Shown piece after piece: positions 1 to 37,934 of a stretch of 37,934 nucleotides of DNA. Positions within the stretch are counted from its first letter, which is position 1. Every line of letters begins with the position of its first letter. A program made the position numbers and the translations under genes. The stretch is from Sedimentisphaerales bacterium (GTDB taxonomy: Bacteria; Planctomycetota; Phycisphaerae; Sedimentisphaerales; Anaerobacaceae): contig JAUWPZ010000017.1 in NCBI GenBank assembly GCA_030611315.1, forward strand, positions 1 to 37,934, in the 5' to 3' direction. The notes under the pieces were generated by a model. It was not told the DNA's origin, did not search any database, and worked only from the letters and a program-made list of their open reading frames with translations.

Positions 1-45
1 GCTAGTCATTGACATTACCTGCGTGTTTGTCGTATTCTTTTGCAT
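1..45 (-). CDS. Possible 5' end of a leftward gene (partial)
   Basis: A leftward ATG at 45-43 opens 15 codons that stay open to the left edge of the window. A purine-rich GGAAAGG lies about nine bases upstream of the ATG, a plausible ribosome binding site. The peptide is too short to recognise. It would be divergent from the membrane-protein gene at 543. This is only a candidate. Confidence 0.3.
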   Translation of the reverse strand, partial: MQKNTTNTQVMSMTS

Positions 46-542
46 GTGGCGTGTCCTTTCCTTTGAACAATCATATATCCGAAACTACAAGGATACGCCG
101 CCTTTTTCAATCACGCCATCCACAACTTTCGGTTATACCTCGATTTTATACCCTTCAGGGTAGTAAATTCCCGCGAGTAAGATTGTAACTTATTGTTCTA
201 AAGCTACTACCTGTGGCACAAGTTACCCGCGAACAAACAGAAAATTTCAACTGAGAGCACTATACAATAAGAAAAAGGGTCTCTAAGAGGCAAAAAGGGG
301 CCTTTGGAGGTCAATAGGCTGAAAAATGAGGACTTCGTGATGTGGTATGGATTTGTGGAGTAAGTAACCGGCATGGCGGCTTATCCCTCTCGGACAGCCA
401 ATTTTAAATTTGAAATCTAAAATCTCAAATTCATTGTTGCAATTATGGTGTAAATGAGGAATAATAGCCGTTGCGTGAAAAAGATAAAGGGTATGGAGCC
501 AGAGTGTAAATACCCGGACAACTAAATTCAGGAGATATTACG
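46..542. other. Intergenic region without a recognised gene
   Basis: About 500 bases lie between the possible leftward gene and the membrane-protein gene. No convincing ORF is present. Near 400-432 there is an AT-rich stretch of TTTGAAAT/AAATCTCAAAT type, similar in flavour to short A/T repeats elsewhere in the window (10220-10240). The promoters of the flanking genes presumably lie here, but no clear -35/-10 pair was identified. Confidence 0.4.
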
Positions 543-1322
543 ATGAGCGAAGGCCAGGGCGGTTCCAATATGTTACTGGACACTACCGATTGCCTCGAAG
601 CAGTTGGGGTTTTCAGGGGATGGAAAAATTTCTTCTTTTTAATTGTGCTCCTTTGTCTGCTTTTACTGCAGGGGTCCTTTTGGCTTGTAGAAACGGGCTA
701 CGTTCAAGCCGATGGCGTTAAGAGTGATGCGCCTGCCGTTGTGAATGTAGAAGCAGTACCGGTCAAGCAGGTGAGCGCAGATGCTAACGAGCCGGTTGCG
801 GATGCTAATAAACCGGTTGCGGATGCTAATAAACCGGTTGAGGATGCTAATAAACCGGCCAAGGCCGTATCGAAGAAGCCTGTACAAAAAACCAAAAGTC
901 TCTTCGGTCTTAACATAACATTCGAACATTTGGTCTGGGTGATTAACATTGCTAACGCCGTGCTTATACTGGCGTCCGTGCTTTATTGCCTGGCGATACT
1001 GTTTAGCTTGAAGGTCTCGCTGATAGGCAGGATCGGTGGAATAAGCCATATCTCCAGGGCGTTTTTCATCTCGTTGATTATGGTCGTTTTATTGATTCCC
1101 TGGCAGAAAATTTTTGGTGGTATGGTTACCGGAGCGATATTTACACCCTGCGAGCTGGCGAAATGTCGTGCTGTCTGCCCGGGCAGCGAGATGCTTGGCG
1201 TCGTCCTTTACTATTTGCGATTCAGCGCTTTCATGGTGCTGACGCTGCTGTTGCTTTTGCTTTCGCAGATGCGCACCTGTCGTTGGACAAAGGCCATTCT
1301 TCGCAGGCTCGAGGTGATATAG
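543..1322 (+). CDS. Hypothetical membrane protein with ADANKPV repeats
   Basis: This 259-residue protein is not recognised. It has four hydrophobic segments at about residues 28-48, 132-153, 170-186 and 218-243, so it should be an inner-membrane protein. Between the first two lies a low-complexity stretch (about 76-106) with tandem copies of the heptad ADANKPV, rich in Ala, Asp, Asn, Pro and Lys, probably an extended linker. The segment after the third helix has three cysteines (CELAKCRAVC) that could bind metal or form disulfides. The ATG is preceded by GGAG in AGGAGATATTACG. The next gene starts four bases after the stop, so the two are probably co-transcribed. No function can be assigned. 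Confidence 0.75.
   Translation: MSEGQGGSNMLLDTTDCLEAVGVFRGWKNFFFLIVLLCLLLLQGSFWLVETGYVQADGVKSDAPAVVNVEAVPVKQVSADANEPVADANKPVADANKPVEDANKPAKAVSKKPVQKTKSLFGLNITFEHLVWVINIANAVLILASVLYCLAILFSLKVSLIGRIGGISHISRAFFISLIMVVLLIPWQKIFGGMVTGAIFTPCELAKCRAVCPGSEMLGVVLYYLRFSAFMVLTLLLLLLSQMRTCRWTKAILRRLEVI
780..860 (+). repeat. In-frame 21-bp tandem repeat
   Basis: The octamer GATGCTAA begins at 780, 801, 822 and 843, giving an exact 21-bp period that encodes the ADANKPV heptads of the membrane protein. The two middle units are identical and the outer ones differ by a few bases. The in-frame period allows copy-number change by slippage without breaking the gene. Confidence 0.85.
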
Positions 1323-1326
1323 CCGG

Positions 1327-2214
1327 ATGCCCAAAGAGAGGATAGGCTTTATCGGCACCGGCATTATGGGCGGGCCTATGGTCCGCAACCTGCTGAAAGC
1401 GGGATACCCGGTTGTCGTTCACAATCGCACAGAATCAAAAGCTAAAGCGCTTCTCGAAGAAGGTGCAGTCTGGGGAGCAAGCCCCGCTGATGTAGCGAAG
1501 AAAAGCGATGTTGTGATAACCTGCGTTACCGACACGCCTGACGTCAGGGAGGTTCTGCTCGGCCAAAACGGCGTAATTGAGGCGGCGAGGGCCGGTCTTA
1601 TCTGCGTCGATATGAGTACCATATCGCCATCCGCGACGAGAGAGATAGGCCAAATTCTCGAAGCCAGGGGCGTAACCCTGCTCGATGCACCTGTAAGCGG
1701 CGGTGAAGTAGGGGCAATCGAGGGCAGGCTCTCGATAATGATGGGCGGGGCGAAAGAATCGGTGGAAAAGGTCCGCCCTATTATGGAGGCAATGGGGCAA
1801 ACGGTTACCCACTGCGGTCCGCTCGGCTCGGGGCAGATGACCAAACTGGCCAACCAGGTGATGGTCATTCACACGATAATGAGCATCGCCGAAGGTCTTG
1901 CATTCGCCGAGAAGGCGGGCCTGAATCTGGAGACTACGCTGCAAGTAACCTCTGCTGGCGCTGCGGGAAGTTACTCATTGAAAGCGCTCGGGCCCAAAAT
2001 AATTGCCGGTGATTTCAAGCCCGCTTTTATGGTCGATTTGCAGCAGAAGGACTTGCGTCTGGTTCTGGAGTGCGCCGAACAAATCAAACAGCCTTTGCCG
2101 GGCGTTGCCTTGGTGAAGCAGCTTCTGGCGGCCCTCCAGGCCCAGGATCGAGGCCGGGACGGAACCCAAGCATTGGTAGATATTATCAGGCAGCTTGGAG
2201 ACCAGCAACCTTAG
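1327..2214 (+). CDS. NAD(P)-dependent beta-hydroxyacid dehydrogenase (GarR/GLYR family)
   Basis: This 295-residue protein is a full-length member of the 3-hydroxyisobutyrate dehydrogenase / tartronate semialdehyde reductase family. Residues 5-30 carry the Rossmann glycine motif (GFIGTGIMGGPM). The substrate-binding signature DAPVSGG is near residue 120, and the catalytic lysine lies in GQMTKLANQ near 170. After the second beta strand the motif HNRT puts an arginine where NADP(H)-preferring members such as glyoxylate/succinic-semialdehyde reductases have one; that preference is inferred. Likely reaction: reversible reduction of a small 2-oxo or semialdehyde acid to the hydroxyacid in the cytoplasm. 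The gene follows the membrane-protein gene by four bases and converges with the cupin gene. The exact substrate cannot be told from sequence. Confidence 0.9.
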   Translation: MPKERIGFIGTGIMGGPMVRNLLKAGYPVVVHNRTESKAKALLEEGAVWGASPADVAKKSDVVITCVTDTPDVREVLLGQNGVIEAARAGLICVDMSTISPSATREIGQILEARGVTLLDAPVSGGEVGAIEGRLSIMMGGAKESVEKVRPIMEAMGQTVTHCGPLGSGQMTKLANQVMVIHTIMSIAEGLAFAEKAGLNLETTLQVTSAGAAGSYSLKALGPKIIAGDFKPAFMVDLQQKDLRLVLECAEQIKQPLPGVALVKQLLAALQAQDRGRDGTQALVDIIRQLGDQQP

Positions 2215-2218
2215 AGCG

Positions 2219-2728
2219 TCACTGCTCTGGGGTAAGCTGGACTATCAGGTTTTGTTGAGCCGGGTATTTTTCCAGCAGTTTTTCTCTGTCGGCGGACTCG
2301 AAATCAGCGGATTCGAATCCGGGTGTGACGGTCGTTCCCATTAAAGCGAACTTGCCGCCCGGGTTGAGAAAACATCCCTGCCAGTTTTCCCGAGGCACGG
2401 TTACCTGTATGTGCCGGCCGTTCAGGATATCGCGGCCTAAGGTGATAACTTCGCTCGAGCCGTCGGGATGCAGTTGAAGCATTGTGACGGGGTCGCCTGA
2501 GTAAAAGTGGAATATCTCATCGCTTTTCAATCGGTGTAGTCTCGAGAATGTATCGGGCGTAAGCAGATAAAGAATCGCCGTGCCGAAATTCCTGTCGCCG
2601 GTATATCGCTCAGGCAGGTTGGCCCGGGCGATTTTTTCGGCGCATCGGTAAGTTTCGGTATAATAGCCGCCCTCTTCGGGCAGGGGCTTCATTCCAAAAA
2701 AACTTATTATTTCCTCCGCGGTTGCCAT
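2219..2728 (-). CDS. DUF985 (cupin_5) family protein
   Basis: This 169-residue protein matches the DUF985/cupin_5 family. It opens with a short helical region and the family-typical EEGGYYTETYR segment, followed by cupin strands containing LKSDEIFHFYSGDP and a late GGKFALMGTTVTPGFESADFE segment. The family adopts a small double-stranded beta-helix; some members are proposed to bind nucleotide sugars, but the biochemical role is not established. The gene is downstream of the secretin-domain gene, with a six-base gap, and is probably translated from the same leftward message. It converges with the dehydrogenase gene, with only four bases between the stops. Confidence 0.85.
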   Translation of the reverse strand: MATAEEIISFFGMKPLPEEGGYYTETYRCAEKIARANLPERYTGDRNFGTAILYLLTPDTFSRLHRLKSDEIFHFYSGDPVTMLQLHPDGSSEVITLGRDILNGRHIQVTVPRENWQGCFLNPGGKFALMGTTVTPGFESADFESADREKLLEKYPAQQNLIVQLTPEQ

Positions 2729-2734
2729 AGTAAA

Positions 2735-3373
2735 CTATTCCAGAATATCAGCTCGCACGAGAACAAATCTTTGCGCTGCGGGTATCTCGATACCACCGGC
2801 AATCATAGGCACACCTGGCTTGAGTTCCAAACGACTATTAGTCGATGTGAAGCCGATCATTGGCCGGCCTATTGGCAAAGCTGTTTGAGGGTCAACTTCC
2901 TTTGGTGGTGGTGCTGAGAACTGCTCAAATTTGAAGTCCAGTAAAATATCTCCATCCTTATCGATAACAGGCGCTGCTTGTAATGTCGTTCCGATGGACA
3001 TTTCGCTGGTTTTCTGCTCGAAGGAACCATCGTCTCTTTTGACGAGATATTCTACCTTCTGTCGGTTAGTGATCGTCCCCGTGTGGCCAGCTAAAACAAC
3101 GAGTTTCGGGTGGGCTATCGTTTTCACGGCGTTTGGATCAGCCAGAACATATAACAGCATTGCAAGCGGCACCGTTACTTTAGATGAGGGTTCCACACTC
3201 CTACCAATTTGAAGTTTGTCCAATGTATCACTGCTGATTTGTACTATCATTACTTCGACAAGCACTTTTTGCTTAGGCCTTTTAGAATCAACCGGAGACT
3301 TCGCGTACAAAATGCCGATTGCCAGCAGACAGGATAAAACCACAATACAAACTTGTTTTGAAAACTTGTTCAT
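2735..3373 (-). CDS. Short exported secretin-domain protein
   Basis: This 212-residue protein begins with an N-terminal signal peptide (about residues 1-25, Lys-rich then hydrophobic, ending near ILYAKS). The rest resembles the C-terminal part of type II/III secretion secretins: VEVMIVQIS strand, a HPKLVVLAGHTGTI segment, repeated beta hairpins, and near the end LELKPGVPMIAGG, the secretin-type V-P glycine motif. It is far shorter than a real secretin (about 400-700 residues) and has no obvious N0/N1 domains, so it probably does not form a secretion channel by itself. Similar small proteins occur in Planctomycetota, with unknown function. AAAGGGG upstream of the ATG is a good ribosome binding site. 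It is the promoter-proximal gene of a two-gene leftward unit with the DUF985 gene. Confidence 0.75.
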   Translation of the reverse strand: MNKFSKQVCIVVLSCLLAIGILYAKSPVDSKRPKQKVLVEVMIVQISSDTLDKLQIGRSVEPSSKVTVPLAMLLYVLADPNAVKTIAHPKLVVLAGHTGTITNRQKVEYLVKRDDGSFEQKTSEMSIGTTLQAAPVIDKDGDILLDFKFEQFSAPPPKEVDPQTALPIGRPMIGFTSTNSRLELKPGVPMIAGGIEIPAAQRFVLVRADILE

Positions 3374-3618
3374 AATCTGCCCCTTTCAAATTTTTTATCC
3401 AGATTAACAAACCCCAATGTCAACTAATGAGAAGCATCAGCAGTTGAGCTAATTCAATTCTACATAATAACGCCTGATATGGCGCTGTCAAGTTAAGCAG
3501 CAATATAAGGCCGTTTAGCGGCAAAAAAATATTGCAGCCAAGGTCGACAGATTGCAGACATAACTTGTTATTATCGTACTTTACATTCGAAAGTTTTTGG
3601 ATATACTTAATTAAAGCT
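3374..3618. other. Divergent intergenic region upstream of metX-metW
   Basis: About 245 bases separate the leftward secretin-domain gene from the rightward metX-metW gene, so promoters of both must lie here. I looked for the conserved core of SAM riboswitches, expected for a methionine gene, and did not recognise one. The region is AT-rich with several T/A runs but no convincing promoter or hairpin. Confidence 0.4.
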
Positions 3619-5430
3619 ATGGCAGAGATTGGGAAAAATTCGGTCGGTATCGTGCAGACACAGACGGCAAGGCTGGTGGAGGCGGGGCAGCCTTTGGAGC
3701 TGGAGTGCGGCGAGAGTCTGGCTCCGATTGATGTGGCATACGAGACCTATGGAGAGCTTAACGGCCCTGCGGACAATGCCATCCTGATTTGCCACGCGCT
3801 TAGCGGTAATGCCCACGTTGCCGGCGTAAACAGCCCCGGCGACGAAAAGCCCGGCTGGTGGGATATGATGGTCGGGCCCGGCAAAGCAATCGATACAGAG
3901 AAGTATTTTGTTATATGCTCGAATTTTCTTGGCGGCTGCAGCGGGACCACGGGGCCTTCTTCGGTTAATCCGGCAACGGATGAGCCATACTGTTTGGATT
4001 TTCCGGTTATCACTATTGCCGACATGGTGAAAGTCCAAAAGCTGCTGCTCGACGAGCTTGGTATAAAAAATCTCCTGGCGGTTTTAGGCGGCTCAATCGG
4101 CGGGATGCAGGTTTTGCAGTGGGCGATTGCGTATCCTGATTTTGTCAAGGCCGTGATACCAATCGCCACAACCACTCATCTCGGCGCTCAGTCGATTGCG
4201 TTCGATGCAGTAGGGCGAGATGCGATACTGGCCGATGCGAATTTCGCCGACGGACAATACCACGGCAAACAAGGCCCGGACAGGGGTCTTGCAATCGCGC
4301 GCATGATAGGGCATATAACGTATCTTTCGGAGCAGGGTATGCGTGAGAAGTTCGGGCGGGAGCTGCGAAGCGCCAACGAATACAGTTACGAATTCAACTC
4401 CGAATTTGCCGTTGAGACATACCTGGACCATCAAGGACGGACTTTCGTGGAGAGATTCGATGCCAACAGTTATCTTTACATAACCAAGGCGTCGGACTAT
4501 TTCGATTTGAAAAAGGACTTTGGGACATTGACCGAGGCCTTTGTGAATGTCAAATCCCGATTTCTTATAGTCAGTTTTGCAAGTGACTGGCTCTATACGC
4601 CTGCACAATCCGGGCAAATGGTCGATGCACTGATTGCCAATCGCAAAGACGTCAGCTACTGCGATATTGCGTCGCCGTACGGCCACGACGCATTTTTGCT
4701 TGAGCCGGAGGCGCTTGGCTCAATTATTTCCGGTTTTTTGGAAGCGACTCATCGGCCGGAAGTCAAATCCGAAAAAGGAAAAACCAAAAGTAAAAAGCGA
4801 GATGTCGGAGGCGAGATACGCGATTTCGAGCAGGCCCGGCGGCCGCGTGTTGATTACAAGCTGATAGAATCGCTGATAGAGCCGGGCAGCACGGTCCTTG
4901 ATATCGGCTGCGGCGACGGAGAATTACTGGCGAATCTCAGGGCGGACAAAAACATAAAAGGCGAAGGCATTGAGCTTCAGCAGGAGTTTGTCTTAGCTTG
5001 TGTAAATCGGGGATTGCCCATCATCCAGCACGACGTCGAGCTGGGCCTGGAAAATTATGCGGATAAGAGCTTTGATTATGTGATACTGTCACAAACGGTC
5101 CAGACGGTGAGGAATCCCGAAAAGGTTTTCAGGGAATTGCTGCGGGTGGGCAAGAAAGTGATTGTGAGCTTTCCTAACTTTGCTCACTGGCGGTGCCGTG
5201 TGCATCTGTTCTTTTACGGCAAAGCTCCTGTGACTAAGCAGCTCCCCTTTGGCTGGCACGACTCGCCTAACATACACTTTTTATCCTTGAAGGATTTTGA
5301 CGGGTTTTGCAGGGAGCTGGGTGTTAAGGTGGAAAAGAAAATACCATTGGTTAAGAGGCATCTAAGGCCGATAAGATTTATACCGAATCTGTTTGCTGAG
5401 CAGGCTGTTTACGTAACGAGCAAGAAATGA
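3619..5430 (+). CDS. metXW: Homoserine O-acetyltransferase MetX fused to MetW methyltransferase-like domain
   Basis: This is a two-domain fusion of about 603 residues. Residues 1-385 form a MetX alpha/beta-hydrolase: the nucleophile elbow GGSIGG places the catalytic serine near 159, the aspartate lies in [10 protein letters not shown] and the histidine in YGHDAF. MetX acylates homoserine with an acyl-CoA for methionine synthesis. A charged linker (about 386-410) leads to MetW, a class I SAM-binding fold with [12 protein letters not shown]. MetW normally is a separate gene right after metX and is needed for full MetX activity in some bacteria. I chose the ATG at 3619, matching the usual MetX N-terminus; the frame is open to an ATG at 3532 that would add 29 unrelated residues. 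The stop overlaps the nikR start by four bases. Confidence 0.92.
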
Positions 5431-5840
5431 GCCAGGTTGAACGAATAGGAGTATCGCTGGATAAAAAGCTGCTTTCGAGGTTCGATAAGCTTATTGCCGG
5501 GCAGGGTTATCAGAGCCGGTCGGAGGCCATACGCGACCTTGTACGCCGGCAGCTAAGCACCGAGCAGTTGAGCAATCCGGACGCCGAGGCCGTCGCCGCG
5601 GTGTTTCTGGTTTACGACCATCATTCGACGAAGCTGACGGAGAAGCTGATGGACCTGCAGCATTCGCATATTTTGCAGGTGATTTCTTCAATACACATTC
5701 ATCTTGATAAGCATGATTGTCTGGAGGTGATTGTGATGCGGGGGCGAGTAGGCGAAATCAGCAAAATGGGAGAAAATATATTAAGTCTCAAGGGCGTCAA
5801 GCTCGGACGGGTCAACTTCGTTTCGTCAGAGTCGGATTAA
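5427..5840 (+). CDS. nikR: Nickel-responsive transcriptional regulator NikR
   Basis: This 137-residue protein has the two NikR parts. Residues 1-45 form a ribbon-helix-helix DNA-binding domain ([18 protein letters not shown], then a helix with [11 protein letters not shown]). The rest is an ACT-like C-terminal domain with the nickel site: His near 79 (LQHSH), His 90 and 92 in SIHIHLD, and Cys 98 in HDCLEV, matching the H/H/H/C set of E. coli NikR. Length is normal. In well-studied cases NikR represses nickel uptake when nickel is plentiful. No nickel transporter or nickel enzyme is visible nearby, and the ATGA overlap with metX-metW makes translational coupling likely. Its targets are therefore probably elsewhere. 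Confidence 0.95.
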
Positions 5841-6008
5841 TTGGGTGTTGGTGCTCTTGTGCCTGGAGGTGCGCGACGATTGAAAAAATTTCAAATTTGA
5901 CAAAGGGCAGGATGGGCGGTTCTAATACAGCCGATTGATGGGATTTGCGATTGTCGAATTGGCGATTTACTTTTCGGCAATCGGAAAACGAAAATCTACA
6001 ATGCTGTT
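5841..6008. other. Intergenic region upstream of tRNA-Val
   Basis: There are about 170 bases between nikR and the tRNA gene. A TTGACA-like hexamer lies at about 5897-5902, but no well-spaced -10 was found. No gene is recognised. Confidence 0.35.
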
Positions 6009-6082
6009 GGGCGATTAGCTCAGTTGGTTAGAGCGCACGGATCACACCCGTGAGGTCACAGGTTCGAGTCCCGTATCGCCCA
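6009..6082 (+). tRNA. tRNA-Val (CAC)
   Basis: A complete 74-base cloverleaf can be folded by eye. The acceptor stem is GGGCGAT/ATCGCCC with discriminator A at 6082. The D-stem is GCTC/GAGC, and the anticodon stem CACGG/CCGTG encloses the loop ATCACAC, so the anticodon is CAC and reads the valine codon GUG. The T-arm has loop TTCGAGT and one A-C mismatch in its stem. CCA is not encoded. It lies 61 bases upstream of carB. Confidence 0.93.
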
Positions 6083-6130
6083 TTGATGTAAGTTGTGCTT
6101 CAATTTGTACTTAGGACACTGTTTATTATG

Positions 6131-6136
6131 AGGAGA
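6131..6136 (+). promoter_or_regulatory. Ribosome binding site of carB
   Basis: AGGAGA lies seven bases before the ATG at 6144 and supports that start for carB. Confidence 0.7.
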
Positions 6137-6143
6137 GTTCACT

Positions 6144-9100
6144 ATGCCCAAACGACAAGACATTAGCAAGGTAATGATTATTGGCTCGGGTCCCATTATC
6201 ATAGGACAAGCCTGTGAGTTTGACTATTCCGGTACGCAGGCCTGCAAGGCGCTTCGCGAGTTAGGCTACGAAATAGTCCTGGTCAACTCGAATCCCGCTA
6301 CGATTATGACGGACCCGGGGACGGCTGATGTAACCTATATTGAGCCGCTGAATCTGGAGACTATGACAAAAATCATTGAAAAAGAGCGTCCGGACGCGTT
6401 GTTGCCGAACCTCGGCGGGCAGTCGGGGCTCAATCTCAGTTTGGAACTGGCAAGGGCAGGCGTGCTTGACAAATACGGGGTGCAAGTCATCGGTGTTCAG
6501 ATTGACGCAATCGAGCGAGGCGAGGACCGTCAGGCGTTCAAGGACACGATGAATAAGCTCGGCATTGAAATGCCGCGCAGCCTCATTGCCAATAGTCTGA
6601 AGGAAGCCGAAGAGGCTATCGCCGAAATCGGCCTGCCTTGTGTCATCCGCCCCGCATATACCATGGGCGGCACCGGGGGGGGCTTTGCTTACAATATGGA
6701 CGAATTCATCGCCCTCGCCGAGCGGGGGCTTCGGGCAAGCCTCGTGGGACAAATCCTCGTGGAAGAGTCCGTGCTGGGATGGGAGGAGCTGGAGCTGGAG
6801 GTTGTGCGCGACAGCAAAAACCAGATGATTACCGTCTGTTTCATCGAGAATGTCGACGCCATGGGCGTGCACACCGGCGACAGCTTCTGCACGGCGCCCA
6901 TGCTCACAATTGACGAGGAACTGCAGAAGCGTTTGCAGAAATACTCCTATGATATCGTGGAGGCCATTCAGGTCATCGGCGGCACAAATATACAATTTGC
7001 ACACGACCCCAAAACGGGGCGTGTGGTAGTAATTGAGATAAATCCAAGAACGTCCCGCTCCTCGGCCCTGGCGTCCAAAGCCACGGGGTTTCCCATTGCT
7101 TTTATCTCATCGCTCCTGGCTGGCGGACTGACCATGGATGAGATACCCTACTGGCGTGATGGGACACTCGAGAAGTACACGCCCTCGGGCGACTACGTGG
7201 TCACCAAGTTCTCTCGCTGGGCGTTCGAGAAATTCGAAGGGCTTGAGGACAAGCTTGGCACCCAGATGCGGGCCGTCGGTGAAGTGATGAGCATCGGCAA
7301 GACCTACAAGGAGGCATTCCAGAAATCAATTCGGTCAAGAGAAGACGGCCGGTACGGTCTCGGCTTTGCCAGGGATTATCATCAGAAGCCTCTCGATGAC
7401 TTGATGCGCTTGCTGGCGGAACCGTCCAGCGAGAGGCAGTTCATCATGTACGAAGCCCTGCGGAAGGGAGCTACGCCGAAACAATTGTTCGAAAAGACCT
7501 ACATCAAGGAATGGTTTATCGAACAGATGGCCGAAATCGTGGACCTGGAAGAGAAAATCCTCCGGTTCAAAGGAAAGACTCTGCCCGACGATTTGCTGAT
7601 TCAAGCCAAGAAAGACGGATTTGCAGACCGTTATTTGGCACAGATTCTCGACACCACAGAAGACAAAATCCGCCGACAGAGAACAAAGCTTGGCGTTGTT
7701 GAAGGCTGGCATCCCGTACCTGTCAGCGGCGTCGATAACGCAGCCTACTACTACTCTACGTACAACGCACCCGATGTAACCGGCGTCTCGCCCAACCGCA
7801 AGGTCATGGTCTTAGGCGGTGGGCCGAACCGTATCGGGCAGGGCATTGAGTTCGACTACTGCTGCGTTCACGCGGCCTTCGCCCTGCGGGACGAGGGGAT
7901 AGAGTCTGTCATGGTCAACTGCAATCCGGAAACCGTCTCCACCGACTATGACACCTCGAACAAATTGTACTTCGAGCCTCTGACAGTCGAGGACGTGCTG
8001 AGCATCTACGAAAAGGAAAAACCCGAGGGTGTTATATGCCAGTTCGGAGGTCAGACGCCTCTGAACATTGCCGCCGAGCTCGAGGCCGCCGGCGTGAAGA
8101 TTATCGGGACAACGCCTGATACCATCGGGCTGGCCGAAGACCGCGACCGTTTCCGCCGGAAGATGCAGAAACTCGGCATTCCTCAACCCGAAAGCGGCAT
8201 GGCCAGCACACTGGCCGAGGCGATGGATGTGGCGGCCCGCATCGACTACCCATTGATGGTGCGTCCCTCCTTTGTGCTTGGAGGACGGGCCATGGAGATA
8301 GTGCACGACGAGGAGATGCTCAAGCATTATGTTCAGGCCGCAGTTGATGTGTCCCCGGAGCGGCCGATTCTCATTGATAAGTTCCTTGAGAACGCGATCG
8401 AGGCCGAGGCCGACGCCATCGCCGACGGGACAGATGCCTTTGTGCCGGCGGTCATGGAGCACATTGAGCCGGCCGGTGTGCACTCGGGTGATTCGGCGTG
8501 CGTGATACCCCCGACAACCATCCCGCAGAAACATATAGAGACGATACGCGAATACACTCGCAGAATCGCTACGGAGCTGCGCGTCGTGGGTTTGATGAAC
8601 ATCCAGTACGCGATATGCAACGACAAGGTGTACATCCTTGAGGCGAATCCGCGAGCAAGCCGCACGGTGCCTCTTGTAAGCAAGGTGTGCGGCCTGTCCA
8701 TGGCGCGGATTGCCACGCAGATTATGCTCGGCAAGAAGCTCTCTGACCTCAACCTCAAGCAGCGCAGCATTCCGCACTACGGGGTCAAGGAATCCGTGTT
8801 CCCGTTCTACTTTTACCCTGAAGTGGATCCCGTGCTGGGTCCGGAGATGCGTTCGACTGGAGAGGTCCTCGGGATGGCTGACTCGTTCGGCCTGGCATTC
8901 TACAAGGCTCAGGATGCAGCCCAGGGGCGGCTGCCGGTAGAGGGAACAGTCCTGTTGACTATAGCCGACAAGGATAAAGGGCCGGCGGTTGTTGATGTGG
9001 CCCGCAGCTTTGAGTCGATGCGTTTCAAGCTCAAGGCGACAGAAGGGACACGGGAATTTTTAGCCAGGCACGGAATTGAGGCCGAGCATGCTTACAAGAT

Positions 9101-9347
9101 GCGGGAGCAGCGGCCACACATTGCGGATGATGTCATGAACGGCGATATCCAGCTTGTCATTAACACGCCCAAGGGCAAAGCCAGCAAGGCGGATGATTCG
9201 TATATTCGAAAGGCCGCGATAAGGTATAAAGTCCCTTACATCACGACGGTCTCCGCCGCACTTGCGGCTGCGAAGGGAATCGCCGCAATCCGCAAGCAGC
9301 AGCCGGGGGTCGAATCACTGCAAAACTATCACGCCGGCATTGTATAA
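6144..9347 (+). CDS. carB: Carbamoyl-phosphate synthase large subunit
   Basis: At 1067 residues this is full length (E. coli CarB is 1073). It makes carbamoyl phosphate from bicarbonate, ammonia delivered by CarA, and two ATP, feeding pyrimidine and arginine synthesis. The two homologous ATP-grasp halves are visible: residues 1-400 (IIGSGPIIIGQACEFDYSG, carboxyphosphate synthesis) and about 550-930 (VLGGGPNRIGQGIEFDYC, carbamate phosphorylation), separated by the helical oligomerisation domain. The last 130 residues form the MGS-like allosteric domain. No carA or other pyrimidine gene is in the window; tRNA-Val precedes it and hisF follows after 18 bases, so carB and hisF probably share a transcript. 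The sequence looks intact. Confidence 0.98.
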   Translation: MPKRQDISKVMIIGSGPIIIGQACEFDYSGTQACKALRELGYEIVLVNSNPATIMTDPGTADVTYIEPLNLETMTKIIEKERPDALLPNLGGQSGLNLSLELARAGVLDKYGVQVIGVQIDAIERGEDRQAFKDTMNKLGIEMPRSLIANSLKEAEEAIAEIGLPCVIRPAYTMGGTGGGFAYNMDEFIALAERGLRASLVGQILVEESVLGWEELELEVVRDSKNQMITVCFIENVDAMGVHTGDSFCTAPMLTIDEELQKRLQKYSYDIVEAIQVIGGTNIQFAHDPKTGRVVVIEINPRTSRSSALASKATGFPIAFISSLLAGGLTMDEIPYWRDGTLEKYTPSGDYVVTKFSRWAFEKFEGLEDKLGTQMRAVGEVMSIGKTYKEAFQKSIRSREDGRYGLGFARDYHQKPLDDLMRLLAEPSSERQFIMYEALRKGATPKQLFEKTYIKEWFIEQMAEIVDLEEKILRFKGKTLPDDLLIQAKKDGFADRYLAQILDTTEDKIRRQRTKLGVVEGWHPVPVSGVDNAAYYYSTYNAPDVTGVSPNRKVMVLGGGPNRIGQGIEFDYCCVHAAFALRDEGIESVMVNCNPETVSTDYDTSNKLYFEPLTVEDVLSIYEKEKPEGVICQFGGQTPLNIAAELEAAGVKIIGTTPDTIGLAEDRDRFRRKMQKLGIPQPESGMASTLAEAMDVAARIDYPLMVRPSFVLGGRAMEIVHDEEMLKHYVQAAVDVSPERPILIDKFLENAIEAEADAIADGTDAFVPAVMEHIEPAGVHSGDSACVIPPTTIPQKHIETIREYTRRIATELRVVGLMNIQYAICNDKVYILEANPRASRTVPLVSKVCGLSMARIATQIMLGKKLSDLNLKQRSIPHYGVKESVFPFYFYPEVDPVLGPEMRSTGEVLGMADSFGLAFYKAQDAAQGRLPVEGTVLLTIADKDKGPAVVDVARSFESMRFKLKATEGTREFLARHGIEAEHAYKMREQRPHIADDVMNGDIQLVINTPKGKASKADDSYIRKAAIRYKVPYITTVSAALAAAKGIAAIRKQQPGVESLQNYHAGIV

Positions 9348-9365
9348 TGTAAAGGAGAAACAAAA

Positions 9366-10127
9366 GTGGATAAACAGGTCAGTATTATGCCCTGCCTGGA
9401 CATGCAGAACGCTCGTGTAGTGAAAGGCGTTCATTTCGTTGACATTCGCGATGCGGGCGACCCGGTCGAATGTGCACAGGCATATTGCAGGGCCGGCGCG
9501 GACGAGCTTGCACTTCTGGACATAACGGCAACCATTGAGAACCGGCCAACCATGCTTGAAGTCGTCAGGAACGTGGCTGAGGCTGCCACTATTCCGTTCA
9601 CTGTCGGCGGCGGTATTTCCGACGTTGCTTCGGCGGCGGCGGTTTTAGAGGCAGGCGCCGACAAGGTATCGACAAGCAGCGCTGCCTTTCGCAAGCCTGA
9701 GATTATCGGGGAAATGGTAGAAGAATTCGGCCCGGAGAAGGTTACTGTCGCCATAGATGTGGATGTGAACAAATCACTTCCCTGCGGCTACGAAGTCTAT
9801 ATCGACGGCGGTCGGACGGCTACCGGCGCCGATGCTTTAGAGTGGGCGAAAAAAGTTGACGGATTTGGAGTTCGGGTAATACTGCCGACCAGCAAGGCCG
9901 GAGACGGCGCCCAGACGGGGTATGACCTTCCTGTTATCAGGGCAATGGCCGAGGCCTGTTCCGCCTCAATTGTAGCATCGGGAGGAGCCGGGAAAATGGA
10001 GCATTTCTATGAAGCTGTGGAAGCCGGTGCGACAATTCTTCTTGCCGCTTCGGTGTTTCATTTCCATATCATCGACATACAGGAATTGAAGAGCTACCTG
10101 CGAAGTCGTGGATTGAATGTGAAGTAA
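9366..10127 (+). CDS. hisF: Imidazole glycerol phosphate synthase cyclase subunit HisF, divergent
   Basis: This 253-residue TIM barrel matches HisF, which uses ammonia from HisH to convert PRFAR to imidazole glycerol phosphate and AICAR in histidine synthesis. Conserved parts are the first-strand catalytic Asp in MPCLDMQ, GGGIS phosphate-binding loop, DKVST, and the C-terminal ASGGAGKMEHF and LAASVFHF segments. The start is GTG with AAAGGAGA just upstream. It departs from typical HisF in two active-site loops: the usual S-I-N-x-A is STSSAA, and the usual TSxDRDGT is TSKAGDGA, so the Asp before the second catalytic Asp is Ala and the Thr after it is Ala, while the second Asp is kept. It sits behind carB, away from other his genes. 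It could be a genuine HisF or a HisF paralogue with another role. Confidence 0.82.
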   Translation: MDKQVSIMPCLDMQNARVVKGVHFVDIRDAGDPVECAQAYCRAGADELALLDITATIENRPTMLEVVRNVAEAATIPFTVGGGISDVASAAAVLEAGADKVSTSSAAFRKPEIIGEMVEEFGPEKVTVAIDVDVNKSLPCGYEVYIDGGRTATGADALEWAKKVDGFGVRVILPTSKAGDGAQTGYDLPVIRAMAEACSASIVASGGAGKMEHFYEAVEAGATILLAASVFHFHIIDIQELKSYLRSRGLNVK

Positions 10128-10246
10128 CGCTTTGACCGTACAGACAGACAGCGCCGCCGGTGGAACTGCCGGGGCGAATGATAGAGAGAATTTAGAATGT
10201 CGATTCCCTTGGGGATAAATTTTGAATTTTGAATTTTGAAGTTGAG

Positions 10247-10579
10247 AGATGGCGATTTTATAGATTGCGCAAATTAACACATAAGAGAAATTGGAAAATT
10301 GGATTTTGGGAAAAATTGGGGATTTTCAGGTTTTTTTAGTTTTTTTTTGTTGCGATGTTCGTTTTTGAGCTAATAACAGGGGTGAGTGAGTTAGGATGGA
10401 GGGCTTGGGCAAAATAGGCAAGAAAAAAGGGGGTAAAAAGTGGTCAAAAATTGACAGAAATTAACACTTTTTGTCATAAATTGACAAGAATTGCACGAAA
10501 ATGGCCTAAAATTGACGTGTTTTCAATCTTAACATTTTGTTAGGTTGGGAAGTATGGGATATTTTAATTAACCGCAGAG
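10247..10579. repeat. Long dispersed noncoding repeat, copy A
   Basis: About 333 bases that align along their whole length with copy B at 18244-18612. Shared landmarks in the same order are TTGCGCAAATTAACA, AATTGGGGATTTTCAGG, GATGTTCGTTTTTGAGCTAA, ATAGGCAAGAAAAAAGG, several AATTGACA-type words, ATTGACGTGTTTT, ATCTTAACATTT and finally TTAACCGCAGAG. Copy A has in-frame stops where copy B happens to be open, so the element is not coding. Each copy is followed by an accessory gene cassette. Confidence 0.8.
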
Positions 10580-10755
10580 ACCGCTGAGAGCGCGGAGAGA
10601 AGATAGAAAGACAATAAGAAAAATTGCCACAGAGGACACAAAGAACACAGGGAATTAGAGATTAGAGATTGGTGATTAGTTGATCGTGGTTTGTGAATCG
10701 TATCTCGGGGAAAAGACATAAAGAGCAAGCCACAGAGAACACAGAGAGCACAGAG
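10571..10755. repeat. CAGAG-rich short interspersed repeats
   Basis: Three clusters of loosely repeated CACAGAG/CGCAGAG words with eight- or nine-base spacing lie at about 10571-10600, 10626-10650 and 10728-10755. Between them is an AGAGATTAGAGATTGGTGAT stretch shared with 13970-13990. Such words are common between genes in environmental bacterial genomes. There are no conserved units with regular unique spacers, so this is not a CRISPR array. Confidence 0.6.
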
Positions 10756-10919
10756 TTAGGTTTTCAATTTGGATTTGACAGATTAAGATCCTTCGGCTAT
10801 GTTCAGGACGCTCACTGGAGTAAGCTCACGTTTTGGGTAGTGTATGGTTTGAAAATGAAAGGGGAAAAATAGGTGGTTGTCCCTAGTTATTCAGTTATTC
10901 AGAAGAAAAGGGGGGGAAA

Positions 10920-11759
10920 ATGTTAAAATTTCAGTTATTCCGTATAAAAGTTTATCCTTCAGGCCAAGGACTTCTTTTTGATAAAACCAAGAAACCTCAT
11001 CAAATCATTTTAGAAGCAATTCAATCTTTGCCCGAAACTGGGCCTGAAAAGCGTATTGGATGGCATCTCGGCAATATCTCAAAGATTGATGAAAACGGAT
11101 TGTACTTTCGAATTGGCAGAACAACAAAGGCTAGAAGAGAGGTATATGAGGATGGGAACTTCCTGGATAAAGAAGCTGAAGAGGCTCCATATACTCACGT
11201 TGTTTTGGATATCCCCATGGAAGTTTGTGCTATCGCAAAGAAGACCAAACTTTCGCTAAGCACGAAGGGAATAGCCAACCAATTAATTAGGTTATTCGCA
11301 AGTTCAGAAACAGCTAAGTATTACGGTGTAGAGTTTGAAATTGACTGGCTGAAGGATCCGGAAGACCTGATAACGCACATTCAGCAGGCTTACGCCATAT
11401 CTCGGTTCTCGATGACTTTTTCCAGACCGAATCCCTTTGACGCAGAGGAGGACATCATTAGACCTTTTAGTGAGTTCATAAAGGAAGCCAAAGCTGAAAA
11501 AGGCAAAGCGCAAGTTGAAGGTGAAAATTTGAAACCTCAAATCTTAGAAGATATAACTCGGTCTGCGGCAGCAACTGGCAATGATGCTTCGGCTCGATTA
11601 CAGATTGATGAAACACAAAAACCGACTATAATCCATTTGCATGATAACCCTGTCTTTATACAACACGATGATGTGTCAGACAATGAACAAAAAAGGACTT
11701 TGCTCAACAAAGTAAGAATAGTTTACGAAAAGGTACGAGGGAAACTTAGCGGTGGATAA
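10920..11759 (+). CDS. Uncharacterised protein, first gene of an accessory cassette
   Basis: This 279-residue soluble protein is not recognised with confidence; its general look is that of DUF4747-type proteins, but I cannot confirm this. It starts with a beta-rich part (KFQLFRIKVYPSG, then RIGWHLGNIS and GLYFRIGR), followed by a helical middle (about 110-180), a segment with SRFSMTFSRPNPFDAEED near residue 170, and a charged C-terminal tail. There is no signal peptide or membrane segment. The next gene starts eight bases before this stop, so the two are translationally coupled and probably work together. The low GC content relative to carB and the repeat-rich spacer upstream suggest acquired DNA. 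Confidence 0.75.
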   Translation: MLKFQLFRIKVYPSGQGLLFDKTKKPHQIILEAIQSLPETGPEKRIGWHLGNISKIDENGLYFRIGRTTKARREVYEDGNFLDKEAEEAPYTHVVLDIPMEVCAIAKKTKLSLSTKGIANQLIRLFASSETAKYYGVEFEIDWLKDPEDLITHIQQAYAISRFSMTFSRPNPFDAEEDIIRPFSEFIKEAKAEKGKAQVEGENLKPQILEDITRSAAATGNDASARLQIDETQKPTIIHLHDNPVFIQHDDVSDNEQKRTLLNKVRIVYEKVRGKLSGG

Positions 11760-12300
11760 TGAGCAACTTATAAGCTACTGGAAATGGCTGTTAAAAGGTA
11801 GTGGTGGACGACCAGGTCTCCAAAGGATATTAAACAAGTGGCTGCTTTTGCATATTCCTGTGGGAATGGGTCTGTCGCTGTTGGTTTCTCTTAAGTTACA
11901 AGCATGCGCTAACGCCGTGTTACTACCATTGGCGGGAATTCTCATCGGGCTTTCATTCGCCTGGGCAGGAAACGCAAACGCTCTGCTACAAACGGAGGAA
12001 ATCGAGCTACTATCGAAGCATCACAAGGGGGGTTTTGTTGAGTACGTCTTCATTTACCAAACAGCAATCCTGATGATTCTCGTTACCCTGGTTCTTTGGG
12101 GCTTAGCAGGTTTGGGTATTTATGATGAAACTTGGCCCACGATGTGCAATCCGAAGGCATATTTTTCATTAAAAACACTTCTTTTCTCACTTTGTAGCTT
12201 AGCACTACGCGAGTGCTGGCAGGTTGTTTCTGGCACCCATTGGATGCTACGTATCAGAAAGGAAATAAAGGATCAGCTGAATAAAAAAGATGAAGACTGA
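11752..12300 (+). CDS. Small multi-pass membrane protein coupled to the upstream gene
   Basis: This 182-residue protein begins at a GTG inside the end of the previous gene (eight-base overlap). Hydrophobic segments lie at about residues 28-46 and 50-70, then 98-122, and 133-152, giving three or four membrane passes, with a basic, charged tail (RIRKEIKDQLNKKDED). It is not recognised. The combination of a soluble partner with a small helical membrane protein is the layout of several anti-phage systems in which the membrane protein is the killing effector, but nothing in the sequence proves such a role here. The methyltransferase gene begins about 75 bases downstream. Confidence 0.7.
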   Translation: MDNEQLISYWKWLLKGSGGRPGLQRILNKWLLLHIPVGMGLSLLVSLKLQACANAVLLPLAGILIGLSFAWAGNANALLQTEEIELLSKHHKGGFVEYVFIYQTAILMILVTLVLWGLAGLGIYDETWPTMCNPKAYFSLKTLLFSLCSLALRECWQVVSGTHWMLRIRKEIKDQLNKKDED

Positions 12301-12375
12301 AAAACCAGAACTGGTAGTGGGGTAAATACGTTAAGTGGGGCTTATGAACGGCAAAATTGTAGGCGGAGATAATGT

Positions 12376-13860
12376 ATGGCGGAAAACGTTTTATATTACG
12401 GCGATAATCTTGAGATTCTTCGGCGGTACATCAAGGACGAGACAATCGACCTTATCTATCTTGACCCGCCGTTTAAAAGCAATCAAGATTACAACGTTTT
12501 ATTTAAGGAACAGAACGGGAGCTGTTCAGCCGCACAGATTAAAGCTTTCGAGGATACATGGCAATGGGACCAAGGTTCGGCTGAAGCATATGAGGAGGTC
12601 GTTGAGAATGGGCCAGACAAAGTTTCGAAAGTGATGCAAGCACTTCGTACGTTTCTTGGTGAAAATGACATGATGGCATACCTTTCGATGATGGCACCCC
12701 GATTATTGGAATTAAGCCGAGTCCTAAAATCTAGCGGGTCAATATACTTACACTGCGACCAGACAGCAAGCGCTCACCTTCGGCTGCTTATGGATGCTGT
12801 TTTTGGGACGAATAATTTTCGCAATGAGATTGTGTGGCATTATCGGAGATGGACAGCAGCCGCGAAAAAGTTCCAACGACTGCACGATACGATTCTTTTT
12901 TATACGAAAACAAATAAATACGTATTCAATCAACTTTTGATACCGTACACGAAAGGATCGGTTAAGCGTAAGAAGCAGGGGATACTCCACAGATTCAAAC
13001 GAGGAGAAGAACCTGTTTTGGTCAGTAATAAGGAGCTTCAAGCTGACGGTGTTCCCGAAAATGATGTATGGAACATCCCCTTCGTTGCACCTTCAGCCAA
13101 GGAACGCCTCGGTTATCCTACACAAAAGCCAGAAGCCCTACTTGAACGTATTATTAAAGCAAGTAGTAACAAGAGGGATACCGTCCTTGATCCGTTCTGT
13201 GGATGTGGGACGACTATTGCTGTTGCGCAGAAGTTGAAAAGACAATGGATTGGTATCGACATTACATGTTTGGCCACTGCCCTGATTAAACATAGGCTCC
13301 AGTACGCTTTTGGGCGGAAGACTCGAAAGACTTATAGGGTGATTGGGGAACCAGTTTCGCTTACTGACGCGGAGACGCTAGCTAAGGAGAACTGGCATCA
13401 GTTTGAGTGTTGGGCTTTGGGCTTGGTTGGTGCAAGGCCAGTCGAGAAGAAAAAGGGAGCGGATAAAGGAATTGATGGCCGGTTGTATTTCCATGATGAG
13501 CCGGACAAGAAACGGAAAACAAAGCAGATTATTCTTTCGGTAAAAAGTGGTGAAAAGGTTGGCGTGTCACAACTTCGGGACCTTCGAGGAGTGGTAGATA
13601 GAGAAGATGCGGAGATAGGCGTATTGATTTCAATGGCTAAGCCAACCAGCGCTATGCGCAAGGAGGCGGCAAGCGGTGGCTTCTATAAGTCGCCGTGGGG
13701 CAAGCATCCAAGGTTGCAGTTATTGACGGTAGAAGAATTGCTTGGCGGAAAAGGGATAGACTATCCGTCTTCGGAGGGAGTGAATGTTACGTTCAAGAAG
13801 GCACCAAAAGCGAAGGGTAAAGAAATCGAGCATCCCGAATTAAATTATTCGGAGGAATAG
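12376..13860 (+). CDS. DNA methyltransferase fused to Mrr-like restriction endonuclease domain
   Basis: This 494-residue protein has two parts. Residues 1-325 form an N6/N4-type DNA methyltransferase of the beta arrangement: the catalytic motif DPPF (YLDPPFKS, about residue 35) precedes the SAM-binding motif DPFCGCGTT (about 272). Residues 335-470 resemble Mrr/PD-(D/E)xK nucleases: GADKGIDG gives the Asp, and ILSVKSG gives the distal Lys, with Ser where many members have Gln or Glu. The closing segment TVEELLGGKGIDYP is typical of this fused family. It may modify DNA, and possibly cut, from one polypeptide; activity of the nuclease part is uncertain given the Ser. GGCGGAG lies upstream of the ATG. 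It may belong to the same acquired cassette as the two genes before it. Confidence 0.85.
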   Translation: MAENVLYYGDNLEILRRYIKDETIDLIYLDPPFKSNQDYNVLFKEQNGSCSAAQIKAFEDTWQWDQGSAEAYEEVVENGPDKVSKVMQALRTFLGENDMMAYLSMMAPRLLELSRVLKSSGSIYLHCDQTASAHLRLLMDAVFGTNNFRNEIVWHYRRWTAAAKKFQRLHDTILFYTKTNKYVFNQLLIPYTKGSVKRKKQGILHRFKRGEEPVLVSNKELQADGVPENDVWNIPFVAPSAKERLGYPTQKPEALLERIIKASSNKRDTVLDPFCGCGTTIAVAQKLKRQWIGIDITCLATALIKHRLQYAFGRKTRKTYRVIGEPVSLTDAETLAKENWHQFECWALGLVGARPVEKKKGADKGIDGRLYFHDEPDKKRKTKQIILSVKSGEKVGVSQLRDLRGVVDREDAEIGVLISMAKPTSAMRKEAASGGFYKSPWGKHPRLQLLTVEELLGGKGIDYPSSEGVNVTFKKAPKAKGKEIEHPELNYSEE

Positions 13861-14312
13861 AATTTGCTGTTGGTACCTGTTTCCCAGGGGAAGCAGCAGA
13901 AACAGAGGGGCAAAGGAGCAGAGGGGCAGAGGAAAAAGATAAAAATGGCCACAAAGAGTGCAGGGAATTAGAGATTAGAGATTGGTGATTAGTTAGTTTC
14001 TGTTGCGGAAAGCCAAAACTGGTGATGTCACCCCTGTGGAAGCAGGGGTCTATATCAAAAAAACCTGGATTCCTGCTACCCGCCTTCGCGGGCACAAGCT
14101 TCGCAGGAATGACAAATGTTGTTTCCGCAACAGGAACTAACTAATCGTCCACGTAAATGTTTGAACTATCGGACACCCGCAGAGGTCTTTTGGCGCAGGA
14201 AGATATGTTGCGCTTCAGGTTAAAATTTTCGTTTACTTTTACTGCGCCATTTCGTATATTCTATGCAATGTTTTCTTCACAAGTATCAACGTAACAATGG
14301 GAGGTTGCCGGT
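13861..14312. other. Noncoding spacer containing an inverted-repeat element
   Basis: About 450 bases between the methyltransferase and the aldo/keto reductase. It contains CAGAGGGGCA-type short repeats (13895-13935), a copy of the AGAGATTAGAGATTGGTGAT word shared with 10660-10679, and the 160-bp inverted-repeat element described separately. No gene is seen. Confidence 0.5.
13987..14146. repeat. 160-bp inverted-repeat (MITE/REP-like) element
   Basis: Left arm 13987-14011 and right arm 14122-14146 are inverted copies matching at 24 of 25 positions. Inside are two more hairpins: CCCCTG/CAGGGG near 14031-14047, and a nested one in which ATTCCTGC (near 14069) pairs with GCAGGAAT (14103-14110) around CCCGC/GCGGG. 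The whole could fold into a large cruciform or RNA stem. It encodes no protein. No clear target-site duplication was found next to the arms. Confidence 0.75.
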
Positions 14313-15494
14313 ATGACAACTGCATCGAGCCGGATGGCTGTTGACCGCCGCACGTTTCTGCGAGGCTGTGCCGGGGCCGCTTTGACAATTGCTCTTGCGT
14401 CGGCGCCGCGGCAGGTAAAGGGCTCGGCAGTCGAAGCAAAGAGAGAATGGCGAAACAAACAACAGGGGATGGCCTACCGTCGATTGGGGCGGACCGGTTT
14501 TATGGTCTCGGAGGTCCTTTGCGGCGGCGACCCGATTCGGCCGGACAATTACAAGCACCTGGAGCTGGCGCTGGATATGGGCCTGAACTACTTTGATATG
14601 GCGCCGGCATACGGAAAGGGTGAATGTGAACGTGCCTACGGCAAGCTAATCGCTGCTTCTTCCAGGCGGGAGCGTGTCTTTATGAATACGAAAATCAGCT
14701 CGTTCAACGACGTTCGCAACAGGTTATATAAGGAGATTTTCGATTCTCTGCCTTCGGCAAAGCAGGATGCGATTGTCAAAAAGGCCAGGGCGATGCGCGA
14801 GCGGCGCGGCGTGGAAAAGCCGGGCTATTTTCTCAAGTATTTCAACTCTCAGGACAGGCAGTTCGAACCGACGTACCTGAGCAACGCGATGAGGCCTGAT
14901 TACGGGCACCGGGTCGAGGGCAGCAGCGAGTTTCGCCGGACTTTCGTCGAGTCGATAGAGGGCAGCCTAAAGCGTGCGGGGACGGACTATTTTGATTTGG
15001 TGATGTGTCCGCATGGGGCCAATTCGCCGGAGGAGGTGCAGGTGCCGGAGATATTCGAGACGTTCGCAATGCTAAAAAAGCAGGGCAAGGTTCGATACCT
15101 CGGCGTCTCGTCGCACAACGACCCGGCCGGGGTGCTGCGAGCGGCGACGGAATCCGGCAAATACGATGTTGTAATGATGGCGTACAACGTTATTAACGGG
15201 GGGTACCTCGAGCGGGCCATTCGAGAAGCGGCGAGCAAAGATATGGGGCTTATCGCGATGAAAGTGGCAATGGCGGTGGCCACGCACCACAAGGCCCTTC
15301 AGCCTATCCCCGAATGGCGGATACAAAAAGTGCACCGCATCGTTCCGGGAGATATGAAGGCGCCGATGAAGGCGTATCTCTGGGCGCTGCAGAATCCGAA
15401 TATTTCGGCGGTTGCCTCGAATCTGTGGGACGAAAATTACATCCGTGAAAACCTGTCCTTAGCCGGCAGGAAAGTTCAATTACAGCCGGCCTGA
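14313..15494 (+). CDS. Tat-exported aldo/keto reductase family oxidoreductase
   Basis: This 393-residue protein opens with a twin-arginine signal: DRRTFLRG at about 11-18, then a hydrophobic stretch ending near residue 37, so a folded, cofactor-loaded protein is probably exported. The mature part is an aldo/keto reductase: AYRRLGRTG start, catalytic Asp and Tyr in YFDMAPAYGKGE, Lys in FMNTKIS and His in VMCPHGAN. A roughly 60-residue insertion after the Lys strand (about 130-195) is longer than in minimal members. Planctomycetota carry many such exported reductases with unknown substrates. GGGAGG lies before the ATG. The neighbouring genes do not reveal a pathway. Confidence 0.9.
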   Translation: MTTASSRMAVDRRTFLRGCAGAALTIALASAPRQVKGSAVEAKREWRNKQQGMAYRRLGRTGFMVSEVLCGGDPIRPDNYKHLELALDMGLNYFDMAPAYGKGECERAYGKLIAASSRRERVFMNTKISSFNDVRNRLYKEIFDSLPSAKQDAIVKKARAMRERRGVEKPGYFLKYFNSQDRQFEPTYLSNAMRPDYGHRVEGSSEFRRTFVESIEGSLKRAGTDYFDLVMCPHGANSPEEVQVPEIFETFAMLKKQGKVRYLGVSSHNDPAGVLRAATESGKYDVVMMAYNVINGGYLERAIREAASKDMGLIAMKVAMAVATHHKALQPIPEWRIQKVHRIVPGDMKAPMKAYLWALQNPNISAVASNLWDENYIRENLSLAGRKVQLQPA

Positions 15495-15629
15495 CAGCGG
15501 TGCGAAGATAAACTTTGCCGCAATCGGGAAATACCGGCAACGTTCGGCTGCCTTGACGATTCCGCGGAAATCAGGCGCCATCTAACGAACGATATGTTTT
15601 GTTGCTATGGGGGGCGTAAGTGTCGGACT

Positions 15630-15920
15630 ATGGCCGATAAGAAAAAGAATACCTGGCTCGCCAAGACAAAAAGGACCTTTACTTCGATACTGCCTGTCTC
15701 CAAAAGACGCAAAGGCGCCTGTATCGGCTGCGGCGCATGTTGTAAACTGCCGAACCTCTGCCGCTTCCTTGAGTATGGGCCGGATGGTAAATCTCGTTGT
15801 ACGATTTACGCAATTCGTCCCTTAAACTGCAGAAAATACCCGCGAACCGAATCGGAATTTATTACCGCGGATACATGTGGTTTCAGATTCGAATCGAATG
15901 AAGCCGGCCTGGCTGAATAA
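15630..15920 (+). CDS. YkgJ-type cysteine-cluster protein
   Basis: This small protein (about 96 residues from the ATG at 15630; an ATG at 15594 would add 12) has the signature CIGCGACCKLPNLC followed by CTIYAIRPLNCRKYP and a final Cys. This is the CxxCGxCC...C...RPxxCRxYP pattern of the YkgJ/FliB-like family, thought to bind zinc or an Fe-S cluster. A basic N-terminal stretch (KKKNTWLAKTKRTF) precedes it. The later start gives a more usual N-terminus, but no strong ribosome binding site separates the two. The biological role is unknown. Confidence 0.8.
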   Translation: MADKKKNTWLAKTKRTFTSILPVSKRRKGACIGCGACCKLPNLCRFLEYGPDGKSRCTIYAIRPLNCRKYPRTESEFITADTCGFRFESNEAGLAE

Positions 15921-15956
15921 TCGACATCTCAGTGGAGTTTGTTGTAAGCAGCTCTG

Positions 15957-16484
15957 TTACGCCTTACGTCTCCCAAGCAAAGCCAGGCTGCCTAAAACCA
16001 ACAATACTCCCGTTGCCGGTTCGGGGATTATGAATACGTTCTGTGTGAAACGTATGAGGAACAGCCTACGGTTGTTAATTATCCAGCCCCTGTTCAAAGT
16101 CATCCTCGGACTGCCGCCCGCCCCGCCCCCTCCCGCAACTAAAATGTCCTTTCCGGTTCGCTCGAATATAGCAACAATAACTTTCGGCTCATCAAGAAAT
16201 ACAATAGTGTTGCTCGCGTTCGGGTCAAGCACATCGCCCATCCAGAACACGAATCTATAGCCGGTCTCTGGAACCGCGGTCAAGATAACCTTTGAGCCCA
16301 TCTTAAAGTGATGCACACCTGCAGGGGGAGTTGTTATGCCGCCCTGGACGGGTCTGTGTTGAATAAGCAGCGCCGTGTCCGGCGTTTGGCAATGCGCCGG
16401 CGCAGACAGACACTCCATAATAATTACAACGGCAACTACTACCCCCTTCCTCCCTGTGAATATCCGACCACTCCGTTCCATCAT
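15957..16484 (-). CDS. Short PEP-CTERM protein with an InlB-type repeat
   Basis: This 175-residue exported protein has a hydrophobic N-terminal signal (about residues 13-32), then one InlB-B-type/bacterial repeat (about 42-110: GGITTPPAGVHHFKMGSKV and TAVPETGYRFVFWMGDV). It ends with a PEP-CTERM sorting tail: IPEPATG, a hydrophobic helix and the basic end GRRKA. Such tails direct proteins to exosortase processing at the cell surface. A glycine run (GGGGAGG) lies between the repeat and the tail. No exosortase is in the window. It converges with the YkgJ-like gene. A surface or extracellular-matrix role is likely, but the ligand is unknown. Confidence 0.82.
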   Translation of the reverse strand: MMERSGRIFTGRKGVVVAVVIIMECLSAPAHCQTPDTALLIQHRPVQGGITTPPAGVHHFKMGSKVILTAVPETGYRFVFWMGDVLDPNASNTIVFLDEPKVIVAIFERTGKDILVAGGGGAGGSPRMTLNRGWIINNRRLFLIRFTQNVFIIPEPATGVLLVLGSLALLGRRKA

Positions 16485-16833
16485 ACTACATCCTTGTAGT
16501 TAGATTTCTTAGCCTTGCAAAGGTAAAAAAACCGTTCCTGTCGTACGATACAACCTTGTATCCTAATTTTCTATTTGACTGCAATGTCCGAGAAAAACAA
16601 GTTTTTTTTCGGATTTTCAAGCATCGCCGCCAAACATTTCACAGGTAACTGTCAGTAACAGCCCTTTTCGAGGTCGCCAATGGCGATTTGATGGCCAAAT
16701 ATATGCAGAAAAAATTTTAGAAAAAAACTCTGTTTTTACAGAAATGCCTTGCTGTTCGCGGTATAAACCCTGAAAAAAGGCTCATCTTTGCCGAAACGCC
16801 GCTTGAATGGCATCCGGTCTTCTTATTCGGTTT
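16485..16833. other. Intergenic region between two leftward genes
   Basis: About 350 AT-rich bases with runs of A and T (for example near 16601-16610 and 16713-16728). It should hold the end of the aminotransferase transcript and the promoter of the PEP-CTERM gene. AAAAAC/GTTTTT near 16722-16737 could form a short hairpin; this is weak. No gene is seen. Confidence 0.4.
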
Positions 16834-18030
16834 TTATCGGCCTTTGCGCACAAATCGGCTGATGTTGCGGACCGCCTGCCGGAGACGCTGCTCGTTTTCC
16901 ACGAGGGCGATGCGCATGTAATTCTCGCCGTTTTCACCGAAAGCCCTGCCGGGAGCGATTGCAACCTCTGCATACTCCATCAGGTCCATTGCATAGTCGA
17001 TACTGCCCTTGCCTTTGGAATGTTCCTGCGGCACCCTGGCCCAAACGAACATTGTGGCGCGCGGCTTTTCCACTTCCCAGCCGATTCTTTGCAAGCCCTC
17101 GCAGACCACGTCACGTCGTGCCCGGTACTTTTGATTCTGAACGTCTATGTCCTCGTTGCATTGGCGCAGCGCAATAATGCCGGCTATCTGTATCGCCTGG
17201 AATATGCCGTAATCGTAATAGCCCTTTATTGTGGCGAGGTAATCTATCATATCTTTGTTGCCTGCTGCAAAGCCGATGCGGAAACCCGCCATATTGTACG
17301 GTTTGCTCATCGTAATGAATTCAACCCCGATGTCTTTCGCTCCCTTGACCGAAAGAAAGCTCGGCGCCTCATAGCCGTCAAAGCAGCTCTCCCCGTAAGC
17401 AAAATCGTTAATGACGGCGATGCCGAACCGCTTTGCAAGCTCGACCACCGGCTCGAAGAACCCTTCATCGACGGTCATCGCGGTCGGATTGTGGGGGTAA
17501 TTGAGAATCAGCAGCTTCGGCTTCGGATACATGTTCTCGATTACCATCGCGACGTTATTGATAAATTTCTCATCGTTGCCTAAGGGCACGGATACTACGT
17601 TACCGCCGGCCAGAGCGACGGAATAATTATGTATGGGAAAGGCCGGGTCCGGCACTACGGCTGTATCACCCGGGCCCATCATAGCTAAGCACAAATGGCT
17701 GAAACCCTCCTTCGAGCCTATACAGACAAGCACCTCGGTTTCCCAGTCTAATTGGACGTTCCATTTGCGCTCGTACTTGTTCGCTATTTCCCTTCGCAGG
17801 TTCTTAATGCCTTTCGATGCGCTGTAGCGGTGGTTGCGCGGGTCCTGGACCGCCTCGCACAGCTTGTCAATCACAACCTGCGGAGCCGGGTCGGATGGAT
17901 TGCCCATCCCGAGGTCGATAATATCTATGCCCGCCTGGCGCTTGGCGAGTTTCAGCGCGTTCAATCGCCCAAACAGGTAGGGCGGCAGACGTGTTATTCT
18001 TTGTGCCGGTTCAATCTTAAATTCAGTCAT
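16834..18030 (-). CDS. alaC: PLP-dependent class I/II aminotransferase, AlaC-like
   Basis: At 398 residues this is a complete fold-type I aminotransferase. It closely follows the AlaC (glutamate-pyruvate) / LL-DAP aminotransferase-like group: N-terminal RITRLPPYLFGRLNALK, then DLGMGNPSDP, YSASKGIKNLRR, the NYPHNPTA strand-loop and INDFAYGE, with the PLP-binding lysine in TMSKPYNMAGFRIGF, and a C-terminal MRIALVEN carrying the substrate-carboxylate arginine. It probably moves amino groups between alanine or a related amino acid and 2-oxoglutarate in the cytoplasm. In some bacteria close relatives serve methionine or lysine pathways, so the exact substrate is uncertain. It is transcribed alone. 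Confidence 0.88.
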   Translation of the reverse strand: MTEFKIEPAQRITRLPPYLFGRLNALKLAKRQAGIDIIDLGMGNPSDPAPQVVIDKLCEAVQDPRNHRYSASKGIKNLRREIANKYERKWNVQLDWETEVLVCIGSKEGFSHLCLAMMGPGDTAVVPDPAFPIHNYSVALAGGNVVSVPLGNDEKFINNVAMVIENMYPKPKLLILNYPHNPTAMTVDEGFFEPVVELAKRFGIAVINDFAYGESCFDGYEAPSFLSVKGAKDIGVEFITMSKPYNMAGFRIGFAAGNKDMIDYLATIKGYYDYGIFQAIQIAGIIALRQCNEDIDVQNQKYRARRDVVCEGLQRIGWEVEKPRATMFVWARVPQEHSKGKGSIDYAMDLMEYAEVAIAPGRAFGENGENYMRIALVENEQRLRQAVRNISRFVRKGR

Positions 18031-19126
18031 AATCTTTCCTATAAATCAAGAAGGTTTCTCTTTCAATACAATCGGACAATCTACCGCGAACAGGTAAATT
18101 TTCAAGCCATTTTATCCGCCAACCAAAATTCTCAACACGCCTTGGCGGCGGCAAATGCTCAATGTTGGTTTTTACCTGTTGAGTCGCAGGAATCTTACAG
18201 CGTCAAACTAAGAGAAAGGCTGCTACGAAATTTATCGAGTGAAATAGCGGTTTTGTAAATTGCGCAAATTAACAGCAATGGAAGTTTGAAAAATTGGATT
18301 TTGGGGAAAATTGGGGATTTTCAGGATTTTTTTTGATTTTTTTGGGTCGATGTTCGTTTTTGAGCTAAAAATGGGGGTGGGTGCGTTAGATTGTATGGTT
18401 TGGGTAATATAGGCAAGAAAAAAGGCGTAAAAAATGAACATAAATTGACAGGAATTTACACTTTTTTGCATTTTTTTGCACAAAATGAACAAGAATTGCA
18501 ATAAATTGACCTGAAATTGACGTGTTTTGAATCTTAACATTTGTGTTAGGGTAGGGGGTTTAGGGTATAGGGTTTAGAAGAGAAGAGAAGATAGACATTT
18601 TTAACCGCAGAGGACGGATGACGAACGGGGGATTGAACTCCGCCGCCGGGCGGTTAACGTTTGCCTATTTCCGCCGTCGCCATCATTCTTCGCCAAGGCT
18701 ACGAAAGAACCGGCTGTGGCAGACAAGCAGAGAGCACAGAGGATCCGGCTTCGCCAGGGGCTACGCCGCGACAAGCAGGGTTTGGGGGATTTTGGTTGTG
18801 TGGGGAGCGGTTATTGATTATTTGACAGGGAAGGATGATTGAGAGAATTGGTGGATTAGAGAATTAGTGGATTGGGAGTGGGGCCAGCGATTATTTTCTC
18901 TTGACTGGCTTGGGAATGTGGGGTAAGATGAACGGCCGACCCGGAGTTGGGTTTCGACTGCGATGATTTTTTTATGGTTTTTGAATCGTATGCAAGACTT
19001 GGATGTTGACTTTGATGGTCAACTCAACTAAATTGTGAGAACAGGCGATGCAAACCTGAAGTTATTTGTTTTAGCAGATTCCGGGAAGTCTTTTCCGAGT
19101 AGATAGAAAACGGGTCAAGGAATTCC
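18031..19126. other. Repeat-rich noncoding spacer upstream of the NTase cassette
   Basis: About 1.1 kb without a credible gene. It contains copy B of the long dispersed repeat (18244-18612), GC-rich short repeats around 18613-18790 with a CTTCGCCAGGGGCTACGCCG hairpin-prone word near 18750, CAGAGAGCACAGAG, and a GGATTAGAGAATTAGTGGAT imperfect tandem at 18853-18872. The promoter of the nucleotidyltransferase gene should lie in the last 200 bases. It was not identified. Confidence 0.55.
18244..18612. repeat. Long dispersed noncoding repeat, copy B
   Basis: About 369 bases homologous to copy A (10247-10579), in the same orientation, beginning near TTGCGCAAATTAACA and ending at TTAACCGCAGAG. It differs by many substitutions and small indels, including an extra TTTTTTGCA unit near 18471-18480. 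The AATTGACA/AATTGACC-like words are spaced irregularly by 10-25 bases. Confidence 0.8.
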
Positions 19127-20161
19127 ATGCACGAGTATTTGGCCAAAGCAGCAAAATTGACAGGTGTAGAATTGCCTGCACTGGAGGAGGCGTCGAAAAC
19201 GTCAGATAAACTCCTAAAGAATTACAAGAAACGACTGTATGAGAAGCTCTCTAAGGACACTCCTGAGGATATGGATAAGACTGACATTGTCCTTCTCGGG
19301 TCTATTGCGAGGGGAGAAGCGTCCCCCAAGTCGGATTGTGACTATTATGTCCTGCAACATGGGGCTCCGGCGAACACTACTCGGCGGTTAACCATGGCGA
19401 TGGAGAGAGTACTAAAAGACCTCGAAGTGAGAAAACCAGGCGCCCAAGGCGTTTTTGGGGAAATCGTCGTGGCAGCAAACCTGTACGAGAGTATCGGATT
19501 GGAACTTGACTCAAATACAAACATGACGCGACGCGTTCTTCTCTTAAGCGAGTCAAAACCACTTACTGAAGGAGCGACCCATGAAACGGTATTTGATCAC
19601 ATCTTGAGTAGGTATTGCGCAGACTATACACCCCCCAACCGCTCGAAAGACAGCGAGGCAAGAGTCCCCCGGTATTTGTTGAACGACTTGGTCAGGTATT
19701 GGAGAACTATGGCAGTTGATTTCGGTACAAAACGGTGGCGCGATGGTGACTCAAATTTACGGCTCGCAAAACTGAGAATAACACGGAAGATTCTGTTTGC
19801 CGGTCCATTAGCAACAGTTCTTTTGACCGATCAGAAAATAAGAACTAACGACCAGCTGCAAGACTATCTCAAGGAGTCGCTGGCAGCACCACCATTGGCT
19901 CAACTTGCCAGGCACATTGACTTGCTGGAGGATGATTCAAGAGAAGCAATGGGAATTCTGTTGCAAAACTATGACCAATTCATCGGTATCCTTTCAGGAG
20001 AACAACGATCTGTACTCGAGGGGAAGGGAAGTGCTAAGAGCCGCGAAGAGTTGAAAAAGCAATGTCGGGTAATTGGTGATAAGATTCAATCCAGCTTAGA
20101 ACAGATATTCTATAATGACCGCCTGTTCAAAGATACTTTTCAAAAATACGCAGTGTTTTAA
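19127..20161 (+). CDS. Nucleotidyltransferase-fold protein
   Basis: This 344-residue protein has a polymerase-beta-type nucleotidyltransferase core: LGSIARGEASPKSDCDYYVL at about residues 57-76 gives the G-S motif, the R-G-E and the paired acidic D-x-D that bind metal and NTP. A later acidic residue in GLELD (about 131) could be the third metal ligand. The C-terminal half is helical (RYLLNDLVRYWRTM, then several amphipathic helices), as in DUF294-like and minimal NTases. Possible roles are transfer of a nucleotide to protein, RNA or a small molecule. It heads a three-gene unit with a small helical protein and a deoxyribosyltransferase-like protein, a context resembling toxin-antitoxin or anti-phage cassettes, which is inference. 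Confidence 0.8.
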   Translation: MHEYLAKAAKLTGVELPALEEASKTSDKLLKNYKKRLYEKLSKDTPEDMDKTDIVLLGSIARGEASPKSDCDYYVLQHGAPANTTRRLTMAMERVLKDLEVRKPGAQGVFGEIVVAANLYESIGLELDSNTNMTRRVLLLSESKPLTEGATHETVFDHILSRYCADYTPPNRSKDSEARVPRYLLNDLVRYWRTMAVDFGTKRWRDGDSNLRLAKLRITRKILFAGPLATVLLTDQKIRTNDQLQDYLKESLAAPPLAQLARHIDLLEDDSREAMGILLQNYDQFIGILSGEQRSVLEGKGSAKSREELKKQCRVIGDKIQSSLEQIFYNDRLFKDTFQKYAVF

Positions 20162-20178
20162 GAAGGAGATAATAGACA

Positions 20179-20520
20179 ATGACTCACTTAAAGGAATTTA
20201 CCGCATCTATGGAGAGAGCCTCACAATCAGACCCCATGATGCAAAGATGGCTATATGGAACAAAAGAACTGGAACGCCAATTATCAGAAAGACTGATTCG
20301 TCTCTGTAAATATCCAGACATGATTCCCAAAGAATTGCTGGCGAAATATACTGATGTTCTAGTGGAGGCTTTGGAGAATGAGCAGGTGGAAGGCACGTTT
20401 TTTGCTTCTTCAGAAGACCTCATGGAGAGTTTGATCGCGCTTGTGAAAACCTTAGAGAATTCTGAAGACCTACAGATGAATGAGAAGGGTAAGCGGATAC
20501 GTGAAACAATAGGTAAGTGA
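20179..20520 (+). CDS. Small helical protein of the NTase cassette
   Basis: This 113-residue, mostly alpha-helical, acidic protein is not recognised. It has no signal, membrane segment or metal-binding motif. AGAAGGAGA lies just upstream (20161-20169), overlapping the end of the NTase gene's stop, so it is co-translated with the NTase. Its size and position suggest a partner or inhibitor of the NTase, but this is only inferred from context. Confidence 0.7.
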   Translation: MTHLKEFTASMERASQSDPMMQRWLYGTKELERQLSERLIRLCKYPDMIPKELLAKYTDVLVEALENEQVEGTFFASSEDLMESLIALVKTLENSEDLQMNEKGKRIRETIGK

Positions 20521-20573
20521 TATCCCATTGACACATAAAGAGAAATTAGGTTTTAGATTCAGGTCGCTACAAA

Positions 20574-20945
20574 ATGAAGTTTTTTGTATCAGGTAAAGTT
20601 GGTGTTGAGAGGGATGTCAGATCAGTGATGAAGGCACTGCGAGCGGCGGGGCATGAAATCACTTTCGACTGGACGACAATTGAACATCTCAGGCCTTATG
20701 ATGAGAACGCCGCGGCTTCCCGAGAAGCTGCGGTTAAAGAAAGTTACGGTGTTAAGGATGCTGATGTGCTCATCGTTCTATCACATGAACGGGGGGTCGG
20801 AATGTACGTTGAACTTGGGATAGCAATTGGTTCTGGAGTACCCGTTCGCGTCGTGACAAATGTGGAAAGCCGGACAATGTTTTTCCATCATCCATTAGTC
20901 AAGAAGGTAGATAGCCTCGAACAGATTCTCAAGGAATTCAGCTAA
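20574..20945 (+). CDS. Nucleoside 2-deoxyribosyltransferase-like protein
   Basis: This 123-residue protein has the compact Rossmann-like fold of nucleoside 2-deoxyribosyltransferases. Its N-terminal strand-loop is KFFVSGKVGVERDVRSVM, followed by AGHEITFDWT; ADVLIVLSHERGVGMYVELGIAIGSG contains the conserved Glu (in GMYVELG) where the family's nucleophile sits. Family members cleave or transfer N-glycosidic bonds of nucleosides, and related domains occur as NAD- or nucleotide-degrading effectors. A weak ribosome binding site precedes the ATG. It follows the small helical gene by 53 bases. Its chemistry here is not established; a nucleotide-hydrolysing role alongside the NTase is plausible. Confidence 0.8.
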   Translation: MKFFVSGKVGVERDVRSVMKALRAAGHEITFDWTTIEHLRPYDENAAASREAAVKESYGVKDADVLIVLSHERGVGMYVELGIAIGSGVPVRVVTNVESRTMFFHHPLVKKVDSLEQILKEFS

Positions 20946-20996
20946 ATCATCACAGGCCAACATAATCCCATACAATACTTTTTGTTGCTAATGTAG

Positions 20997-21521
20997 TCAA
21001 CCAGGGTTGCCCCCGATCGCTTCAATATCTGCAAACGGTTCTCGTATTTTTACCCACAGGCCTCTTTTACGCTTTGCCACAATCGCAGCAATTAGAATAG
21101 GGGCATTATATCTCGTCCCTGTAAGCCCTTCAAAACGACGAGCCACTTCTCGCATTAGATTGGGATCAAATAGGAACTCGTCAGACGGCATGTCAAGATC
21201 AAGGTAGATTTGCTTGAGTGTCTCAAGTTGTGCGGAAGTTAGCAAATTCAGAACCGATTTAAATTTCTTAGCTTTTGGCCCAAGACGCGGCCAATCCTTC
21301 GCCTTCCGTCGATTGATCATATACCGAAGTAACTTGTCCTGGTCAAAGTCACGACTTGTGATCTGATTGAACACATCTGTCAGTTTTCTCAAAATACCTG
21401 GAGATCGCTTCAGTTGGTCGGTGGCTACAGCAGACTCCAGATAAAGCGCCTCTAGCACCGGTTTTTCCTCACAATTCAAGAGATCTTTGATTGGTTGTTT
21501 ACGATTCCTTGCGTTCTTCAC
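20997..21521 (-). CDS. Uncharacterised protein downstream of the XRE/ImmA regulator
   Basis: This protein is about 174 residues from a GTG at 21521. The frame extends upstream to an ATG at 21605, but AAGGAGA sits five bases before the GTG, which also lies 14 bases after the stop of the XRE/ImmA gene, so the GTG is the better start. The sequence is helical and basic, with no signal, membrane segment or known motif; VARRFEGLTGTRYNAPILIAAIVAKRKRGLW is its most conserved-looking part (I do not recognise it). Being translated directly after an XRE-ImmA/IrrE gene, it may be the regulated toxin or a target of the metallopeptidase domain. That is inference. Confidence 0.7.
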   Translation of the reverse strand: MKNARNRKQPIKDLLNCEEKPVLEALYLESAVATDQLKRSPGILRKLTDVFNQITSRDFDQDKLLRYMINRRKAKDWPRLGPKAKKFKSVLNLLTSAQLETLKQIYLDLDMPSDEFLFDPNLMREVARRFEGLTGTRYNAPILIAAIVAKRKRGLWVKIREPFADIEAIGGNPG

Positions 21522-21526
21522 TATAG

Positions 21527-21533
21527 TCTCCTT
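21527..21533 (-). promoter_or_regulatory. Ribosome binding site deciding the GTG start at 21521
   Basis: On the minus strand AAGGAGA is five bases from a GTG at 21521-21519. It favours this start over the in-frame ATG at 21605, which lies inside the upstream XRE/ImmA gene. Confidence 0.75.
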
Positions 21534-21534
21534 A

Positions 21535-22665
21535 TTAATTATTCCTAAATTTTCTATTATAAGCTTCAAAATCAAGGACCCGGGGCTTTTGCTCACGGCC
21601 CCCAATAGCCCTAAAAATTCTTTCTTCTACAATAGATTCATCTGTGCCTGCAAGTTGCGCGATTGTAGCGAAGGCGATCTTGCCATCACTTACAGCGGCG
21701 TCTAATAGAGCCTCCATGCGCAAGGGCCTATCTGCTGCAACGTGACCGGGCTCATTCTTGCGGAATCCGAGACGGCCGAAATCGCGCCAAAGCCGCTTAT
21801 ATAAATTTGGAGGTATCAAATCGCTTTTCCTTGCACGATAGATCATTGCGGCTAACGAAATTCCAAAACGCTCTTTGTATTGGACTAGTTGAACCATGCT
21901 TTTTAGTCTCATCACTATTTCTAGTTGTGTCTCGGGTAGCAGCATATGCGAAGCAAATTCGAAAGCACGCTTTTCCACATCCTCAGAAAGAAGTCCCGGT
22001 CCGTTAATGCAATCACGATAGAGGTGATGTGCCAGCTCGTGTAAAGCTGTCAGCCGGATCCGGTCATTTGGTAATGATTCATTCAATACCACTATTCGTG
22101 AATTACCCATCAATCCCGCGCACGCATCTATTCGAGCACTCGTTCCTATCTCAATCACATATATACCAAAATGTTCCATAATTCTAATAGCACTTGTGAC
22201 TGGGTAATCATGAATCTTGTACATACTCCTGATTTTCTCAGCAAGCTGTCTCCCCGAAGTATCATTTTTCACCTTGAAGTTGGGATGTCTGTTCTCCAAT
22301 TTGCACTTTAGAATACCTTCGATGTAGAAGTACGCGTCGAGCCATGCTTGAGCGCGCAGCTTGAAATCTTTTTTCTCATGTACGCTAACCGACTTAAGAG
22401 CTCGATATCTAATACCCTGTAGGAGCAACCCAGTCCCAAGAAGCCAATCTAACTCTCGCTTGTATATCCCTGCCAGCAATCCTAATATTTTCTCCGATGG
22501 TTGTGTTAATCCTCTCTCATAATTTCCGATTGTGGCATGCGAAACTTTTATACCTTGGCGCCTGAGTCTTTCCTCAACGTCGCGGGTTGATAATCTGGCC
22601 GCCTCACGTGCCATACGCAGGCGTCCGACTATTGCGCCGTCACGTTCGTTTGGTATTCGAGCCAT
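21535..22665 (-). CDS. XRE-family regulator with ImmA/IrrE metallopeptidase domain
   Basis: This 376-residue protein combines an N-terminal helix-turn-helix of the XRE/Cro type (about residues 11-72; VSHATIGNYERGLTQPSE is the recognition region) with an ImmA/IrrE zinc metallopeptidase domain in its middle: LHELAHHLYRD gives HExxH near residue 210 and the later EKRAFEFASHMLLPE gives the third ligand. This is the architecture of ImmA/ImmR- and HipB-like regulators that control mobile elements or toxin-antitoxin modules. The remaining 100 residues are helical. GAAAGG lies before the ATG. The gene is probably autoregulated through the repeated TTTTCC/GGAAA half-sites just upstream and is co-transcribed with the partner gene at 20997-21521. 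Confidence 0.9.
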   Translation of the reverse strand: MARIPNERDGAIVGRLRMAREAARLSTRDVEERLRRQGIKVSHATIGNYERGLTQPSEKILGLLAGIYKRELDWLLGTGLLLQGIRYRALKSVSVHEKKDFKLRAQAWLDAYFYIEGILKCKLENRHPNFKVKNDTSGRQLAEKIRSMYKIHDYPVTSAIRIMEHFGIYVIEIGTSARIDACAGLMGNSRIVVLNESLPNDRIRLTALHELAHHLYRDCINGPGLLSEDVEKRAFEFASHMLLPETQLEIVMRLKSMVQLVQYKERFGISLAAMIYRARKSDLIPPNLYKRLWRDFGRLGFRKNEPGHVAADRPLRMEALLDAAVSDGKIAFATIAQLAGTDESIVEERIFRAIGGREQKPRVLDFEAYNRKFRNN

Positions 22666-22702
22666 TTTATCGCCTTTCTAAAAAGCTGTTAAATATTATG
22701 TA

Positions 22703-22740
22703 TTTTCCAAATTCTATATGGAAAGTCAATATTATTTTCC
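22703..22740. promoter_or_regulatory. Candidate operator with TTTTCC/GGAAA half-sites
   Basis: Upstream of the XRE/ImmA gene, TTTTCC (22703-22708), GGAAA (22720-22724) and TTTTCC (22735-22740) form overlapping inverted repeats about 16-17 bases apart in an AT-rich region. Spacing of about one and a half helical turns would fit an XRE-family dimer. This is by eye and untested. Confidence 0.45.
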
Positions 22741-23079
22741 ATATTATTTACAAAACAAGCTTAAGTTCTTTATTGCAAAGGTATTACGGAAGTAAAAAAA
22801 ATCAAGAAATTTCTGTTTTCCACTTCCAGTTGTTTCTTTCAGCTAAAATTCTAAGACAGAAGGCAAAAGTAAAAAGGACAAAAAATTCCCCCAGCACTGC
22901 CTTATAGGCAGGTAAGATCATGGGGTAGGGGCCCCATTAGAAACCAGAAGATATGTTTCTAACCGGGTAAACGGAGGGCAGAGGACGGAGGGACAAAGGG
23001 GCGAAGGGGGATTTTCGAGCCTTCGGCAAGCCCCTTAGGGGCAAGCTCAGGGCAGGCGTGGCGGCTAAACAGATTGTCC
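22741..23079. other. Decayed noncoding region with short repeats
   Basis: About 340 bases. It includes an A/T-rich start; near 22920-22936 a GGGGCCCCAT palindrome; a hairpin at 22937-22962; CGGAGGG/CAGAGG/GGGACAAAGGGGC purine-rich short repeats (22971-23010); and a GCCCCTTAGGGGC hairpin near 23031-23043. No gene is seen. Confidence 0.45.
22937..22962. repeat. Short hairpin repeat (TTAGAAAC...GTTTCTAA)
   Basis: The perfect 8-bp arms TTAGAAAC (22937-22944) and GTTTCTAA (22955-22962) enclose a 10-base loop. Read leftward, it is the kind of element that adds a spurious YPVRNISSG-like tail to ORFs; such tails recur in many environmental genomes (general knowledge, not checked). Here it lies at the end of the broken response regulator. 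Confidence 0.6.
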
Positions 23080-23251
23080 GTTGACGGGACCCAGTATGAC
23101 GTAATCCGGGTTTTTCGGTTTTTGCCCTCTCGAGCCCTTCATGACCGTCGCCGGCAGTGATGACTTCATAACGATGATACTCAAGATACATTTTGACCAC
23201 CTTGACAATATCTTCTTCGTCATCAACAATAAGTATCCTCTTTAAGCTCAT
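23060..23251 (-). pseudogene. Frameshifted, truncated response-regulator receiver fragment
   Basis: A leftward ATG at 23251 with a GGGGGG stretch upstream opens a receiver domain: KRILIVDDEEDIVKVV with the acidic pocket, then YEVITAGDGHEGL. After about 47 residues the frame is lost. Removing one base at EKPG restores a receiver-like continuation (KPDYVILGPVNG), although the phospho-acceptor position is then Gly instead of Asp. A stop follows soon after, and the rest of the domain is replaced by repeat DNA. So this is a decayed receiver, not a functional gene. It lies upstream of, and divergent to, the chemosensory cluster, which contains several intact relatives. Confidence 0.75.
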
Positions 23252-23958
23252 AAAGCCCCCCAGAGTGTTTAATATACCCCCAAGACTTTCACAACACTGC
23301 CAATCCCCCTATTTAAAATATAACCCGCCGTCCAGAGTCATCAAACGAGCAATGAACATCGGACGAAGTCAGTTCACCAAGCCCCACCACATTGGCGTTT
23401 CGCCTGCACGCGGTTGTTCAGGACTATGTTTCTGTCGAACTGATTGGCAGTTTCCAAATTAACCCCCATTACAAATCCCCTTTGATACTACCGAACTCGT
23501 CTGTGCTTTGGGCGATTCTTTAACTCAAGAGCACGTCCTGTTGTCTCTATTCTGCCGTCAAGCTCTTAGAGTGGGTTTAGTTGAATCAATTGGGATAAGG
23601 CAAAATGCTTCCCGCATTCTGTTATCGGACAGCGCCGACGAGGGCGAGACCTCTATGAACCGGAGTGCCTCAAGGTTTTTTTCCGGTTGCAGGGATTTTT
23701 CCAGATGCAGCATTTTTTTTTAATGCCGCAGTATCGGTTATCCGACAGAAAAGATGAACAAGCATAATGGGGACTGTTCAAAGCTTTCATGGGGGCCTCT
23801 GATGGGGCCACAACGACAGCCGAACCACTGATAGACGAGAAACTATGGGGGTTTACAGAAACAACCGCGAATAGTGTATGGCGGATAGATACCCTTCCGG
23901 CGGTACGCACCGGCAGCTCGTGATTTTGGCAGACGTGGACAGATTACTATAGCGAACG
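23252..23958. other. Intergenic region upstream of the chemosensory cluster
   Basis: About 700 bases without a convincing gene. Short open stretches exist in both strands, none resembling a known protein. The promoter of the che cluster should lie in the last few hundred bases; I could not identify a sigma-70, sigma-54 or sigma-28 site with confidence. Confidence 0.45.
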
Positions 23959-24792
23959 ATGGAAGATGATAAGGAATATAGGTTCCTTCTGGACAAGATA
24001 ATGCGGAACGTAAATATAGATTTTCGCGAGTATCGGCCGCAAGTTCTAAAGAGGAGAGTCCGGCACAGGCTCCACGCCGCCGGATGCAAAAACTACTGGG
24101 ATTACATTGCGTTACTTAACAATGACCTTCGCGAGTATGATAGGCTGATAGAGACCCTCACCATAAAGGAGAGCTACTTTTTTCGCGATACAGAGGTCTT
24201 TAAGCTGTTGGAAGACGGAATTATACCTGAGATCGTCTCGCAAAAGCAAGCCGAGGGGGTGAAAAAGATTCGCGCCTGGTCTTGTGGAACAGCCCATGGC
24301 CAGGAGGCCTTTAGCATGGGCATACTGTTCCGCGAGGTCCTGGGTAACAAAATAAAGGATTTCGACATAAAGATATTAGCTACCGATATCGATAAAGATG
24401 CCTTGGAAAAAGCACCATGGGGTTCCTACGATGGAAGGGCCTTGCGCAAGATGAGCCCCCATCTGTTGTTTAAATACTTCACCCGGGTCAGGAATAGATA
24501 TGTGGTCAGTGACCGTGTGAGGGTCTTGGTGAGCTTCCGGCACCACGATATAGTCTCAGGCATCCCAAAGAGGAGCATGGACTTAGTGCTGTGCAGAAAT
24601 CTTCTGATATATTTTCAAAAGGAGCTTCAGGAGAAAGTCCTCCGCAACCTGCATGCCGCCCTAAGCCCCGGCGGGTTTCTCGTCCTGGGAAAGACGGAGA
24701 ACCTTACAGATCAAATGAGGGGCTGTTTTGAAGTGGTGGATTTGATCGAGAGGCTCTATAGAAAACAATCATCTCTCAGCGTGAGAGCTTAA
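23959..24792 (+). CDS. cheR: Chemotaxis protein methyltransferase CheR
   Basis: This 277-residue protein is a full CheR, the SAM-dependent enzyme that methylates glutamates on chemoreceptors during adaptation. Residues 1-75 form the helical N-terminal domain ([18 protein letters not shown]) and the family signature ESYFFRD is near 71. The SAM motif is [13 protein letters not shown] (about 104-116), where most CheR proteins have CSTGEEPYS; the acidic residue is kept but the motif has an extra His. Later come the DIDK and [12 protein letters not shown] motifs. No TPR or pentapeptide-binding extension is present. It is the first gene of the rightward cluster, with the receptor gene 25 bases downstream. 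Confidence 0.93.
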
Positions 24793-24817
24793 AACAAAAA
24801 GAGAAAAGAGAAGTAAA

Positions 24818-27037
24818 ATGAAAATGACAATTGGAAAAAAGTTGGGTTTTGGTTTTGGGATTGTGCTTTTGATCTTTGCAATCTCCGGACTGGTCAGTGT
24901 TATCCTGCTCAGAGATATTGACAACCACCTGGATGACGTAATTAATGTACAGGAGCCTATAAGCGCGGCGGCCTATGAGATGGAGATCAATTTGATTGGC
25001 ACAGGATTCGGCCTCTTGGGCTATCTGGAGGACCGTAACCCGACACACATAGACCGCATTAAAGGCGATGTAGATAATTTTGCAAAATATCAAAAAGAGT
25101 ACAGCAACCTGGAACAGACAGAGAAAGCCAAAGAGTTGGGCCTTAAGCTTAATAAGGAATACGATAACTTCAAAACCTTAGCCTATAAGCTTATCGGGCT
25201 CGATGATGACCAGGACAAGAAGATAGTTACCTTATTTAAAAACCATGAGGAGATGGACAATCTTCTGGATGACAAGATTCAGGTTTCCATCGAACCTAAT
25301 GAACCTCAAGCCTATGAAAAGATGCAGGCTGCCATGGAGATGGAAATCAATGTCAATAGAATTGCCAAGGGCCTGGGGAAATACTTGATAGCCCACGAGG
25401 CAAAATATGAGGAGCGTGTTTTGAAGGATGAAGCTGATTTCAGACGTTTTACAGAAGTATATAAAGGCCTTAGTCTCACGCCCGAGGAGAAACAATGGTC
25501 ATTAGAGATGAGCCGCCTTTTTGAGGATAGCGCAAAGCTTTCCCAGGAGATTATCAAATTAGATAAAGAGATAGGAGCAGGCCGGGATGAATTTGTCACA
25601 ATTCAAAGAGATATGGGTGTTCTATTGGATGATGAAATCCAGGCTCGCGCCGACACAGATCTCAAGGCCGCAGATGAAGAAGCCAGCAAATCGATCAGCA
25701 TTGCCACTACCATGATTCTGTTCTTACTACTGGGTGGAATCATTATCGGGGGTACTGCCGCCGTTTTCATTACTCGAGGCGTAACCAATCCTGTTCGCAA
25801 GCTGGTGGATGTCTCAGGTATTGTTGCCAAAGGCGACCTCACCCCTGAGATGGAGGTTAAAAGCAAAGATGAGATAGGGCAGCTCGCCGGTTCGTTCAAG
25901 AAGATGGTTGGCAGTTTGCGAGAGATAGTTGGGCGGGTTATGAATACTTCAACAGGAGTTTCTGCCTCGAGCCAACAGCTCTCCTCGGCCGCCCAGCAGT
26001 CCAACGCCACTATGCAGGAGGTATCCTCTGCCATTGGCCAGCTTGCCAAGGGGGCCCTGACACAGGCGCAGAGGGTAGAGGAGACCACTAGGGTAATGGA
26101 ACAGCTCAACGCCTCAATCTCCCAGGGAGCCAAATCCGCCCAGGATGCGGCCTCCGCTTCATCCCAGGCCAGCGAGTCCGCACAGAAGGGGGCAGAGACG
26201 GTAAAGACGGCCATCGAGACCATGGATAAGATTGAGAACTCTACCACTGCTACTTCCCAGGCGGTAACGAAATTGGGCGAGCGCTCTGAGCAAATGTCTC
26301 GAATCGTGGATGTGATAACCAATGTCGCCGACCAAACCAACCTCTTAGCTCTGAACGCAGCCATTGAGGCAGCCAGGGCAGGTGAGGCGGGCAGAGGCTT
26401 TGCAGTGGTCGCTGAGGAGGTGCGCAAGCTCGCGGAGAATTCATCCAGCTCTGCTGCCGAGATAGGTCAGCTCATCAAAGAGACCATCAGCGAGACCGAA
26501 GCTGCAGTAAAGAATATGGAGGCAAGTACAAAAGAGGTCGCATCGGGAAAGGATATGATTGCCAACGCAGGGGATATCCTGGAAGAGATCCAGCAGGCCA
26601 GTCAGAACGTCTCTACAATGCTCCAGCAAATCTCGGCTGCCTCTCAGCAGATGGCCTCAGGCGCCAAGCAGGTGGTCAGATCGGTAGAGGATGTAGCTAC
26701 TATAGCTGAGCAGGCATCCAGCTCCACCCAGCAGGCCAGCGCCTCTACTCAACAAATGCTGGCCACTATGCAGGAGATGGCCTCCTCTGCCCAATCGCTT
26801 GCCGAGATGGGGATAGAGCTAAATGGCATGGTGTCGGAGTTCAAGACTGGTGAAGAAGCAACAGTAGTAACGCCTAAATCTCGAGTTCCAAGGCCTCGAC
26901 CGGCCAAACCGATGGCCAAGAGGCTTGCTGAAGCCAGAAAGAGAATGGAGAAAATGGCGCAGTCAGAGCCGCCTGGAGCCCAGGAAGAGGTCGCGGTTGG
27001 TTCGGGTTATTCAGAAGTGAGGCACAACAATGACTGA
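24818..27037 (+). CDS. Methyl-accepting chemotaxis protein with duplicated sensor domain
   Basis: This 739-residue receptor has TM1 at about 10-31, a helical periplasmic sensor 32-290, TM2 at about 293-316, a HAMP domain about 317-370 ([20 protein letters not shown]), and a long cytoplasmic coiled coil with the highly conserved hairpin tip [20 protein letters not shown]. About 155 residues follow the tip before the tail, close to 22 heptads, which fits a 44H-type receptor (my estimate). The sensor consists of two similar halves, residues about 51-155 and 171-275, offset by exactly 120 residues (both start with EMEIN and end with LLDDxIQ). A basic tail follows. The ligand is unknown. Its stop overlaps cheW by eight bases, tying it to this pathway. 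Confidence 0.93.
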
Positions 27038-27530
27038 GCAAGTCAAAGAAACCAAGGGCCCCATGATTCAGTTGGTCAATTTCCGGCTCAGGGACGAGGA
27101 GTTTGGTGTTGATATTGGCTCGGTGAAGGAGATAATCAGGATGGCGGAAATTACTCATATACCGGATGCCCCTTCGTTTATCCACGGCGTGACAAACTTG
27201 AGAGGCCAGGTCATAGCGGTGATAGATTTGGCTAAGCAGTTTGGCCTTGCCCCCCGACAGGACCTTGGCGAAAGTGCCAGGATTGTAGTTACAGAGATAA
27301 AGGAACAAACAGTAGGAATGTTGGTGGACGAAGTCCCGGAGGTGTTGAAGATACCGTCTGCGAATATCGAGCCGGCGCCGGAGCTGATTCAGACCGAAGT
27401 CAAAAAAGACTACATCAAGGGAGTCGGCAAATTGGACAATAGGCTCATTATCATCCTGGATTTGGAGAAGCTCTTAGCCGACCATGAGGTCGAAGAGCTG
27501 ACCAAGGCGAATGTACCAACGGCAAAATGA
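27030..27530 (+). CDS. cheW: Chemotaxis coupling protein CheW
   Basis: This 166-residue protein is a single CheW domain: [24 protein letters not shown], then [26 protein letters not shown] with the conserved NLRG receptor/kinase-binding segment, and [19 protein letters not shown] near the end. It links the receptor to CheA at the inner face of the membrane. It begins inside the receptor gene, and the CheY gene follows after 18 bases. Nothing unusual in the sequence apart from a short C-terminal tail. Confidence 0.95.
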
Positions 27531-27536
27531 GTGAGT

Positions 27537-27542
27537 GGAGGT
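27537..27542 (+). promoter_or_regulatory. Ribosome binding site deciding the cheY start
   Basis: GGAGGT lies six bases before the ATG at 27549. It favours that start over the in-frame ATG-less extension beginning at 27531, directly after the cheW stop. Confidence 0.7.
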
Positions 27543-27548
27543 AAACAC

Positions 27549-27923
27549 ATGGCTGATATCATGATAGTCGATGATTCCAAGTTTACGCGCAAGATGCTCT
27601 CCGACATCCTTGTTGAGGAGGGACACCAAATTGTCGGAGAGGCCGAGAATGCCGAGGAAGCTGTGGAGCTCTATGAGAGGCTCAGGCCGGACCTGGTAAC
27701 CTTAGACATTATTATGCCTGAGATTGAAGGAACAGACGCCATCTCCGCCCTGAAGGAGATGGTAAGAACGGACCCCAAGGCCAAGGTGGTAATGGTCAGC
27801 GCTATGGGGCAGCAGGACGTGGTCGAAGAATGTATTCAGGTCGGAGCCAGAGACTTCATAGTAAAACCCTTTCAGCCATCCAATATAGCGGGAGTGGTCG
27901 AAAGTGTATTGAAGGGTGTTTAA
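27549..27923 (+). CDS. cheY: Chemotaxis response regulator CheY
   Basis: A single receiver domain of 124 residues. The acidic pair is in IMIVDDSKFTRKML, the phospho-acceptor Asp in LVTLDIIMPEIEG, the switch Thr/Ser position in VVMVSAMGQQ (Ser), and the Lys in FIVKPFQPSN. There is no output domain, so its target is probably a motor or another protein. The start at 27549 is chosen for its ribosome binding site and the usual receiver beginning. Among the single receivers of the window it is the one inside the che core, between cheW and cheD. Confidence 0.93.
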   Translation: MADIMIVDDSKFTRKMLSDILVEEGHQIVGEAENAEEAVELYERLRPDLVTLDIIMPEIEGTDAISALKEMVRTDPKAKVVMVSAMGQQDVVEECIQVGARDFIVKPFQPSNIAGVVESVLKGV

Positions 27924-27964
27924 CCTTGAACGCAAAGACTCAAACGTCAGTTGGCCCGGAGACC

Positions 27965-28447
27965 ATGGAGTTAACGGTTGGAATGGGTGAAATAACGGTT
28001 GCGGAATCGCCCCTGCTCCTTAGGGCGCTTGGAGTAGGTTCATGTATGGCAGTAACGCTGTATGACAGAAATACCTCGATAGGAGGCCTGGCTCATATCA
28101 TGCTGCCTTATATAGAAGAGGCGTTCGATAAGTCCTGTCCTGCCAGATATACAGATGCCGCCATAGGCATGATGATAGACCGGATGCAAAAGCAAGGCGC
28201 CCGTATTCAACATGTAAGGGCCAAGATATTTGGGGGAGCAAATATGTTCTCAGAGATAATCTCCTCCGACAGCACCATGGATGTAGGCAAGAGAAATATC
28301 TCGGCAGTGAGGGAAGAATTAGAAAGGCGTAATATTGAAATCATCGCTGAAGACGTGGGCGAACATATTGGCCGCAGCGTGCTATTTGATACTTCGGATG
28401 GTTCTGTAGTAGTAAAGACCGTCAACACCGGCGAGAAAAGGTATTAG
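27965..28447 (+). CDS. cheD: Chemoreceptor glutamine deamidase CheD
   Basis: About 160 residues from the ATG at 27965. CheD deamidates glutamines of receptors and, in systems with CheC, binds CheC and boosts its phosphatase activity. The family signature is clear: a short VGMGEITVAE start, LGVGSCMAVTLYD with the catalytic Cys, and GGLAHIMLP with the catalytic His, then KIFGGANMF. A TTG at 27926 would add 13 residues, with a weak GAAGGG upstream; the ATG fits the usual N-terminus better. The frame is also open further upstream into cheY, but that part is unrelated. CheB follows immediately. Confidence 0.92.
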   Translation: MELTVGMGEITVAESPLLLRALGVGSCMAVTLYDRNTSIGGLAHIMLPYIEEAFDKSCPARYTDAAIGMMIDRMQKQGARIQHVRAKIFGGANMFSEIISSDSTMDVGKRNISAVREELERRNIEIIAEDVGEHIGRSVLFDTSDGSVVVKTVNTGEKRY

Positions 28448-28459
28448 TTGGAAATAACC

Positions 28460-29551
28460 ATGACTAAGACTAAGAAGATACGGGTTTTGGTGGTAGATGA
28501 TTCGGCGTTTATGCGAAAGATGCTCACCAAAGCAATCGAGTCCGACCCCCAGTGCAAGGTCATAAAGACCGCCAAAGATGGTGTGGAGGCTTTACGAGCC
28601 GTAGAAAAACTAAGGCCCGATGTAGTTACTTTGGATATTGAGCTGCCTGAGATAGACGGCCTTACCTGTCTCGGCTATATCATGGAAAAGTTTCCCACCC
28701 CCGTCGTGATGGTTACCGGCTTTAGCGAATTCTTAGGTGAAGAGACCATAAAGGCCCTGGAATATGGCGCTGCAGGTTTCGTACGTAAACCCAAGGGGTC
28801 GATATCTGGGAATATGGGGGAAATAGAACAAGAGCTAATATCGCAGATAAAGCTTGCCTCGCAGGTAGATGTAAACAAGCTAACCCCAGTAACCGTGAAA
28901 AAAGCCAAAGAGAAGGTACAAAAACCTGTCGCTACAAGCACAAATAGAATAGTGGCGATTGCCGGCTCATCCGGCGGTCCCCGGGCCTTAAGCCGGATAA
29001 TCCCACGGCTGCCGGCCGATCTGCCGGCGGCGGTGCTGGTTGTTCAGCATATACCTGCTGAATTCATCCCCTCCCTTGCTAAAAGGCTTGATTGGGAATC
29101 GGAGCTTAACGTCAAAGTTGCAGAGGACTCCGAGCCTGTCCAACAGGGAAGAGTCCTGATTGCGCCATCAGGCTTTCACTGCAGGATTGCGTCAAGCCGA
29201 GATAATGGTGAAGCGATTGAGCTGGTCCCTCATGCAAAAGAGAAGAACTTTCATTATGCCGTGGCTGATGAGCCTATGATTTCCCTGGCGCCCATCTACG
29301 GCAGGAGCGCAGTTGGAGTGGTCTTAACAGGTATGGGAAATGACGGGACAGAAGGTCTGCGGGCTATCAGGAAATATGGTGGCTACACAATCGCAGAGCA
29401 TGAGTCTTCCGCAGTTGTCTATGGCATGCCCAAGGCAGCCGTCCAGGCAGGTGTGGTTGATAAAATCGTTCCATTAGAACGGATAGCTGATGAGATTGCC
29501 AAAACAGTCAGCGGTAAAGTAGAGATTAGTAATGAAAATATCAGAGTATAA
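28460..29551 (+). CDS. cheB: Protein-glutamate methylesterase CheB
   Basis: This protein of about 363 residues has the normal CheB layout: an N-terminal receiver (VLVVDDSAFMRKML, phospho-acceptor in TLDIELPEIDG), a linker rich in Lys and Val, and a C-terminal methylesterase. Catalytic residues are the Ser in AGSSGGPRAL, the His in VVQHIPAEF and the Asp in MGNDGTEGL. Phosphorylated CheB removes methyl groups from receptors, opposing CheR. A TTG at 28448, straight after the cheD stop, would add four residues; I prefer the ATG. The stop overlaps cheA by 20 bases. Confidence 0.95.
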   Translation: MTKTKKIRVLVVDDSAFMRKMLTKAIESDPQCKVIKTAKDGVEALRAVEKLRPDVVTLDIELPEIDGLTCLGYIMEKFPTPVVMVTGFSEFLGEETIKALEYGAAGFVRKPKGSISGNMGEIEQELISQIKLASQVDVNKLTPVTVKKAKEKVQKPVATSTNRIVAIAGSSGGPRALSRIIPRLPADLPAAVLVVQHIPAEFIPSLAKRLDWESELNVKVAEDSEPVQQGRVLIAPSGFHCRIASSRDNGEAIELVPHAKEKNFHYAVADEPMISLAPIYGRSAVGVVLTGMGNDGTEGLRAIRKYGGYTIAEHESSAVVYGMPKAAVQAGVVDKIVPLERIADEIAKTVSGKVEISNENIRV

Positions 29552-31166
29552 ACAACTGTTTCTGAGTGAAGCACGGGAGATACTGAACTCATTAAACAAT
29601 GTCCTGGTTGACCTTGAGAAGGAACCGGCGAATACAGCCTTGCTCAATGAGCTGTTTCGCCAAAGCCACACCTTAAAGAGCATGGCCCAGAGTATGGGAT
29701 ATGAGGGAATTGCAAAACTCACCCATTCCATGGAAACCACCCTGGCATTATTGAGGAGCGGAGGGGCGAAGCTGGAAAAAGATATCGTGGACTTACTGTT
29801 CAAATCCATGGACACCCTGGGCGAGTTAATTGAAGAGAGGGCAAAAGGAAAGGCAGAGAAGGTAGAAGTGGCTGCGTTAGTGGAGAGATTTGAAGAGATT
29901 GCCTCCGCGGTCCCAAAAGAGAAGAGAAAACCTGTGGACAAAGAAAGACCGGAGCTAAAGCTGGATAATATTGACAACTCAGCTTCTTCTCTCGGCGAAC
30001 TCCAGACGGTGCGGGTCCCTTTAACTCAACTCGATAACCTCATGGACCTGACCGGAGAATTGGCCATAAATAGAATCAGGCTCTCCCAGATAGTTCAAAC
30101 AATAGCCGATAGTGCCCTAAAAGAGACTGTGGCCCAGCTCTCCAGGCTGACTTCTCAGCTCCAGGACCAGATGATGCAGGTCAGGCTCGTACCCTTGGAG
30201 TATATCTTTACTCCTTATCCCAGGATGGTCAGAGACATGGCAGTCAACCAGAAGAAAGAGGTGGATTTCGTCATTGAAGGAGGCCATATAGGTCTGGATC
30301 GCAGTATTCAAGATGAGATAAACGAACCATTGCTCCATCTCTTGAAGAATGCAGTTACTCATGGTATTGAAGAGCCGCAGGAAAGAGAAAGGCTGAAAAA
30401 ACCCAGAAGGGGAAAGATAAGGCTCTCAGCCAGAAGAGAGAGGAATTTTGTAGTTCTGGAGCTCTCCGATGATGGCCGTGGTATGGATGTCGAAGAAATA
30501 AAGAAAGTTGCCCTCCAGACAGGAATCATCACAGCCAAAGAACTCTCCGCTCTCAGTCCGAAAGAAATAGTAACGCTTATCACTCGCCCCGGCTATAGCG
30601 GGGCCAAAAAAGTCACTGAGGCAGCGGGCAGAGGTGTGGGGCTGAACGCATCGAAAATCAAGGCCGAATCACTCGGAGGAACATTAGACATAGATACCAG
30701 GCCGAATGAGGGCGCCACCTTCTCTATCAAACTGCCTCTGACTATAGCTATAGCCCAGGCCATGCTCGTAGGCATTGCGGACCAGACGTACTGTATCCCG
30801 TTATCTTACATAGCGGAGACGATAAAGGTTTCACAACCACAGATTAAGACGATAGAGCACCGCGAGGTGATTTCTTATAGAGATACGGTGCTTCCCTTGG
30901 TCAGATTGAGGGGGAAATTCGGCTTTGACTCTTCGAAATTGCGGTCCCCGGTCGCGGACGTTCCAAACGGCCCTGCGATCCCAGTGGTTGTGGTTGAGGG
31001 CGGAGCAAAGAAAGCGGGTTTAGTAGTGGATAGTTTCTTAGGTCAACAAGAGGTTGTGATAAAGCCTTTGACAGGGTTCTTAAAAGAAATCAAAGGCGCC
31101 TCCGGTGCAACCATCCTGGGCACGGGAAAGCCGGCCCTGGTTATGGATGTCGGTTCGCTGCTATAG
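29532..31166 (+). CDS. cheA: Chemotaxis histidine kinase CheA lacking a P2 domain
   Basis: This 544-residue kinase has a P1/HPt domain (residues 1-110) with the phosphorylated His in RQSHTLKSMA near 46, a short linker (about 110-150), a P3 dimerisation region with LMDLTGELAINRIRL, the P4 ATPase (DEINEPLLHLLKNAVTHGIE N-box, DDGRGMD G-box, and GRGVGLNASK), and a C-terminal P5 CheW-like domain. There is no room for a P2 domain, which in E. coli CheA docks CheY and CheB, so regulators must bind P1 or P4 directly. It begins inside cheB, and cheC follows. Confidence 0.95.
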   Translation: MKISEYKQLFLSEAREILNSLNNVLVDLEKEPANTALLNELFRQSHTLKSMAQSMGYEGIAKLTHSMETTLALLRSGGAKLEKDIVDLLFKSMDTLGELIEERAKGKAEKVEVAALVERFEEIASAVPKEKRKPVDKERPELKLDNIDNSASSLGELQTVRVPLTQLDNLMDLTGELAINRIRLSQIVQTIADSALKETVAQLSRLTSQLQDQMMQVRLVPLEYIFTPYPRMVRDMAVNQKKEVDFVIEGGHIGLDRSIQDEINEPLLHLLKNAVTHGIEEPQERERLKKPRRGKIRLSARRERNFVVLELSDDGRGMDVEEIKKVALQTGIITAKELSALSPKEIVTLITRPGYSGAKKVTEAAGRGVGLNASKIKAESLGGTLDIDTRPNEGATFSIKLPLTIAIAQAMLVGIADQTYCIPLSYIAETIKVSQPQIKTIEHREVISYRDTVLPLVRLRGKFGFDSSKLRSPVADVPNGPAIPVVVVEGGAKKAGLVVDSFLGQQEVVIKPLTGFLKEIKGASGATILGTGKPALVMDVGSLL

Positions 31167-31180
31167 AAGGAGATTTCGCC

Positions 31181-31798
31181 GTGACATTGGTTGATTTTGA
31201 TAAAATCCGATTAGATGCATTTAGAGAAATCAGCTCGATAGCTACAGGTAATGCAGCCACAAGTCTATCAGCCATGTTGGACAGAAAAGTGGATATCACA
31301 GTACCCAACATTATGGTGGAGGCCCTCGAAGAGATTCCGGAGCTCTTAGGAGGGGCGGAGAAGGCCATGACCACGGTCTATTTCACGGTAAGCGGCCAAG
31401 TCCCAGGGAGCATTCTTCTGCTGTTTTCCTCTTCTGAATCTCTGAGGTTGGTCAATATTCTTACCGGTCAGAAGGTCGAACAGATTGAGGGCCTCGACGA
31501 GATGGGAATATCAGCATTGAAGGAGTTGGGAAACATCGTAATTGGGTCCTACGTGCGGGTACTGGCCGAAGGGCTGAAAATGGCGATTGGCTATTCCGTC
31601 CCTGGATTTACGTATGATATGATGGGCGCCATTTTGGACGAGACCCTGGCTCGCTTGTCGTTGGAGCAAAAGCACGGTGTAATCGTGGAAAGTGAATTTA
31701 TCGTGAGAGAGAAGATATATCGAGGCCACCTTGCCTTCATCCTGGCGCCAAAGGCTGTTAACGACATAATCAAGGCACTGGGGAACTGGGCCGAATAA
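31181..31798 (+). CDS. cheC: CheY-P phosphatase CheC
   Basis: This 205-residue protein starts at a GTG with AAGGAGA upstream. It shows the two CheC/CheX-type active-site motifs: FREISSIATGNAATSLSAML near residue 15 and LKELGNIVIGSYVRVLAEGL near 110, each with the Glu and Asn of the E-x(2/3)-N phosphatase signature. CheC dephosphorylates CheY-P and is stimulated by CheD, which is encoded three genes upstream. Together with CheR, CheB and CheD this gives three adaptation routes. A short gap of 56 bases follows before the HPt gene. Confidence 0.93.
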   Translation: MTLVDFDKIRLDAFREISSIATGNAATSLSAMLDRKVDITVPNIMVEALEEIPELLGGAEKAMTTVYFTVSGQVPGSILLLFSSSESLRLVNILTGQKVEQIEGLDEMGISALKELGNIVIGSYVRVLAEGLKMAIGYSVPGFTYDMMGAILDETLARLSLEQKHGVIVESEFIVREKIYRGHLAFILAPKAVNDIIKALGNWAE

Positions 31799-31854
31799 GG
31801 CCTCGGTATGATAAGGAAGCAATAATAGAAAACGTAACCAACAATGGAGAGCTA

Positions 31855-32277
31855 ATGGACATCTTCTACGAAGAGACACATACTCTCATTGACGAGATGA
31901 GACAGCATCTATCTGTCTTGAGTCAAGAACCAGAAACGAGCAATGAAACCATTTGTTCTTCCAATAAGCCCTTCGAATTGTCTCAAGATACAGTCCCGGA
32001 TCAACATTCGGCCTTCCGCCGTCTCTTCCGGTGCGCGCATATTATTAGGAGTTCTTCGCGGAGCGTTGGTCTTGACGGCCTGGAAAAAGTTACCGGAGCC
32101 TTGGAGAAGATCTTCTATAAGCTCGGCGATGAGAGATTTGTGATTACTGCTGAGGTTGTCTCCTTGCTTTCCGAAAGTGTGGAGGCCTGCCGGAAACTGC
32201 TGAATGAAGAAGAAATCGTTGGTCATAAAGAGTTATTGGACCGGCTGAACGGTATTCTTCAGCCTTGTGGAGGTTAG
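31855..32277 (+). CDS. Stand-alone HPt (phosphotransfer) domain protein
   Basis: This 140-residue helical protein resembles a histidine phosphotransfer domain: RLFRCAHIIRSSSRSVGLDGLEKVTGALEKIF gives the phospho-acceptor His near 62 with the helix pattern expected after it. The usual Lys-Gly after the His is Arg-Ser here. The N-terminal 50 residues are less conserved. No kinase or receiver domain is present. Lying between cheC and a receiver-histidine kinase, it could shuttle phosphate between CheA or the hybrid kinase and the many single receivers downstream. This is inference. Confidence 0.7.
   Translation: MDIFYEETHTLIDEMRQHLSVLSQEPETSNETICSSNKPFELSQDTVPDQHSAFRRLFRCAHIIRSSSRSVGLDGLEKVTGALEKIFYKLGDERFVITAEVVSLLSESVEACRKLLNEEEIVGHKELLDRLNGILQPCGG
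32269..32273 (+). promoter_or_regulatory. Ribosome binding site deciding the start of the receiver-kinase gene
   Basis: GGAGG lies eight bases before the GTG at 32282 and overlaps the end of the HPt gene. It supports 32282 over the overlapping GTG at 32267. Confidence 0.6.
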
Positions 32278-32281
32278 CTGC

Positions 32282-33613
32282 GTGGGCGAGAAACCTATCA
32301 AAGTTCTGTTAATTGAGGACAGCGTCTTCGCTACTCGACACACACAGAAGATGTTGGCTGAGGCAAATGGTTCTCATATCGATGTCCAATTAGAATGTGC
32401 CGAGCAGCTCTCGGCGGGCCTGAAGCGCTTAGCCGAGGGCGGGATCGATATTGTCTTGTTGGACCTCACGCTGCCGGATTCCCATGACTTGGATACATTC
32501 ACCAAAGTGCACACCCAGGCGCCGCAAGTGCCCGTTGTGGTTCTGACCGGGCTTGGTGATGAAAAGCTCGCAGTCGAGGCCGTCCGCAAAGGTGCGCAGG
32601 ACTATCTGGTCAAAGGTCACATAGACAGCAACTTGTTGAAACGCTCTATTCTCTACGCCATAGAGCGCAAGCGAGTGCAGGAAGAATTGAGGAAATCCCG
32701 CGAGCACCTTGGAGAACTCGTGGAGGAGCGCACCGAACAGCTTAGAAAGACTAATCAACAACTCAGAGATGAAATCGCCGAACACAAGAAGGCTCAGGAG
32801 AATCTCCAGGAAGCCTACAAACGTTTGGAAAAGCAGTCCATGGTTCTGGCGCAAACAGAGAAGATGAGCGCCATAGGCACCTTGGTTGCGGGCACAGCCC
32901 ACGAGCTGAACAATCCAATGATGGGGATATTGAACTTTACCGCACATTGCATAAAACACACTTCCGAGGAAGACCGGCGATATACGGTGCTGCAGGATAT
33001 CGAGCACGAAGCGAAACGCTGTACTAAGATTGTTCAGAACCTCTTAACGTTTTCACATACCGAGCAGGATGATGATAAAGCATATCAGAAAGAGAGTCTG
33101 GCCGAAATCCTTGGTCGGGTCCTCAGATTATTGTCATATCGCATTGAGAAACAAAGGATTCTGGTAACTCAGCATATTGCGGAAGACACCCCCAAAATCT
33201 GGATGAAACCAAACAGCGTACAGCAACTAATCCTGAATCTCACCACCAATACCCTCGATGCTTTGGAAGGGAGCGAGAAGAAGGAGCTTAATGTTGATAT
33301 CGGCAGAGAAGGTGAATATGTTCGGATGACAATTGCGGATACCGGCTGCGGAATTTCTGAGGATTCTCTCAAATCAATCTTTGTTCCGTTTTTCACAACC
33401 AAGCCGGTTGGGCAGGGAACAGGCCTGGGACTCTCTGTATCTCAGGGCATAGTCAAGACACATGGAGGAAAAATCACCTGCCAGAGCGAACCCGGAGTGG
33501 GGACGAAGTTCACAATTTTATTGCCAATAGAAAGGAGCAGACAAGATGAGGAAGCGAATACTCGTAATCGACGACGATTTAGCGATAAGAAAATCGTTTG
33601 CGCTGGCACTTGA
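32282..33613 (+). CDS. Receiver-histidine kinase hybrid
   Basis: About 443 residues. It has an N-terminal receiver (KVLLIEDSV, phospho-acceptor in [11 protein letters not shown] near residue 61), then a coiled coil (about 125-190, many Glu/Gln/Lys), a DHp helix with [15 protein letters not shown] as the phosphorylated His motif, and an HATPase with TGCGISED and [18 protein letters not shown]. There is no membrane segment or PAS domain, so it is cytoplasmic and its input is probably phosphorylation of its own receiver. The frame continues about 28 residues past the normal kinase end (FTILLPIE), overlapping the next gene by 68 bases. It lies directly before the receiver-KaiB pairs and is the most likely kinase for them. 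Confidence 0.9.
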
Positions 33614-33929
33614 GGATGCAGACTGCCAGGTCGATACGGCAGAATCCGGCGAGGCCGGCATCGATAAGGCGTCCAACACTGAGTATGACTTGATATTCCT
33701 CGACCTCAAAATGCCGGGGATAAACGGTGTCGAAACGCTGATCAGGCTGCGAGACAACGGATACAAAATGCCTATTTACATTGTAACGGCCTTTCATAAA
33801 GAGTTTATAGACCAGCTCAGAATAGCCGCTGAAGAAGACTACGAGTTTGAAGTCATGCAAAAGCCCATCGAGAGTCAGGACCTTGTTATGATAACAAAGG
33901 CTGTTCTTAAAGGGGCAGGAGCGTATTGA
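33546..33929 (+). CDS. Response regulator paired with KaiB (first pair)
   Basis: A 127-residue single receiver. Its acidic pair is in [10 protein letters not shown], the phospho-acceptor in LIFLDLKMPGINGVETL (Asp 53), the switch Thr in IYIVTAFHKEF (Thr 81) and the Lys in VMQKPIES. The segment TAFHKEF is not typical of receivers and is identical in the second pair (34224). It starts 68 bases before the end of the kinase gene, so translation is coupled. KaiB follows after four bases. No output domain. It is close to the receiver at 34224, indicating tandem duplication. Confidence 0.92.
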   Translation: MRKRILVIDDDLAIRKSFALALEDADCQVDTAESGEAGIDKASNTEYDLIFLDLKMPGINGVETLIRLRDNGYKMPIYIVTAFHKEFIDQLRIAAEEDYEFEVMQKPIESQDLVMITKAVLKGAGAY

Positions 33930-33933
33930 GGAG

Positions 33934-34227
33934 ATGACCGTGTACGAATTTAGACTTTACATTATAGGCCGAACGCCGAAGTCGATAGATGTCATCGAGG
34001 AATTGGTAAGGCTTTTGGAAGATGCGCTTGACGGCTACTACCATCTTGACATCATCGATATAATTGACAATCCGGCACTGGCTGAGAAAGATGAGATTTT
34101 GGCCACACCTGCATTAAAAAAAGTCTCCCCTGAGCCGGCGAGAACAATTGTCGGTGATTTGTCGGACGCCGAAACGGTGTTATTGGCGCTTGGGTTAACC
34201 GCTCTGCGAGAAGAAGCTGAAAAATGA
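33934..34227 (+). CDS. KaiB-family protein (first copy)
   Basis: This 97-residue protein is a single KaiB domain. Its start YEFRLYIIGRTPKS, the middle LDIIDIIDNPALAEKDEILATPALKKVSPEP and the end IVGDLSDAETVLLALGL follow cyanobacterial KaiB along its whole length, including the GDLSD segment, which includes the fold-switch residues known from Synechococcus KaiB. In cyanobacteria KaiB binds KaiC and helps set the clock phase; KaiB proteins in other bacteria have been linked to stress. No KaiC or KaiA is in the window. It sits four bases after a receiver and overlaps the next receiver by four bases, so the pair is translated together. GTG/ATG context: ATG at 33934 with GAGGAG upstream. Confidence 0.92.
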   Translation: MTVYEFRLYIIGRTPKSIDVIEELVRLLEDALDGYYHLDIIDIIDNPALAEKDEILATPALKKVSPEPARTIVGDLSDAETVLLALGLTALREEAEK

Positions 34228-34625
34228 GTGAACGTATCTTGGTAATTGACGATGAGAAAGCCGCAAGGATGTCGTTTATCTTGGCGCTTAAAGATACCGG
34301 ATTCGAGGTGGATACGGCTGAATCAGGCGAGAAAGGCCTTCAGATGAAGAATGATGCCGAGTACGACCTGATCTTTCTTGACCTCAAGATGCCGGGAATG
34401 AACGGTATCGAGACCCTGCGCCAAATACGCAAGACCGACAAAAAGGTCCCCATTTACATCTTCACAGCTTTTCATAAAGAGTTTCTTGACGAACTGAAAA
34501 TCGCTCAGAAGGAAATGTTGAGCTTCGAGGTTCTCAAAAAGCCCATCGGCGCCGACCTGATTGTCACGCTTACGAAGCTTATTTTGGGGCAACCTGAGGA
34601 AGCTGAAGAGGCCAGCTATGTATGA
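34224..34625 (+). CDS. Response regulator paired with KaiB (second pair)
   Basis: A 133-residue receiver, close to the one at 33546: ILVIDDEKAA, FLDLKMPGMNGIETL (Asp 53), IYIFTAFHKEF, and LKKPIG. It shares the uncommon TAFHKEF segment. The acidic tail (EEAEEASYV) differs. It overlaps KaiB1 by four bases at its start and KaiB2 by eight at its end. It carries no output domain. The likeness of the two receiver-KaiB pairs in sequence and order shows a tandem duplication of the unit. Confidence 0.92.
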   Translation: MSERILVIDDEKAARMSFILALKDTGFEVDTAESGEKGLQMKNDAEYDLIFLDLKMPGMNGIETLRQIRKTDKKVPIYIFTAFHKEFLDELKIAQKEMLSFEVLKKPIGADLIVTLTKLILGQPEEAEEASYV

Positions 34626-34935
34626 ATTCAGGCTTTACCTCTATATTTCAGGCGAAACAACGAATTCGGCAGCTGGCGCCTGGAGTGTGAAATCGCTCTT
34701 GAATGAAGCGTTTAGAGGTCGGTACTCTCTCGAAGTCATAAATGTTCTCGATCATCCACAGCGGGCTGAGAATGATAACATTTTGGCCACACCTACGCTA
34801 ATAAAGGCTGCACCTCCACCAGAGAGAAGGGTTGTTGGCGATTTGTCAGACAAAGAAAAGGTGGCAGCGGCGCTTGGATTGACTACCGACAAAGAGAAGC
34901 AAGAAACGCCCCGGCACCCGGAGTCTTCTCAATGA
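34618..34935 (+). CDS. KaiB-family protein (second copy)
   Basis: A 105-residue KaiB domain. The start YEFRLYLYISGETTNS, SLEVINVLDHPQRAENDNILATPTLIKAAPPPERR and VVGDLSDKEKVAAALGL follow the family; GDLSD and ATPTL are kept. There is a small insertion near residues 12-22 relative to copy 1, and the tail is longer and charged (TDKEKQETPRHPESSQ). I use the ATG at 34618, eight bases inside the preceding receiver; the frame is open upstream but that part is unrelated to KaiB. Copy 2 is closer to cyanobacterial KaiB in the ATPTL segment than copy 1 (ATPAL). Confidence 0.92.
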   Translation: MYEFRLYLYISGETTNSAAGAWSVKSLLNEAFRGRYSLEVINVLDHPQRAENDNILATPTLIKAAPPPERRVVGDLSDKEKVAAALGLTTDKEKQETPRHPESSQ

Positions 34936-34981
34936 CGGAACTGGCACGGAAACCATACACTAACTCAGGGCGGAATTTACC

Positions 34982-35392
34982 GTGAACCCCGCAAAGAAGA
35001 TACTGATAGCCGATGATGAGCCGGGAGTAGTCATGATTCTCGGAATGAGGCTGAGGGCAAATGGCTATCAGGTAATAGCTGCTCACGATGGCGCCCGGGC
35101 CATAGAGCTTGCGCACCTGGAAAAACCGGATTTGATTGTTCTTGATATTAAGATGCCCGGCAAAAATGGCTACAGTGTCCTTCAAGACCTAAGAGAATCT
35201 GTATGTGCAAGGTCAATTCCTATAGTATTCTTCTCCGCCCTCCCGCCCGAGCGAGCGGAAGAAAAGGCAACTCAGCTCGGCGCCGACGGTTTCGTCTCAA
35301 AATCGGCGGACCCGGAGGAAGTAGTTGTCAGAATCAAGGACATTTTCAACAGATTGGAAAACCAGCTCGAACAAACAGCAATAAGGAAATGA
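34982..35392 (+). CDS. Single-domain response regulator
   Basis: A 136-residue receiver with GTG start. The acidic pair is in ILIADDEPGVV, the phospho-acceptor in LIVLDIKMPGKNG (Asp 55), and the switch Ser in VFFSALPPE. The conserved Lys-Pro is Lys-Ser (FVSKSADPEE), an uncommon change. The sequence is closer to ordinary receivers than to the FHKEF pair. A basic, helical tail of about 15 residues follows. It is 46 bases after KaiB2, with no output domain. Confidence 0.88.
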   Translation: MNPAKKILIADDEPGVVMILGMRLRANGYQVIAAHDGARAIELAHLEKPDLIVLDIKMPGKNGYSVLQDLRESVCARSIPIVFFSALPPERAEEKATQLGADGFVSKSADPEEVVVRIKDIFNRLENQLEQTAIRK

Positions 35393-35480
35393 CGGTACAG
35401 GAACGGCCGATGTGATTGGATTGCAGTATGCTTTCTCCAGCAAATGAGATAGGCCGAAAGTTGGCAAAGGGGCCCGGCAA

Positions 35481-35915
35481 ATGAACAAGCGACGAATTCT
35501 GATTATCGATGATGAAACCGACATAGTTACGCTTCTGAGCAAGGCCCTTCAAGGCCACGGCTACGAAGTGATGACGGCGGTCAACGGCTGGGACGGTCTC
35601 GCTCTGGCGAGGATTGAAAAACCGGATTTGATTCTGTTGGACAATCTAATGCCAAAGATGGACGGGCCTACAACACTCGCAAGCCTTAAGGCCATAAAGG
35701 AGACGAGGCGGATTCCAGTCGTGGTGCTCACGGCCCTGTCCGGCAAGAAACATGTTACTGATGCTCTGCAAAACGGAGCTTCTGACTACATTGTCAAGCC
35801 ATTTGATCTCCACTCACTCCTCAAGAGAATTTCCAACGTGCTGAGATTTGGACGCCCCACTGAAACACATGCTTCAAGAAATCGCTCGGAGCCTCTGCGA
35901 ACGACAACGCCCTGA
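35481..35915 (+). CDS. Single-domain response regulator, last gene of the cluster
   Basis: A 144-residue receiver: ILIIDDETDIVTLL, phospho-acceptor in ILLDNLMPKMDGPTTL (Asp 54), Thr in VVVLTALSGK and Lys-Pro in YIVKPFDLHSLL. The last 20 residues are an unrelated basic tail. It follows the previous receiver after about 90 bases, with no output domain. No obvious terminator was found right after it, although gene density drops sharply downstream. Confidence 0.88.
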   Translation: MNKRRILIIDDETDIVTLLSKALQGHGYEVMTAVNGWDGLALARIEKPDLILLDNLMPKMDGPTTLASLKAIKETRRIPVVVLTALSGKKHVTDALQNGASDYIVKPFDLHSLLKRISNVLRFGRPTETHASRNRSEPLRTTTP

Positions 35916-36364
35916 CCTCCTGCAAAGCAGCCAGGCGCCCTCAGAATCTTATCGCCGGACTTTGTGAGTTTGTTTTCCTGTAACCGTCCCCGCTTATCTC
36001 TGTACCTGGCAACGTTACCACTTTTTCACCGGAGTTTTTTCGCCCCTTCGGGCAATGGTTTTGTGTATGTTGGTTTGTAAATTCTCATAACATCACCTCA
36101 CTAAAAAAAGGTGGGCGGGGGTTAATGGCGCGTTCGTAAGAGCGACCCAAAGAAGGCGCGCACTTCGTTACCGAAAGTGCTGCCCCGGCCGGATTTCTTG
36201 GATTATTCAACAGAATGGATTCTAAGTGTTCCATATCTAAATTATCACTAAATCTGGATGGATTGCAAGAGAAATAAATACTTTTTCTTTGTGTTTTGGA
36301 AAAGCACGGAGTAAAATCTACCCGACTTGACAAGTAGATGTTTTTAACAACAGAGATTGTTTCA
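35916..36364. other. Intergenic region after the signalling cluster
   Basis: About 450 bases without a recognised gene. GCCCCTTCGGGC near 36041-36052 is a small GC-rich hairpin that could end the cluster transcript, but the T-run is upstream of it, not downstream. A/T-rich sequence and an AAAAAAAGGTGGGCGGGG stretch (36102-36119) follow. Confidence 0.4.
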
Positions 36365-36715
36365 ATGAGAAAAAAGAAACCCGACATTTATGAACGGCAG
36401 AAAAGCCGCCGACAGGATGCTTACAGTCGTGCAGAAACACTAAAAAAGAGATTCCCCCAATTATCACGCTTAAAGATAGATATGAGCTTCGAGGATTATG
36501 AGGAAGAGAAGGATAGTCCATCCCCAAAACAAGAGGAGTATGGGCCCGACAGTAAGGCTTTTTTTGAATTAAAGTGTCCTTACCGCGAGTGTATTGACGA
36601 CGGTTTCAAACTATCCGCTGCTGTGTCGGAAATGGTAACCAAAAACGAAACCGAGGCTTCCGGCACGATTGTTTGCCAGGGCTGGCAAGACCGTGAGCGT
36701 GTTAATCAATATTAA
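36365..36715 (+). CDS. Small putative zinc-binding protein
   Basis: About 116 residues from the ATG at 36365; an ATG at 36338 would add nine residues and has no better ribosome binding site. The N-terminal half is charged and helical (KKKPDIYERQKSRRQDAYSRAE). The C-terminal half has Cys-x4-Cys in ELKCPYRECIDDGF and another Cys in TIVCQGW, which could make a zinc site. It is not recognised. It stands alone after the signalling cluster. Confidence 0.6.
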   Translation: MRKKKPDIYERQKSRRQDAYSRAETLKKRFPQLSRLKIDMSFEDYEEEKDSPSPKQEEYGPDSKAFFELKCPYRECIDDGFKLSAAVSEMVTKNETEASGTIVCQGWQDRERVNQY

Positions 36716-37180
36716 TGCCGGCTGAAAATGAATTATAAGATTACAGCAACTTACTAAGACAATGGCTGACCCCGCCCGCAAATATCATTTCACCATTTTA
36801 ACAATAGCCTGTCGTAATTCAACTGACAACACCAAAAAAGGACAAGGAAAACGGGTGCGAAATTATTTTCTGGCATATCGTAACCCTATTCATAGTAATG
36901 CCTTACACTCATTTGTCATTCTGAGCGACAGCGAAAAATCTGACTTGCGAACTAAGAGTTTCCTTTGCTCGGTCAGTAACATCTCATTCTATGGCCAGAT
37001 GCTTCGCTTCGCATTGCTGCGCTCAGCATGACATGAGGGAGTTTGCTTGCCAGAAAATAATTTCACACCCAGGAAAACCGTTTGCAGACTTTACAGTTTT
37101 TTTTACAGTTTTTCCATTCAAAACTATGCAACGTAGTGCAAAGTCGCCTGCGATAACGATATTAAAAACGCGGTTTTTAC
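36716..37180. other. Intergenic region with a REP-like element
   Basis: About 465 bases between the small zinc-protein gene and tRNA-Arg. The main feature is the inverted repeat at 36918-37033. The rest is A/T-rich with TTTTTTTTACAGTTTTT near 37097-37111. No gene is seen. Confidence 0.45.
36918..37033. repeat. REP-like inverted repeat (GTCATTCTGAGCG ... CGCTCAGCATGAC)
   Basis: The left arm GTCATTCTGAGCG near 36917-36930 and the right arm CGCTCAGCATGAC near 37021-37033 are inverted copies with one difference. Between them CAGCGAAAAATCT and CTTCGCTTCGC fit the typical interior of this widespread element family, seen between genes in many bacteria (general knowledge). It is noncoding and could act as a terminator-like hairpin. 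Confidence 0.6.
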
Positions 37181-37254
<74 letters not shown>

Positions 37255-37311
37255 TTCACTGTTTAAGCCGTTGCAATATAGCAACTTAGTACACATACTG
37301 TCAAGTCTATT

Positions 37312-37614
37312 TTAGTCCCTAAGTGGGGTGCGCAACAAATGCGCAACAAAATCGCCACTTATTGCCTCAGCACTGGCTGATCGAGCACGCTGCAACAAAT
37401 CTTCTCGGACTGCCAGGTAAAATCGCCGAGTTGTTTCAAACGCAGCGTGACCCGCCGGATTCATGACATCATATTCAGATAAGCCATTGGCAAGCCACAT
37501 GGTTAGACACGTACGACGCAGATAGTGAAACTCACCCTGATCAACTTTGGCATGGGCCAAAAATGCATTGAACTGACAACTGAAGTTGTTGACAGGACAC
37601 TTACCATGCCTCAT
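37312..37614 (-). pseudogene. C-terminal remnant of a tyrosine recombinase/integrase
   Basis: The 100-residue open stretch is the end of a phage-type integrase. GEFHYLRRTCLT has the His-x-x-Arg motif, and GHAAFETTRRFYL has the second His and the nucleophile Tyr. The N-terminal and central parts are missing: a stop lies a few codons upstream of the ATG, and the IS256-type transposase gene begins on the other side. So this is a truncated remnant, unlikely to be active. It is near tRNA-Arg, a common integration site, but on its 5' side. Confidence 0.75.
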
Positions 37615-37621
37615 AGTCCAT

Positions 37622-37934
37622 TTTCCTTACATCCGTTGCTATTGGGACGGTCGTGATTCAAGCGGCGTTCTCCTTGATACCATTTACAAACTTGATTCCT
37701 TCAATAACCTCGGCTATCAGTTCTTTTCCATTCAGCCGACGCCAGTGCCTCTGGGCACACTGCGTCAGCTTGAAGACCATCGTCAAACAGGCCATCCGGC
37801 TGCCGCACCCCTTCGTCCGACGCGTGCGCAACCTCACAGTCGCGAACGTCGATTCAATCGGGTTCGTCGTGCGAATGTGAGCCCAATGCTCGGCCGGGAA
37901 GTCATAAAAAGTCAACAGAACATCTCGGTCCTTC
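37622..37934 (-). mobile_element. Insertion sequence of the IS256 family (partial, right part outside the window)
   Basis: The transposase fragment at 37658-37934 defines this element. Its left boundary is not seen directly; by the truncation of the integrase remnant it should fall at about 37615-37640. Terminal inverted repeats could not be compared because the other end is outside the window. Confidence 0.55.
37658..37934 (-). CDS. IS256-family (Mutator-like) transposase, C-terminal part
   Basis: The leftward frame is open to the right edge and gives about 92 residues of a transposase C-terminus: LLTFYDFPAEHWAHIRTTNP and IESTFATVRLRTRRTKG are family signatures, and the Glu in NPIESTFA is the last acidic residue of the DDE catalytic triad. 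The rest of the gene lies beyond the window. A TTG at 37915 is inside the domain, so it is not a real start. Confidence 0.88.
   Translation of the reverse strand, partial: KDRDVLLTFYDFPAEHWAHIRTTNPIESTFATVRLRTRRTKGCGSRMACLTMVFKLTQCAQRHWRRLNGKELIAEVIEGIKFVNGIKENAA

Follow-up and report, generated by a model that had tools for sequence, protein, structure and literature searches.

The window, a stretch of 37,934 nucleotides from a Sedimentisphaerales bacterium, carries two tandem pairs of genes, each encoding a single-domain receiver followed by a KaiB. KaiB normally partners KaiC, and the kinase SasA carries a KaiB-like sensor domain. No KaiC was found in the genome of this bacterium or in those of three other bacteria with the same pairing, and on balance the genes probably form a KaiC-independent histidine kinase-receiver-KaiB module, that is, a split response regulator in which a KaiB of fixed fold is the partner or output module of the receiver. 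We rate this KaiB, a known domain, as new in its KaiC-independent, receiver-linked form. KaiB is a textbook fold-switching clock protein, and a KaiC-free cassette suggests a signalling role without a clock.

The four genes lie on the forward strand in the order RR1-KaiB1-RR2-KaiB2, at the 3' end of a 12-kb co-directional chemotaxis operon. RR1 (33546-33929, +; 127 aa; PF00072, E 7e-23) is a single-domain receiver placed by its tree in a KaiB-linked subfamily, and RR2 (34224-34625, +; 133 aa; PF00072, E 1.3e-23), which is 56% identical to it, is the second receiver of that subfamily. KaiB1 (33934-34227, +; 97 aa; PF07689, E 5e-23) and KaiB2 (34618-34935, +; 105 aa; PF07689, E 6.6e-23) score 81.1 and 80.7 bits against a curated family cut-off of 27, over positions 1-80 of 82. 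The junctions are +4 bases for RR1/KaiB1, -4 for KaiB1/RR2 and -8 for RR2/KaiB2. The preliminary description had reported a receiver-KaiB-receiver-KaiB run spaced by -8 to +4 bases, and the coordinates and Pfam matches, the latter far beyond chance, bear it out. Judged from the sequence, the GTG at 33940 is more likely the start of KaiB1 than 33934, because the GGAG is better spaced and the N-terminus would read MYEF as in KaiB2; the RR1/KaiB1 gap would then be +10. Two ordinary single-domain receivers follow, RR3 (34982-35392, +; PF00072, E 2.5e-24), which is outside the KaiB-linked subfamily, and RR4 (35481-35915, +; PF00072, E 3.8e-27), which ends the operon. They are 28% and 29% identical to RR1, respectively.

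Upstream of the cassette the operon encodes, in order and all on the forward strand, CheR (23959-24792), a methyl-accepting chemotaxis protein (MCP, 24818-27037), CheW (27030-27530), a CheY-type receiver (27531-27923), CheD (27830-28447), CheB (28448-29551), CheA (29532-31166) and CheC (31181-31798). CheB was identified from its translated sequence and the others by Pfam. The E values of the Pfam matches range from 1e-14 to 1e-49, and the genes overlap or are at most 26 bases apart. That the receiver-KaiB cassette closes a complete che operon had gone unmentioned in the preliminary description. Between CheC and RR1 lie a stand-alone phosphotransfer (Hpt) protein of 140 aa (31855-32277, +; PF01627, E 1.3e-9) and a receiver-histidine kinase with RR-HisKA-HATPase architecture (32267-33613, +; Pfam and kinase-core BLAST). 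The kinase noted earlier upstream of RR1 is thus real, though its frame overlaps RR1 by 68 bases (33546-33613). A late frameshift or a lost stop is possible in the kinase gene of the window, because the corresponding overlap in a relative (L018, below) is just a few bases. Promoter and terminator scans gave results at chance level.

A KaiB beside a receiver of the RR1/RR2 type and without KaiC was found in three further genomes, so that the sample comprises five pairs from two phyla; of the four genomes, three are drafts. In contig VRUG01000033.1 (L018, the same contig as G022/L014; Mohns locus), from the family of Planctomycetota to which the window belongs, receiver and KaiB are fused into one protein of 231 aa behind a dCache histidine kinase. 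Contig JAGMEZ010000309.1 (L021), from WOR-3, encodes a receiver, a KaiB and a receiver-kinase. Genome G494 (L129/L134), from the same phylum as L021, encodes a PAS-GAF kinase, a receiver and a KaiB, followed by a receiver-GAF-PAS-HD protein. The adjacency of receiver and KaiB is therefore kept in four genomes, and the cassette is rare but conserved. Of the doubled layout described earlier, the pairing is conserved and the doubling is not: the WOR-3 loci have one pair each, and in L018 the contig end truncates a second receiver of the subfamily. Chemotaxis genes stand beside the cassette in the window only, of the four loci, and so are not its general role.

The context of KaiB was surveyed in a scan of genome contigs and in five genome surveys. 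KaiC lies within 2.5 kb of 192 of the 217 different KaiBs, and common layouts are KaiC-KaiB-KaiB-histidine kinase and histidine kinase-receiver-receiver protein (300 aa)-KaiB-KaiC. Viral contigs gave no relative of the cassette, and plasmids gave ordinary KaiBs only, mostly Cereibacter kaiBC. Among the loci read from 395 genomes of the phylum of L029 and from 392 planctomycetes, no further KaiB was found beside a receiver of the RR1/RR2 subfamily. So rare and patchy a distribution would suit a functionless, degenerate remnant of a kaiBC locus. We consider this very unlikely, since the frames are intact and present in two copies in a tight operon with overlapping genes, and the key residues are conserved across two phyla.

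Several other KaiB loci were seen in the survey. In L049, L084, L183 and L185 KaiB has no KaiC nearby; its neighbours there are histidine kinases or receiver proteins of other types. KaiB free of KaiC may therefore not be limited to the receiver-KaiB cassette. In Mangrovihabitans endophyticus (L040:873-6891) a receiver-KaiB segment is exactly duplicated, with a receiver-kinase after one copy and KaiC after the other. On a contig binned with a Helarchaeota (Asgard) MAG (L089:3049-7811) lie genes for a long receiver protein, two KaiB-KaiC pairs and several histidine kinases, which could reflect real transfer or a binning error. In the non-cyanobacterial MAG isolate RI_55 (L091:8046-10259, +) a KaiB-histidine kinase-receiver protein is encoded downstream of kaiBC; SasA proteins from outside the cyanobacteria are reported to be without the KaiB domain.

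In the receiver tree all five KaiB-linked members fall into a single clade (support 100/97), which a wider tree recovers with 98. The motif PIYIxTAF (PIYIxTAFHxEF) is common to them, as are a two-residue insertion around E86-F87 and an FE that precedes the lysine of KP. All five also have Y78, which none of 179 other receivers has. In 397 genomes of the class of the window the subfamily gave four matches, every one of them in the cassette, and these came from the two cassette genomes only. D9, D10, the phospho-acceptor D53, T81 and K106 are present in all five, so with acceptor and helper residues in place these are not pseudo-receivers, and a pseudo-receiver of the CikA type, in which the acceptor aspartate is missing, was ruled out. 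In loci L019-L097, from many phyla, receiver proteins of about 300 aa are encoded upstream of kaiB-kaiC, and their size fits KaiA3. None of five upstream proteins tested (four of 293-321 aa and one of 413 aa) gave a KaiA Pfam match after the receiver. We also rejected RR1 and RR2 as stripped forms of KaiA3, as the KaiC-linked 300-aa receivers do not group with them and those tested have no KaiA Pfam match.

In the draft genome of the bacterium (93% complete) the KaiB family profile found exactly two genes, KaiB1 and KaiB2. The KaiC family profile gave RecA only (7e-4), and the best E value of a KaiC-like probe sequence was 0.19; the same search scores true KaiC genes of relatives at E 1e-58 to 1e-70. 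The earlier statement that the window contains no KaiC or KaiA also held. Part of the assembly may be missing, because RecA was the lone match here while the KaiC profile gave matches in all 14 control genomes; the KaiC-less relatives therefore matter. No KaiC was found in the genomes of L018, L021 and G494, in which the weak matches resemble RadA or RecA. The absence is strong in G494, because one contig holds 2.38 Mb of its 2.4-Mb genome. Thus neither the genome of the window nor the other three were found to have the full-length KaiC by which a KaiBC timer is recognized.

The sequences of the two KaiBs have also changed. As the preliminary description stated, both keep GDLSD, but this motif does not hold the fold-switch residues, as was supposed. 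These are G89 and D91 in T. elongatus numbering (PMC6378743), and in an alignment with PDB sequences they sit in the GLD that follows, where the wild type reads VLIGLDLLY and the locked mutants read VLIALRLLA. The site reads ALG in both copies (VLLALGLTA in KaiB1 and VAAALGLTT in KaiB2), so that both contain the G89A of the locked mutant and have Gly in place of D91. KaiB-KaiB contacts on the KaiC ring involve R23, K26, E84 and D91, and R23D/K26D, R22A and D90G (the last two in S. elongatus numbering) impair KaiC binding or rhythm (PMC6769508). KaiB1 has R23D, A24V, K26E and D91G, and KaiB2 has R23A, A24G, K26W and D91G; E84 is kept in both, and neither copy has the set of R23, K26, E84, D91 and A24 expected of a KaiBC timer. 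The change at K26 alone says little, because this position is variable among KaiC-linked KaiBs. A24 is kept in 188 of 192 KaiC-linked KaiBs and 18 of 20 others, as against none of the five receiver-linked ones (Fisher 5e-8, relatedness ignored), and D91G is found in four of the five compared with 14 of the 192. KaiB trees did not recover the five receiver-linked KaiBs as one clade, and a single origin was not rejected (p-AU 0.46).

These data bear on the possibility that the KaiBs still serve a KaiC encoded in an unsequenced part of the genome, with the receivers as input or output of an ordinary kaiBC timer, like KaiA3 beside kaiB3. In its favour, KaiB is an ancient partner of KaiC, and the assembly is a draft of 93% completeness. 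Many phyla have a gene for a receiver protein of about 300 aa ahead of kaiBC; in Synechocystis the product of the gene before kaiB3 is KaiA3 (PMC11372060). In one survey KaiB was found only with full-length KaiC, in a set pre-filtered on KaiC (Schmelling 2017, PMC5520375). However, the distant KaiC which the preliminary description allowed as a partner is disfavoured, because the search found none in any of the four genomes, and that of G494 is a single contig of 2.38 Mb. Moreover, KaiC-linked receivers are long and outside the KaiB-linked clade, and A24 is lost. The changes at R23, K26 and D91 affect positions in the ring that KaiB forms on KaiC (PMC6769508). We regard such a timer as distinctly unlikely.

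The structure of KaiB1 was predicted with AlphaFold2, and the alignment depth was four sequences for KaiB1 and likewise for a cyanobacterial control. KaiB1 was modelled as beta-alpha-beta-alpha-beta-beta-alpha (pLDDT 84.5), the fold-switched thioredoxin-like state. In a fold search the best match of the model was Legionella KaiB 4KUN (TM 0.82/0.88); it also matched 8UBH, and its TM was 0.76/0.82 against the locked KaiB 5JWR and 0.44 against ground-state KaiBs. The control, a cyanobacterial KaiB with near-identical solved structures, came out in the ground state (pLDDT 76), with a TM of about 0.8-0.95 against 1WWJ and 1R5P and of 0.44-0.54 against the locked forms. The reading of states from shallow-alignment AlphaFold2 models is disputed (PMC10836070, PMC10705582). 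A metamorphic KaiB favours the ground state by itself and switches to the thioredoxin-like one. For KaiB1 AlphaFold2 gave the fold-switched state only, in which the protein is probably fixed. A thioredoxin-like fold might also mean that KaiB has turned into a redox protein of a signalling operon. Redox chemistry is disfavoured because KaiB1 and KaiB2 contain no cysteine at all, let alone the CxxC of thioredoxin; already contradicted by the sequence, this idea is scarcely credible.

A kinase gene is adjacent to receiver-KaiB in all four loci. In BLAST against the kinases of every locus read, the cores from the window, L018 and L134 matched one another best; that of the window is 64% identical to L018 and 44% to L134, and the sensor domains differ. 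The L021 kinase is not of the shared kind. On another reading KaiB never touches the receivers, which are simply co-transcribed; made as a protein of its own, it would serve the histidine kinase or the chemosensory array in the manner of a SasA-like sensor or adaptor domain. In the fold search, fold-switched KaiB resembles the sensor domain of SasA, and in other KaiC-less loci, such as L049, KaiB stands beside a kinase with no receiver between, which, with the kinases just described, speaks for such an adaptor. Yet the constant neighbour of KaiB is the receiver, to which it is fused in L018, and not the kinase, which is of another kind in L021, and the chemotaxis genes are confined to the window. 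An adaptor of this sort is unlikely, although it deserves some weight.

For the split response regulator we prefer, the following scheme may be drawn. A dedicated kinase would phosphorylate the special single-domain receiver; in the window this would be the upstream receiver-histidine kinase, and perhaps also CheA via Hpt. KaiB, permanently fold-switched, would be the constant partner of the receiver, as a detached output or adaptor domain. The receiver and a KaiB in its binding-competent fold would form a lasting pair, fused outright in L018, with KaiB acting on a further partner. Phosphorylation of the receiver may alter the binding choice of KaiB or how tightly KaiB is held, and KaiB may relay the signal. 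The simplest target would be the kinase itself, on which KaiB would act as a kinase/phosphatase switch, as it does on CikA in the cyanobacterial clock. We infer, then, direct binding of receiver and KaiB, dependence of their link on phosphorylation and feedback of KaiB on the kinase. The earlier proposal that KaiB was recruited to receivers gains from the conserved dedicated clade, the lack of KaiC, the fusion in one relative and the kinase that is always adjacent. Gating through fold switching is unlikely, given the substitutions at the switch residues and a model that already has the switched fold.

With a little less than even confidence, we suggest that KaiB here may be a bona fide response-regulator output module, which evolved away from KaiC, became locked in the thioredoxin-like fold, was carried from one phylum to another in a receiver-KaiB cassette, fused or not, and was plugged into different sensor kinases and, here, a chemosensory operon. 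If so, the basic skill of KaiB would be binding receiver-like domains and not timing, and the cassette, including a natural single-chain fusion, would be a minimal system for the origin of the circadian CikA-KaiB link.

We found no description of a receiver-KaiB system in the literature searched, chiefly open-access papers, and none there of KaiB outside a KaiC setting beyond the remark that Gloeobacter is without kaiC (PMC5520375). Like the KaiBs of the KaiBC/KaiABC timer, those of the window belong to PF07689 (E 5e-23) and keep P63 and the P-x-P and GD motifs. They differ in that A24 and D91 are lost, N27 is changed and no KaiC was found in the genome, and in being predicted as fixed in the fold-switched form and linked to a single-domain receiver. 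Like the KaiA3/KaiB3/KaiC3 system, the cassette has a receiver gene directly upstream of kaiB, but KaiA3 is about 300 aa long, has a KaiA-like C-terminal half and works with KaiC3, whereas RR1 and RR2 (127 and 133 aa) consist of a receiver only and belong to another clade. Legionella Lpp1115 (4KUN) and KaiB-TV4 (8UBH) are natural fold-switched KaiBs that match the KaiB1 model, in gene contexts unlike that of the window; the Legionella kai operon contains a KaiC. As in SasA, a thioredoxin-like KaiB domain is part of a two-component system; unlike in SasA, KaiB is free or receiver-fused and the kinase is a separate chain (in the window, separate genes by Pfam). A precedent for receiver-KaiB binding, left unnamed in the preliminary description, is the CikA pseudo-receiver (PDB 5JYT and 5JWO, mutants), which binds fold-switched but not ground-state KaiB via beta2-beta2 (PMC6378743), the contact being made by its alpha1-beta2-alpha2 face (PMC12632262). 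Residues private to the cassette receivers map to alpha1 and to beta4-alpha4-beta5 and do not clearly coincide with that face, so the receiver-KaiB contact need not copy that of CikA. The cassette receiver also differs in being phosphorylatable, on a separate chain or fused to KaiB, and with no known KaiC scaffold. The two systems have in common a receiver fold and a fold-switched KaiB that are probably partners, and the involvement of a histidine kinase.
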